From the NCBI GenBank assembly GCA_018902385.1, contig JABSSW010000079.1, positions 62,001-126,000 on the forward strand: a DNA stretch of 64,000 nucleotides, written 5' to 3'. Source of the stretch: Physcia stellaris (lineage: Eukaryota > Ascomycota > Lecanoromycetes > Caliciales > Physciaceae). Shown piece by piece: positions 1 to 64,000 of the stretch; the first letter of the stretch is position 1; the number at the start of each line of letters is the position of its first letter. The notes under the pieces were generated by a model. That model made no database searches, was not told the DNA's origin, and worked only from the letters and a program-made list of their open reading frames with translations. The translations under genes were made by a program, and so were the position numbers.

Positions 1-62
1 TTTGGCGCTACATCTGATATCGTGAGATCTCCACTGATCGAATTAGTGCTCTATCTCACCTC
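1..62. other. window edge, no gene seen
   Basis: Short non-coding stretch downstream of the minus-strand MFS gene. Nothing recognisable. Confidence 0.5.
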
Positions 63-1839
63 TTATGCTCTATAAACCAAGCTAGCAACAAATAGCCCAA
101 TCACCAAGCCGCTGATGACAAAAGCAAAAGATCCAAACCCAGCTTTCCTCCCCAGCCCAAGTTTACTCCCCGCAAAATCATTGTTGAGATCCCTCCTGAC
201 GAGAGCAGGAGCTAACAAGAACCCAATGCCAGCTAACCAATATCCAACGGGAATAATCACTGCAAGCGCAACCCTCGTCCCATCGAGATACTCCTGGCTC
301 GAGCTATCAACATCTCTCAATGCCAACCCGATGATCTCTGGCCCAGCCGAGTATATGAGGACTTGCGTTGCCGCCCAGATGGATAGCCCGAAAGTCTTGT
401 ATCGCGGAGGCAGCAGGAGCGCGATGAGGCTATTCAACGCTCCAAGCCAGAGCTCTGCGGTAAGGTACGCTATGGTCATGACTCCGTAAAGAATTGAGAC
501 GCCTTTGTCCTCATTGCCACCAGCGGCTGACCGTGAGAAAATCATGAGCCACACGAAGATCGATGAGACCATACCACCAATGCCAGTCAGGTACAGAGGC
601 AACATCTTTGTCCTGGTCCAGAAGGCAGATGTCAAGAACCCACCGAGTAGAACCGCAACTGAGCCGACAACCCCTACAATAATACCGTAACGCGACAATA
701 GATTCGGATGAGACGGGTAGAGAGTCGATAGGTAAGTCGGCATGTAATACCCAAAAACATTACCACCCAATTGCCGGAAGGCCGCGGACAGTGTGAGGAG
801 CCAGAAAGATCGCATGCGGAGGAGGTAGTGCAAAGTAGCTGCGATGTCACTGCGTGCTTGTACGAGCTTCTGCTTCGTTGACCAAAGGGTGGAGTGTTGT
901 CCGAGGTGATTCACGTAGGACGAATTGACAAGGGAGGTTTGACGGCGGGGCTCACGGACGCAGAGTCGTACAAAGAGGCCCACGACGATACCCACGATGC
1001 CGATCGCGATGAGAGCAGTGGACCAGGAGGTGTTCGTACGGGCGAAAGCGACTGCGATTTGAGCGCTGACGGCTTCACCGACGTACACACCTACGTAGAG
1101 AACACTGCAATGTTGTCAGCGGATCAAAGCTACATTTACGATGTGTCGAGTGTGCTTGTAATCGGCATCCAGTCCAGCCGTTGAACATGAAATATCTCCA
1201 AGATGACACTCGCGCAGCTTTCGTGGTTGTCGTAAAAACCTTGTATCATATGCTCCTTGGTAACGACGAAGATAGCCCAGCTGAAAAGTAGGAAATCTCC
1301 TTTTACCTCTCGCCAAAGAAGACATATTCCTTCCCCATCAGATCACTAATTAAGCTCACACTGATAGCTTCTACCGGTGCCTGTCCGATACCCATACCAA
1401 TACGGGCGAGTAGTATCTGCCAGAAGTTGTTGCTCAATCCTTGAAAGATGACGCAAAGACTCCACCACAAGGCAGCCACCATGAGGACCCATACCCTAGC
1501 TCTGGTGTAGTCCGCTATGTAGGCTGTGGGCAGCGCAAGAAGCGCATAGACGATACCTGTAGCATATCCGGAAAGAAGACCATACTCGGACTGAGAGAGA
1601 TGGAGAGAAGTGATCACTTCATCCTGAAAATAGGATAGGACGAACTTGTCGAATTGAGCAAGAAAGTAATTGAGGAACAAGACGACAAGAGATATCGATA
1701 TGCGCCAGATGGGTACATCAGGCCTCGATGTAATCTCGTTATCGTACTCTTGGGGTATGCTATCGTTTGCTGCGTCATGGTCCTCGCTTTCGATCTCCGG
1801 GTCAGTCGCGGTCTTCTCCATACTCATGAGGCGGTACAA
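63..1839 (-). CDS. MFS transporter, Spinster-like
   Basis: Major facilitator superfamily permease, expected in a cellular membrane; substrate unknown. Two exons, 1307-1839 and 63-1104, join in phase across a 202-base intron (1105-1306), giving about 524 residues. The first exon has an acidic cytosolic N-terminus and then hydrophobic segments. It contains LSQSEYGLLSGYATGIVYA and the ARIGMGIGQAPVEAISVSL stretch, which resembles the 'GxGxAxxxP' helix-5 region of Spinster-type MFS. The join restores SVLYVGVYVGEAVS, the segment that normally follows. The second exon holds the remaining helices and ends in a short tail. The intron is longer than its neighbours and could hide a micro-exon. A second ATG lies a few codons downstream of the one chosen. 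Confidence 0.8.
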
Positions 1840-2329
1840 GTCTCTAGCACGAAATATCTATTTCCGGGTCGAGACAACAAAAATTGACTCCTCTTTAATG
1901 CGATCGACATCTGGCGTCTTGCATCAACGTCCTTGATAGCTTGGCGTGTGGGGTATGCTTGACTAGACCGACGCTTGTGCATGTTCATGGAAATATTTCC
2001 GTTCATCTTATCTTTCTAGGAGTCCCTGGAAGAGTCTTCACAGAGCGATCGAACTGTTTTGTGGCTCAGTGGAGAGCTAAGAGTGTAGTGGCAGAAGAAA
2101 ATTCCGAGCTGCGTACTCGTTCTCGTACCAGGCAGTTGTTTCAGCTCTGCTGCTTTCTTAGCCCTGCAAGTCAGCTTATCTAGATTACCTAAGTCATAAG
2201 CACTACGAGTCTGCGACAGGCCGAGAGGATTGGTGGCGTCTCATCATCCGAGGATAAAAGCTCTTTGACCCCGTACAGATAATCACGATCTCCCTTGTTG
2301 CAAGGGTCGCTCACTATCTGCACGCCAAC
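1840..2329. promoter_or_regulatory. divergent intergenic region
   Basis: About 490 bases between the start of the minus-strand MFS gene and the start of the plus-strand gene at 2330. It probably holds both promoters. I see no specific operator. Confidence 0.3.
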
Positions 2330-2836
2330 ATGGCGCGAACGCTATACGTTCTCTACAACGCTAACGGCACAGCCTTTGGCAAATTGTCTTATGGCTACAA
2401 GAAACTCACCTCCTCGTCTGCCAAGCCCGTATGCGCTGCCTGCGAGCTTACTCACGGCGGAATACGTCTTGATGAGAACGAAGCTTGGAAAATGGCAAAA
2501 ACGCAGATTGAGAAGGAAGGAGGCTTGGAAGTCAAGCAGCTTCACCGAGACGAGCTTGGAGCCGAGGTGAGTCCCCTGACTTTCCTATCAATGTGTTTGG
2601 GTGAATATAATCGCATGACAACTCGCCTCGAACGATGAATCTGATGCTGCTTGCAGGTGAAGAGGTTCGTAGAGCAGGCGGGCGAACCGTATCCTTTAGT
2701 CATTTCTGGGGACGCAGATAAAGATCTCAAAGTCGTTATGAATAAAGACGAGCTTGGCTCTTGCGGTGGTGATGCCCAGAAGTTTGTAGGCATGTTACGG
2801 GATAAGGGTGTTCTAGGATCGCAGCCGAGCCTCTAG
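2330..2836 (+). CDS. small conserved fungal protein, function unknown
   Basis: Two exons, 2330-2566 and 2657-2836, with a 90-base GTGAGT..GCAG intron, give 138 residues. The N-terminus starts LYVLYNANGTAFGKLSYGY. It is followed by a CAAC-x-LTHGG motif near residues 35-42 and a QLHRDE motif near residue 70. The two cysteines plus histidine could bind metal, but this is only inference. There is no signal peptide or membrane segment. The length is complete, with a clean stop. I recognise the protein as a type widespread in fungi and bacteria but cannot assign a function. It faces the P450-like gene tail-to-tail across a 276-base gap. Confidence 0.7.
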
Positions 2837-3112
2837 CTCATTCGCTATTACTTTTTGTCCTCTCGCCACAGACAAGATGAACTGTCGCAATCTAGTTAGA
2901 AATTTCGTGGAATCAAGGGCTCTTCTCTTCGGAATGCGTAAGCTGATTTTGATATTGATAAAGCTTGGAACTGAAGTGGCTTCCATATGGGAGAACTGCG
3001 ACCAACTAAGCCCGTATGATCTCAATCCTCGAACGCCAGCCTTGGCAGGCATTGGATTGGCCTTTACGGCTGTCACCTCTAGAGACGATCACTCCGGGCT
3101 GACTCCGAGCTC

Positions 3113-4657
3113 CTATATGTATTCTTGAGCATCGTAGAATTCCAATTCTGAATCATCCGCGGGTTCTGCATCAGCGTGGTCTCGTATCAATGTTACTTTG
3201 ACTCCTTTCGCAGGCCTTTGTGTTGGCAACTGCTTCATATCTTTCGCCCATTGTTCCGGTTTGATGTCAGACTCCCAGCCAAGCCAGGCCCGGACACCTA
3301 AAGGTATTCGTCTGCCATCTGCGTGGAGGATGAAGCTATCTTGCGTCTCGGAACCGGGAAGTATTGCCAGGCAAGTCTTTGCGATGGTAATAACCATTTC
3401 TCGCACCAGGCTTTTCCCAAGGCATGCTTTCGGGCCTGCTCCAAACGCAAAACCCTCTTTGGCTTCGTCTGCACCTGCAGAAGAGGTACAATATCTGTCA
3501 GGCGTGAATGTTTCGGCCGATGAGCCAAAAAATGCTGGGTCTCGAGCAGCGCCTACGAAGTACAGCCAGACATCCCATCCTCTGGGAACAAGTGTCCGGT
3601 TACCGGTAGTCGTCTCATTGGAGCTTTTCAGCACAACATCTTGAGTTGTCTGTCTCATAATGCCTACAACAGGCGGGGAAAGTCGCTCTGTCTCAAGACA
3701 GATACTGCGTAAAAGCGAATTTCTCTCGTCCTCGCTCGAGAGTGCTTTCAGCTTCTCGGCCAGAGTCGACTCGGAAGCATGTTGTCCTTGATAAGCGAAT
3801 AAATTCAAAAAGACGGCAGTAAGCAGAGACGCAAGGGCTTTGGCGGCAAGGGAAGACGTAAATAGTAGCTGGTGGTTAGCAATATCTTCTCGCTGTTCTG
3901 GATCTTTCCCTGCGAACGGGCACTCATTGGGTGATTTCAGTATACAATGTCGAAGCAAGGATGCCAGCCGTGATCTTGCATGAAGCCCCTTTGATCGAGG
4001 TGAGCGCCATAATCTTGCGTTGATACTTACAGGGAAAAGGGAAAATTGGCCTCGAAGAAGGGTTTCCTGCAACCCTTCGATTTCGGCAAGATCGTCTCGC
4101 TCGGAGACATTAATCGACGACGAGTCCTCGCTGCTGGATAGAAATATTGATAGCAACAGCTTCCAGGCAAGCGCCTTCATAGACTCGTAGATATCAATGA
4201 TTGAACCAGAATTGATCCCGCGAAAGTGAGCCAGTGCTAAGGTATGACACTTATCCATAGACGATGCCATAAGGGTCTCCATTCTTCGATTCCAAACCTC
4301 CCTCATAGGACCGTGGGATGGTAAATCTGACAGCAGTAGATTTGGAGGATGGAAGAATGGGGCCATTAGCTCATCGTAGGCCTTCTCTGCACTGAATGGA
4401 CAGCTGATGTCCGAATACTCCGCCAGAACTTGCTGCACGTGGTGATAAGAGGATAGAACAGCAACATTTCGATTCAAGACTTTTGCGCGGATAGGCGCCC
4501 TTGCGTTAGCTACAAATGGATTGGAGGCACGAAATGAGAGTACCCGCGACGTTATAAAAGCTTCTGGTGAAGAATGAAAGGAGAGTGATTCTGAGAGGCC
4601 AGACAAAAATGATGGCGAGCCATGCGGAAGAACGGGCAGCTCAGGCTCAGAGGCCAT
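3113..4657 (-). CDS. cytochrome P450-like protein
   Basis: Single-exon 514-residue protein with P450 landmarks. The K-helix ExxR motif is seen as CLETERLSPP. A FTPDRY segment matches the PERF region. The heme-binding loop FAFGAGPKACLGKS places the thiolate cysteine near residue 412. There is no N-terminal membrane anchor, unlike most fungal microsomal P450s. The I-helix region (LAAKALASLLTAVFLN) lacks the usual A/G-G-x-D/E-T oxygen-activation signature. The protein may therefore be an atypical P450, for example an isomerase or peroxygenase-like member, rather than a classical monooxygenase; that is inference. A roughly 100-residue tail after the heme loop is rather long and acidic at its end. 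Confidence 0.8.
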   Translation of the reverse strand: MASEPELPVLPHGSPSFLSGLSESLSFHSSPEAFITSRVLSFRASNPFVANARAPIRAKVLNRNVAVLSSYHHVQQVLAEYSDISCPFSAEKAYDELMAPFFHPPNLLLSDLPSHGPMREVWNRRMETLMASSMDKCHTLALAHFRGINSGSIIDIYESMKALAWKLLLSIFLSSSEDSSSINVSERDDLAEIEGLQETLLRGQFSLFPVSINARLWRSPRSKGLHARSRLASLLRHCILKSPNECPFAGKDPEQREDIANHQLLFTSSLAAKALASLLTAVFLNLFAYQGQHASESTLAEKLKALSSEDERNSLLRSICLETERLSPPVVGIMRQTTQDVVLKSSNETTTGNRTLVPRGWDVWLYFVGAARDPAFFGSSAETFTPDRYCTSSAGADEAKEGFAFGAGPKACLGKSLVREMVITIAKTCLAILPGSETQDSFILHADGRRIPLGVRAWLGWESDIKPEQWAKDMKQLPTQRPAKGVKVTLIRDHADAEPADDSELEFYDAQEYI

Positions 4658-5380
4658 GCTCTTTATTCAAAAACGAAGCTCTGTTCTTCAAGAAAAGGAA
4701 GTCATTCAGTCGTTTCGTTCCTCATGACCAGAGCGATCTCAGATCTATCACGTCGTAGCTACAGGTTCGTTGCTGATCCAGCGTTCAGGCTTTCATACGC
4801 CTGACGAGCAGTCGAAATGTACGAAGCCGTTGGAACATGAAAGGTCGAAAGCCCAGATCTCAGTGCACCCTGAATCGTGAGTTTTGCTGAACCGCTGAAA
4901 CAGACGGGCCGAGAGCGCCTCAAAGATTCGCCGATCCGATCTCCTTTCATCAGGGGCCGGCAGGCTGGGCATGATTGCCTTAACTTCAGTCTTTGTCGTT
5001 ACGTATCGGCTCTCTAACTTTTTCATCGTACGATTGCATTATTCACTACATCGGATAACATTGACAGCCTCAATGAGATCAGTGGTGGCAATGTCTCAAT
5101 AGTCTGCTTTGGGATTTATTTGCTCTAGTGAGTAAGTAAGTCGTGCAGAAACATGCGTTTTCTCATATCTACGGCTTGATTTGATACTGCCCAACTTCCT
5201 CTTTTGAAAAGCAAACGCGGCTGAGGACGTTATGACCGCTTGTTTGTTGTTGATGAAAGGTGTATCATCAGCTGTTTGAATTTGTATAATACGAGATCCC
5301 CTCGTCTACTGCCTTTTCTTAATTTCGTTTTTGTTTGTGACTAATTCCCTGGGTGGCATTCGAGATTAAACGGGTGCGTC
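4658..5380. other. intergenic, upstream of P450-like gene
   Basis: About 720 bases containing the likely promoter of the minus-strand P450-like gene. Short open frames exist on both strands, but none shows a start context or composition I would support. Confidence 0.4.
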
Positions 5381-6113
5381 TATTCCATGATCTGGTGTGA
5401 TGCTATCTTGCCTCCCATGCATCGTCATCGATACACACAACATGATAACACGCTTACCCGTGTTTGGCACAAATCATATGAAAACGACATGAAGACGATG
5501 TGAAGATGACATGAAAACAACATCATTTTCCGATTCTCTTTCAAATCGGGTAATCGTAGATCTGTCAATGTATTCTAAAAGATTACATCTGTATCTACTT
5601 CCTATTTTCTGCATTCCACTCTCTATTTTTCTACACACTCTCTCATGTTCTAATTCTACTTCGCATATTCGCATACTTTGCCCACATTCTCTCTCAAATA
5701 ACAACAACAACAATACTTTCTAATTTTTATCTCTTATTACTTTCACATAAAGGCCGAAATCATTGCATATTCGCGTTTGTATGACACCTTGCTTATGCTC
5801 GTTGTATGCATATGTAAGGTAGTAAGATGATCTGTTCGAGAAGATTGAAAACACTTCATTCGTCAGACGTGCGACACAGCAAATATGTTGAACTGTTTTT
5901 CAATCAAATTCGATGATACAATTCGCGATCACATGAGTATCACATGCGAAACATGCGAAAATCTCATCATCATGATACGAAATAGTTGATATAACTGTAG
6001 GGCTAGGGCATGGGAGTGTGTGTAAAAAAATAGGGGTGAGATGCTGAAAATAGGGAGTGACTGCAGTGAGAACCTTCTAAAAATAGCACCACTTATTACC
6101 AGACCATGGGATA
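5381..6113. mobile_element. MITE copy 1 with about 480 bp of extra internal DNA
   Basis: The left end (TATTCCATGATCTGGT) and right end (ACCAGACCATGGGATA) match the 16-base terminal inverted repeats of the 14109 copy, with two differences on the left. The first about 205 bases align with the short copies, including the CGATTCT..TCGGGTAATCGTAGATCTGTC segment. The final 37 bases, from TAAAAATAGCACC onward, match their right end. Between about 5590 and 6075 lies unrelated A/T-rich sequence absent from the short copies. This copy is either the longer ancestor or a MITE carrying a later insertion. The ends begin and finish with TA, as in Tc1/mariner-type target duplications. Confidence 0.75.
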
Positions 6114-6760
6114 AGTATGCTTCCCTGCGTCCAGCCGCCCCTTGTTGGATGTGCCCTTTAAATCGTCCATTGAACGGATGCGACGAGATCTCTCATTATC
6201 TTTTGGTATCTTCTCAAAATTATTCGGAGTATTCAGAACATTTCTGAAATTTGATCCAGGTATTATTCCGCAATCGGAAAGACCGCACTAGCATCTCAGC
6301 ACTCAAGTCATAGGGGGGATTTTCTCCGGTCCGACTTCCGGTGCATTATGGTTATCCTACACCACACGGCTATGGCGGAGATAATCATCGCTACTGTAGA
6401 CTCAGCGCATATCTTGGGGGTATGGGGAAGTCGTAGAAAATATCGACCGGGAACACCGCCCGAGAAGCGCCATCGCATCTATGCGCCTGCAACATCATAA
6501 TGCAGGCTCTCATATCCGCAAGAAGACTACCTACTAGAAACTTCGAAGGTGGGGGATCCATTACATGAGTTACATTATTCTGTCGGTACCGGTGGCCAAT
6601 TAATGTCTCGGTCTGCGCGAACAAGAATGCTTAAATTGAATGTGGTACTGGCTATCGGCCCGATGCCGAGTTGAAGTGCAGTTGCTGCTCACTCATTCGG
6701 GCACCGCTCTCTAAATCAACATGCTCTTGAAGCTGCAAACTGTGTGAAATAGCGTTCAGA
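6114..6760. other. intergenic
   Basis: About 650 bases between the MITE and the secreted-protein gene at 6761. No gene is supported. It presumably contains that gene's promoter. Confidence 0.4.
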
Positions 6761-7415
6761 ATGAAAGTCTATGCATGCTGCGTTGTGTTAGAAGTCGCCT
6801 CGACATTGTTCGGGCGAAGTGCCATATCCGCATTTCTACCATCGCCCAATTAGTGAGTGTCCCCAGCACAAGCAACCCGAAGCAGGTGTTCAAAGGACGT
6901 ACAGTCTTTGGCAGCAGCCAAGCTCAGCAATCAACATCTCAAGCAGCACCCACACAAACAGCACAGCAGCAGCAGCAAGGCTTGGAGATCCAGTAGATCC
7001 CCTCATCATCCGCATTCACGAATATCAACCCGCCCTCTTCGAATTCTCCAACTTCCGAGCACCATCGCTAGATCCCGCACGGATACGGTCCTTCATTCCA
7101 AAAGCCCTCGAAGCTCTTCGCGATGCGCAGGGGACGCTGCAGCCTTTCGACGACATCCCAGGGAATTACTTCAGCTACACGGATCGGAGTACTTTGCCGA
7201 TACTGAGCCTCACTTTGAGAGGTACGACGGGTCGGGTTTGGGGACTGTGCTACGAGGATGTGGAGGAGGTGATTAATGCGCTGGAGGTGTATGTGCGGAT
7301 ATGGGTTCAGGGTGGGAGTAGACCGAAGGCTGCGAGGGTTAGGGTGTTTCGTGATGGGAGGATGCTGTCAACTCTCGGGGCTCTGGAAGCTGGGGTAATG
7401 GTAAATGTATGGTAA
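6761..7415 (+). CDS. small secreted protein, unknown family
   Basis: An ATG at 6761 opens a signal-peptide-like exon (MKVYACCVVLEVASTLFG..) ending at 6852 before a GTGAGT donor. An acceptor near 6940 (..CTCAAG or ..AGCAG) restores the main frame that runs to 7415. The mature part contains DPLIIRIHEYQPALFEF, then a hydrophobic LPILSLTLRG strand, a VWGLCYEDVEEVINALEVYV helix and basic C-terminal strands. The layout (signal peptide, LTLxLxG strand, W-x-x-V helix, closing strands) resembles the protein at 29467, so both may belong to one fungal secreted family. The exact acceptor is uncertain because two neighbouring AGs fit the phase. Confidence 0.55.
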
Positions 7416-8148
7416 CTACGTGATTCTCTCTCTTCATGTTGGGACAACATGTACCTGGGACTTGAGCTGGACAGTTGAGAGCTCATGGGTCGTGCTTGCG
7501 TTAGCTACCCTCTGTTTTGAAACTTGTGATTGAGCTTCCTGAAGCTTTGATGGCTCATAGCCACTGAACGACCCGCTTGTCTCACTCGGCCCTGCCAAAA
7601 TTATTGTGTGCCGTTCTCATTTCAAATGATCGCAATCATTCACTTATGCCCAATGAATCAACGATAGCCCGAAGATGGAAATACGGCCAGTTCAGAATGC
7701 CATTCATATCAAATTATTTTTCGAGTTCCGAAGACGGGTAAGCGTGATTGAATAAGTGATTTCTACGTATCTTCTATTCGCATTCGATTGTCATGAACAT
7801 GGCGGAAAACGTGAACGTATGGTGTCTCAAATTAATATCAAGAGACTGAGATGCCGCGAAAAGTTGGCTTGCTTCGGGAGCCCAGGCTTCAGCATTCTTG
7901 AGGAGACATTAGCACATACGTACAACCCCTCTACCCCAATCTGGACATTGAGAAGTGATGTAGCTGATTAATGAATTGATGATCCTAAAAATATTCGTCG
8001 GGTCCGTCTCGGGATTTGAGCTGTGTGATTAGGCACCAGCTTTTGACTGCAATTAAGATAGACCACACTCCACTCCCAAGATGTAAATCCCCAAGTTCTT
8101 GTATGAACCGTTATAATCTACACTTTTCATTTGCACCTCTGCTCTATA
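7416..8148. other. intergenic
   Basis: About 730 bases with no supported gene. A 71-codon frame at 7756-7971 lacks coding character. The 3' part probably carries the promoter of the TMEM205-like gene. Confidence 0.4.
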
Positions 8149-8817
8149 ATGTCCAGCATGATGGAGACCGTCCTCTCACCGGCACCCTATCACCTCCTTT
8201 CCTACGGTACCCTGCTCGGTACCCAGCTATATCAAGTCCGTATTCCTATCCAAATCTCCCCTTAATTACCTCTTACACCAGAGAAAAGACAACTATAATT
8301 AACGATCTAACCCCTAGAGTTTCGTAATGACCAAGCTCACCTTCCAAGCCCTACCAAGAGCCCAGTTCGCAACTCTCCAGCAACGAGTCTTCCCCCTGTA
8401 TTTCAAAATACAAGTCGGGTTGCTAGTTCTCGTGGCTTTGACACACCCGCCAACAGGCCTGGTGTCGTTGAGTAGGCGCTGGCAAGACTGGATGTCTTTG
8501 GGGGTTGCGCTGGGTGCTTCGGTGCTGAATTTGAGTGTGTATGGGCCGAGGACGGAGAGCTTGATGCTTTTGAGATTGCAGAAAGGCCAGTACTGGGTCC
8601 TTGCTTAGAGGATTGGGGAAGCTAATCGTTGTTGTGCGGTGCAGGCGCAAAAGGGCACGAGTTAGATGGACCTTTGGGGATGACGTTGGAGAATATGAAG
8701 CGGGTCAAGAAAGATTTTTCTCGGACTCATGCGATGGCCATTCACCTTAATGCTATCGCTATGATCATGACTGTGTGGTATGGGTTTTCGTTCGCGTCCC
8801 GAATCAACCCGACTTGA
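8149..8817 (+). CDS. TMEM205-like (DUF4149) membrane protein
   Basis: The first exon, 8149-8235, encodes 29 residues ending in HLLSYGTLLGTQLYQ. It joins in phase over an 82-base intron to exon 2 at 8318 (SFVMTKLTFQALPRAQFATLQ). The joined motif, with the hydrophobic run FKIQVGLLVLVAL and later NLSVYGPRTE, is typical of the TMEM205/DUF4149 four-helix family, usually placed in organelle or plasma membranes. The last part (GHELDGPLGMTLENMKRV..) ends at 8817 with a final hydrophobic helix. The second junction (about 8590-8642) is unclear: the obvious GT donor gives the wrong phase with the GTGCAG acceptor. A GC donor after AAAG would fit. A one-base assembly error is the alternative. Confidence 0.7.
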
Positions 8818-8906
8818 CCGTCTTTGCCGTGTGCGAAACAAGCTAGAGGATTGTCAATCAATATCATCGCGATATTATGCGAGCGCGGAGCTGTAGCGTG
8901 AACATA

Positions 8907-9153
8907 CTAAGTAGTGGTGCTGAAAGACTGCAAAGAGACCGTCAACAACTGCATTCAACATCACCACTTACAAGCTCAATGCAACAAGCCGTGTACCCGT
9001 CCTTGGCACAAAGTGATTGAATATAAGATGAAGAAGACATCATCTTCAGATTCCGTCCCAAGTCGGGTAATCGTAGGTCTGTCGGGGCGATTATCATAAG
9101 AAAAATGTGTCACAGCAAATTAGCACCACTAAGTACCAGGCCATGGTGGGATA
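8907..9153. mobile_element. MITE copy 2, left end eroded
   Basis: The right end reads GCACCACTAAGTACCAGGC then CATGGTGGGATA and matches the family terminal repeat with small changes. Internally, CATCTTCAGATTCCGTCCC and TCGGGTAATCGTAGGTCTGTC align with the 14109 copy. On the left only the inner repeat (TAGTGGTGCTG, about 8907) can be traced; the outer TATCCCATGG part is missing. The element lies just beyond the 3' end of the minus-strand gene that stops at 9240, and could supply its 3' UTR or terminator. Confidence 0.65.
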
Positions 9154-9239
9154 ATAGAACCTCAAGCTTATCGTACAAATTTGCGTCATGTAGAGTTAGG
9201 TGCTGTATTAGTATCCTCTGAGCCGTGTCCTGCTGATTC

Positions 9240-10727
9240 CTACAATCTGTACGCACGCATATGACTGCCTTTGTTGCGCTGGGCAGTAAGATCATAAAAT
9301 TTTCCTCCGATGTTACCTCCATACTTTGGGCCCATGGGACCAACTTTGACAGCTTGCTGAGTTTTATACGCCACGATCTGTTCACGAGCGAGTCAGCCGT
9401 TGGCTCATCTCTGATGCCGGTCAAGAAAGACTAATAACTAACCTCCATGTTAAAGTCATAGCTCGACCAAGATCTCCTGGTGCCTTGGTTGAGACTCTCC
9501 AGCGTCATCACACCTGAAAAGTTCTCGCGCTTGTAGCAATCCAGCCAGTGCGACAATCCCTCAAGCTCTGCTTCAACTCGACCTTGTAGATCACCGGCAA
9601 TCTCAACAGGCTTATGGACTTTTTCAGTCCCGTTTCTGATGGCTTCGACGATTGACCCTATGCCCTTGACGCCTTTGATATCAATACCAAACTCATCCGC
9701 TTTCTTAACAATGAGGCGTTTCCACCCATCCTCATTAAGCCTGCACATTTCTCTGCTGTCCTCTGCAAACTGCAGAAAGAGCGCAAGGACGAGTCCCAGA
9801 TTCGGGAGTTCGCTGTGGTTTCGCAGAAGCTTGTCATTCTGATCCCTCACATTATCCACTTGGGATAGCAGGTCGAGCACATATAATATCATAGAGCCGA
9901 TGAGCATGACACGCTTCGCATTATCTTGGCGTTCAATACCTACAATCCGGGAGTCAGCTTGCATTTGCGAGAAGATCAACGTTACAACGAACCATGCATC
10001 TCCCAAATATCCCCATTTAAGAATAACGCTGCACTCTCCACATGCGCCCAGAAAGCCAGTATTGTCTCCCAATCCGGCGATGTTTGCGTGTATTTCGTCT
10101 TCTTCGCGAGCTTAATAAACGCAAGAAACTGCTCTCATCAGCTCCTTCATCTCCTCTGCGATCACCAGAATTAACATGCACACATACGATATTCTCAATG
10201 ACTTCAGAGATACCATAGCCATTCCAGTCATTAAAGATGTGCATGTCGTAATTGTCCTGGCACCGCTTTTGTTGCTGCAGTGTCCATTCCTGGGCTAGCT
10301 CAATGCCCTTCTTGGAGATTATCCACTGATATGCGGGCTCTGCGATTGGGGGCGCGCTGCGAATGCAACCGCCTAATCGACCGCACGCGCATGTATGTTT
10401 ATTCGCCTCGCTGGCACTCTTAGACTCTTCGCCATCGTCGTCTTCGTCCTTCGCGGCTGGACAAAGGCGAACCCAACCATCGGAGAGAGCACTGTCCTCA
10501 AGCTTTGGCGGAGACGCGTCGCGTACGGGCATTTCTGGGAGTGTGGATGCGTTCTTTGGCTCCGACTGGAGGTTTGCATCAGATATAGCTAGCCATGTCT
10601 GAATTCACAGAGGGTCTGCACTCACAGATACGTTGCTGCTCTCCTTCTCGGCCGATTTACCCTTCTTGATTGGTCCGGCGCGTTCAGGATTGAGATCCAC
10701 CTCTGCTAGAGCTCGTTTTGGAGCCAT
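9240..10727 (-). CDS. five-exon fungal protein, unknown; possible lectin-like tail
   Basis: Exons 10626-10727, 10188-10565, 9993-10128, 9443-9939 and 9240-9377 all join in phase and give 416 residues. The N-terminus (MAPKRALAEVDLNPERAG) is basic and disordered with an acidic patch. A cysteine cluster CACGRLGGC follows near residue 90. Next comes a helical region with DNYDMHIFNDWNGYGISEV, a pattern I associate with fungal proteins of unknown function, and LMIGSMILYVLDLL-type helices. The last exon contains KVGPMGPKYGGNIGGKFYD, which resembles the first strand of jacalin-type or similar beta-prism lectins (GxxGxxGGxxFD), but only about 45 residues remain before the stop. The tail may be truncated, or continue through an intron I did not resolve. 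Confidence 0.6.
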
Positions 10728-12147
10728 GTCTCCGACTAAACTGCAAATCTTATTCTTGAGAACAGCGAGCGAAATTTGGGAGACTTGGAAAAGGTTCAAG
10801 AATGAGAAAAGAGACGCGTAGTGGGTTAACACATTTTTGGGTTGAACGCGCTAGCACGTGCATTAAAAGGCGGAAATACCTTAACCAACCAGAGCCTCCC
10901 GTTCTTGGCACACGGCTTGGCAGTATCATTTGCAACTCCGGTTTCCCTTTGACTCTCATACTCTTTTGGCAAAGACTTTGCCTTCGAAATACTCCGTCTA
11001 GAATGCCATCGGGTGCATAGATTCTTTGCCCATGGGCCAGCGCTTGCCGAGATTCGTGATTGGTAATGAAACCCCAAAAAGAAGGAAGAAACACGCTACA
11101 CTGATGGAGGCTTGGAGTATACGAGGTACGGTCAGAAGACCAAGGTATCCCATGGTCTGGTGTGGTGAGATCCTTCCAGAAACGTCGTCGGTAGAAGCAC
11201 TGCGTCTCTGCTTGATAGGTGTTCTACTTTCGTCTGACGCGAGAGGAAATCTCCACTCTTTGATAGGTCTCCGTTTTCCCCTCTCAAAAAACGATTGCGC
11301 TCACGAATATTTACTGAAATATCCCTCTCAAGCTCAGAAGCTCTCATTTGCCTCTTCTCGGAGCAATCAAGAATATACATTATATACTTTCATCTACCTT
11401 TGTCAAGATCAATCTGAAGAAAATCAGAGGGTACAAGTGGGTCGCTGTGTAAGGGCAAGGCCTGCGAGATATACTACGTAGATGGGACAGATTTGGCCAG
11501 CTTCCTGGTCGCGGAAAGCCGTCCTCGTAGCTTTTTTATGCACGGACACCGCTCTCGCGGCTTGACGGGGTCGGCTATACAAGCGAGACAAGGTATGTAG
11601 TGATGCCAAGCCACGAAGGCCATATGCGCGTCCCCAAAGCTGTTTAGCCGAAGGTCAGGACCCTCTTACGGACGCTCAAGCGTTTCGGCTAATTCTATTT
11701 TTGCATTTCCAGATCCGCGGCCAATGGGAGTGACAAATCTAATCTAGCCCAGCGCGCGCCTAGCAAGTATTGAGAATCGTCTCGGCCATAAGATCTGAGC
11801 TGTATAATCTTTCATATTTCTTAGATTTGTTGCAAATTTAGTTTCAAATGATGTCTAGAAACTACCTGCGCAAGCGGATGAGCATTATTAGCGAAGACGA
11901 TGCCGAGATGGCGTTGGGATGGCGGCCGGTGGCTTATTTTATGTAATTGCAGTACAAATAACACGAAAGAAGAAGTCTCTAGTCTGTCGTTTATCGTTTA
12001 TCGGAAGATATTGTCGTTTTCCTTGGTGGTGGGATTGCCGCTGGTACGCCATGGCGTCGCGAGCATCTTCCTCTTCGAATATAAGAAAGAAGAATCTCCT
12101 CAGGCTGTGTGGTGATTAGATCAAGATCATTGGCTACAATCACAACC
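10728..12147. other. intergenic, 1.4 kb
   Basis: Holds the divergent upstream regions of the genes starting at 10727 (-) and 12148 (+). Overlapping frames on both strands around 10.75-11.5 kb look like chance. A solitary MITE terminus lies at 11146. Confidence 0.4.
11146..11168. repeat. solitary MITE terminal repeat
   Basis: TATCCCATGGTCTGGT followed by GTGGTG is identical to the left terminus of the intact copy at 14109. No matching right end was found within the next kilobase. It is probably a remnant of a deleted copy. Confidence 0.55.
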
Positions 12148-13083
12148 ATGTATCTCCCTTCCATATCGCAAGCATTTGGCATTCCTGTCCTCTTGTCGCT
12201 TGCGCTCTTCTCCACCCTCTCAACCGCAGCTATCCAAACAAACTGCACCACCTGCGCCCCCAACCCAATCGCAAGCGTCTACCCCAACAACGTAACCGGC
12301 ACCTTCAACGCCACCATCTCCGTCATGGTCGTACCGATCGACTACGCACGCTCCCTCCTCCCCAAGCGTCTTGCCTCTCTCATCCTCCCACACGCCTACA
12401 AACGATTCTCGATCCCAGAAACCCACTACCCGCTCGTAGTCGAAAACGCAATCGAGCACGACATCCGCCTGCAAGGCGCCAACTTCTTCCCCGACTTCTC
12501 CTCCTTCCGCCTCACCTTCCCCTTCATCGATCACCTCAGCGACGGGTTTTCGTGCTTCCGTTACATACGGTATATCGCCTTGTCCGAGCTTGCGCCGCTT
12601 GCTGTGGGCGGGTATGGGACTTATGGTGTCGATATTGAACCGGCATCGTTTGACCCATCGAATGCGCCATACCAGCGGATAGACCGGAAACAGTATGAGT
12701 TGGCTTTTGATGTCTACCCAGGTAACGCGACGGCCCCCTTCCACGGTGAGCCTGTCTCTGCCGTGAGGTCGGAAGATCGACCGCAGGATCGTGGGTTTCC
12801 GCTCGCGTTTTATAGGAATGTCACCAATCAACCTTGGTTTGGAAATAATAACAGCATTTGCGACAATATGAGGAGATATTGGAATACTAGCGTTAGTCAG
12901 GGGGTGAACGAGCCGCGGAATGTGAAGAGCATGATTAAGCTTGGTTCACCATTTCTTCCGAAGACGACGTTGTGGAAGGGCGTGAAGGGGATCAGGGCGA
13001 CGACGGCTTTCTTGGAGAACAATTTCCTGCCTTGTGAACAGCTCAAGGGATATGCCGGGACTGGGGAGGGTGACTCGGGATGA
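12148..13083 (+). CDS. secreted protein, acetoacetate-decarboxylase-like fold (tentative)
   Basis: Single exon of 311 residues from the ATG at 12148. That start gives a clean signal peptide (MYLPSISQAFGIPVLLSLAL.., cleavage near STA/A). An in-frame ATG 13 codons upstream would spoil it. The mature part has TNCTTCAP cysteines, several N-glycosylation sequons (NVT, NAT, NTS) and ISVMVVPIDYARSLLPKRLA, followed by alternating strands (FRLTFPFIDHLSDGFSCFRY). This order resembles fungal secreted proteins with an acetoacetate-decarboxylase-like beta barrel. I cannot see the catalytic lysine, so enzymatic activity is unproven. NSICDNMRRYWNTS near the C-terminus fits the same family. Confidence 0.65.
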   Translation: MYLPSISQAFGIPVLLSLALFSTLSTAAIQTNCTTCAPNPIASVYPNNVTGTFNATISVMVVPIDYARSLLPKRLASLILPHAYKRFSIPETHYPLVVENAIEHDIRLQGANFFPDFSSFRLTFPFIDHLSDGFSCFRYIRYIALSELAPLAVGGYGTYGVDIEPASFDPSNAPYQRIDRKQYELAFDVYPGNATAPFHGEPVSAVRSEDRPQDRGFPLAFYRNVTNQPWFGNNNSICDNMRRYWNTSVSQGVNEPRNVKSMIKLGSPFLPKTTLWKGVKGIRATTAFLENNFLPCEQLKGYAGTGEGDSG

Positions 13084-13470
13084 AGCTGAGAAATGGGTTC
13101 GAGCGATTATTCCGTATGGATCCACGAATAGGAGGCCATCCACTCCTGCATTTTCAGGCCCACGCTACATCCTCAGGGTTCCTCATCTCACCCCCCATTG
13201 GTCGATCTCCCACGTCCTCGTGCTGAATTTCGTCTGAGTTCCACTGGTATTTCAATGTCGAGAAGAGCCTATCCATATCCTCAAATTTTCCATCACTCCT
13301 TCCGAGCCCCCTCACCATCTTCCACATTCGTAACCGAACCCTTCGCAAAGTACCCCCCACCCCCCACCCAATATCCGGCATCCTCCTCGGCCCATTGAAC
13401 GCCTCAAACAATGTCTCCCGCCCCTTCTTCCCTTCCATCAAAAAGCAATACTATTCCCTATAGTGAATAG
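13084..13470. other. intergenic, ambiguous frames
   Basis: About 390 bases after the stop at 13083. Frames on both strands (for example minus 13154-13441) are open, but neither shows recognisable protein features. It may hold upstream exons of the coding remnant that follows. Confidence 0.3.
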
Positions 13471-13898
13471 CCACCCATGAAACGGATTCGCTATCTTCAT
13501 TTCGGTGTACCAACCCAGCTGCAAGAATTCCTGGCGGCAGTGCTGGTTTCAAGCGGATAGATGGTGTTGCCTCTGTGGCGGTCGAAGTCAGTCTGGATGA
13601 AACTTTAAATCAAGAGTATTTGGGTTTGGAACTCGATGGGTCGACGTTGTGGTGGCGGACGTGGTCGAAGCCAAGGTGGACGACGGTTTTGGTTGCCAGC
13701 GAAGGGGAGGGTGGGCGGTATGTCTGGGGAGGAGTGCTCGTGGAGTTCGTGATTGCTGGGGCGGTTGAGTTGACGGGATTTAGTTATGAAAGCTGGCGAT
13801 TTTTTAAGATAGGAGAGTTACTACTTGAAAGAGTAAGAAGCATAAGTGATCATGTGCCATGGAGATATCAGCATTGCGATTTGCCGAAGACGGTATGA
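13471..13898 (+). pseudogene. unidentified coding segment, 5' end unresolved
   Basis: An open frame follows a possible acceptor (GAATAG) near 13470 and runs to the stop at 13898. It reads TNPAARIPGGSAGFKRIDG and later WSKPRWTTVLVA and GGVLVEFVIAGAVEL, a sequence with protein-like composition. There is no in-frame ATG near its beginning. It is either the last exon of a gene whose first exons I could not identify, or a remnant. Family unknown. Confidence 0.3.
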
Positions 13899-14108
13899 GT
13901 GACTAAAGTATCGTAGGTGAAGTACAAAGCGCCAATGCGAATGAGATCGATCGTCCTGGGTACGCGCAGCATCGTGCCGTAGGCCCGTGTCTCGATGCTG
14001 CGCGTCGGCGCATCAAGTCATCTTTGGCTATTTTGGACCGCGCATGATCTTTCTTCCGACTTTCGATCTTGATAGCCGCATCAAAGCGTTGCTCAACTGT
14101 TAGTTGTT

Positions 14109-14340
14109 TATCCCATGGTCTGGTGTGGTGCTACTTTGTCTCCCATGCATCGCCATCGATATACCCAGTATTATAACATCCTTACCCGTATTTAGCACAA
14201 AGCATATAAAGACAGCATGAAGACGATATGAAAACGACATGAAAACAACACCATCTTCTGATTCTGTCCAAAATCGGGTAATCGTGGATCTGTCGGTGTA
14301 TCCTAAAAATTAACACCACTTATTACCAGACCATGGGATA
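14109..14340. mobile_element. MITE copy 3, intact 232 bp
   Basis: Perfect 16-base terminal inverted repeats (TATCCCATGGTCTGGT at 14109 and its reverse complement ending at 14340). Continued imperfect complementarity inward includes GTGGTGC against GCACCAC-like sequence. The element starts and ends with TA, as in Stowaway/Tc1-mariner-type MITEs. There is no coding capacity. It is the reference copy for the family in this window. Confidence 0.85.
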
Positions 14341-15343
14341 TCGACGAGGGAAGATTAATCTACTGTTTTCCAATCCATGACAGTTTGATGGTCGAATTTG
14401 ACCGGCCATGCTGACTGGCAACGTCGAAGTTGGTCAAACAGCAACCTGACACCATCTAAACCTGAGTTCCATTCATCTGAGTTAGGTTTATCATGCTTCA
14501 TCAAATTTCCTCCTAGAATTATACGCAGGGATGTCATGTGTGATGTTTGTGATCCACGCATAGCAGCCAGGAAGCTCTCCGACATGCAGGTCGACAGGTG
14601 GAGAGTATGACAAAAGCATGTAGCTCGCTTTGATATGCTCAATGAGAATCTTGTTAGGTGATCGCGATCTTCCCGACCTGGCGTATCTCAATGCATGTTC
14701 AGTACCCAATCAGATATCAGCCAGTCCTCGTAATTTGATCGAAAGCAGCCCAGTAACGTAGTTCATCGCTTTATGGCTGCTAGATTCTTGAGTCACTAGA
14801 GTAACCAACCACCCGCTGTGGTAGGGGAACTCTAGAGAATATTCCTGTCGCATTGCTTTCGGTACTTGGAGAATCACGTACTTCAACCGATTTTCGGTGG
14901 AATGAGCGATATTCCCCTGACGGCTGTAGCTAGCATTACCGAGTGGGATTTTGAGTTTTCTCGGCAAGTACATGCGCAACGGACGACGTGCACAGACACG
15001 ACAGACGAGTCGTGCTGGAAACAATATCGAGGTAAGCCGTGCTTCTTCTTTGGTAATGGTTATCCTGGGTGAGGATGTCTCTTCGTCCTTTGTCGGTCAT
15101 GTTATTGGGCTCGCATAATTTGTAGTCTACTCCATGGACCGTAATGTTACTGTTCTGTCATTGTACGATGTGGGTTTCGGAGCGGCTCCATCGAGGGTGC
15201 AGTGTTGCAAAGTTGAAGCAAGACTCGTAGGCGCGGAGGTTGCTCCGTCCGTGGGCTTAAAGGAATAGAAATACCTCTTCTTTCTTCACCCTTTTCCATC
15301 CTAAATTCTAGTATACGAACCTCTGATACTCACCTTAGAAGTA
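14341..15343. other. intergenic with possible gene remnants on minus strand
   Basis: Minus-strand frames at 14355-14642, 14491-14709 and 14710-15024 are open and partly protein-like (for example DEWNSGLDGVRLLFDQLRR). They overlap in different registers and do not join into a model I can support. They could be a decayed gene cut by the adjacent MITE. The 3' part probably holds the promoter of the gene at 15344. Confidence 0.3.
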
Positions 15344-16579
15344 ATGGGCTTCTTTGTACCTCTGATCATTACATCTCTGCTGGCTAGTCTTGCGGCTACG
15401 TCGCCATCCCAGCTTGAGTCTGACCACCTAAATCTTAACCTCAGCAGTGTGAGCTCGGGCAGCAACGATAGCAATCAGGCTGCTTTAGCCGATCAAAATG
15501 TAACCGTATCATCATCGAAGAACGGCAATCCGACCATTGTCTGCAACGGGCAAAAGTATCGGCATGACCTCAACTTGAAAAGCTGTCAAGACGCTGTCAG
15601 CCGCATTGGCTCCAGTCATAGGAATACCGTTTTCGGAGTTCGTGGCGGTCAGAATGTCGATGTCGGGATGCCACAACGCTTTATCAGCGGTACGTCTCTG
15701 TTCTTCGTCGCTTGGCCCGTGTCAAAGCGCTCCGGATAACCCTTTCTTAGGCGACGGGCTGTGCACAATTGACGTCGTCTTGAAGGGTGATGTTGAGCGG
15801 GCAGCAGCTACTTATCAACAGCTGACATGGGCCGCAACAAATGTTCTCAACTCATGCGTACGACCCAATCACTTCGGCGGATTAGCAATGGATATTGGTA
15901 TAGTTCTTTTTCAATAAATCCGCATTCATCGATCCAGTGCTGACAAGTTTGTTGTCAGGCGATGCCGGGGATTTAGGTTTAATTATGACCTCTTACAAGC
16001 CATCAGTTGTCTGTCATGCCGACGAGAAGGCGCCACCGCGGTTGAACTGTAGACGTTTGCTAGGTAGTGTGATGACTTCGACAGTACGGATCAATTTTGG
16101 TATAATTCCTCTTCCACGTGACTGGGTCCAACTTCCAAAGCCCCTTAGAGAAAGTGAGTTGCTTAGCCGTCATTGGCCGAAGGTGCCTGAGACTCACACG
16201 GTGACTGGAATATAGCTGGAGCACGATGCAGATTCACCATTCGGACATTGGGCGTGAACGACGTTTCTTCATGGTATCAGATGTGGGAAGCCATGGTGAG
16301 TATTTGCTCCTCGGTACATCTTCTGAGCACTCTCATGCTTGATAATTGACTGGCCTTATCCGACACCCAGAATGAACACGCTGACCCGAGACCAATCCAG
16401 GTGGCAATTAACGGGATGTGTGGCAGATTTGGTAAGACAGGAACGGCATTACATCTAGGTATGGAGCTGACAGACGAAGTCTCTATAAATGGGTTGTGTT
16501 AATTCGCCCGATAGGCAGAAATAGGCAGCTATTCATCGATATGGAGCCAGATAACAGACCTGGAGTTTCGGAATCATAG
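15344..16579 (+). CDS. secreted cysteine-containing protein, six exons
   Basis: Exons 15344-15689, 15751-15897, 15959-16153, 16216-16295, 16371-16431 and 16515-16579 all join in phase and give 297 residues. A signal peptide (MGFFVPLIITSLLASLAATS) is followed by a serine/asparagine-rich linker with N-glycosylation sites. A repeated cysteine pattern comes next: VCNGQKYRHDLNLKSC, DGLCTIDVVL, NSCVRPNHFGG, VVCHADEKAPP and LNCRRLL. Later features are ARCRFTIRT, SSWYQMWEAM and GMCGRFG. This order matches a family of fungal secreted proteins of unknown function often found in plant-associated ascomycetes. It may be an apoplastic or effector-like protein; that is inference. Introns of 61-83 bases carry canonical borders. 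Confidence 0.75.
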
Positions 16580-17164
16580 ATAGGCTACTCGTAGTCTCGT
16601 AATTATTGAGCTGCTTGCTCGTCCAACTCTGGTATAGAAACACGGATGGCCGGACTATGGCAACTGCCGGAATCATCCTTCGATGACCAGTAATTGCTCC
16701 CCATCTGGACCGTTAAGCATACAAGCTCTTGCGGCCAGTGGCTAAATCAACCGATCCAAAGCATGAAATTTTCCGTGGATACCCGTCAGAAAATTACATC
16801 CTGATATAATCATTTTTTCAAAGCTCGTATCATATTAAATAGCCAACTCGTGGGCTTCATGACTTAGCATCAGAGGCGTGGGATTCATCTACTTCGCATG
16901 CCCAAGTGCCCGTATTCACCGACAAACGAATCTTTCGAATCTCGAGCCGAGGCAGTTGTGACATTACTGCGCCCGACATATGCAGCAGGGAATACAATGA
17001 ACAACAGCAAGATCTCGTGAGTAAAGGACGCGTAGATAGAATCTACAGCGGCAGAAGCCTGCTAAGTGCTTCACCAAGCTGACTCAGCCGGCTGCTCTTT
17101 CCACCGGCACCGCCGGAAGTGTCCCGAAAGGCGCCAAGAAGCTAGTCACTCACACTAGTAAGTC
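16580..17164. other. intergenic
   Basis: About 585 bases between two plus-strand genes. No gene or repeat was recognised. Confidence 0.4.
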
Positions 17165-18190
17165 ATGCAATCCAACGATCCAGGAGCTTTTTACCTTACC
17201 GTTATACGTTGCTTGAACGTCGCTGTGCTAACTATGCGCCTGCCACCAGTTACCACGGTTCGCCGATGTACAGGCCGATCCATACCTTCTAACATACCAC
17301 TACAGCCGCGTTCGCTTCCATTCGAAATCCAGATACGAATTCTGCAGCAAACTGATCTAGTGGCACCTTACGACCTACAGTGGACGGAAGGTCATGGCTT
17401 TGTCTGTCGAGCACGCAGCCCCAGCGACGAGCTGACCGATGATCTCGATCAGGAACAAGGTCACTCTTTCTGGCAGCGAGGACCGCTCGATCTGAATCCA
17501 TGTTCAATATGTATCGCCACCCGGGATCCATGCCACAATCGGGATGCGATAGTGCCACATGGAGCTTCAGCGTCCCAGTGCGAGTGCTGGAGATTTCCGG
17601 CAGAAATGTTCCTCGTAAGCAAGGCCTATCATAAGGAAGCCATGCGGATTTTTTATTCTATGAATCACTTCTATGTGATGCCCGGTCCTGACTGGGAAGT
17701 CTCGCCCGCTGAATGCCCCGCTTTTATCGAACAGATGCCTTCATATGCACTACCTTACCTTAGATCTTTGCAACTCATCCTGCCGTATTTCGATGACTTG
17801 GATTTCGATGAATGGGTGCAGCAAAGCTGGACAGGCTCTAGATGGTGTCGATATACGGAAATACTAGCTAAAAGCGCGAATCTATCGCGCTTAACTCTTA
17901 CGATCGACCAGTCGCTGTGGCGTGATCATGTTTACGATGACGTGGGTCTTCAAGCACAGGCCGATGAAATTGCGTGGCGAGTTGATCAAAAACTCATAGA
18001 ACCGTTCCAAGCATTGCGAGGGCTCAAGAACCTATTCGTTCACTTGAGATATCCATTGGAATTGGGACTACGTACCCATAGGGAGGGCATACTGGAACGT
18101 CGCGTCATGGGGGAGGATTACGATGCTGAAAAGAACGGAAAATACGCACATAAGCACAGGTTCTACGTACCCCGTCGGGAGCGGGATTAG
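17165..18190 (+). CDS. F-box-like fungal protein
   Basis: Single-exon 341-residue protein. An F-box-like segment (LPFEIQIRILQQTDLVAPYDL) lies around residues 52-72. It is followed by a cysteine-rich stretch (NPCSICIATRDPCH, QCECWRFP) and a pattern typical of fungal F-box proteins, FLVSKAYHKEAMRIFYSMN. Leucine-rich strands follow (YLRSLQLILPYFDDLDF, NLSRLTLTID). The role would be substrate recognition for an SCF ubiquitin ligase, by analogy. The start is the first in-frame ATG. A later ATG at 17234 would shorten the N-terminus without touching the domain. Confidence 0.7.
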   Translation: MQSNDPGAFYLTVIRCLNVAVLTMRLPPVTTVRRCTGRSIPSNIPLQPRSLPFEIQIRILQQTDLVAPYDLQWTEGHGFVCRARSPSDELTDDLDQEQGHSFWQRGPLDLNPCSICIATRDPCHNRDAIVPHGASASQCECWRFPAEMFLVSKAYHKEAMRIFYSMNHFYVMPGPDWEVSPAECPAFIEQMPSYALPYLRSLQLILPYFDDLDFDEWVQQSWTGSRWCRYTEILAKSANLSRLTLTIDQSLWRDHVYDDVGLQAQADEIAWRVDQKLIEPFQALRGLKNLFVHLRYPLELGLRTHREGILERRVMGEDYDAEKNGKYAHKHRFYVPRRERD

Positions 18191-18239
18191 GGAGCATCAG
18201 TAACACGATTGTCAAGTCTAATTTGCTCATAGCTCCGAA

Positions 18240-18276
18240 GGAGCTTAGACTGAGAAGGGAGCTTAGACTGAGAAGG
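18240..18276. repeat. short tandem duplication
   Basis: The block GGAGCTTAGACTGAGAAG occurs twice in direct succession just after the F-box-like gene, in its likely 3' UTR. Confidence 0.6.
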
Positions 18277-18374
18277 CAAATACATAGCAAGGGATTATCA
18301 CAGGGAGACTCCGAGTCTCTCGAGCTTACGCGCTCCCTTCTAACAAAATGAGAGCATCTGCGAAAGGTCTTTAT

Positions 18375-19279
18375 GTAAGACTAACCACTGCACCAAAAGT
18401 GAGGCCCCACAGTAGTGAGTAGCGTATGATGATATATGAGGGTAATAGTGATCTGACACACCCTTTCAGCTTAGTTAAACTTCGATGAACTAAAATGTAT
18501 CGAATATAGCGTGATGAAATGTACTTGTAGCAAAGTATTAATGATAAGTCTTTCTCGCTTGTATGAACTATGTCGCTATGTGCGAACGACGCTCGATACG
18601 AAATTGTGCTTAATCAATCAAATCATTCGACTAATATTGATACCGTTTCGTTGTACGACTCTGCTTGAGTGCTAATAATTGACTTTTCGATGCGTTGTGT
18701 AAGATTCGAACTTGCGACGTTCGTGTTTTTGTACGCTAACTTTAAACGAAATCCGAACTCATAACTGTAAGACTAACCACTGCACCAAAAGTGAAACCCC
18801 ACAGTAGTGAGTAGCGTATGATGGTATATGAGGGTAATAGTGATCTGACATCACTACTGTGAAACCTCACTTTTGGTGCAGTGATTAGTCTTACAGTTAT
18901 GAGTTCGGATCTCGCTTAAAGTTAGCGCACAAACACGAACGTCGCAAGTTCGAATCCTACAAGACGCACAACGAAACGAGTATCAATACTAGTCAAATGA
19001 TTTGATTGATTAAACGCGACACCGTATGACGATACAGTACATACGAGCGGGAAGACACTTACAAATTGCCACGTATCACACTGGGATTTGGATTGTTTCA
19101 TTAATACTATTATTACAAGTACATTTCATCACGCTATATTCGATACATCTTAGTTCACCGAAGCTTAACTAAGCTGAAAGGGTGTGTCAGACCAGAATTA
19201 CCCTCATATACCACCATACGCTACTCACTACTTGTGGGGCCGTGGGGCCTCACTTTTGGTGCAGTGGTACAGTCTTACA
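18375..19279. repeat. 905 bp palindrome of tRNA-derived SINE-like units
   Basis: The two halves are inverted copies centred near 18850. The right half begins CCTCACTTTTGGTGCAGTG with an A-box-like TGGTGCAGTGATTAG, then a B-box-like AGTTCGAATCC at about 18944. Next come a unique body (CAAATGATTTGATTGATT, ACATTTCATCACGCTATAT, AGCTGAAAGGGTGTGTCAG) and a second truncated head (TCACTTTTGGTGCAGTGG). The left half has the same parts on the other strand, for example CTAACCACTGCACCAAAAG at 18380 and again near 18775, and GATTCGAACTTGCG at 18703. The pol III-type boxes and lack of coding capacity suggest a tRNA-related SINE. The head at both ends of each arm suggests tandem or nested insertions. The cloverleaf is too degraded to be a tRNA gene. 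Confidence 0.65.
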
Positions 19280-20488
19280 CTTTTACGTTTCAGATAGTTC
19301 TCGGGAGCTAGGAATGGATCAATAGGAAGTGAGACAACAACCTTGTCTCCTAAACGTTGAAGAGATAAGGCGCTCGCTCATTTCTCATGAATAAGCTGGG
19401 CTGTGGCCCAAACACTCCAGAGTAACCTCAGCAACACATCAATATTGAGCTCTTATCCGTTCTTTTCTCTTCTTGACCCCATTCTTATGACCGGGTATCG
19501 CCTAAGTGTAGCTTGATCTGGAGATCTCCGGTAGCCAGTTCTTGATGGCCTCTCGAGTCGACTGCACAATATGATCTCGCTCACTGTACGAGTACCCTAT
19601 ATTAGGTTGTTGGCAGTGTCCAGTCCACAACGATGGGCCAAGAAAACAAAGAAACCCCTACAACAGCCAGCCTTTGCTGGGCACAGCGCTATACACATCA
19701 ATAGATAGCCTACAATTAAAATGCGAGCAGTAATCTTAACCCAACATCAAATCACTCACCCACACCGCCATCACCTCCGTTGACATTCTCCCTGCCATTT
19801 TCGAGACCCGATTTCAAAGAGGAGCCCAGCATCAGCCAAGCAGACAATAATACTAGTACCTAGAGGACTCATACCGTAGTATTGGGTGCATCAGCAGCAG
19901 GATAGATAATAAAAACCCCAAAGAGGAAACATCGTCAATTGACTTTCAGGATCCGCCCCCACATCACGCCAGTGCAGGTCCCAGGCACTCCCAGCAGCAC
20001 GCTTCGGGCGTCAACCAGTGAAAACCTCGCGCTTGCATGCACCCCAAAAACCCATCATCATCACTACGGATCCATCAAGGCAATTTCGCACCATAGCGTT
20101 TTTTGCTCTGGTAGTTATCAGACTTGTAGACAGCTGAGTCGCGCTTCCAAAGAGAGACATCGACGGTTTGTCTATCTCTACATTGTTATAACATTTATAC
20201 GTGACGATACTGAGCGAACCGTGTCCATTGATCGAAATCAAATTACCGATCAGTTAGCACTGCTAGATCGTGCGTCAGATCCTGGCGCAAAGACTAAACA
20301 GTGCTAGAGAATCCTACACTCTGCCAGCTCAATTTGGGACCTGGAACCTTGCCTTGGTATGGTTAGCTTTGGTGGTCTAGCTGGTGCAGGGGGTGCGCCC
20401 CATGATGTCTTCATAACCTTTCTTAAAACCCATCTCTCAAACCAGAGTTGACCTCGAAAAGAACTTTCCCTTCCATCCGGTCTTCACA
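19280..20488. other. intergenic, 1.2 kb
   Basis: No supported gene. A 122-codon plus-strand frame at 19939-20307 has no family resemblance or coding context. The end should hold the CFEM gene promoter. Confidence 0.4.
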
Positions 20489-21766
20489 ATGCGCAACCGT
20501 CACCAGCCTGTCCTCGCCCTCATACTCCTCCTCCTCTCCGTTCTCAATGCGGCGCAAAGCGTGACGATCAATGATTTCCCTCCATGCGCTGTTCGTTCCC
20601 TCCCATATCCCATCCACTCCACTCCCCTCCTCTTTCCCACGTTCCACTCCACGCCACATTCCAATTAACTAACAAATAACCACCGTCCAGCAAAAATGCA
20701 TCACCACCTCGCTCGCCCAAACAGGCGGCCACTCCACCAGCGATCTAGATTTCATCTGTAGCTCGAATCAGTTCCTAAGTGCAGCGGAGGGGTGTGAAGC
20801 GCAGAGCTGTCCGTCTGAGGAGCTGATTCGTATGTTTTACTCTCGTTTCCTGTTGGCTAATCCAGTTATTTCCTTCCTGTCATCGTCTATCTATCGAAGC
20901 GAGAAGTAGGAGAGAGGAGGTTTGGGGCTAGAAAGAAGATTGAGGAAGGGAGGAAGGGAACAGAAGAAGTTACTGACGGCGTCCACTTAGGTATTTTCGG
21001 CCTTGCGATCCAGCTCTGTGAGCCGGTGGGTGGGACGGCGCATATTGGGCTGTTCAATCTGAGTAGTTGTGCTGTAAGCCGTCCCTCTTTTTCTTCTCCT
21101 CTCCCCTATCCATCCCATTCCATCTCTTTCTTCTCCTCTCCCCTATCCATCCCAGTCTAGCCCTGCCTGAACCTACCACATACCCCAATATCCATATCCA
21201 CCATCTGCTTGCCGGGAAAGTAGAAGAAGACCGAAAAACAAGAAAGATGACTGACAGTACTATTTGGAAATAGCAACCAGCCCTCACCCTCGCCACCCAG
21301 AAAAGCGGCTGCAAGCCCACAAACTGGACCTGTATCTGCTCCAACCCAGCCTACACCGTCGACGCAGCCAAAGCCGAAGAAACTGCCTGCAACGCTACAG
21401 AGCGGGAGTGTGAGTCCCTGTTCCCCTGCCCTCCTTAATCTCCCTTTCCAACCTTACCGCTTCCCCTTTTCCCCACCCCCTCCTTACCAAACTCAGCTGA
21501 CAAAACCTCACACAAAAACAGCAATCCTCCAATTCTCCAGCCTGGCATGTGCAGCAGCAGGCCTGCCACTCCCGAACATCACTAGCCCGTTGAATACGAC
21601 AAGTCCATCTAATACAACGACCGGATCGAATATGACTGTCACGAGCCCATCCGTAGGAAGCCCGAGTATGACGGCTTTTACGGGGGGTGCGGCGCCTGTT
21701 GGGATCGGTGGCGGGGTTCTGGCTGTTGCTTTGGGGATGATGGGGTTGTGCGTGGGGGCTTGGTAG
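20489..21766 (+). CDS. CFEM-type GPI-anchored cell-surface protein
   Basis: Exons 20489-20590, 20691-20829, 20991-21073, 21274-21409 and 21522-21766 join in phase and give 234 residues. A signal peptide (MRNRHQPVLALILLLLSVLN) leads into FPPCAQKCITTSLAQTGG, FICSSNQFLSAAEGC and EAQSCPSEEL..LC, the cysteine order of a CFEM domain. A second, similar module follows (SGCKPTNWTCICSNPAY, AEETACNATE, FSSLACAAAG). A Ser/Thr/Asn-rich stalk and a C-terminal hydrophobic tail (GGGVLAVALGMMGLCVGAW) fit GPI anchoring. CFEM proteins act at the cell wall, some in heme or iron capture and some in host interaction; which applies here is unknown. Introns of 100-200 bases are longer than elsewhere in the window. 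Confidence 0.8.
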
Positions 21767-21883
21767 GCGAGGATGATGAGGGAGGTTGAGGAGGGGTTGG
21801 GAGGTTTGAAGATCGAGTGCGTTGGCGGTGAGTGTGGCGAAGGGCGAGCCCGTCTTGAGATGTAGCTCCAAGTGTAGGGTATT

Positions 21884-22475
21884 TCAAGTGCCGTGTAAAG
21901 AGTAGGCAAATCGCACATTCCCATCCCCATCCATTCCCCAAATCTCCGAAGTCTTTATCTTTTCTTTTCTTTTCTTTTCTTTTTTTCTTTTTTTGAATCT
22001 ACAGCAAGCACCAATATACATAGTCCGCTCTACAAACAGCCACCATGCCCCCAACCCTCCCCTAACCCCCAACCTCAACGTCCCCATCATCTCCCAGTAC
22101 CCATCCCACTCCATCTCGACCTCCAGCAACTCGAAGATCCGCAAAACATCACAGAGAGAAACATATCTGACCTGCGAACTCCCTCAACAACATTCTAACC
22201 CCCGGTCCAAAATGATATCCGATGCCGTGCGCTGGAATCAAATGGTCGACATCAAGAGAATGGACTTCGAGGTAGGAGCGCTTCATGCACTCTTTGATAT
22301 TCCGCACGTACACGAGCTCCGGGCGCGAGGATATCGGGGAGAATCCAGGGGTCCCGGGGACTTCGCAGGGGTTGGGCTGAGGGGAGGGGGAGCGGGGCGG
22401 GTGCTGTTTGTGCAGTGGTTCAGGGATGGTTGGCTGGGGGTTAGTTGAGCTGCGGAGTGCGCTCACCGAAGCCAC
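21884..22475 (-). CDS. hypothetical protein, tentative two-exon model
   Basis: A minus-strand frame from 22475 contains RPELVYVRNIKECMKRSYL and HLIPAHGIGYHFGPG, ending LLREFAG before a GT. An acceptor about 58 bases on could join LLEVEMEWDGYWEMMG and AWWLFVERTMYIGACC. The second part runs into a (TTTTC)n tract, so the true end is unclear. The composition of the joined part is protein-like and reminds me of conserved fungal hypotheticals, but no function is known. Confidence 0.35.
21957..21996. repeat. TTTTC-type simple repeat
   Basis: A run of about eight CTTTT units (with slippage to longer T runs) between the CFEM gene and the tentative minus-strand gene. Confidence 0.8.
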
Positions 22476-23068
22476 GCGGAGGAACCTGCGTGTGCGGCCG
22501 GACCTGCTGGGTGTGCTAGAGCTGAGACGGTCGACGCTAGATGTAGGAAGATCTTTGAAGAATCATATTTTTGTTGGATTGAGATGAGGATGGAATGAGT
22601 TATGTTGTTTGTGGGCAACACTGATGAGAAGCCTGGCTTGTTGTTGGCCAAGAATTGATAATGGACAACGAAGCCGCTTACGGATAAATGGAAATCCTGG
22701 CGTATCTTACATATGGGATGGATGTACTCGTAGCGACAAGCGATGACAGTTTCAGGGAGTTCCAAACAGTACAACCCACATAAGTCGCAATCTTTTCGAC
22801 GGAGATTTTCGGGAAGGGTTCACGCCACCGCTGTATCATATCATTACTTTTTTCCTGCTCGATGCTTAGAAGGTAATATCTTTGGGATTGCGAAGTAGGA
22901 GAGAAGTCCTGTCTCTGTAGATTAAAGCCATCACTTCACATAGGAGTACGTATTTCTTTCCATCCGCTGAAAGGTATCGAATGGCTGCGATTATCTATTT
23001 CTGTAAAGCATTATCTACTACCACATTTTTATTGATTCCCCATGCCCATCATATCGCAATGAAGCGGC
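22476..23068. other. intergenic
   Basis: About 590 bases with a 103-codon minus-strand frame (22463-22774) that lacks any motif I can support. Confidence 0.35.
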
Positions 23069-25729
23069 CTACTTGACCTGAAAACTATCTGCACTCCATC
23101 CGTACTTCCTCGCCATCCTGTTGGCCTCGAACCTGATTTTGTCGAAGTTCATCTCATGTGATGGATGAGGTTCGTGGACGGTGATAGGCGCATTCCTTTT
23201 CCAGGTAGGCTCGAAATACCATTCTGAGCCATGTCGCTTCTCGATCTCGAAGTCGAGACTGTACATAACGTGTAGGAAGTCTTTCCATTGGACCTTTCGA
23301 GATGTTCTGTCTTCGACGGAGGTTGGGTAGAAGGTGGCAATCGTCTTGAAGGCCTTTTTCGGAAGACGGAAGATCTGAACCGGCGATTTTGCTTCTTCGG
23401 GGACGACCATAGGCTCAGTGGAAGACGACTCAGGGCTCGGGTACGCCTCGCCTCTTGTCTTCGGTTTTGTTTTGATTTCCGTTGGGATCTTTTCGGAGCT
23501 TTCTAGGGCTAAATTGGCGCCGAAGTCAAAGAATTCCATCGGTAACGGGTTGCCCTTCACCCTTCTCTGCTGCGCCTCTTCCGGTATCCAAGGCGGTGTA
23601 CGCTGGATTTCACGGGCAGTCAATTTGCTGCCTAACCACTCTCGAAGAGTCTTGCCGGTCTTGCGGACGAGTGATAAGTCTACCTGGCTCCAGAAAGCAT
23701 CGAGCTTGGATTCAGCATGCTGCATCTGCTTTACATGCTGCAGAGTTCGTTTTCTCCCAGCTGGATAGTCAAAAGCGGATCTGGGCTTGGTATGTGCGCT
23801 AAGTCGTAATTTCGGAATAATGTCTTCGAGCTCGTCTATGACTTTGAATTGTGAAATGCAGTCTCGGTGAAGATCTTTGTAGCTTTCCTGATGACTACCA
23901 ACATATGCTGGTTGATGTCGGCGGAGAGTATCCCAAATATGTGAGAAGGCTGCCATTCGTGATATCTGTCGCCGTATATTTGTACCCATCGTGGCATATT
24001 GTACTGAATCAGACTCGATGATGCGCTCCATCTTGTCCAGAATATTCACCCCGCCCCAGATCTCCACTGTGCGTATATCAACGAGGGTATTGAGTAATTT
24101 CAGGATTAGAGGCCAGCGATCCGATGTTGCCTCATTGAGCCGCAGGGATTGAGAGCCGTCCTCCTCAGAAACCACCTCATAAAATTCTTGGAAAGAAGGG
24201 CAGGACATCAGTGAACGATAGAGGTCTTTCGTGGCGTATATCCAAACCGCGGACATTAGGCAGATGAAGCTTCCCAATGCCAGTTCGTAGTCTCGAGGAA
24301 GACGTTTCGACAATTGTATCTCGACCTTCAAATTGGCTTTCGCATGTTCAAGCCTGGTAAGATAGGTCATGATCGCGTCCCAGATGACTACGTCGCGGTA
24401 TGAGTAGAAAACCACATCTGCACAGTCGTAGTGAAGGGCCATGTCGTCTACCTTATGCGAACTTCGAGATGGGGTCTCGTTGATCGTTCTCCTTGACAGT
24501 TCTAAGTTCTGTCCATGGAAATTCACCAACTGTTCCACAAAGTAGGCAGGATCTTCATGTAAAGCCCAGAAGTTATCTTCAGCTTCATCGCGTCTGGCGC
24601 CTGCCCATTTCCGCACAGACTCCACAGAAAAGGGCTGTGGTAGACCATAACACGCCTGCGTATTGATTTCTGAGATGGAGTGCCATTCTTTGGAATCGGA
24701 CCATGTTTCTGTGAATCCAATGCTTCGCTCCTGTTCAAAGACTTCATCCATTTTCTTGGCCGCTGTTGCTGATAGGTCGATATCATGTAGCAATAGCTCC
24801 ACACACCGAACCAGGAAACTGTAAATCTTCTTCTGATTCTGCAAGATGATGAAACCTTGATCAAGTTTGAAGCCAAATCCAGCATAAACATGGTCTTCCT
24901 TTTCCGTTTGGGACTTGCAAGTCTTAAGTGTTCCATAAGTGGCCCGAGTCTTCTGGCCTGTCAGGAGCATTATTGTACCATTGAGGGCTGTATCCTTGAC
25001 GGCCTCCAATTCAATGGCGATGGGAAATCCGGCCGAGTCAGAAAAAGCAAAATGTTCTGGAGGCACACTCGCCCTCGACTGTATCATGTTCAGGAGATTC
25101 TTCGATGCGCACAAATCCTCCAGATTGATGAATGGCATCAGCAACGCGTCTCGATGAAGGGGACCTTTAAGCTTCCTTTGGATGATATCGTATTCAGGGC
25201 GGTGCACTGGGTTCATCTCCGGCCAGGCCCTTGATAGTATATTCTTTCGCTTTTCGATGGTCTTTTTCATCCATCGACGGTTCAAAACTTCAGAATTAGC
25301 GCCACGAATACTCTGAAGCGTTTCCCAGTCGTCAAGTATACTGTTGACAACTAGCGGAGCTTTCCGTCGCACAGTCTGAAGCAGTGCTTGGCGCTCGTTC
25401 TCTTGGATGCGGAATGCTTCCTGAAATTTTTCATTCCATTCTTTCAGATCGGGGTTTTTGTCATTGGGATCTGGATAAGGAAATGTAGGCTGATGAAGGC
25501 GCATTAGCTCTATAAATATGGCAAAACCCTTATCAAGAACCTCTTCAACGAATTCCACTTGGCTGATCTGCCCTGAGTAAAATGCTTTTCCAAGTCTCTC
25601 TTGATCCGTGATTTCGAGGTTTGATAAAAGGTTCAGAACCGAATCTAGATTGACATCCTCCACGAGATAATTCAGAGCAGCTTCTAATTTGTCTATCCTT
25701 TTCGTGGGGGAATCGTTGGTTGTCGACAT
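23069..25729 (-). CDS. large fungal protein with HicA-like C-terminal domain
   Basis: Single-exon 886-residue soluble protein with no signal peptide or membrane helix. The long N-terminal two thirds is helical and of the type found in many copies in filamentous fungi, with no known function. A linker near residues 735-780 is rich in Ser, Pro and Glu. The C-terminal about 100 residues (VQWKDFLHVMYSLDFEIEK, SEWYFEPTWK, ITVHEPHPSHEMNFDKIR, ANRMARKYGW) follow the order of a HicA/YcfA-like double-stranded-RNA-binding fold: a helix, GxxxYFE strands, then a histidine in an HxPHP strand. HicA proteins are mRNA interferases in bacteria. Any RNA activity here is inference. No partner antitoxin gene is adjacent. 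Confidence 0.65.
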   Translation of the reverse strand: MSTTNDSPTKRIDKLEAALNYLVEDVNLDSVLNLLSNLEITDQERLGKAFYSGQISQVEFVEEVLDKGFAIFIELMRLHQPTFPYPDPNDKNPDLKEWNEKFQEAFRIQENERQALLQTVRRKAPLVVNSILDDWETLQSIRGANSEVLNRRWMKKTIEKRKNILSRAWPEMNPVHRPEYDIIQRKLKGPLHRDALLMPFINLEDLCASKNLLNMIQSRASVPPEHFAFSDSAGFPIAIELEAVKDTALNGTIMLLTGQKTRATYGTLKTCKSQTEKEDHVYAGFGFKLDQGFIILQNQKKIYSFLVRCVELLLHDIDLSATAAKKMDEVFEQERSIGFTETWSDSKEWHSISEINTQACYGLPQPFSVESVRKWAGARRDEAEDNFWALHEDPAYFVEQLVNFHGQNLELSRRTINETPSRSSHKVDDMALHYDCADVVFYSYRDVVIWDAIMTYLTRLEHAKANLKVEIQLSKRLPRDYELALGSFICLMSAVWIYATKDLYRSLMSCPSFQEFYEVVSEEDGSQSLRLNEATSDRWPLILKLLNTLVDIRTVEIWGGVNILDKMERIIESDSVQYATMGTNIRRQISRMAAFSHIWDTLRRHQPAYVGSHQESYKDLHRDCISQFKVIDELEDIIPKLRLSAHTKPRSAFDYPAGRKRTLQHVKQMQHAESKLDAFWSQVDLSLVRKTGKTLREWLGSKLTAREIQRTPPWIPEEAQQRRVKGNPLPMEFFDFGANLALESSEKIPTEIKTKPKTRGEAYPSPESSSTEPMVVPEEAKSPVQIFRLPKKAFKTIATFYPTSVEDRTSRKVQWKDFLHVMYSLDFEIEKRHGSEWYFEPTWKRNAPITVHEPHPSHEMNFDKIRFEANRMARKYGWSADSFQVK

Positions 25730-27479
25730 GTCTGATGATATGTAGGCAAAGGATTGCGTCTTTCGTAGAAAATATGGAATCTCCTGATACTGATTTAGAG
25801 TAATAGTATATATGATGGACCAAGATTATCAAATTGCAATTTGAAGAGGTGATGAGTGACTTTTCAAAGCCTATGACGGACTCTCTTTGTCTATATTTTC
25901 TCACTGATGTGATGTGTGAGCCCTTCTTGAGATTTAGCATGATCCCTTTATCTAGGCACATATCACTTACTTGACGAACATAGTCAGGCTATTCACCACT
26001 ATGTCATGTTACATAAACACTACCTATAGTATATTTGTTAAACACTTCAGTGAAGCGATGAGATGGGTGCCACTGGAAGCATCTGGTTGGATGTTCCATG
26101 GTGTAGTGTCGGGATAATAACGCTGCTCAACAAACTTCGCAGCAGATGGTTAGTTTGATATATAAGTATAGAAGTATTACAAGGACAATTGGGATATCAT
26201 GCAATCAGTCTGACAGACCAGCAGGCCCAAGACGATGGCACCATTCATGCCAAAATTTAAGATAGCTCATGGACTTGTATGTCTAAGTGCTTTCACAAAC
26301 CGATGACTGCGATGATATTCCCGCAGCAAAGCCTTATTCCAAACCTCTCAGGTAGCATGTAATGTCTGTTGAGTATTTTAGGAGCCAGCATTGCCAAACT
26401 AAGATGAGCGTTGAGCTGTAAGATGTCTCTTTGTGTCTTAGGTACAGCTTCAGAACAAATCTGGACAAGGAATCTATTGCTCCGAAAAGACCTGATATTG
26501 AATTTCAGTGGCATCAATACCTATGTATAGTCTATAAGACTGGTGTCATATTACAGAATAAGAAGGTGAAAGAGATATAGTAGTAGGGACATTATGGCGT
26601 GACTGATATGTTGACCCGCAAAACTACTTATACTGCTGGCTCGAGAGACTGTGGAGCAAACTCTTGAACAGGGAGGTATCGCTAGCTGAACACCAAGGCA
26701 AATGCAGTGAATTGCACGCAAAGAGAGAGTCAGTATATATCGTTATTACGACTTAATAGTTCCGATGTTAAGGTACGGGTGTTCTGTCTAATATCACTGT
26801 TCACAAGCTTTTGGAAGGGACCATGTGTAGTGATTGGTAAGCATCGCTTGGCAAAAGCTTGGCAAATGACTACGGACACAATTAGGGCTAGGGTACCTCG
26901 GTGCGTACGGAGTACTTGGTCTGTTTATCCCGTAGCTGCTCCGTACGGATTCCTCTGTAACTTTAGCTTGATAACACTTGCACTGGGCACTGCAGTGATT
27001 ACAAAAGCGCGAAACTGGCTCAAGACAATTTTGTCCCAGCTGTTTCGCTACTTCGATGAGACGAGGAGTCCCTCATGATGGCCCCAGCATGCTTCAGCCG
27101 GTGGAGGCGCGTTCCGACCACGGTGGCGAATACGTCACTGTATCCATTCGATCAGTAATCGGTGCGATCTCGATCTTCTGGCTTTTCGGAAGGTCCCTTC
27201 CGATGCGCTGTGACCTCTACTATGTCATGGGCTACCTTAGACCCCCGGAGGCTTAAACCCGAAGTGCACAATCGTGGTGCTGGTGGGGGTTTCCGACGCC
27301 AGTCTACACGCATTATAAATCATCGAGCCAGACCACGCAGAGAGCGCTGATTACTATACACCCAGCAACTATTTAGATCTCTCTTCACCCGCGACACCAG
27401 TCTCTGTTACCCTCTGTTATCACTGGACACCCGGCGCAGCAATCTACCTTCAATCGGATCAACCAGCCTTACAGTCGGA
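25730..27479. other. intergenic, 1.75 kb
   Basis: Divergent upstream region of the 886-residue gene (-) and the alcohol dehydrogenase (+). Small open frames have no supported meaning. A weak MITE-terminus look-alike (TTCCATGGTGTAGTG) occurs near 26093. Confidence 0.35.
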
Positions 27480-28716
27480 ATGGCGCCCAACCTACCCAAG
27501 ACATACAAGGCTGCAATCTTCAAGGAGGCAAATGCGCCCCTCAGTCTTGAGGATGTTGAGCTCAAACAACCCGAGGATGGCCAGATCTTGATCAAAGTTC
27601 TAGCCACTGGCGTCTGCCATTCAGACGCAGGCGTGCAGGCCGGAGCAATGGGGAATACTTTGTGATCCATATCTTATGACACATTGGGCTTCACTTTGAT
27701 CTGACTAAGATCTAGTCCCCGCATTCCCGGCCACGAAACGATAGGGGACGTCGTAGCGTTGGGTCCCGGCGAGAAGAAGTGGAAAATCGGTGATCGTGTG
27801 GGAGCACCTTGGCATGGAGGGCATGATGGTAAGCCGTCGGAAATCGCATCCCTGAGAAGCCATCAATTTACTTAGGCTTGCGTAGGGATTTGCAAATCAT
27901 GCAACCGAGGCCTGTTCCAGATATGCGAGAACGAGGCCATCAATGGTGTCACCAGGGATGGGGGCTGTAAGTCTCCCCTATTGCCTGTGAATGATAAGTC
28001 TGACCCTTGGTAGATGCAGAATACTGCCTCCTTCGTTCCGAAGCCACCGTTCGAGTTCCTGCCAATGTGGATCCAGCGGCTTACGCGCCTCTCCTTTGTG
28101 CCGGCGTTACTGTTTTCAATGGCATAAGACAGATGAAGATTAATTCAGGCGAAATCGTTGCGATACAAGGTCTTGGCGGCCTTGGACATTTAGCTGTTCA
28201 ATACGCCGCGAGGATGGGATATCGAGTGGTTGCTTTATCAAGCAGTGGAGCAAAAGAGAAGTTTGCGAAAGAACTCGGCGCGTCGGACTATATCGATGGG
28301 AGCAAGGAAGATCACGGGGAAGCCTTGCAAAAGCTGGGGGGTGCTGCGCTGATCGTCGCAACGGCACCCAACACGGAGGTCATGAAGGGCTTAATCCATG
28401 GTCTAGGGGCTCTAGGAAAGCTCTTGATATTGGCTGGTCAGTTCCAATACTCTACGAAAACTTGTCCATGTGCTGACCAGCTTTGAAAGTGGCTGGTGAA
28501 GCTACTTTCGATACTACACCCATGATATTAAAAGGACTCTCCGTGCATGCCTGGCCATCTGGTCACGCACTGGACAGTGAGGAGGCAATAGCATTTGCCC
28601 AGATCCACAACGTCAACTGCATGATCGAAAAATTCCCCCTCGCAAAGGCCCAAGAGGCATTTGACCACATGATGAGCGGTAAAGTTCGCTTTAGAAGCGT
28701 TCTTACTATGGATTGA
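27480..28716 (+). CDS. zinc-containing alcohol dehydrogenase (medium-chain)
   Basis: Exons 27480-27661, 27716-27828, 27886-27966, 28014-28436 and 28481-28716 join in phase and give 344 residues. The GroES-like half has [10 protein letters not shown] (catalytic zinc Cys) and PGHETIGDV (catalytic His/Glu). [15 protein letters not shown] gives the three visible structural-zinc cysteines. The Rossmann half has [14 protein letters not shown], the NAD(P)-binding GxGxxG. This is the class that oxidises primary alcohols or reduces aldehydes in the cytosol, with NAD(H) or NADP(H). The structural-zinc motif is of the three-cysteine kind seen in fungal AdhP-like enzymes. Introns of 44-57 bases are very short. 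No obvious pathway neighbour is present. Confidence 0.88.
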
Positions 28717-29466
28717 GCCTGGCGGCTTCGTTCACAGAATGGTATGTCCACCGCAAATTGTGTTTAATCATATAGGATCGAATCCACAATTGGTAAAGCG
28801 ATAGCAAACGACGTTCCCCTATTATTAGCACTCCGTCAAGCGTCGAAAGGCTTGGAGGTCCTTTTGTTGGCATTCGATGCAAACGACATCTAGAACTAAT
28901 GAAAACTCATGCTCTTATGCTTCTCAATGACTCAGTGCATGTTATTTGGTGGTTTTCTTTTGATACAAGACACCTTGTGCAAGGTTGGAGCTTGGAGGCG
29001 GAGAATTTGATCATCATATGGGCACAATGCTCAGCAGCTGTCGCTTCGGCACGATTGCTCGAAGCCAGAGTACGAGGCTCTGCTGCGATTTTGCTGACCG
29101 TGCGCAGAAATCGTCACAAATAAGCGATCAAGTTCCTTCGTCCTACTACTATTAGCGAAAGTATAAGAGATCCGACAACCACACCCCTGGGTCGCTAGAT
29201 CCACGGTTCGATTTCCTATACGCCCACGCAAAAGTTCCGCTTGGAACGAATCAAGTCTATGCCATGGTGGCTTTCTTATGGCAGCTGAATGTGCGGCAGC
29301 TGGGAGCAGTGGCTTTTGGTATATTAGCGAAGACAAGTATGGCAACGTCTTAACGCAACAATGGCGGTCGAGGTGAATTCATTGATCATTAAGACTTATT
29401 TTCTATTCCAGAAAATTCCAGTTGTCATCCTCTGCTCGAAGTTCAATAGCTTAGGAGAGCAAACAA
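28717..29466. other. intergenic
   Basis: About 750 bases. Frames here are short and unsupported. A GGTTCGATTTCC string near 29203 is not part of a tRNA cloverleaf. Confidence 0.4.
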
Positions 29467-30014
29467 TGCGGCTCCACGACGGCTGGCAGCGACTTTGTCT
29501 TATGCTCTTTACTCTCTGTGTCCTTAACGTTTCTCCTCTCCCTGCAGAACCATCCGTCACTCTCACCATACCCTCAGATCCATTGCCGTCTGTCCCCCGA
29601 AGTCTACACTCCAGCAATGCGCCAGACCTGATACTCCCTCGCGCAGACGACTTCATGACCCACCTGAGATACGGCTGGCGCTCCCAGTTCACCGAAATCG
29701 AATCCTACCTCCCCGTCCGTACCGCAGCAAGCACTCTCGCGTCGTTCTACCGCGCCGCGATCTACAACGCAGAACACGTTTGGCCCATCGCGCTCCCAGC
29801 CCACCACTTGAAGATCAGGCACGGCGCACTTACCTTACAGCTGAGCTGCAAGCGGAGGACTATCCCTTGGAGCATGGTCAAGAATCTTGCCGAAGTGTTC
29901 CTGAAGGCTACCGAGGAGGGATTTACGGGGCGGTTTGAGGGGAGGTTCGTTTGGGCGGTGACGGGGGTGACGATTTATGTGAGCTTGAGGGTTAATGCTT
30001 TGATGACGGTTTGA
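29467..30014 (+). CDS. small secreted protein, unknown family
   Basis: Single exon. The ATG at 29467 is chosen because it begins a signal peptide (MRLHDGWQRLCLMLFTLCVL.. cleaving after PLPA). The frame stays open upstream to 29361, but that would bury the signal. About 181 residues. The mature protein has a proline/serine-rich start, LPVRTAASTLASFYRAAI, a HGALTLQLSC strand, a WSMVKNLAEVFLKATEEGF helix and a closing FVWAVTGVTIYVSLRV strand. The arrangement parallels the secreted protein at 6761. Family function unknown. Confidence 0.6.
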
Positions 30015-31024
30015 GCCGGGTCTTTGGGGATTGGAGGGAGGAACATCGAACGGTACACACAGATTTTTTTTCGCGGGCTTGCTGCGGTGAGTACTACTTT
30101 CTATCGTACAACAGTATGCGATACTCTTACTCTTGAACTGCGAATTCCTCCAATCCGAAAGTACGCTTCATAGAAGAAACACCAAATACAGCAACCGCTC
30201 GAAAATTGCTCGCCCTTTCAATAGCTCAATGCAATATTGAAGTCCAACGCTCTTAGTCGTTCTTGGGGCTTCTCTCTGCTGTAAATCAGCATGCAGCACA
30301 TTCATATCTTGAATCATATCTCGGTTCATTGCCCACTAAGGATACCCAATGGCATCCTGATGACAGCCGAGTCGGATGACGTGCATCCATTAGCATTCAA
30401 AGCCGCAGATGCGCACCAATGCAACAACAGCTTGTCAGATCCATACTCGCGCCTTGCGCCCATTCTACGATAGAAACCCGGCGGAAACTGGACGTACGTC
30501 GCCCAGAATGGCACCTAGAACAAGCAAGGATTACCGCTGATTCTACGACGACGCCTTTACACCGATTGTTATCTATGTTGCTCTCGGGGTTTTTCTAAGC
30601 CTCGAGTCACCTAGCTGGCATTTTATTGGAGCCTTCTGACTCAAGGCCTGGCCAGAAGCGACCATCAGTAAGCATCTTGCGCATCCTACACAATATGTAA
30701 GCACTTAGGTAGCCTGCGTCCTCCACCTAATGGTTCAGGAGCACTGCTAAGCTATCCAAGCAACTCCTTGATCATGCATGTCAGCATGTCTACGTACTGC
30801 GTTTGGGACGAACCACCGACTTGCACGTCTACGAAAGGATTCTGGGCCATTCACCCATCCCATGTCGAGCGGAGGCAAGGATGTCAGAGCCCGTGTACGA
30901 CATCTATGGGTGTATCGAGTGGTCGGCATCTTTGATAGTTTTCAATCCATAAATAGTACAGGTGCCAGCAACTCATATTCAAACCTCCCCAGATGCCCGG
31001 CTTTGAGTTCCTGGTGTGTGAAGG
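30015..31024. other. intergenic, 1 kb
   Basis: No supported gene. It probably held the promoter of the FAD-oxidase gene that follows. Confidence 0.4.
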
Positions 31025-32930
31025 ATGGCCTCCTCGATTTTACTGCACGCTCCGCTCATTGTTCTTACTGCTCTGACTGCCATAAACGCCATTGCCGCTC
31101 CAGAACCAGTCGTAAGACCCACACCTCCAATTGCAGGTGGTTGCCGCTTCATTCCATCGGATCCAGAATGGCCATCCATAGAAGAATGGTCGTCACTCAA
31201 CATATCAGTTGATGGGCGCCTCATTGCAACTGTCCCCTCCGGGAGTCCTTGCTTCAGATCCACATACGATGTGAAGACCAAGACAACTGGTCTCAACACA
31301 TTCGACGAGAAGCAATGCAACGACGTCAAGGCCAATTGGCACATGCCTACCTTCCACGAGGACAGTTCATCGAGCATCATGCAGACGCGTTTTGCTAACA
31401 ATAGCTGCAATTACTTTGCTCCTGATCAGAGTGGCGGACAATGTGGTATTGGGAGTTACGTGAAGTATGCCATTGATGTCGGCTCCGAAGGACATGTTAA
31501 GGCAGGCATCGCATTTGGGAAGAGGCACAACATCCGTGTCCTGGTTAGGAATACTGGCCATGAGTAGGTCGTCCCAAGACTTGTGCTGCATGGCAGGCGT
31601 GATGCTCACGAACATTGTTTAGCTTTTTCGAGAAATCCACTGGATATGGCGCTCTTGCATAATGGACTCATCATCGGAAAGACATTAGTCCGATCATTCA
31701 GTATAGAAGCAAATTGTATAATGGCCCTGCGTTGGAGGTCTCTGCCGGTGTCCAGGTCGATGAGGTCTACGACTATCTTGAACAGCTAGGCTACATGGCG
31801 GTTGGTGGCGAATGTCCTACAGTAGGTTTAGCAGGAGGTTATATATTTGCTGGTGGCCACGCACCTACGAGCTCCAAACTAGGTCTCGCTGCCGATCACA
31901 TTCTAGCCATTCAAGGTATCCTAGCAAATGGCACCACTTTCGTGGCCACACCAACCTAAAACGCGGATCTGTTTTGATTTCTGTCTGGTAGTGGTGCAGG
32001 TGGAACCGTTGCATACATCAAATCTGTGACGTTCAAGATTTTCAAGGATTTTAGGGTGAGTGGCGCTATTTTTACTATGCCGTACGCAGGTGTCCTCGAC
32101 GGAGACGAATTCTGGCCGCTGATCGATACCTGGCACTCCATCACTCCTAATCTCACGGACGCCGGTGCATATGCGTATGCGTTCTATCAGTCTGGTTACT
32201 TCCAGATTTGGCCATTACGCCATTATTCGCACCAGAGCTTAGCGAGAGTCAGGCAGTGAATTTGCTTAAGCCGTTTACCGACCAGGTCAACAGACTTAAA
32301 CCCAAGCATCCTGCACTAAGCTACAATCTCACCTCATATAGCTATCGGACCTTCAACCAAGCCTATAAAGGCCTTTTCCCCTTCTTAGGATCAGGCACAT
32401 TTCAATGGACCAGCCGGCTGATTCCCCGCAATGTTATCCAGAACCAGCCTCAAGCCGTGTCGAAGACTCTCAAAGCCCTTTTCGACGACGGGGCGACCAT
32501 GGTCGAAACAGTCATGAACCCGAACCTTGGTCTTGCAAAGCCATTAATTGACAACTCTGTCCTTCCAGCTTGGCGCACCTCTATCGTCAATCTGGTAGTA
32601 GGGAAGCCCTACAATGATAGCGCTCCGTTTCAAGTCAATGTCGACGCAAGGACGTACATCACGCAGCACTGGACTTCGGCCCTGGAGCAGCTAGCACCAG
32701 TGTCTGCGGGAGGAGGCGCGTACATGAACGAAGCTGATGCGGATGATCCCAACTGGCAAGAGAGCTTCTATGGGAGGAATTATCCAAAACAATTGGCGAT
32801 CAAGAGAAAATACGACCCTACTGGTTTTTGGTATGCGAAGAAGGCGGTGGGCAGTGAGTATTGGAGTGAAGACGCACAACAAAGATTGTGCCCTACAAGA
32901 CCGAGAGGAAGAGAATCTTACGGCGAGTAG
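31025..32930 (+). pseudogene. berberine-bridge-type FAD oxidoreductase, disrupted
   Basis: Clear homology to secreted FAD-binding-4/BBE oxidases. It has a signal peptide (MASSILLHAPLIVLTALTAI) and GSYVKYAIDVGSEGHVKAG. A phase-correct intron near 31565-31622 restores the NTGHD motif. GLAGGYIFAGGHAPTSSK (FAD-binding loop) and the BBE tail ending in RNYPKQLAIKRKYDPTGFWY are also present. The frame is broken: an in-frame TAA at 31660, a TAA near 31957 and a TGA near 31975 where the family has NADLFW, plus a one-base frameshift near 32205. No intron removes the stops. The TGG-to-TGA type change would fit RIP or ordinary decay. The rest is long and well conserved, so the loss is probably recent. 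It lies upstream of a multicopper oxidase, a common pairing in fungal oxidative gene sets. Confidence 0.8.
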
Positions 32931-34392
32931 TCAAGCGTGGAGTTGACTCGATGGTTGCCAACTCTGAGGCCACCAGTACACATCCGCGATGGAAAGGTAA
33001 CGTGACAAAACCACTGTCCGAAGAATTATAAGCCACCATGAGTGCGTGCGGGTATTGCACTGCTATTTCCTCTAACATATGATTGCTCTCTTTAATGATT
33101 CACGAACCTACGCCGGGTATGTTCTAGCACTCATCCCGAACAATTGATAGCACAAAGAGTGCTACTCCAACCTGGTCCCTTGCCACTGGCCAGAGTGGTT
33201 ACAGAAGGTTCCTCGCCACGCGCGACGATACGGATTTGCTATCGGAAGAAGCTTCTCCCAGATCTCGTTGCCGCCCATGAGCATTACGCATATATTCACT
33301 TCACGGACCAAAGCCTTCCAGATCTCGCTGTTTTACACATCCAAACCCTCTTAGGTGGGCTGGTTGCACTTGGTAAATATGAATCCGTACCTTGCAGACA
33401 GTTGTGGCGTAACATACAAGCGTCATAAACTTTGCTCGCTAACCTTGTGAGGTACCACACCTTGGCACGAAGCGTGCGATGTCTGCTTTGCTAGAAGCCG
33501 CTGGAACTTAGTATCTTCAGGTACAACCAACGACAGGCATCTGCTCGATAGCATGAGGATGACACCAGAAAGATGAATGGTAATTCCAGGACAGAAGAGA
33601 AGCACAACCGCCACACTGTTATCAATCGTAACTCTTCACGTCTTACCTCTAGCCTTAAAATTGTTGTTGCCGATTGGATCCGGTAGCGCAAAGTCTGTGA
33701 ATTTTCAGAAATCTTATGGATGCTTGGCGCAAAAGTTTTTCGACGACGATTGAATGTCATCATAAAGCCTTGATTACCCTCGCAGTCCGACTTTTGGATT
33801 CTCTAGGCATTTGATATTATTGTGGTCGTGATGAGGCGATGGACTGGAACAAATCGATGCTACGCTCGCTTAATCAGCCAATAGGCGATTACTGCCTTAG
33901 CGTCCTTCATCCTGCAGTTTTCGGTCTCCTTAACAACATCGAGCGTATCCACAAGCTTCACCGAGCATCTAAGTCATCACATCTCTTTTGTGGCGATGGA
34001 AAAGCTTGACTGTTAGCTAGTCCCTCTGGAGCCACTGACACAGCAGGTACCACCAAAGCGTACATCTTGTCTTATTCCCAAGCCCGGCCGAAGGCTGCAT
34101 CATGATGCTCATGTTTGCTTACTTCTCGATACTTCCTTGGCACATACTGGCCATGACACGAACATGGTCGCCCTTGCCTGGTTCCGGCTCCGCTAAGTCG
34201 TCCCTTTCTGTTCATGGTCGCCAACGTTCGTTGCACCTACCCTAGCTCAAGCTGTCATGGAGCTGTCCAGATTTCCACCCTGCTCCGGTCTTCCACTGGA
34301 GCAAAGCCGAAGCTTGTACATATACTCAACGCCCCAGCAGTTTTCCCGTGGCACAGAGCATTATCACCGCAGTAGTACTTTTGCTTTTCGCT
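32931..34392. other. intergenic, 1.5 kb
   Basis: No supported gene between the broken FAD oxidase and the multicopper oxidase. The 3' end should carry the oxidase promoter. Confidence 0.4.
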
Positions 34393-36244
34393 ATGCTTGC
34401 ATTCTCTTTTTTATTGCTAGGTCTCTGCCAGTTGGCGGTGGCCAAAGTCGCATATTATGACTGGAGCATAGATTGGGTGTCTGCTGCTCCAGATGGCTTC
34501 ACCAGGCCAGTCATTGGTATCAACGGCCAATGGCCGCCGCCAGAAGTCCACATTGACAAGGGCGACCGCGTGATCGCTCGAGTCTACAATAACTTGGGCA
34601 ATCAGTCGACAGGTATACATTGGCATGGTATCTATCAGAAGGGCAGTCAAAGTATGGACGGGCCTTCTGGGATCACCCAGTGTCCTATTGCGCCCAACGG
34701 AACCTTTACATACGATTTTGAGGTAAGATCAGTCCCAACAATTGGAACTGAAATGGCTGACGAAAGCAAAGGTCAACCAAGCCGGCACATATTGGTACCA
34801 TTCACACAACCAAGGCCAGTACCCGGATGGACTGCGAGCACCGTTCATTGTCCACGATACTTCTGCACCTTTTGCCGGCCAGTTTGACGAGGAGTTCACT
34901 CTGACTATGACCGACTGGTACCACGACGAAATGCCTGTTCTTCTGCACAAGTATCAATCTACTACAGACAAGTCAACAACGGACAATGGTATTACAGCGC
35001 CAATCCCCGATACCGGGTTACTCAATGACCAGGTGGAGCCCAAAATACACATGAAGCCTGGGAAGACCTACCTTGTGCATATGATATGTCACAGCAACTA
35101 TGCCGGTGTGATGATCTGGTTCGAGGGTCACAATTTTACCGTTGTGGAAGTAGATGGCGTCTACACCGAAGCAGCAGACGTCGGAGCTAAGAATATTCGT
35201 CTCGCGCCTGGACAGCGATGGAGTTTCCTCGTAAAGTCGAAGCCTGACACAAGCGCCAACTACGCAATCTTTGCCACACTCGACGTCAATATGTTGTTCC
35301 CTCCGATAGGTCTTCCTTTCTTCGGGTTCGCTGGTAACATGTCTGCATGGCTGGTGTACGATGAAGCCAAGCCGCTTCCTCCAGTACCGACGTTCTACTC
35401 CTTTGACTTCTTCGATGATTGGACTCTCATTCCCTACGATCGTGAGCCGATCCTTGAGCCCGACCATGTCATCGTGATGGACACTGGGTTCGCCAACATC
35501 AACGGCATCGCCCGATCAGTCATAAACAACGTCACGTATCTCACCCAGAAGGTACCTTCGCTGTACACCGCTGCCACCGTCGGCTCGAATTATTCCTCTA
35601 ACCCAGAAGTCTACGGGCAAGTGAATCCCTTCATCCTCAAGTACGGAGAGAACGTTGAGATCATCGTCAACAACAACCACAACAACCTCCACCCATGGCA
35701 CATACACGGCCACGACTTCCAAGTCATACAGCGCGGCGACCCCAATGTCGGTCCCTTCAGCGGCTACTGGACGAATGTATCGTCAACCCCGCTGAAGCGC
35801 GATACCATCATGGCGAACAAGAACTCCAACGTCGTGGTCCGCTTCACAGCCGACAATCCGGGTGTGTGGGCCTTCCATTGCCATATCGAATGGCACATTG
35901 ACTCCGGGCTCATGGCTACATTGATCGAGGCTCCGGACTACATCAGCAACGATGTCCAGATTTCGGGTAGTCAGATCCAAAATTGCAAGGATTACGGAAT
36001 GGGTTATGAGGGCAATGCGGCGGGTAATACCGAGAATCCACTCGATCTGACGGGGTCGAATAGCCAGGTTCAGCAGTATGCTCAGGGGTGAGTCTTTCAT
36101 TTGGAGTCCGATACCGTGAGGGTGAGATCGCTGACATTGGAATATAGGGCGCTCTACCCACCGGGTCAAGACTTTTACAAGCGCAAGCGATCGGTCCCCG
36201 GCGTCTCGCCTTCGCCTAATCACCCCAGGCGGTTGAAGTGGTGA
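34393..36244 (+). CDS. multicopper oxidase, Fet3/laccase type
   Basis: Exons 34393-34722, 34772-36087 and 36148-36244 join in phase and give 580 residues. The ATG at 34393 starts a signal peptide (MLAFSFLLLGLCQLAVA). All four copper-binding motifs are present: HWHG in STGIHWHGIYQ, HSH in GTYWYHSHNQGQ, HPWHIHGHDFQ, and HCHIEWHIDSGL with the type 1 copper cysteine. DWYHDEMP after the second cupredoxin strand resembles Fet3-type ferroxidases. Unlike plasma-membrane Fet3, there is no C-terminal transmembrane helix; the last exon is short and basic (FYKRKRSVPG). The protein is therefore probably secreted, oxidising Fe(II), phenols or a secondary metabolite. No FTR1-type permease lies beside it. 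Confidence 0.88.
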
Positions 36245-38150
36245 TTTGTGTTTATAGCAGTATCTAATCTCAGTGCGTTGCTCGTCCGATGATTGGCATT
36301 TCTGGGTGTTGGTCTGTTCACTTGTTGCATTTTTCGGCGATTGGGATCTTGGGTTTTTGGTGGTCGGTGTTCTCTCTAGAAAGCGGAGGGGAGTGCTGTA
36401 CATAGCTAGAGCGACGCTGAACTTGGAATCCCCGCTGTTGGGGTGTTAATACTACATGGTTCGAAAAGTCCAACCATTGCTCCCCCGTTCATTGTTCGTC
36501 TCAACCTTGTTTATTCCGTAGGATTCCACTTAATTAGGGAAGTAAGGTGACGATTCGATTCTGTAACATGGGGTCATCGGTTATGCTTTTCTTATCCTGT
36601 GGACCTTCATAACTAGTAGATAGGGAAACGGGGCTGCTGTCAGTTCGTGGGGGTGGTCTGCTACGTCGTACGGTTCCTCTTTCGTCGGTTTGCCACTCTC
36701 GTTATTCAATGTTATTGCGCCCCTCCTTCTCGTTACATCAAGTTGCCGTCTACCGTTTCCCCCCTTAGGGAGGGAGAGGGGGTGGTGATCGGATTGGGGA
36801 GAGGGATGATGGGCTTGGGGAGGCTTGGAAGGGGAGGTTGCGTGATGATTGGTTTCTGGATCGGTTGGGGGTTTGGGTGGCTTCTTTTCCGTTTGATGAG
36901 GGGACGGGGAAGAGCGGGAACGGGGAGGGGAGTGAGGAGTTGGGAAATCATGTGGGGTTTTTTGTCGGCGGGGGAATATTCTTGTGCCGGGTGCCTTTCT
37001 GGGATGTGAGGTTTTGGTGATCGGTATAAAAGGAGATATGCTAGCTCATGGGATAGAGGTGAGCGATTTGGGTGTACTGGGATGAAAATTTAGGAATATA
37101 TTTTGGTTATGGAATTGTGGGCGAGACTAATATCTCGCGGCTTCGAGCAATGGGAACGTATTCCGGTTGATAAAGAAAGGAGCTCGAGATGATGCTATGA
37201 TATCCGAAAGTCAGTCATCTGTGTGGCATAAAAGCCACAAGATCTCAATGGTTCTTCGACGCCACGTAGGGAAATGGGATATCGCTGGGTTGGAGGGTAA
37301 ATTAGAGGGAGGGTTTTACATGTGATTGGGCTAGGGATGACTTTGCTTGGGAGAATACTATTGTAGAGCCGAAAGGAAAAGCATCCTGTATTAGACTCCG
37401 CTGCGAGGAGTGATGTCACCAGATGGGGCAGCCGATACCTATAGTAGATGATAGGATAGGATACTCTAGGGATTTTGACCCACTTTCCTGTAGCCAGTCT
37501 GATATTCGCGTTGCCGATCAACGATGTGCTTTGTGAAGACAGACCTAGGCTGGGGATGTCGAGAATCGAGATCTGGGTTGTTGGGAAACCCTTTTTCTTT
37601 GGATGTCTGGTGCCATTTCGTATTTCTGCGAATATCAATATTGGGATTGGGGACGTCGTCACTTTTTTGAGTAAGTGCGGTCTTTTTGCATGTTCAGGAT
37701 GCTTAAACCCTCCATTTGCTTCAATCACTTCTCAGTGCGATTAGACCGCTGGAAAAGGTAGAAGAGTCAGGGAAGACGTGTATGATGCATTCTCTCTGTG
37801 TACGGGTAGGGAGCTGGCTGTCGTGTTGTATGAGACATAGGTGAGAGGCTCTATATGGGCATCGCAGGAACATATGAGCAGTGATGGCCTTATCAAAATC
37901 AAGAAAGCTACCGTATACTTACTTTAAGTTGGTGATGTATAAACCGCCCATCCCACCGACCTTCTCCTTGTAGTTGCTAGCAAGAACTTTGAAATAGCAG
38001 TAAATATGTACTGCAGATATCAGCTAGGTAGTAATAGCTGCTCCCATACCCATGTCTTTTGAAGACGTCAGGCACTCTCTTTGAGCTTCATCTCCGTGGA
38101 AAGACATACTCGAAATGCTACTCCGTAGCATTTGAGCCGCATATTGCACT
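36245..38150. other. intergenic, 1.9 kb
   Basis: Contains a strongly G-rich plus strand around 36770-36960 and a 177-codon minus frame (37195-37728). Neither shows protein motifs. No gene supported. Confidence 0.4.
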
Positions 38151-39162
38151 TTATCCACAGTCATCGGCATTGTCTGACTGTGTGAGCCTGAAGGTGATCA
38201 TGGGGACTCCCCAAGAGGCCCAAGGCGGCGGTCGCAACGACGGCCTAGCTGCCTCCCACTCGAAGAAGGACTTCTCTTCTGCCCAGATGCTTTCTAAATT
38301 GCGTTTGAGTATTGGGCCAAAAAGCTCGGGCGACCTGTCCAGAAACGAAAGGAGTTTAGGACCATCTTCCCATGTGACACGGTAGTCACTCCATGCACCG
38401 CAAATAGATTCATAGATCATATCCACGAGCATCCCTCGAAGCTCATCTGTAACCCGAGAATACTGGTACAACATATCGTATATCATCAGCCTGTGTTCAC
38501 AGGTAGCAGGTCTGATCTGATCGAACAACGTTTTCAAGCGACTGCAACAGTATCGTCGCAAGGCTGGGATGTCGTATTTGTCGCCTAGCTCATATATGAG
38601 GACATGGAAGTTATACAGGGATAGGTAGCATCTATCGTTCATGCATGAGTGTTCATCTTCTTGAAGATGAGTACACCGGTAAAGCTGATGAGAAGGCTGC
38701 TCCTCTGTGAAAAGAAACGTGCTAGGTTCGTTGGCAGGATACGTCGCCGTGTATATATATGCGATCATGGCTTGGACAAGTACTTCATCCTCTTCGATCA
38801 AATGGATAGTCGCGGTACTCTCCTCCTGTATCAGAGGTCAGAACTCGTAATAGATTTATATTCAGCCAGGCAGTAGGCAAAGAATTCGCAGTAGCCATGT
38901 TGTCTTGACACTACGCTATTTCAGCGACGAGATGATAGACTTACCAGAAAACCCTTTCTGCAAGCGGCCGCGAAGAATCCTGATGATGGACATACAATAG
39001 CGCGGTGTACCTTGAAGCTCGAGTCTCCGCATTTGATCGTAAGGTCGCTGTACTCTTCAGAGCAGTGGAGTCTATGACAGTTCATTAGCTTCGAAAGAAT
39101 CGTGCGAGATTCGGACCCCACTTGGCGATTCCATTTGCCAGAAAGTTAGAGTTGTCTCCCAT
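38151..39162 (-). CDS. BTB/POZ protein 1 of a tandem array
   Basis: Exons 39122-39162 (41 bases), 38945-39071 (127) and 38151-38825 join in phase and give 280 residues. After a short N-terminus comes the BTB core, YSDLTIKCGDSSFKVHRAI and VCPSSGFFAAAC. The third exon has the acidic stretch and MIAYIYTATYP, then a Cys/His insert (CTHLQEDEHSCMNDRC). YELGDKYDIPALRRYCCSRL and a FLDRSPELFGPILK tail follow. BTB domains mediate dimerisation or binding to cullin-3; no second domain is present. This copy has a longer C-terminus (EWEAARPSLRPPPW) than its paralogues. Confidence 0.85.
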
Positions 39163-39786
39163 TTTTTTTTGATGATAATACGACAAGAGCTATGTGTTCC
39201 GGCGTGCCTGCTCAGTCTGGTAGATTTAATGTATTGGAGGTCAGATTAAGGGGGTGACGATGGGAATTTAAACAACGAAGACATCTGCCACGTGAAAGGG
39301 TATCCTCAACATCTCTGATTTATGTGGATTACCCTTCACTAGCATCCTCAACCGCTCGCTCAATAGATGCTCTTTGACCACAGGTAGTCGGCTTCGATAC
39401 TCAACAAACTGTCGTTAAATCCCCTTATGATCCAGATTACTCTGGTCATAAATCACATGCCTCTATTTACCTAATATTCGGAAACTAGCCTCCGTTTGTT
39501 TCAAGCACAGCACGCACTAACATGGATCCACCAAATCGTCGGCCCGAGGTGACAACGAGAAGCCATCAGCAGTTTGTTCGAGCGTATTCTGATAAAATAT
39601 CATTGTACCTGATCTGAGTTTGATCGAGGTGCAGGCTATTGATCCTAGGATCAAGAAGTTTAAGCGAAGATTCAGCACCTTTGGTGTATTTAATCCCCAG
39701 CCAGCAAAAGTAGAGATCTGTTCAGGGGGTTTGTTGAGCGAGCTGTTGAGTCATACCACGCCACACTCCTCATAGGTAGTCTATGG
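39163..39786. other. intergenic within BTB array
   Basis: About 620 bases between BTB gene 1 and the 3' fragment of BTB gene 2. Nothing recognised. Confidence 0.4.
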
Positions 39787-39913
39787 TCAAGTAGCCAAAG
39801 AAGCCAGATAATCCTTAATCAACGGACACCCCCCCAAGTCCCAATCCTGCTCAAGCTCCGACTTGAACCTAAAATACCACGGACGCAGCGGATCCACCAG
39901 ATCCGGAGCCCTA
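39787..39913 (-). pseudogene. BTB/POZ gene 2, 3' fragment
   Basis: A minus-strand frame reads APDLVDPLRPWYFRFKSEL and ends DYLASLAT before a stop at 39787. This matches the C-terminal FLxxxPELxxxLLK region of the other BTB paralogues, which the 5' fragment at 44754-45633 lacks. The fragment directly abuts the left edge of the repeat block at 39915. Counted with the third-exon part beyond the block, the host coding length (455 + 127 bases) is a multiple of three. The two pieces are therefore the same gene split by the insertion. Without the fragment the upstream product would read into element sequence and stop. Confidence 0.75.
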
Positions 39914-39914
39914 A

Positions 39915-40078
39915 GCTAATGCTGCGTACTTCCTTCATTGCTATGTACAAAATCCTTGGTGTTTTGGGCATGGCCGGCCTGTAAACAATGATTTTGCAAA
40001 ACAAAATGACTCTGCAAAATCGATCTCGTTGAACAAAATGATTCAACAAAGCAATTTTCAAAATTTAATTATTTTTTT
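39915..40078. repeat. terminal repeat B2 of the YR retroelement
   Basis: Begins GCTAATGCTGCGTACTTCC and matches 40298-40458 along its length. This outer copy keeps GC-rich stretches (GGCATGGCCGGCC), while the inner copy is strongly A+T-shifted. Confidence 0.75.
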
Positions 40079-40170
40079 GTTTTTGCGATTGAATTTTGAA
40101 ACGAAAAAAAATTTTTCAAAAAAAATGAAAACGTCGAAAAAAATTAAAAACAAAAAATGAATGAACGAAC

Positions 40171-40297
40171 AAAAAAAAAACGAAAAATAAAAAATGAAAT
40201 AAATGAAACATTGATTTTTTATTTAATTAAAAAATCATTTTTTTCAAATTTTTTCATTTCGTCATTTTTGCATTAATATTCATATTTAATTTGAACG
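40171..40297. repeat. repeat A2 of the YR retroelement
   Basis: Matches the right-end repeat at 44629-44753, for example ATTGATTTTTTATTTAATT and TTTCATTTCGTCAT. It lies between B2 and B1, as required for split direct repeats. Confidence 0.75.
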
Positions 40298-40458
40298 AAT
40301 TAATGTTGCGTACTTTTCATTGTTATGTACAAAATTTTTGATATTTTGAACATGATCGATTTGTAAACAATGATTTTGCAAAATAAAATGATTTTGCAAA
40401 ATCAATTTCGTTGAACAAAATGATTCAACAAAACAATTTTTAAAATTTAATTATTTTT
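40298..40458. repeat. repeat B1 of the YR retroelement
   Basis: A+T-shifted counterpart of the outer repeat at 39915-40078. Similarity stops where the element body begins, near 40458. Confidence 0.75.
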
Positions 40459-43400
40459 CACAATTTCAAAACACGTCGAAAAACGACGTCGTCGTCAAAA
40501 AACGAAAAAAAAACAATTTAATCGTTTTGATGATATCGCGATGCGTGAAAAATGTATTTTTGTTGTTTTCGATATACAACAAAAACGTTTCGAATTTTCA
40601 TTTTTTAAAAATTTAATTAAATCGTTAAAAACGTTTGCGTTGCGAATTTCAATTGCAACGTTTCGACAAAAAAAATGATTTGAATAATGATTTTCGAATT
40701 TCAAATTCATAATCGCGTTTTGTAATACGATGATGACGTAATTTGCATTGAAAAATTTTGATTGATCGATTTGAAATAAAAAAAAAACGTTGAAACAAAA
40801 AAACGTTCGAAAAAATTGCGTAATGAAATCAACGCACAAACGATATCGTCGATAATCGCAATAAATATCGAAATTTTTTGCGAAATGAATCGATTTTTCA
40901 AACAAAAAACGTCAAAATGAAATAATTATCGAAAAAAATTATCGAAAAACGAATAACGTTTCATTTGTTGAATTCGAAAATACGATCAACATTTGATCAA
41001 ATAAATTCATTTATACGCAAAAAATTTGCAAAAATCAAACAAAATGCGACGTGCAACGTTGCATTTTTTTTGATACGAATATCGAAAAATTGCAAAATAT
41101 TTAACAAAATATCACGAATAATAATTTTTTTTTCACGTTTTTCGTTTTTTTTATATATACGTTTGATTTCATCGATTTCGCGTTGCAACAAAAATTCGTT
41201 AAAAACGTTAAAATCGAAATATTTTCGATTCACGCAAACAAAACGTAATGTCGTGATGTAAATTTTGATAATTTTCGATTTGAATCGTCGTATGTTCAAC
41301 GAATTCATTCAATCGTCGATAACGAAAATGAAAAAAAAAATGTTTGAATGTCATCAAATGCGCAAAATTTCACGTATGATTTGATTACGAAATTGTATGT
41401 TTTGCGAATATTCGAAATCAAATTTCATTACAAAAAGATGTTGTTATTTTGTTCAACGAGATTTGAACGTATCAATATTTTGAAACATCGTCGTTGAATG
41501 CAAAATTTAAATCGAAAATTGATCATGACGAATTTGCAATTATAAATATTCGTCAACGATTTTATCGTGTTCATCACGTGAAAATAAATCAATCAAATGA
41601 TTGAATTTCGAATTTAGTCATTTCATTTCGACAATAATATCGTGAAAAACAAACAACATAACGACGTTTCGAAACGACGTCATTGTCGAATCGTGTATCG
41701 TGTTTTTGATAAATTCAAAACAAACGATTTGATTATCGCAATGAATGATAATTTTGTTATTTTCGAAATGAAATAATCATTGACGCAAAATTTTCAACAC
41801 GATTCGCATTTTTTTGATTTGAATATCGAACATGCGATTACGATAACGAATTGAATATCGTAAATTGAATTTTTCGAAAGATTTATTTTGACGATTTCGA
41901 AATCAGAAATTTTTTATGTTTCAATTGTTTGAAACATTTGTTCAAATATAATTCGAAAATCGAAACGAAATCGTTCGCAAAATTTTAACGTCGTTTTATT
42001 AAAATAAAAACGTTTGTCATCATTGCAAATTCAAACGTATTGTTTCGATAATTTTGCAAAATTTGTTGACGTTTCGAATTCGATTTCGAACGATATAAAA
42101 TGAAATGAAAAAAAAACGTTTCAAAATGACGATTTTCGTGCAAAATGACAAAAAATTCACGAAAAAATCGATTTGACGATACGTTAAAAATTTTTTGATA
42201 AAAATTTCGTTAACAAATTTCATTGTTTTCGTCAATTTTGTTGAAAAAAATTTGATTTTCATGATTTCGTTATCGAATTCGATGTTTAAAAATTCGAATT
42301 TCGTATCAAATTTTTTTTTTTCGTTTGTTTCGAAATCGAAATTTTTACAAATATTTTGTCACATTTTTTTAAATGATTTCGAATTCGTGAAAAATTTCAT
42401 AATAATCAAAAAATCGTTTAAATAATGAAAAATTATGCGAAATTCGCAAATTTCGATCAAAATTTAATGCAACGTTTTAACAAATAAATCGAATAAAAAA
42501 ACAATACGTAAATCGAACGATAAAAACAATTTCATATAATACATTTTCATTCATTTGAAATCGAATAATCAACGATTCAAAAAAATCATCGAAACGTATT
42601 TGAACGCATTGACGAATTTTTTTGAACATAACAATATCACGTTTTTGAAATATGAATATCGCAATGATTTTATCGAACGTGACGTATTTCAAAATTTTTG
42701 CATTTTCAATGATATTTTCATTGATTAAATCATTTTTGAAATACGAAAATCGTGAATACGTTTTCATTCGTCGTCGTGTTTGAATATCAAATCTAAAAAT
42801 GAACAAAAATGTGAAAAAAAAAACATTTTTGACATTCGTTGAACAATTCGTTGCTTGTTGAAATCGACAATGAATATATTTGAAATTTCGTTGATCGAAC
42901 GATGATTGATAAAAACGAAAAATTTTTTGTTTTCGATATATTCGACGTTCGCGTTTCGTTTAATAATGTTAAACAATTTCGAAACAAAATGTTGATCGAA
43001 ATGTTTGAACAAATAAAATTTTCATGTTTTGATTTTCAATGACATTTTGATTTCAAAATCGAAAAAATTGTCGAAAACGACGTTATATAAAAGTTTTTCG
43101 ACGATCATTCGATTGACGTCGACATGATCATTTTTGAAAAATAAAAAAAAAAAAAAAAAAATCAAAATTTAAAAAAGCATCGATCAATCATTTGACGATT
43201 TTGATATCGAAACATTCGAATTTGTTATAATTTGATTATTGACATTTAATGCAAACATGTTTTTATTTGCAAAATTCAAATTCGTAACGATTGTTGTTAT
43301 TGAACGCGTGACAAATTTCGTTATTAATTATTAAACGATCGAATTTTTTTTTGATCGTGCGTGAAATGAAAAACGATTGTGAATTCGTCGATTTTTGATT

Positions 43401-44628
43401 GAATTCGATGACGACGATATTTTTGAACATTTATTCGACAATATCATGTTTGATAATTTAATTGATTGCGATATTTTAATCAATACGTATAATTCGAATT
43501 AAATTTTTTTTATGTCAAATCAAAATCGATAATCACGTTTTGTAATTGTATGTTTTCAAAATGCGAAAACGATATTGATTTATAACGTAAATCAATTCGT
43601 ATCGTATGTTCGAATGAACGAAATCGAACACGATATTGCAATACATTTTCAATGACGTCAACAAAAATGAAAAATTTTTAAAAATTTTTGCACGAAAATC
43701 GACAAAAACATTAAACGTTAATTAAAAAAAAATTTCGAAATTTTTTTGAATTTCAACATGTCGTTATACACGTTTTTGAACAAACGTAACGACACGTTAA
43801 AATATTTTTTTTCAATTTTCGAATGATCGAAATTGTTGTTCAACAAAAAATTCGTACGAATTTTCGTCGTGAACGCAAAAATGAAAATTTAAAAATTCGA
43901 TAAATTAAAATATGAATTGATCAAATCGTGCGTAAAAAACACGTTTTGAAAATAAAAATTTTGAAAATCGAACGCAAAAAACACGACGAACAAAAAATAA
44001 AAAAATATAAAAAAAAAACAATATACGTTGAATAACGAAATTGATGTTCAATTGTTTTTTCATTTTTTTGATTTTCAATTGACGACGAAAATCAACATGA
44101 TATTTTTTTAAATTTTGAATTTTTGTCGTTTTCGAACGTGATCGTCGAATTTGAAATTGATCGAATGCGTCGTTGTCGTTTACGTCGATGAATTCGAAAT
44201 CGTCGTGAACGTCGAAATCGTCGAAATTTTCGATTTGATTTTCGAAATATTCAAATGAAAAAAAAATTTTGCGACGAAAATTGACGAATTTTTGAAAAAA
44301 CGAACGTTTCGAAATGAAATGAAAACGTGTATTTTTGTCAATTCGAATACGATTTTTATTTCGAATGTGATTCGTTTGCGAACAATTTGTTTGAATTTAA
44401 ATCATCGTTGTCATTGACTTTTTTGATGACAACGACATTGTTTTTGTTTGAAACGAAATTGAATTTGATGTTCATATTGCGACGACGAAAAAACAATGAA
44501 ATTGAATTTTAATTATGTCGAACGAAATGTTACATCAAAAAATGTGCGAAAATCGAAAAATTGAAATATATTATATCAAAAATTGATGTAAAAATTTTTA
44601 CAATTGACTTTTGCAAGTATTTGCAAAA

Positions 44629-44753
44629 GAAAAAACGAAAAATGGGAAATGAAATGAATGAGGCATTGATTTTTTATTTAATTAGAAAATCAGCCTTTTC
44701 AAGTTTTTTTCATTTCGTCATCCCTGCATTAGCATCCATGTCTAGCCTGGACG
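44629..44753. repeat. repeat A1 (outer right end) of the YR retroelement
   Basis: Counterpart of 40171-40297, less mutated, ending CATTAGCATCCATGTCTAGC then CTGGACG at the junction with the BTB gene. Confidence 0.75.
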
Positions 44754-45633
44754 ACCAAAAACTCATAAAACTCCGGCCGACATCTCAAATTCGAAGTCAT
44801 GAAACTATCCTCGATCTCTCCAACCAGAATCTTCCGGAACTCGTCGTTCGTGCGAGAGGTCTCGTAGAGCGCTTGCAGAACATCCAGGCTTAGCGTCCAG
44901 TCTTTCTCTTTGAGGTACGCGTAGGGATAGTCGAGGTCGACGCGGAGTCGCAAGCAGGCGTAGATTCGGAGGCCCGGGATGTCGTATTTGTCGCCCATGG
45001 TGTATAGTGCGATGTCGAAACCGTAGATCCAGCGGTGGCATGAAGGGTCGTTGCAAGAGTGTGCTTCTCCTTCTGGGTGGTCGCAATGGCCACGTTTTCT
45101 CTCTTCATAGTTGCTTATTTGACAGCGGGTCGTGTAGAGGAATTGGATCATGGCTTGAACGAGGTAATCTGTTTCTTCATGTAGTTCGATTGTAGATGTT
45201 CTGTCTTCCTGTGTGTTGCGAGTAGGTATTAGAATGCTTCTATGACCGCGATTGATAATGACGACTGCTTACTATATAGTTGTTTCTGCAAGCAGCTGCG
45301 AAGAATTTTGATTGGGTGCCTTTGTGCAGTACAGCGTCAGGTAAGACTTCAGCAGAGGTCGCCCTTGGAAGACTTACAGACAATAGCCTTGTGGACCTTG
45401 AACTTGCTGTCTCCGCAAATAATTGTGAGATCGCTATACTCTTCAGAGCCGTAAAGTCTAACAGAAGGTGTCAGGCTGGACTTGGCTCGGAAGGTCCGAT
45501 CTTACTTGGAGACGCCGACCACTAACGAGCTTTCCCGATGCGTCCTAACAGCAGTATATTCTTGAGACTCTTCGGATAGAGTAGTGGACGTTGGGATATT
45601 TGTAGAATCTCGAAGACAAACTGATGGCAACAT
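44754..45633 (-). pseudogene. BTB/POZ gene 2, 5' fragment, split by retroelement
   Basis: Exons 45506-45633, 45378-45457, 45273-45319 and a third coding block from 45208 down to the element edge at 44754 join in phase. The core reads YSDLTIICGDSKFKVHKAI, then FFAAACRNNYI, MIQFLYTTRC, a Cys/His insert (CDHPEGEAHSCNDPSC) and MGDKYDIPGLRIYACLRL. The 127-base exon of the paralogues is divided here into 80 + 47 by an extra 58-base intron (45320-45377). The N-terminal exon is longer than in the other copies. The frame enters the element at 44753 and would end a few codons into it, losing the conserved PEL tail found at 39787-39913. Both halves are otherwise open. Confidence 0.8.
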
Positions 45634-46012
45634 TTTGACAAGAAAGACTTCAAGGAGGATTCAAGTCACGAAGTGGGAGTACATCAGCATGATCCAAAAT
45701 CTATTGAAGCGCTTGGTCAGCTAGCATGGAGTCATCAGGGAGTCTCATGAGTTTGTAGTATTGTTGTCCTGATAGAGCATGACTCAGACCAAGTGACAAT
45801 ATGAGAAACATCATTGATCGACTTCGGAGTGCACGTTCATCGAGGTTTCCTTGATGTCCATGGGTAAAGCATACTTTATTTGCTTCCTAGTCTATAGAGA
45901 CTTCATCTACTAGTGTGACTTATAAGCTTTCTTTATCATGACTGATGCTCATTAGCTTCAACTTGTGCCTATGATTTCCATCAAGATTTGCTTACTTTAG
46001 CTATGACTGCTG
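45634..46012. other. intergenic within BTB array
   Basis: About 380 bases between the 5' end of BTB gene 2 and the stop of BTB gene 3. Nothing recognised. Confidence 0.4.
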
Positions 46013-46856
46013 TCATTTTGGCATTACAGTGGATGAGGGGATTTTCAATTCCATTTTAAGCAATGGAACTCCGAGCTCCGGTGATTGCTCGAGGAAGATT
46101 CCGAATGCAGTCCCCATCAGTAACGTCTTACGACATTCTCCGCTCAATGCTTCGTGAATTCGATTAAGAACCAGTTTACGGAGGTCATCAGAGTTCCGTG
46201 AGTGTTCGTAAGCCATCTTCCATATTGCCAAGTCCAGTCCCCAGTGCCAAAGGTCGATACATTTGAAAAGCTCTTCAAGGTGTGCGCAGGAATATTTTCT
46301 CAGACCCGGAATATCATACTTGTCGCCCAAAGTATGCATAGCAATTGCAATACCGAAGGGTTTCAAACAGCAGTCGTTGAGGTTAAATGAGCACTCAATA
46401 TCATCTGTATGATTACATCCACCTTTCCGCCCCATCATGATGCTGCTGTTCACGTCTGGACTGAGGTACTTGGCGGTGTAAAAGTACTCGATCATGACTT
46501 GTACAAGCTCCTCATGTTCCTCATGAAGCTCTATAATAGCTGTGCTCCCTTCCTGAAACCCATGTCAGCACGTCCATTGTCCCACCCTTTCCAGGATAAC
46601 CTGGACGATACCTTGAAGCCCTCTTTACAGGCGGCCTTGAAAAACCCTGACTGCGAACAAACAACCACTCGATGTACAGGGAATCTGGCCTGGCCACAGA
46701 CAATTGTGAGGTCGCTGTATTCGCCAGACCTCAAATTTCTGCATTTTGTGTTAACAACATCTCCTCTTCAGGAGTCTAATTCTTACTTAACAAGCCCATC
46801 TCTAAGTACGTCTTGTTGTTGCGCCTGCTCGTGGTCGACGGGCTTGAGAAATTCAT
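46013..46856 (-). CDS. BTB/POZ protein 3 of a tandem array
   Basis: Exons 46810-46856 (47 bases), 46612-46738 (127) and 46013-46552 join in phase and give 237 residues. Core motifs: LRSGEYSDLTIVCGQARF, VVVCSQSGFFKAACKEGFK, MIEYFYTAKY, MHTLGDKYDIPGLRKYSC and FLEQSPELGVPLLKMEL. The insert between the second helix pair has CNHTDDIECSFNLNDCC, a variant of the paralogues' Cys/His motif. The first exon is inferred from the phase-2 junction shared with the other copies. An alternative donor 17 bases downstream does not fit the phase. Confidence 0.78.
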
Positions 46857-47961
46857 GGACGTCCCCCTCACTTCGCATTTACACTTGACCCCACCACCAC
46901 AGGGCCAGGCGCAAACGTTACAACAGGGAAGCAGTTGCTTCTCCATTGCGGTATAAGATTCGGTAATGGATTCAGTGATTTCAACGTATAGCAAGCTGCG
47001 GCTTGTCGAACCTGTTCCTTGGGGGTCTTGTGCTACTTGGTCAATCTATTGTGGTTGCGTGCTCTAGATATAAACTCAAAATGTCCGGGTGTTGAAGATG
47101 AAACTTACAATAAAGCCGTCGAGATTAGATAACACCGGCCTTTAACCGTAACGGGATTTGCCGCTTTTACCCCCATTCGAAGCCCTACCTACTGCCAACG
47201 CTATGAAGAACTTTAACTATCTGTCGACTCTCATTACTTCAATGTTTCGAATGAGAATGACGTTCCTTTGTCCAGAATGCCTCTCATATTGTCATTTCAG
47301 GAAAATCAAGAATCGGAGTTAGCCTTCACTCTCGAGCTCTGAGGCAGTTCACACTTTGTCACTTCAACTAGGTCCGAATCGCTCAAACATACTTGGCTTC
47401 GTCACCCTACCGACACATCAAGATACGGAACCATGTGTCGGAAATGGACAGGGTCTCAGGATTGGTGAACTATTTGGTTAAACTAGTATACACCGAGGCG
47501 TATATGGTGTTGAGAGGCCAGAGTCAGAATGTCACTAACACAGTAATGGCTCGATGAGGCAACAGAAGACGTTTGTTACAACGAGGAGCCAGGTATTCGT
47601 GTAGCATTCAGCAGCAGTTGAGTCAACCAATAGAGAAACGCTCCATATGATCATGCCCGTAGAAGCCTAGGCCACCATCGCTAGTTGATATGGCTAATTC
47701 TCCGAGGAACGAACGATCTTTCATATTTGTTCCGTAGCTTGATCCTGACAATGTAGATCTGGTAAGATCTCATGTGCATTGATAATGAGAGAAGTCAACG
47801 TCTCTGAAGCAGCCAGTAGTGTACTCAGATACCCGATCTCTGGCTGAACAGTGCAAACCCTGTCATTTGCTTCTTTGAAAGTGTTCGTGAAGTATCATTT
47901 GGAAGATTCTAACCCCTAATTTGTCGAGCATGTGTTAGCTTTGGATGGCCCCTTGCGTACA
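46857..47961. other. intergenic within BTB array, 1.1 kb
   Basis: No gene or repeat recognised. It is the largest non-element spacer in the array. Confidence 0.4.
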
Positions 47962-48789
47962 TCACAGCTCAACGTCCTGTTCAAGTTTGAAAGGATCTTC
48001 AGTGCACTTTTCCCAATGCTCCGAATACCACCGTAATGTAATCTTGAGCAAAGCGCACGTGAGCTCCGGCACTTCCTCAAGGAATTCTAAAAAGCCACTA
48101 TAGTCGACAATTTCCGTATTTGATAATTCGTCGCATACCGTTTTCAATACAACGGCTCGAAGTTCGTCTGATTTACGCGAGTGCCTATATGCCAATGCCC
48201 ATACTTTGATATCATGGTTCAGATACCTGGGCCCCGCTTCAATGAACATTTTCTTGATGTATGCACTGGAGTAAGTCATCAGACCTGGGATAAGATATTT
48301 ATCTCCCATGGCGTAAAGGGAGATTGCGATGCCGTAAGATCTCAGATAACATCTCTTGTCGTCGCACGAGCAATCTGTGTCTTCTGGGTGATTGCATGGT
48401 AAACGTTCGGTGAGCCCATCGTACTCATCAGTGTACATCGTGGTGTACAGATACTCGACCATAAGACGGACAAGCTCTTCATCCTCCTCTTGTAGTTCTA
48501 TGGTACCGGTGCTTGTTTCCTGTATTCAATATCAGAGAAGACATCTTCCATCTGAAAAGGATTTGTGCTCCAACCTTAAACCCCTCTTTGCACGCAGCGC
48601 TGAAGAATCCTGATTGGGGGCAGACGATGGCTCGGTGCACTTTAAACTCGGATTTCCCGCACACTATGGTAAGGTCGCTGTAATCGCCAGAGTCTTTGAT
48701 CCTGACCAACATGTCAGTCTTAAGCCTGAGTGGGATCTAGCACCTTACCGAGCGAGGCTTTCATTTAAGTTTGACGTTTGTTGCGCCAT
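47962..48789 (-). CDS. BTB/POZ protein 4 of a tandem array
   Basis: Exons 48749-48789 (41 bases), 48575-48701 (127) and 47962-48519 join in phase and give 241 residues. Reads MAQQTSNLNESLAR, SGDYSDLTIVCGKSEFKVH, CPQSGFFSAACKEGFK and MVEYLYTTMY. Then come a clean insert CNHPEDTDCSCDDKRC with four spaced cysteines and a histidine, MGDKYLIPGLMTYSSAY and FLEEVPELTCALLK. The structure is almost identical to BTB gene 1 (same 41- and 127-base exons), so I take it as the ancestral form of the array. Confidence 0.85.
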
Positions 48790-49457
48790 GTTTCTGGCGA
48801 TACGGCGGTTGCTGTAGGTGGTTTCGAAAGGAAGTACTTTGGTAAAAGGTAAGTGGTGACCCGTCAGACCTGTATCTTGACCAACCGACCACTGCAGCCA
48901 GACGGGAGGGTTCAGCTTTGGATCAGAATGACATGATTATGTTGTGATAGATCTTCTCGGAGTGCGGAACTGTCGGGCGTTTTAGTCTATCAACGGCGCG
49001 CAGTTGCTGAAGGACGAAAGAACGGTAGCATGAGTGAGAGATGCCTGTGGATGGAGGTGAGCGTTGATTCCAAGCTCGGATTGTCGTCACTGTAGACCCT
49101 TGATCGATTACTTTGAAATTACTTCATCACTGAGCCGAGGCATCAAGGTATGACACCACGTGATTACTATTTCGGAGATCCAGCTACCTATGTCAATACG
49201 TGTGGACGAGCAAGCTTTTTTCTACTTGAAATTACGAGGACGTTAAGAGACACGGATAGATTCAGGAGAGAGAATACCGATCATACTATTACATGCAGAC
49301 ATTTAAATCATGTTACCAATCGTGATGCCCTGCAGTTCTTGACAAAATGGCATGCTGTTATGTCTATGCACAGAGCCATGCACGATTTGATTGGTGGCTC
49401 GTGGAGAGGCCATTGTATCTGAAATTGTACCCAGTCGTTCTTGTTGCATGTTGTTGC
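48790..49457. other. intergenic within BTB array
   Basis: About 670 bases. A 90-codon plus-strand frame (49150-49422) has no motif. Nothing supported. Confidence 0.4.
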
Positions 49458-50675
49458 CTATCGATCCTTCATCAGATAGCGAATCAGTGCTTCGTTGAGC
49501 TCCGGCATCTCCTTGATGACGTCGTAAAAGTTATCGGCATAGGAGAGATTACCATCCTTGGAGGATCTTAGTGCAGCTTTATGAATTATGCAGTGTGTTA
49601 TGATTCGCCGTACGGTATCGCCTGGCTGCGATTTTTGATATGCGTAGTAGATAGCTAGCACCAAGTCTTCCTATTAAAATCCAATTAGCCGGTAGGCACT
49701 AGCGCTGGCAGTCCTCCAAGTTGTGATGCGAATCACCGCACAGATGTGTTCTGTGGTGGGAAGTCTTCGTAGACACCCGTGAGATAACCTAGTAACTTAC
49801 TGGGGTAAAGTCGGAATAACGAAGTATTTGATCCACTTTCGTGTGTGCATAATCTCTTAAACCTTCGATATCGTATTTGTCCCCAAGCACGAGCATGGCA
49901 ATTGACAGTGCAAAGGGCCAGAGCTTGCACCCGGAGGCTAACGCAAAGTCAGCATTTCGAAGTCCAAACAAGTATTGAGTTATCAAGCAACTCTGTTTAG
50001 TGAAGTTGCCACGAACTGTCTCCTTATAGTAGCGGATGGCGGAGGAGGGGGAAAGGCTACCAGGAAAAGACATACCATATGTATGCTCCTCGGTTGGGTC
50101 ATGGCTGATGCAGAGTTCGAGATCATCACCTTCGACTTCGCGATATTGGAAAGTGTAGAGATACTCGATCATGGCGCGTACATGAATTTCGTCTTCTTCC
50201 TCCAATCGGACTATCCCTGTGCTCCCTTCCTGTAGTAACCCGTGATTAGCCAGGATGCGTATCTCTTAGTGTATCCGCAGGAGCTGACCTTGAATCCTTG
50301 TTTACAAGCAGCCTCGAAGAATCTAGATTGTGTGCAAACGACGGCACGATGGGCATTGAATGTGGTCTGCCGGCATATACGAGTCAGCTTTCGATTCTCG
50401 GAAAACTTTTGAGCCCCAAAAAGTGTTTCTTAGGCGTTTCGCTTCCATAAGGAGGTTTTCCATGTTGACCAAAAACCTAGAAACGGAGAAAGAGTCTATC
50501 GAAAGCCGTACTGTACCACAAACGATCTTGAGATCGCTGTATTGTTCGGAATTTCGAAGACTCAATAGCGGATTACTTTAGTCAATGTCAATCCATCATA
50601 ATTCCGAGGTGCTCACGAGGAAAGTTTGGAGCAGAAGGTCTGCAATCCAAATTTTGAGAAGGATACATCTTTCAT
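49458..50675 (-). CDS. BTB/POZ protein 5 of a tandem array, intron-rich
   Basis: Six exons, 50617-50675, 50512-50560, 50289-50366, 50076-50229, 49801-49937 and 49458-49670, join in phase and give 229 residues. The 127-base exon is split as 49 + 78 by a 145-base intron. The third exon is cut twice more by introns of 138 and 130 bases absent from the paralogues. Core motifs remain: EQYSDLKIVCG, FNAHRAVVCTQSRFFEAAC, MIEYLYTFQY, LGDKYDIEGLRDYA and MPELNEALIRYLMK. The Cys/His insert is degraded to CISHDPTEEHTYASGC. The 145-base intron carries a 9-base inverted repeat (GCTTTCGAT/ATCGAAAGC) near its ends. Confidence 0.78.
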
Positions 50676-51370
50676 ACTGTCCAAAGCCTAATCAAAAGAT
50701 AGTGGTTGCTACTCAGTTCTCGGTCAAAAAGTAGGTTGATGTAGGATGCTGGCTCTTAGTTTAGGACAGCAAGATTATGATGATGTCTTTTGTAGGTTAG
50801 ATATGATTACAGTTTGATTCTTTGGATTCGATATAAATGCTAAAGGGAAGGAAGATTTTGTGCGTCATATTGTTATTCTCTGTGTCAGACTCAACTATTG
50901 GATGACAATGAGTTATGATAGGACATTAATCGTTTCAAAGAGCCTCGTGTCACTCTCCACTGGCGCTTCGTCATAAGGTGAATTGCTTCTCCAAAGGTAG
51001 GAGTCATTAATTTGCAGCGAGTTGCAAAGATCAATGTCTTCCCAGCTGGATACTCAACCCGTGTGCTGGCTACACAGCCTGCAGTGAAAGTGTTATCGCT
51101 CTGAGGGTTTCTCTGCAAAGGCTGGTGGTGTAATTGATTCGAGACCATGGCGAGAATGGGATGAAGTCCGCAATCCCTTGGCGCCAAGCCATACCCTCGT
51201 AGCGGGAAATCCCGCATCACAATCATTTCGAAGTTCTTTGTCCCCAACCAAACCCTCAAAGCCATTGCCCAAGGTACCTACCTACACACTATCAGCCATG
51301 ACTCGCCCCTCGCCTATCTCTTACTCCTAGCATGCCACCCTACGATCACTAGCCTACAACCACCCCCAAA
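50676..51370. other. intergenic
   Basis: About 695 bases between the divergent BTB gene 5 (-) and the gene at 51371 (+). A 124-codon minus frame (50891-51265) has no recognisable features. Confidence 0.4.
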
Positions 51371-51939
51371 ATGCCACCCCCAACAACCTCCCAACCACGC
51401 CCGCTCCACCTCCCATCCACCCTCCCCTCCCCCCTCACCAAAGCCATCCGCGACCGCACCCTCACCTCCCTCCTCGCATCCAACACGATCCCCACGCTTC
51501 AACGCACCCTCCGCGCCGAATGCACCGCCGCGGGCTGGTTCGATGCCATGCGCGCCCGAGTCTTCGAGATCGTTCGGGAATCTCAGGACGCGGCCAACGG
51601 AGATATTGAGGGGGGAACTACGATATCGATGCTATTCGCTCTATATTAGTGGCTGAGGCTTTGGGTAGGAAGTCGAGGGGGGGCTTGAAGAGGGGAAGGG
51701 AGGGAGAAGAGGAAGAGGAAGAGGAGTATGAAGATGATGGGCTGGGTATGATGGTGCCGAAGAAGAGGGCCAAGACTTCTGGCACTGAGACTGAGATTGA
51801 GGAGGGGAGTTTGGGGACAGAGAAGAAGAAGCAGAAAGTCGATGTCAGGATACCGGAACAGGCTGTGCAGGCGGGGACGAAGATCGTGAAAGATGCCCTG
51901 GAGAAGGTTGTTGTGATTGAGGATGGGGGACTGGGATGA
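51371..51939 (+). CDS. small nuclear-type protein, possibly EnY2/Sus1-like; frameshift in G-run
   Basis: The first frame (51371 onward) reads LPSPLTKAIRDRTLTSLLAS and IPTLQRTLRAECTAAGWFD..MRARVFEIVRE, a helix pattern with a central AGW that recalls EnY2/Sus1-like small helical proteins of SAGA and mRNA export. The frame then ends. The second frame continues with YDIDAIRSILVAEALGR and a basic/acidic tail (GREGEEEEEEEYEDDG, VPKKRAKT) containing a likely nuclear localisation signal. The two frames meet at a run of six G near 51612. A run of seven would keep one frame. Either the assembly lost one G, or the gene is frameshifted. No intron fits. Confidence 0.5.
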
Positions 51940-52658
51940 GAGCTAGGAAAAGAAAGAATGGATAAATGAAATGTCATGGATTGAGCCTAGACGCAACGAT
52001 TGCTTTGGGTGTTGGAGTCCTAGAGCATGCAGAATCAATGGCTGGCTGCTCTGAGTAAAGGCTGCGATGGTATGCTTCAGACAGGATTGAGGCTGCCGCA
52101 GATATACGGACCTTTCTCTACCGACGAACGCTCTTTGCATAATTGGGGAATTGAAGCACCTTGGCCGACTCACAAGGCGGATCCACAAGAAACTCAGTGT
52201 AGTAATGTGTCTGAGCCGAAAGAAGACGCACAATTGAGAAAGGATGGAGGCAGCGCTTTAGGGCATGGACTTTGAGGAAGGGGTTCGAGACGGACAGGTA
52301 TATTACGATAGCGACCCAGCAGCACAACCAAGGAACAAATGAATAGCACATAGAAGATGGTTTACATCAGTCTTTAGAATGCAGGGCAAGAGATCAACAC
52401 ATGCTGATAAGACAACGCTCAATTCTCTTGCGAAAAGTCTATGCTCTGATTTGTAATAAGCTAAAATACAGAAAGCCAGCTATCTTGAGAGTGCTAGGCT
52501 CACGAATGGACCTTTGCGTTGGATTATGTTCTCTTTGCCTCTCATAGCCAGCTAACCCCTCGCAAACACCTCTGATGCAACCTATGAAATTTAGGAAATC
52601 TAGAACCCCCTGTGTCCTCCCATGAACGAACCGCCGCATCGAAAATCTTCAAGTAGGT
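51940..52658. other. intergenic, convergent
   Basis: About 720 bases between the convergent 3' ends of the gene at 51371 (+) and CDC48 (-). Frames here are unsupported. Confidence 0.4.
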
Positions 52659-55417
<2,759 letters not shown>

Positions 55418-56637
55418 GTTGGTGTAGTTTGTCTATTCTCTTGTCGAATTCAGTACAGTGGCTCCGCGAACGTGTACTCTCTCGGTTTTGATGGATAGAC
55501 TGAACGGGTGAGGGAAGGAGAGGGAAAAGGTTTGAAGCGTCCTATTAAGTAGGATTATGGTATTAATAGTTGGAAAGAAAGGGTGGTGATGAGGCGTTCG
55601 AAGCTTGGGCTGAGAGGTGAAGAGTGAGCTTGTTGCCATCATTGACACCAGAGTGAAGATGATGACTTAGCGCGGCAGCCTGATCACTTCGGGCTTAGCG
55701 CGCCGGCTTCTAGAAGCACATCGAAAGCTGACCCTTACCCTGGAGCCGGACCCCTATCGATCCTGCTGGTGATTTCTTTCATCGTCCACTTGATTTCAAA
55801 TCTACACGGACACGTCATCTTCAATATGGATTGAGGTCTCATTTGCATCTGCCTGCTGCTGAAACGAGGTGTCCGAGATCACATTATTGGCCACATAAAG
55901 CTAATGTAGAAGATGATCACAGACCGGAGTACTTCAACTCAACAGTTATGAAGCTCCACGGCTGCAGGAGAGCGTCGTCTGCAACGCCTCATACTCCACC
56001 TTTCCCCTGACAATTGCAGACTCTGCAGTTCGTGGTTCGATGGGTGAACTTCCCGAGATAAATGTCTCCCTCCATGCTGTTGCTGCAAGAAATGACACTA
56101 ACCCCCTGAGTGATGCTTTTCATTCTCGTTCTTGTATCGTTATTCATATTCGCATTAGGTGCCTTACGTTGGATCTGCATGTAGCCAAGTGATGTCTTCC
56201 GTCACATAGTGGATCACACATCGCTTCTCATTGTACTCGTACTCGTCAAGGTTTGGGTCTTTCACGATTTAGGTACCTCTGAAGCCACACGGTAGCCGCT
56301 GAGGAGAGGGAAGGATCCACAGTTATCCGGCAGCGCCGTCTCCAAAGTTTCTTCTATCATCATGAGTCTCTTCCCCCTTCAGCGTCCTGGCTGCACTGGC
56401 CATGCATCGTCGACCCTGTATCTCGAATCACATAGAGCAAAGTTACGTCGAGATGGGCCCTTCGTTGGGTCTACTTCCTTCGGAACTACGTAGACATTAT
56501 CAAAACTCTGCGATCCGATGAGCATCTCATGCCTAGCATTGAACGGATACGGCTGGCCTGACCACCTAAGTTCCACCCGGTGAGCGACGATCCAAAATAG
56601 ATTACGGCCCATTTGCACCCTATGGCTCTCCTAAAGT
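55418..56637. other. intergenic upstream of CDC48
   Basis: About 1.2 kb. The first 200 bases should contain the cdc48 promoter. Minus frames at 55989-56180 and 56379-56618 are open but unrecognised. The latter is somewhat protein-like and could be a decayed gene. Confidence 0.35.
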
Positions 56638-56843
56638 TATCACATGGTGTGGTGTGGTGCAATTGCACCTCCGACGCATCGCCGCTACATATGAGTACTC
56701 AGCCCGACAAGACCTATCCTCGATACACTTTACAAAGCATGTGGATTTGTCAAGGAGTAGACATCGTCCAGAGTCGGGTAGTCGGAGATCTGTCAAGATA
56801 GTATGCAACAACATCGCACCACTTCGGACCAGGGCGTGAGATA
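56638..56843. mobile_element. MITE copy 4, diverged
   Basis: The left end TATCACATGGTGTGGTGTGG and right end GCACCACTTCGGACCAGGGC then GTGAGATA are diverged versions of the family termini. An internal AGTCGGGTAGTCGGAGATCTG matches the shared TCGGGTAATCG..GATCTGTC segment. It is 206 bases with TA at both edges, and the oldest-looking of the four copies. Confidence 0.7.
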
Positions 56844-59202
56844 CAGAGTCATTGTCTATTTAAGCATTCCCTCCCCGTGTTATGATGTTCCGAAGAATCA
56901 TGTTTGCTCAAGGCTTTCCCGTTACGTTGTCTTCGTGCACGGCTCGCTCATGGTCTCAGATTTAAATCACGTTTTCTTGAAAGTCCTACTGAATGGTAGT
57001 TCGAGTCGGAAGAAATTCGATGCTGTATGTGCCCGGCGAAGGTTCGAGGGTATGCTCGCTTCGCACTTCACCAGAGCCAGGAGCCAGTCACGATGAAAGC
57101 AAATCATGAGGTCACTCACGGTATGCTACTTTTTGGCCTGACAGTAGAAGGTATGCAGATCCTCGACCGCTATCTCCCCCGAGGGTTCGTTCGCGAGGAG
57201 GTAACGGCGGACGTGAATCTGAAAAGCGGCTCAATCGCTTTCTCTCGTAATAGCATACGTCTGGCCTCAAGCTGGGACGAGTTCCACGTACAAAACGACC
57301 AGGATCGATTGGGATGTAGATTCGACTGTCGAAAGGTTCTAGAAAGAGAGTACAGTATGTGGTAGCTGTCGTGAAGCTCTGGGTGACTCACTTCGAGAAA
57401 AGGCAGAACTGGAGTGGACGGCCGAGCAGACTGAGCAGCAACCATGGTTACTGAACATGAATTGTAGGGCAGCTGCATAGACGCAGCTTCTCCTGGCAAG
57501 GTTAGCACTCAGAACAAGGTCTCAACTCTTGCTGTTGGAGTATCATACCCTTCTGGTTTCTTTGGTAGATCACAAGGCTAACTTTAGAAGCAAGGTGATT
57601 AGGCCCTACATATTTATTTCACGCCCTTAAAACTAATGCGAGAGAAAGAACGACAGCATTCACGACACCTCAAGTCCTGAGTTTGGCACACAATGCACAT
57701 TATCTAAGCTAGTAGTTTCGACTCAGCCAGCCCACATGGTCAACGGGGCCTTCCATCCTTCGACCCAATCAAACCCAACAATCCTATTCATTGGGGCAAT
57801 AATGCTCACGAATAGGTGATACCCACAGCCACGTCACTTCACAGCCAACACTGGCTGGTGGGACTACCCGAAAGGTTGACGCCCGACTCTTCACACTTCG
57901 AGAATGCCTTCTACAGGTCGCCATACGGATCCTCGGTCCAGCACTTGCCTTGGCAGGATCTAATCTCGTGCCGGAAAGTTGGACTGAGACATACATGGTT
58001 CTAGCGCCTGATGTGCTCAGATTGTCCCCGACTGACCGCAGGTATATTCGCACAGTAACATAAGCAGCTCCACTGTGACTGCTTCATCCTAAAGAAGCAA
58101 CACCTACGTAATCTCACTCATGGGCTGAAGCATGGGGTATACACAGTTAGCTATCTCTTGCAGCAATGGCTTCGAACCTTCTCCTCTTTCGTTGTTACCT
58201 TAGCCTTCGCGGCTATTCCGTCAGGTAAGGAATGTCCGAGGAGGATGATGGATGTTAATCTTGGTACCAAGGCCTGATACAAGTGTATATTGCAAAGACC
58301 TATCATCCACTGACTTGGTAGGAGTTCTCAGTAGTGGGTGGGGGGAAAAGGCGAAAAAACCGGGTTCTCGTCTATTGTCCACGTCCACTACGTCCAAGTA
58401 GAACAACGGAAGCACCCTGGGGAACCTCAGGAGTTACATGCTTCCAGAATATGAGCGCATTTCTCGGATCCGGTGTGACTCGCGGCAAATATCGAACCTA
58501 CTAAGACTTAGGAAACAAAACTCCCAGGAACCCCAGCGCATGCTGTCTTCGTTTCAATATCTTCATCCTGTAAGCTCTGCTTGCACGCTTTTTACGCCTC
58601 TCCTCGATTTCGCTCAACCATCTTACCCCAAAAACTTATAGGATTGGATCTCCGATATGCTTCTCAGTTTCACGGAAGGGTGCTTTTGCTCTTGCGGACT
58701 CGTTGGGATTGATACGAGGACTCCTCTCCCCCCCTTCTCGATATACGAAGAGGCGCTCACTCTCGTTAGAAAGAGCAATTATCTTTATAGCTAACTCCAA
58801 TGTATTTACATTTCAGCTAAAATAAATGGATTATAATGATTGCACATGAGTAGGAGAGTTGATGCGAAGGGGGCCACTTACACTGGTTTTTCATTTTCAC
58901 TTTGTCTGGTCTTGTTGGATCTACCTGTAAGCTTCGCGTATGGTGGAGTGAGATGTCAAGGTTGCTGGGCGTGAGAAAAGTTCCTCTTTAGCGTTGGCTT
59001 TTCCTCGGCTCTTTTCAAAGCGTCGGCGTCGTGGGGAATCCTCTCCATAGGTTTAGTGGAATCTTCAAGCTAGAAGCGCTCGCCTCTTATCCAAAAACAG
59101 ATAACGATATCTCCAGCTATTCTTCCTCTGCCCTAACATTCACTGTCCCTATTCCCGAGTCTTCAAAAAGCAAAAATCAAGCAGTACTCCTCCACGCCTC
59201 CC
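56844..59202. other. intergenic, 2.4 kb
   Basis: Several frames of about 60-110 codons (57027-57365 on plus, 57170-57508 and 57784-58053 on minus) overlap and carry no motif I can support. No repeat was recognised. Confidence 0.35.
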
Positions 59203-60030
59203 TCAACCCCAGCCCCCAGCAACCATCCCCAGCGCCCCAACCACGCCTTCGGGGAGTAGCCCCCCCTCAAAAGACCAATGCAGCGTCATCGGCGCATAGG
59301 CAGCATTCACAAGCACCTCAGTCCACCACCTCTCCCTCTCCACCGCTCTTGCGATCTTAGCTTCTTTTTCCTCCCCCTCCTCATCCCTCTCTCCTCGCCC
59401 CTTATCATCCCTCTCTACCCTCCCCCTCCTGCTTATGACAAGCTCCCTCCCCAACCTCCCCCCCTCCAGCGCTACACTCACCGCCCAAGCACGACTGCAC
59501 CACAGCCACCACCTCGCCCTCCTGTTCTCGGCTACGCTCAGAACGCCCATATCGCCCAAATGCGCCATGTTTTCCAGGACTTGGAACGTGGCGCTGGCGC
59601 CGAATTGCAGGTATGCGATTGTGGAAAGGTAGGGGTCGTGGGGTGGGGTGGTTAGGAGGTTGGGAAGGGCGAAGAGGCGGAGGGTTATGCGGAGGTTGGA
59701 GAGGAGGGTTGTTAGGGCGGTGAGGTGGGTGGAGAGGTGGGTGGTGGGGAGAGGGGGTTTGGATGTGGGGGATGGAAGGAGGGAGGTGAGGAGGGTGAGG
59801 GTGTAGGTTGTTGTTGCTAGGAGGGCGTCGAGGTGGGGGGTTGATTTGAGGAGTCTGGAGTGGGGTTCAGTGCGTGTTTTGACGTGTTAAGGAAGTGGGG
59901 AGTACCGGTTTAGATGTGCGATGTGCGTGTCGAGTCGCGAGATCTGTAGTTTGAGCGTGGAGTAGAGCTTTTGGATGTTGGCTGTTGGGATTGGTGAATG
60001 GGGGGATGGTGGAGGAGGGAGGGCGTCCAT
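59203..60030 (-). CDS. PEX11-type peroxisomal membrane protein
   Basis: Exons 59906-60030 and 59203-59854 join in phase over a 51-base intron and give 258 residues. The N-terminus is proline-rich, then an amphipathic helix (IQKLYSTLKLQISRLDTHI) and LDALLATTTYTLTLLTSLL. NLRITLRLFALPNLL and FQVLENMAHLGDMGVL follow. A charged insert (ERDDKGRGERDEEGEEKEA) and the closing VNAAYAPMTLHWSFEGGLL motif end the protein. This order fits the Pex11/Pex11C family that curves and divides peroxisomes. The low-complexity proline/threonine/leucine coding explains the pyrimidine-rich plus strand. Confidence 0.7.
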
Positions 60031-60559
60031 TTTGAACGTAGGTTTCGAGGGGAAAGGTTAGGAGCTCATTTGAAAATAGTAGATACAATTGGGGGTCTGA
60101 AGGAGATGAGATGAGAGGCACGTGAAAGGAAGCTGGAGCTTCGTTATCTGAACCTCGGCATTGAGATAAGGGCTACACTAGGACTGATTTGGTTGAAACG
60201 CTTTTTGGCTGGTTTATTGGGAAGGGAGTCTTGAGGAGTTTCTTATATTCTTAGGTTTCTGTATAGCGGTCGCCAGAGATGGAGCATATTGGGATTTTTA
60301 ATATGCAATTGTAGGATGCTATGTGGTCTCTGTAACAAGCGGACAGCTTAGAATATTATCACTGGTTGTAACTCCCCCATCCTGCGTGGCACTCTATGCA
60401 GATTTTGAGCGCGCATCTGTGATGCCTAGCCACGATCAGCCCCAATCCACAGTAAATATTTGCACGTCCCTTCCTTCGTACGCCTCGCTCATTCGAAAAG
60501 ACTTTTGAAGACCAGTGGTCCGTGACCGAGACTTCACTTCCTCTACTTTCATCTCGATA
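60031..60559. other. intergenic
   Basis: About 530 bases between two minus-strand genes. Presumably holds the promoter of the PEX11-type gene. Confidence 0.4.
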
Positions 60560-61954
60560 TTAAACGGACATAATGACGTCCGCAGTCCCAGTATCGACGC
60601 CTTCTTCGGTAACAGCCACACCATCTTCAACTTCGACTTCCTCAGTCTCTGCGACTAATCCATCATGTCCGTCGTGTCCCGGCAGCTTGACGTGAGGGGC
60701 CTCCCGCAAAAGCGTGTCATTGGCTTGCTTCCATACTCCCAAATCTGACTCCGATGACTCCTCAGTGGGAGATTCCTTATGTAGTCTGCTCCTTCGGCTC
60801 GTATCGCGGCTCGGTTTGGCAGTGTAAAGACTGCTCCTATTGCTTGCAATGGAATCTCGTCGACTCATCAGCATTTCGCGAAAGGCTCGTTTGACTGTAT
60901 GTCGAAGACCCTTACTCTCTGCTTCGCCTTGATCCGCTAGATCGTCAGACTTTGGTCTGTTCGAAGTAGCAGTTTCGAGAGCGCGTTTGCCGGAGCGGGC
61001 GCGGTGGAGGCCCATACTGTCGAAGGTGTGCAATAACGGGCGTTGGCGTTTACGCTTCGGCTCATGAATACCCAGAGAGGCGACGATAGAGGGGCTAGCG
61101 AGCGGCCGATTGTCGGTCTCGAAGTCAATGAACGGGGCTGTGCGGTCTTCGAAGATGTCGTCGAACTTCTGCCAGGTACGGTCACGGAAGGTGGAGCGGC
61201 AATTGTGGCACGCACGGTGCTCGCAGTAGGGGAAGAGTCTTGCGGTGGGTGCTGGATTTGAGGGAAGGATGTCATCATTTTGAGCGTTAGAGACTTGGTT
61301 GATGACAGGGAACGGAAGGTGGGCGGTTGCGTCAACCGAAGGCTGTGACTGAGCTGCAGCTTGGGCCTCTGTGTCACGGAAATGCTGCATGGCCGCGGCG
61401 ATTTTGTCATTGACGTCTTGCTTCTGTTCGCGTAAGATAACCACTTGCTCAGGCGTGTAGTGGCCGTCGGCAATGGCTTTCTCGATCCATGCCGAGAGCT
61501 GGGTGACTGGACGAGGATGCGGCTTCAGTGCTCCTGACTCAGTTTTCTCAAGCCAGTGCGAATCAGCCTCTGCTGCGCCATCATTCCATATATCCAGCTC
61601 TTCTTCCTCATTGGTCATTTCAGCTTCGTCTTGGGTACAGATGTAGATCCAGCCAATATCCGGGACTCTCCTACAGATCATACACCTATACTCGCCATAC
61701 TGTCGCTTCATGGTGAGATGTGTACAGGCCATACGACGCTGCTGACCTGGTGGAACTTTTGTCGGAGAAGTTGGTGAGCTCTGAGGCGAGGCGGCAGTGA
61801 TGGCGTTGCGTGCCATGGTGGTGTAGTGTTTGACAGTATTGCGTACAAGTTCATAAGCCTCGTTGGATAGAGCCAGTGTGGTAGGAAATGCTGCTGGTAT
61901 CGGCATTGAAGGTTGGAGGGGAGAGTGGAGTGTGACGATGTAGGTAGAACACAT
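60560..61954 (-). CDS. conserved fungal protein with paired cysteine motifs
   Basis: Single exon of 464 residues. The first in-frame ATG gives MCSTYIVTLHSP; a later one at MPIPAAFPTT is equally possible. Two cysteine motifs stand out. One is ACTHLTMKRQYGEYRCMIC followed by PDIGWIYICTQ (residues about 75-110). The other is FPYCEHRACHNCRSTFRDRT (about 245-265). Together they could form a zinc-binding module. The remainder is disordered, with basic patches (EPKRKRQRP) and a very acidic C-terminus. I recognise it as conserved in Pezizomycotina but know no function. It is divergent from the PIF1-type helicase gene. Confidence 0.7.
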   Translation of the reverse strand: MCSTYIVTLHSPLQPSMPIPAAFPTTLALSNEAYELVRNTVKHYTTMARNAITAASPQSSPTSPTKVPPGQQRRMACTHLTMKRQYGEYRCMICRRVPDIGWIYICTQDEAEMTNEEEELDIWNDGAAEADSHWLEKTESGALKPHPRPVTQLSAWIEKAIADGHYTPEQVVILREQKQDVNDKIAAAMQHFRDTEAQAAAQSQPSVDATAHLPFPVINQVSNAQNDDILPSNPAPTARLFPYCEHRACHNCRSTFRDRTWQKFDDIFEDRTAPFIDFETDNRPLASPSIVASLGIHEPKRKRQRPLLHTFDSMGLHRARSGKRALETATSNRPKSDDLADQGEAESKGLRHTVKRAFREMLMSRRDSIASNRSSLYTAKPSRDTSRRSRLHKESPTEESSESDLGVWKQANDTLLREAPHVKLPGHDGHDGLVAETEEVEVEDGVAVTEEGVDTGTADVIMSV

Positions 61955-62914
61955 GAGGACGAGAAAGCAGTCTTGGCCGATCAGTTATGTCACTCAAGAT
62001 AAGCGAAATCCATGTCAGCACTCCAACCTTGGACGGCTGCCAGTGAAGCAGTAGTCGAGAAGTGTTGAGCTCTACGACGGGGTTCTGAATGAGTGTTGTT
62101 TTACGCTTACCATTATCCCGTTATCTCTGACGCGGCAGATGATTGCTTGATGCAAATTGAAGAGGGCATCGGGGCCAGGACCGAGCAAGAAAGGCCAAAG
62201 GTCCATAACACGCTTTACACATTTAAGAGATCTACCTGCCCGAATTTTGCGAAGTTGTTCTAACGTTAGCTTTCAAGCAAGGGACGTGTAGCTGCCACGT
62301 TTCCCTCATGGTGGCATGGTAATGAGAGACGACGCGATTGCAGAACATAGGCTGACAGCAGAAGACCAGGGCAGAACCAGAAGAGAAAAATCCCCTGGAT
62401 CTAGCAACGAAGACGGGATGGTGCTGACGCCTTCCATGTCAAATGGAATGGCAACTGCCTTCATGTTTGTAGTCTTCAAAGAAAACCCAAGTTCATTCAT
62501 TCCAAGAACACACAAGTCATGATCCAGTCAAAAGGCCCATGAGATAGATGGTAGCAAACAGACAAGACGAAGGACAAAGTGGAAGCAGTCAGGTCCGAAG
62601 ACGTGAAGTCGTGAAAATCGCCTTCGGAAATATTCCGCAGTCAAGCGCGAGTTAAACCACGAACCACGACGCGAGGCAAAACCAAATCAAGCAAGCACAA
62701 CATACCTAATCAACCCAATATTGAAACACGGGCGGCTACAATCCTCATGTGCGCCTATCGTTGACACACACTGGCTATTTTCCAGTATCGATTGGCAGCG
62801 CTCCATCTGCCCGCTCTGCCTCTTCGTTGCTGTCGCCTCTCACTCCCCTCTTATCTCCAGTCTCCATCAGCTCATACCTTTACGACTACCCATGCCAACC
62901 TCCGAGCAGATGCA
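61955..62914. promoter_or_regulatory. divergent promoter region
   Basis: About 960 bases separate the starts of the minus-strand cysteine-motif gene and the plus-strand PIF1-type gene. Small frames here lack support. A long 5' UTR or 5' intron is possible on either side. Confidence 0.3.
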
Positions 62915-64000
62915 ATGCTAGCCAAAGCAGTAAAGCAGCATGCTCCTGCCCAAAACTTCAAAAAGTCCTCGCAGCAAGCTCGTGGAACTACAAATACTCT
63001 TCAGCCTAGTGCTTCCTCAATGCTCAATGCTCCGCGTTCAACGTGGTCGGCTCCGAAGAATCCGCTGAAACGGACGGCTTCTCAAGCAATGGGAGGATAT
63101 TTATCGACAGAGGCACGCAAGGCTCCAAGCCGTGAATCCTCGTTGTCGCGGTATGATTCAACACTCGGCAGGAGTAGCATACCTGAATTAAGCCAGTCGT
63201 CCAACAATGCAGGAGGAAGAGTAGGAAAGTTGCATGATACGGTCTTTTTCGACGAGAATGATTTCGTGGACGATGAAGATCTAGATCTAGACTCAGATAC
63301 AGGCTCGACCTTGGGAAGTCATCCTACCAACACCGACTTTACACATGCAACAACGACCACCGATCTAACTTATCCATCGACGACCACCAATCTATCTTAT
63401 CCTTCAACGACCATCGATCTAACTTATCCATCAACTACAACCGATGTAACATATCCATCATTACCCAAAACCTTACCACCGACCGCGACGCCCTCAAAAC
63501 CTCCGCCTAGCAGCGTCCCTATACCATGGTCCTCTTCGCCCCTCCATCACAGGCTTCCCACGGGGGATGCCAAAGCTCTCGCTAGGAACGCCGCCCCATC
63601 CACATCCATCTCACCCAAGGCAAATCCGGGTAAACGACGGAAGCTTCCGTGGCTTGAGGGAAACTCTGACGATCGTGACGAGTATCAGGTCGACGATGCA
63701 CTGAAACAGATGGAAAAGCGCGGCCCAACTGCTAAGGTACAGAGGATCATGGAAGCCCAGCGAAAGCGGAAAGCCATGGCTAAGGCAGGTATCGAGCAGG
63801 ATTACACGCCGCTTCCAAAGGACAAAGCCGACTCCTCATACCCCTGGAATAAGACTGCCAGTGCTGTGAAGGAAGAGCAGAAAGTTCTACGTCAAGGACA
63901 CAAGAAACTAGTAAAAGATATAGAAGCTAATGCTGAGACCAAAGCCATAACAACAAAGGACAAAAAGGTGGCTCGAGTGTTTTTGAGTGATGAGCAGCGA
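62915..64000 (+). CDS. PIF1-type DNA helicase, N-terminal part (runs off the window)
   Basis: The frame from the ATG at 62915 stays open for 362 codons to the window end. The N-terminal region is disordered and Ser/Thr/Pro-rich, with a DFVDDEDLDLDSD acidic patch and basic PGKRRKLPWLEG. It then reads YPWNKTASAVKEEQKVLRQ and ends KKVARVFLSDEQR, the sequence that directly precedes the Walker A motif in fungal Pif1 helicases. The ATPase core itself lies outside the window, so the assignment rests on this leader pattern. Pif1 unwinds G-quadruplexes and acts at telomeres, mitochondrial DNA and replication forks. A four-unit in-frame repeat lies at 63353-63460. Confidence 0.7.
   Translation, partial: MLAKAVKQHAPAQNFKKSSQQARGTTNTLQPSASSMLNAPRSTWSAPKNPLKRTASQAMGGYLSTEARKAPSRESSLSRYDSTLGRSSIPELSQSSNNAGGRVGKLHDTVFFDENDFVDDEDLDLDSDTGSTLGSHPTNTDFTHATTTTDLTYPSTTTNLSYPSTTIDLTYPSTTTDVTYPSLPKTLPPTATPSKPPPSSVPIPWSSSPLHHRLPTGDAKALARNAAPSTSISPKANPGKRRKLPWLEGNSDDRDEYQVDDALKQMEKRGPTAKVQRIMEAQRKRKAMAKAGIEQDYTPLPKDKADSSYPWNKTASAVKEEQKVLRQGHKKLVKDIEANAETKAITTKDKKVARVFLSDEQR
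63353..63460 (+). repeat. coding minisatellite, four 27-base units
   Basis: Four consecutive 27-base units encode TTTDLTYPS, TTTNLSYPS, TTIDLTYPS and TTTDVTYPS. It is in frame inside the disordered leader of the PIF1-type gene. Confidence 0.85.

Follow-up and report, generated by a model that had tools for sequence, protein, structure and literature searches.

The locus raises two questions: whether a long, seemingly featureless A+T-rich block in the genome of the lichen fungus Physcia stellaris has an internal order, and what kind of mutation has ruined it. The first-pass annotation of the window (the whole stretch of DNA analyzed here, 64,000 nucleotides) had claimed a strict architecture beneath the A+T richness, and in sliding windows along it the A+T-rich block and a single element of 4,840 bp were found to coincide. 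In minus orientation, the element has the order A1-body-B1-A2-B2. It is very probably a dead copy of a multi-copy Ngaro retrotransposon of P. stellaris, hit by repeat-directed C-to-T mutation before pyrimidines. Its parts are as follows.

39915..44754, minus strand: the entire element, a Ngaro-type fossil (starting at the left with TCGTCCAGG... and closing at the right with ...GCATTAGC)
44629..44754, minus strand: repeat A1, outer, lightly mutated
40459..44628, no strand assigned: body
43905..44396, minus strand: probable gag relic, an open stretch of 163 codons resembling by eye the open stretch that comes first in copy L027
41513..43174, minus strand: candidate reverse transcriptase (RT)-RNase H relic, Trp codons turned into stops (tblastn with P0014 and P0008; Trp-to-stop count)
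about 40430..41436, minus strand: tyrosine-recombinase (YR) relic, frames broken (tblastn with P0001 and P0004)
40299..40458, minus strand: repeat B1, inner, heavily mutated; the match to the P0002 recombinase tail extends into it
40171..40298, minus strand: repeat A2, inner, heavily mutated
39915..40078, minus strand: repeat B2, outer, lightly mutated

The split direct repeats lay where they had been placed at first, within 1 base: B2 was exact, whereas B1 starts at 40299 and not 40298, A2 ends at 40298, and A1 ends at 44754 and not 44753, because one terminal T is part of the element. B1 directly adjoins A2, the inner B1-A2 join being both element ends fused head to tail, and A2 is separated from B2 by 92 bp. 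The proposed self-comparison gave local alignment scores of 74 for A1/A2 and 114 for B1/B2, far above the maxima of 21 and 22, respectively, in 500 dinucleotide shuffles each. The same order, which had been taken as a sign of Ngaro/PAT-type elements, was also found in 11 of the 20 additional copies fetched, giving 12 complete repeat sets with that of the window; at the other nine loci, the four repeats were not all found inside the fetched stretch. The left end of the element was recognized in 20 copies and the right end in 12. Rfam (gathering threshold) and tRNA scans over the window gave no match.

Within the body, RT-like and then YR-like remnants occur in the expected order (43174-41513, then about 41436-40430, both minus). 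For the YR relic, tblastn on the window aligned P0001 at 41338-40499 (52% identity, E 2.4e-76) and P0004 at 41326-40556 (46% identity, E 5.1e-59), and the corresponding relic of copy L027 matched P0001 with 72% identity (E 2.3e-104). P0004 matched PF00589 (E 0.0033, below the Pfam cut-off) and PHROG integrases (E 4.3e-5 and 5.1e-4), being the only relative to do so among the six tried against PF00589 and the three tried against PHROGs. Through this database relative, the profile searches suggested at first support a YR gene in the element; neither the window relic nor the other Physcia relics had a Pfam or PHROG match for YR of their own. A PF00589 search across the P. stellaris genome returned 0 matches, as the recombinases are probably too mutated for the profile. 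An RT-RNase H relic is weakly suggested by the alignments of P0014 (43174-42467, 52% identity, E 1.8e-71) and P0008 (42622-41513, 73% identity). RVT_1 was matched by three of six core RT fragments, all weakly (E 0.038, 0.18 and 0.86, below the curated cut-off), and by neither the four longer RT relics nor the RT fragment of the window; when the RT relic was compared by profile with three further RTs from the same genome, no match resulted, and a YR-alignment control gave none either. We take the HYLxDF motif of the RT relatives to fit reverse transcriptase, and a conserved segment with a DNQ string after RT in these relatives is presumably RNase H, for which no profile matched. Pfam searches with the whole forward frames of L027 and L035 and an NCBIfam search gave no match, and PDB profile searches gave no useful one; AlphaFold models of the YR and RT relatives (mean pLDDT 34 and 43) were too poor for use in fold searches. 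A zinc knuckle (CX2CX4HX4C) was present in 7 of 12 copies checked, further along than the first open stretch, and absent from the window copy and four others. Shuffling one copy 200 times by mononucleotide gave no match to it, and three copies had a knuckle-like match that lay on the wrong strand and contained a stop.

When the host flanks are joined without the element, they form a single open frame of a BTB-family gene with the junction at residue 171 of 213, and three paralogs within the window align across this junction; therefore, there was no target-site duplication. The insertion point is not fixed between A and T.

Methyltransferase is the mark of DIRS-type elements and is also carried by PAT elements. 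In the window, RNase H similarity stops near 41513 and YR similarity starts near 41436 (near 41506 with P0006). This gap of less than 100 bp leaves no room for a methyltransferase, and thus of the initial Ngaro/PAT label it is Ngaro that fits better. A DIRS- or PAT-type element would share the enzyme set (RT, RNase H and YR), and PAT elements have split repeats too, but the ends found here are not the inverted terminal repeats of DIRS, and the direct A-body-B-A-B order is that given for Ngaro, which together with the missing room makes such an element very unlikely. Another class, or chance repeats in A+T-rich DNA, is hardly credible in spite of the few Pfam matches and of TC... termini resembling a Helitron 5' end: the repeat scores far exceed the shuffle controls, an LTR retrotransposon has a different repeat order, the RT relic is at odds with a Crypton, there is no target duplication, and insertion is not fixed between A and T, where Helitrons habitually insert. 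The Helitron, Crypton, LTR and DIRS readings were accordingly rejected. The element would have moved as a circle made by reverse transcription and inserted by its own YR.

With regard to the mutation, the body contains, both strands summed, CpC 0, CpT 12, CpA 470 and CpG 602 (by strand, CC 0, GG 0, CT 4 and AG 8). The same spectrum was observed in low-GC windows from loci fetched by transposon similarity rather than sampled at random from the genome: CpC was almost gone and CpT strongly reduced, with CpA, CpG and TpA near host level, and among 320 windows of GC <0.35, 304 had CpC at or below 8 per kb and five had CpA <80 per kb. Compared with windows of 44-50% GC, the commonest low-GC windows have about 12-16% less CpA, and between copies 19% of the CpA and 13% of the CpG pair-sites differ, so the sparing is strong but perhaps not complete. 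The mutated RT loci L013 and L015-L018 have CpA 123-146, CpG 115-119 and CpC 0-3 per kb, and the intact loci L009-L012 have 128-145, 103-133 and 90-116, respectively; a sixth mutated RT locus, L014, is milder (CpC 27 per kb). The degree of mutation is graded between copies, and most mutated windows lie at 22-32% GC. Two of the intact loci, L010 and L011, are 94.9% identical and almost free of mutation, which speaks against the proposed repeat-directed process. Before a pyrimidine, C differs between copies at 80-89% of pair-sites when it follows A, G or T and at 38% when it follows C (71 sites); before a purine, it differs at 3-16%. The outer repeats escape, CpY being denser in A1 than in A2 in 10 of 12 copies and denser in B2 than in B1 in 11 of 12.

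Mutation at CpY creates stop codons chiefly out of TGG, and it is therefore at tryptophans that reading frames are lost. Of 43 Trp positions, 42 are now stops (Trp to TGA), and among the 286 stops counted over 150 RT matches, 250 are TGA; 12 of 63 stops were at non-Trp positions, and nine more where relatives carry either W or some other residue. Mutation of this type also leaves the usual TpA-based indices blind, and standard RIP index thresholds called none of 328 windows of GC <0.38. The description of the block as RIP-ruined was right in kind, as C-to-T and G-to-A changes affect both strands in repeats (at loci chosen by transposon similarity); the dinucleotide preference, which it passed over, is not that of canonical RIP, CpA and TpA being near host level.

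After insertion, C-to-T mutation directed at repeats would have struck both strands wherever a pyrimidine follows C, most completely at CpC and then at CpT, and where the mutation occurs suggests that it depends on homology. The most likely agent would be RIP by a RID/Masc1-type cytosine methyltransferase with altered 3'-neighbor preference. PF00145 identified three DNA methyltransferase genes in the genome, which by motif appear to be one DIM-2-like and two RID/Masc1-like. EQTSG, in which we take EQT to be the mark of the RID/Masc1 class, is present in the RID-like L041 and in 92 of the 120 relatives listed, although none of the relatives bears the name RID. The PCQ motif of the RID-like protein showed no change peculiar to Physcia: over the 25 commonest forms, SPPCQFFSDAHT was shared by at least 82 of the 120 relatives.

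The same three genes would also serve a slow decay of methylated CpY in silenced repeats, through a DIM-2-like or second class-I enzyme and outside the sexual cycle, and the graded range between copies fits gradual decay as well. Nevertheless, near-total loss of CpC between the element's boundaries, from which the outer ends escape, resembles pairing-based RIP, and decay of methylated DNA favors CpG, which is kept here; we thus regard slow decay as unlikely, yet worth keeping in view. Very unlikely as the mutator, in place of a methyltransferase pathway, is a cytidine deaminase that works on single strands: C-to-T changes in CC context are known for such enzymes, but both strands of the window body are affected, and it is chiefly the 3' neighbor of C that decides. 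Overall, P. stellaris probably has a pyrimidine-directed RIP that hits CpC and CpT, spares CpA and CpG, kills frames mainly at tryptophans and is invisible to TpA-based indices.

Fungal genomes are shaped by RIP, and CpA is usually assumed to be its first target. RIP contexts are compared chiefly in Clutterbuck 2011. No CpC-first, CpA-sparing RIP was found in the literature searched, in which that paper was represented by its mentions in PMC4188875 and PMC4352252. With a genome emptied of CpC and CpT that keeps CpA and CpG, what determines RIP specificity could be tested by comparing RID-type enzymes. The low-GC windows also show that standard thresholds can overlook heavy RIP; if the pyrimidine-directed reading holds, a similar RIP may have escaped notice in other lichen fungi.

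The P. stellaris element is a lichen-forming addition to the few Ascomycota with reported Ngaro retrotransposons. Fungal Ngaro elements have repeats in the order A-pol-B-A-B and encode RT, RNase H and YR but no methyltransferase (PMC3783388); the P. stellaris element shares the repeat order, the YR and this absence, and may share RT and RNase H. In the 2013 survey, Ngaro in Ascomycota amounted to one truncated copy in Neosartorya fischeri (PMC3783388), whereas P. stellaris has many copies, 12 with complete repeats, all heavily mutated. One complete family (0.06% of the genome) was described in Zymoseptoria tritici, also an ascomycete but of a different class of fungi (PMC4502367). With Neurospora crassa, P. 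stellaris has in common C-to-T mutation on both strands, in repeats, and a gene that is RID-like by motif; however, the N. crassa order is CpA>CpT>CpG>CpC (quoted in PMC5496416), so that the preferred CpA and the least hit CpC have changed places in P. stellaris, which loses CpC and CpT and largely keeps CpA and CpG. Magnaporthe oryzae and Botrytis cinerea, with RID present, show CpT-type RIP with CpA also a target, and CpC is absent from the main text of that paper (PMC4352252); CpT is thus a main target there as in P. stellaris, where, in contrast, CpA largely escapes and CpC shows the greatest depletion. The lichen Cladonia rangiformis has strong RIP, RID and DIM-2, in a paper whose main text contains no dinucleotide terms (PMC12542154). 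The mutated fraction there peaks locally near 16% GC (PMC12542154), compared with mostly 22-32% in mutated windows of P. stellaris, and this lower peak hints at broader RIP targets in C. rangiformis.

The split direct repeats that the first-pass annotation had read as the hallmark of a Ngaro/PAT-type element, A1 (44629-44754), B1 (40299-40458), A2 (40171-40298) and B2 (39915-40078), all on the minus strand, were borne out by local alignment: scores were 74 for A1/A2 and 114 for B1/B2, whereas the best of 500 dinucleotide shuffles reached 21 for the first pair and 22 for the second. Across the element GC drops from about 46% to 24-27%, and 300-bp windows poor in CpC and CpT span 39901-44700. 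When the host genome (43.97 Mb, 147 contigs), taken as that of the lichen fungus Physcia stellaris (Lecanoromycetes, Caliciales), was searched with DNA of the A1 and B2 ends, at least 46 and at least 41 matches were found, respectively (40 candidates scored per query, a copy's inner and outer repeats being counted separately). Among 20 further loci fetched for comparison, the complete order A1-body-B1-A2-B2 was present in 11 (L022, L026-L029 and L033-L038), and in the other nine fewer than four repeats were found inside the fetched stretch. The 12 complete copies, including that in the window, were 4.75-5.03 kb long. The left end was T-CGTCC or T-CGTTC in all 20 copies compared (the window and 19 loci), the terminal T being part of the element, and in 12 copies the right end was CATTA with GC after it, the GC either unchanged or altered by C-to-T/G-to-A change. 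The inner join of B1 and A2 reproduces the left and right element ends head to tail. Neither a target-site duplication nor a fixed target was seen at the ends of the compared copies. On sequence grounds, L033-L038 probably form one subfamily, and L022, L026-L029 and the window copy another; the B repeats of L033-L038 align to those of the window in pieces only, and several of their tyrosine recombinase (YR) relics are nearer to the database relative P0004. Elsewhere on the contig from which the window was taken lies the A1 end of another copy (L023, G000:C79:34000-43000).

The relics of gag, reverse transcriptase (RT)-RNase H and YR share one orientation. A CX2CX4HX4C knuckle of gag was found in 7 of 12 copies, the window copy not among them, and in none of 200 mononucleotide shuffles of L027; in three copies there was also an opposite-strand match with a stop inside. 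The RT-RNase H similarities in the window are as follows:

42622-41513, minus strand: RT-RNase H relic, similar to database protein P0008 (73% identity)
43174-42467, minus strand: RT-RNase H relic, similar to database protein P0014 (52% identity)

The RVT_1 profile was matched weakly by three of six core RT fragments (E 0.038, 0.18 and 0.86, all below cut-off), and it was matched neither by the core fragment of the window nor by the longer relics. The YR relic of L027 was 72% identical to the relative P0001 (E 2.3e-104), and that of the window was 46% identical to P0004 (E 5.1e-59). P0004 in turn matched PF00589 (E 0.0033; one of six relatives searched) and PHROG integrases (E 4.3e-5 and 5.1e-4; one of three relatives searched); the YR relics themselves matched neither the PF00589 nor the PHROG integrase profiles. 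The offset between the YR and RT frames was identical in L022, L029 and L035, the three copies checked by hand, and thus YR was once a separate frame. Since the RNase H and YR similarities in the window are less than 100 bp apart, there is no room for a methyltransferase. By the criteria in the available part of PMC3783388, the element is a Ngaro. In the accessible portions of the literature on Ascomycota, Ngaro is recorded in Z. tritici (PMC4502367), counted in three of four Sporothrix species (PMC9281073) and given a single table entry in PMC7181583.

When the host flanks were joined at the exact element ends, a 213-codon open stretch resulted, in which the junction falls at codon 171. Alignments of three paralogs in the window (38828-38283, 48522-48019 and 46555-46031, all minus strand) run across this junction with 33.5-34.9% identity, and a fourth match (50232-49816) stops short of it. 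BTB/POZ (PF00651) was matched by upstream exons of two paralogs (E 1.6e-8 and 6.2e-7); a Pfam search of the C-terminal stretches gave no BTB match. Thus, the element lies, without duplication, inside a BTB-family gene, so that one gene of the following cluster is broken near its 3' end:

38283-39073, 39790-39914 with 44755-45268, 46031-46740 and 48019-48522, minus strand: BTB-family gene cluster, PF00651 in two upstream exons

A multicopper oxidase gene (34742-36091, plus strand) and a cytochrome P450 gene (3113-4657, minus strand) are also found in the neighbourhood.

On the plus strand, the body of the window copy holds 0 CC, 0 GG, 4 CT and 8 AG, compared with 209 CA, 261 TG and 301 CG. We surveyed dinucleotides in 43 sequences, divided into 584 windows of 500 bp; the sequences had been selected for their similarity to transposons rather than at random from the genome (overlapping L001-L008 omitted; L041 and L042 overlap and were counted twice there). 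Mean counts per kb were CpC 0.2, CpT 13, CpA 117, CpG 119 and TpA 111 in windows with GC of 0.22-0.27, and 86, 133, 139, 99 and 100, respectively, at GC of 0.44-0.50; thus, the low-GC windows have lost CpC and CpT and hold about 16% less CpA, with no deficit of CpG or TpA. CpC was at most 8 per kb in 304 of 320 windows with GC below 35%, and 11 of the 16 exceptions were placed over an element end. At C-holding sites of the 12 copies, compared pairwise, C/T polymorphism was 79-96% where a pyrimidine came next, 19% where A did and 13% where G did. The same pattern holds in other transposon classes: among six mutated RT loci, five had 0-3 CpC per kb (L014 had 27), and all kept 121-146 CpA and 115-135 CpG per kb; the core lacked CpC in five of eight DDE_3 loci, and three kept 55-97 per kb. 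Another A+T-rich dip at 5501-6000 (about 35% GC, CpC 18 per kb) is perhaps an old, partly mutated repeat.

Several traits of RIP are present: both strands are mutated, the mutation is found in repeats and the genome has a RID-like gene, whose protein is 98% identical to one of Physcia stellaris. The outer ends escape: 10 of 12 copies have a higher density of C before pyrimidine (CpY) in A1 than in A2, and 11 of 12 have a higher one in B2 than in B1. Averaged over 21 copies, CpY per 50 bp was 5.8 at the A1 end and at most 1.5 past 150 bp. Host flanks had 20-26 CpY per 100 bp on both sides of L022, L036 and L038; L028 and L035 are embedded in mutated DNA, and flanks were mixed for the other six of 11 copies. 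The CpA preference habitual for RIP was not observed. Two RT-bearing loci, L010 and L011 (94.9% identical), have open frames and are hardly mutated, with a slight CpY excess (8% versus 5-6%), so some repeats escape. Because RIP traits are present, CpA is not preferred and these two loci escaped, the process is called RIP-like and pyrimidine-directed. A RID-type enzyme may be the agent. Three cytosine methyltransferase genes (L039, L040 and L041, on G000 contigs C6, C3 and C5) are, judged by their motifs, presumably one DIM-2-like and two RID/Masc1-like; in the latter pair, EQT in one gene and EET in the other take the place of ENV.

Stops interrupted 140 of the best 150 RT matches (527 candidates), and these 150 held 250 TGA, 33 TAA and 3 TAG; a hand count in 23 DDE_3 matches gave 47, 6 and 2. 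In RT-RNase H relics of four copies, a stop stood in 42 of 43 cells where three reference relatives have Trp. Of 63 stops compared, 42 were at Trp columns, 9 at columns varying between Trp and another residue and 12 elsewhere, 8 of the last in L035, whose reading seems partly out of frame. The Trp-column stops are TGG to TGA, matching the prediction of CpC targeting. At a GC below 0.38, the usual RIP thresholds (TpA/ApT at least 0.89; (CpA+TpG)/(ApC+GpT) at most 1.03) flagged none of 328 windows; above that value, they flagged 13 of 256.

No description of CpC-first, CpA-sparing RIP was found in the available portions of the literature surveyed, and the results section of the P. stellaris genome report does not treat RIP or transposons. 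Strong RIP has been reported in another lichen, Cladonia rangiformis, in a paper whose main text has no dinucleotide terms (PMC12542154). In the accessible parts of the other sources, the order is CpA>CpT>CpG>CpC in N. crassa, and in T. reesei CpA and CpG come first, about equally, with CpT above CpC (PMC5496416). CpA and CpT are given for Anisogramma (PMC10998396), and RIPCAL reports CpT increases alongside CpA. In M. oryzae and a single B. cinerea strain, CpT predominates and is accompanied by CpA (PMC4352252, main text without CpC), and CpT to TpT is dominant in alignments of RIP-capable controls in an Ascomycota survey (PMC7882544).
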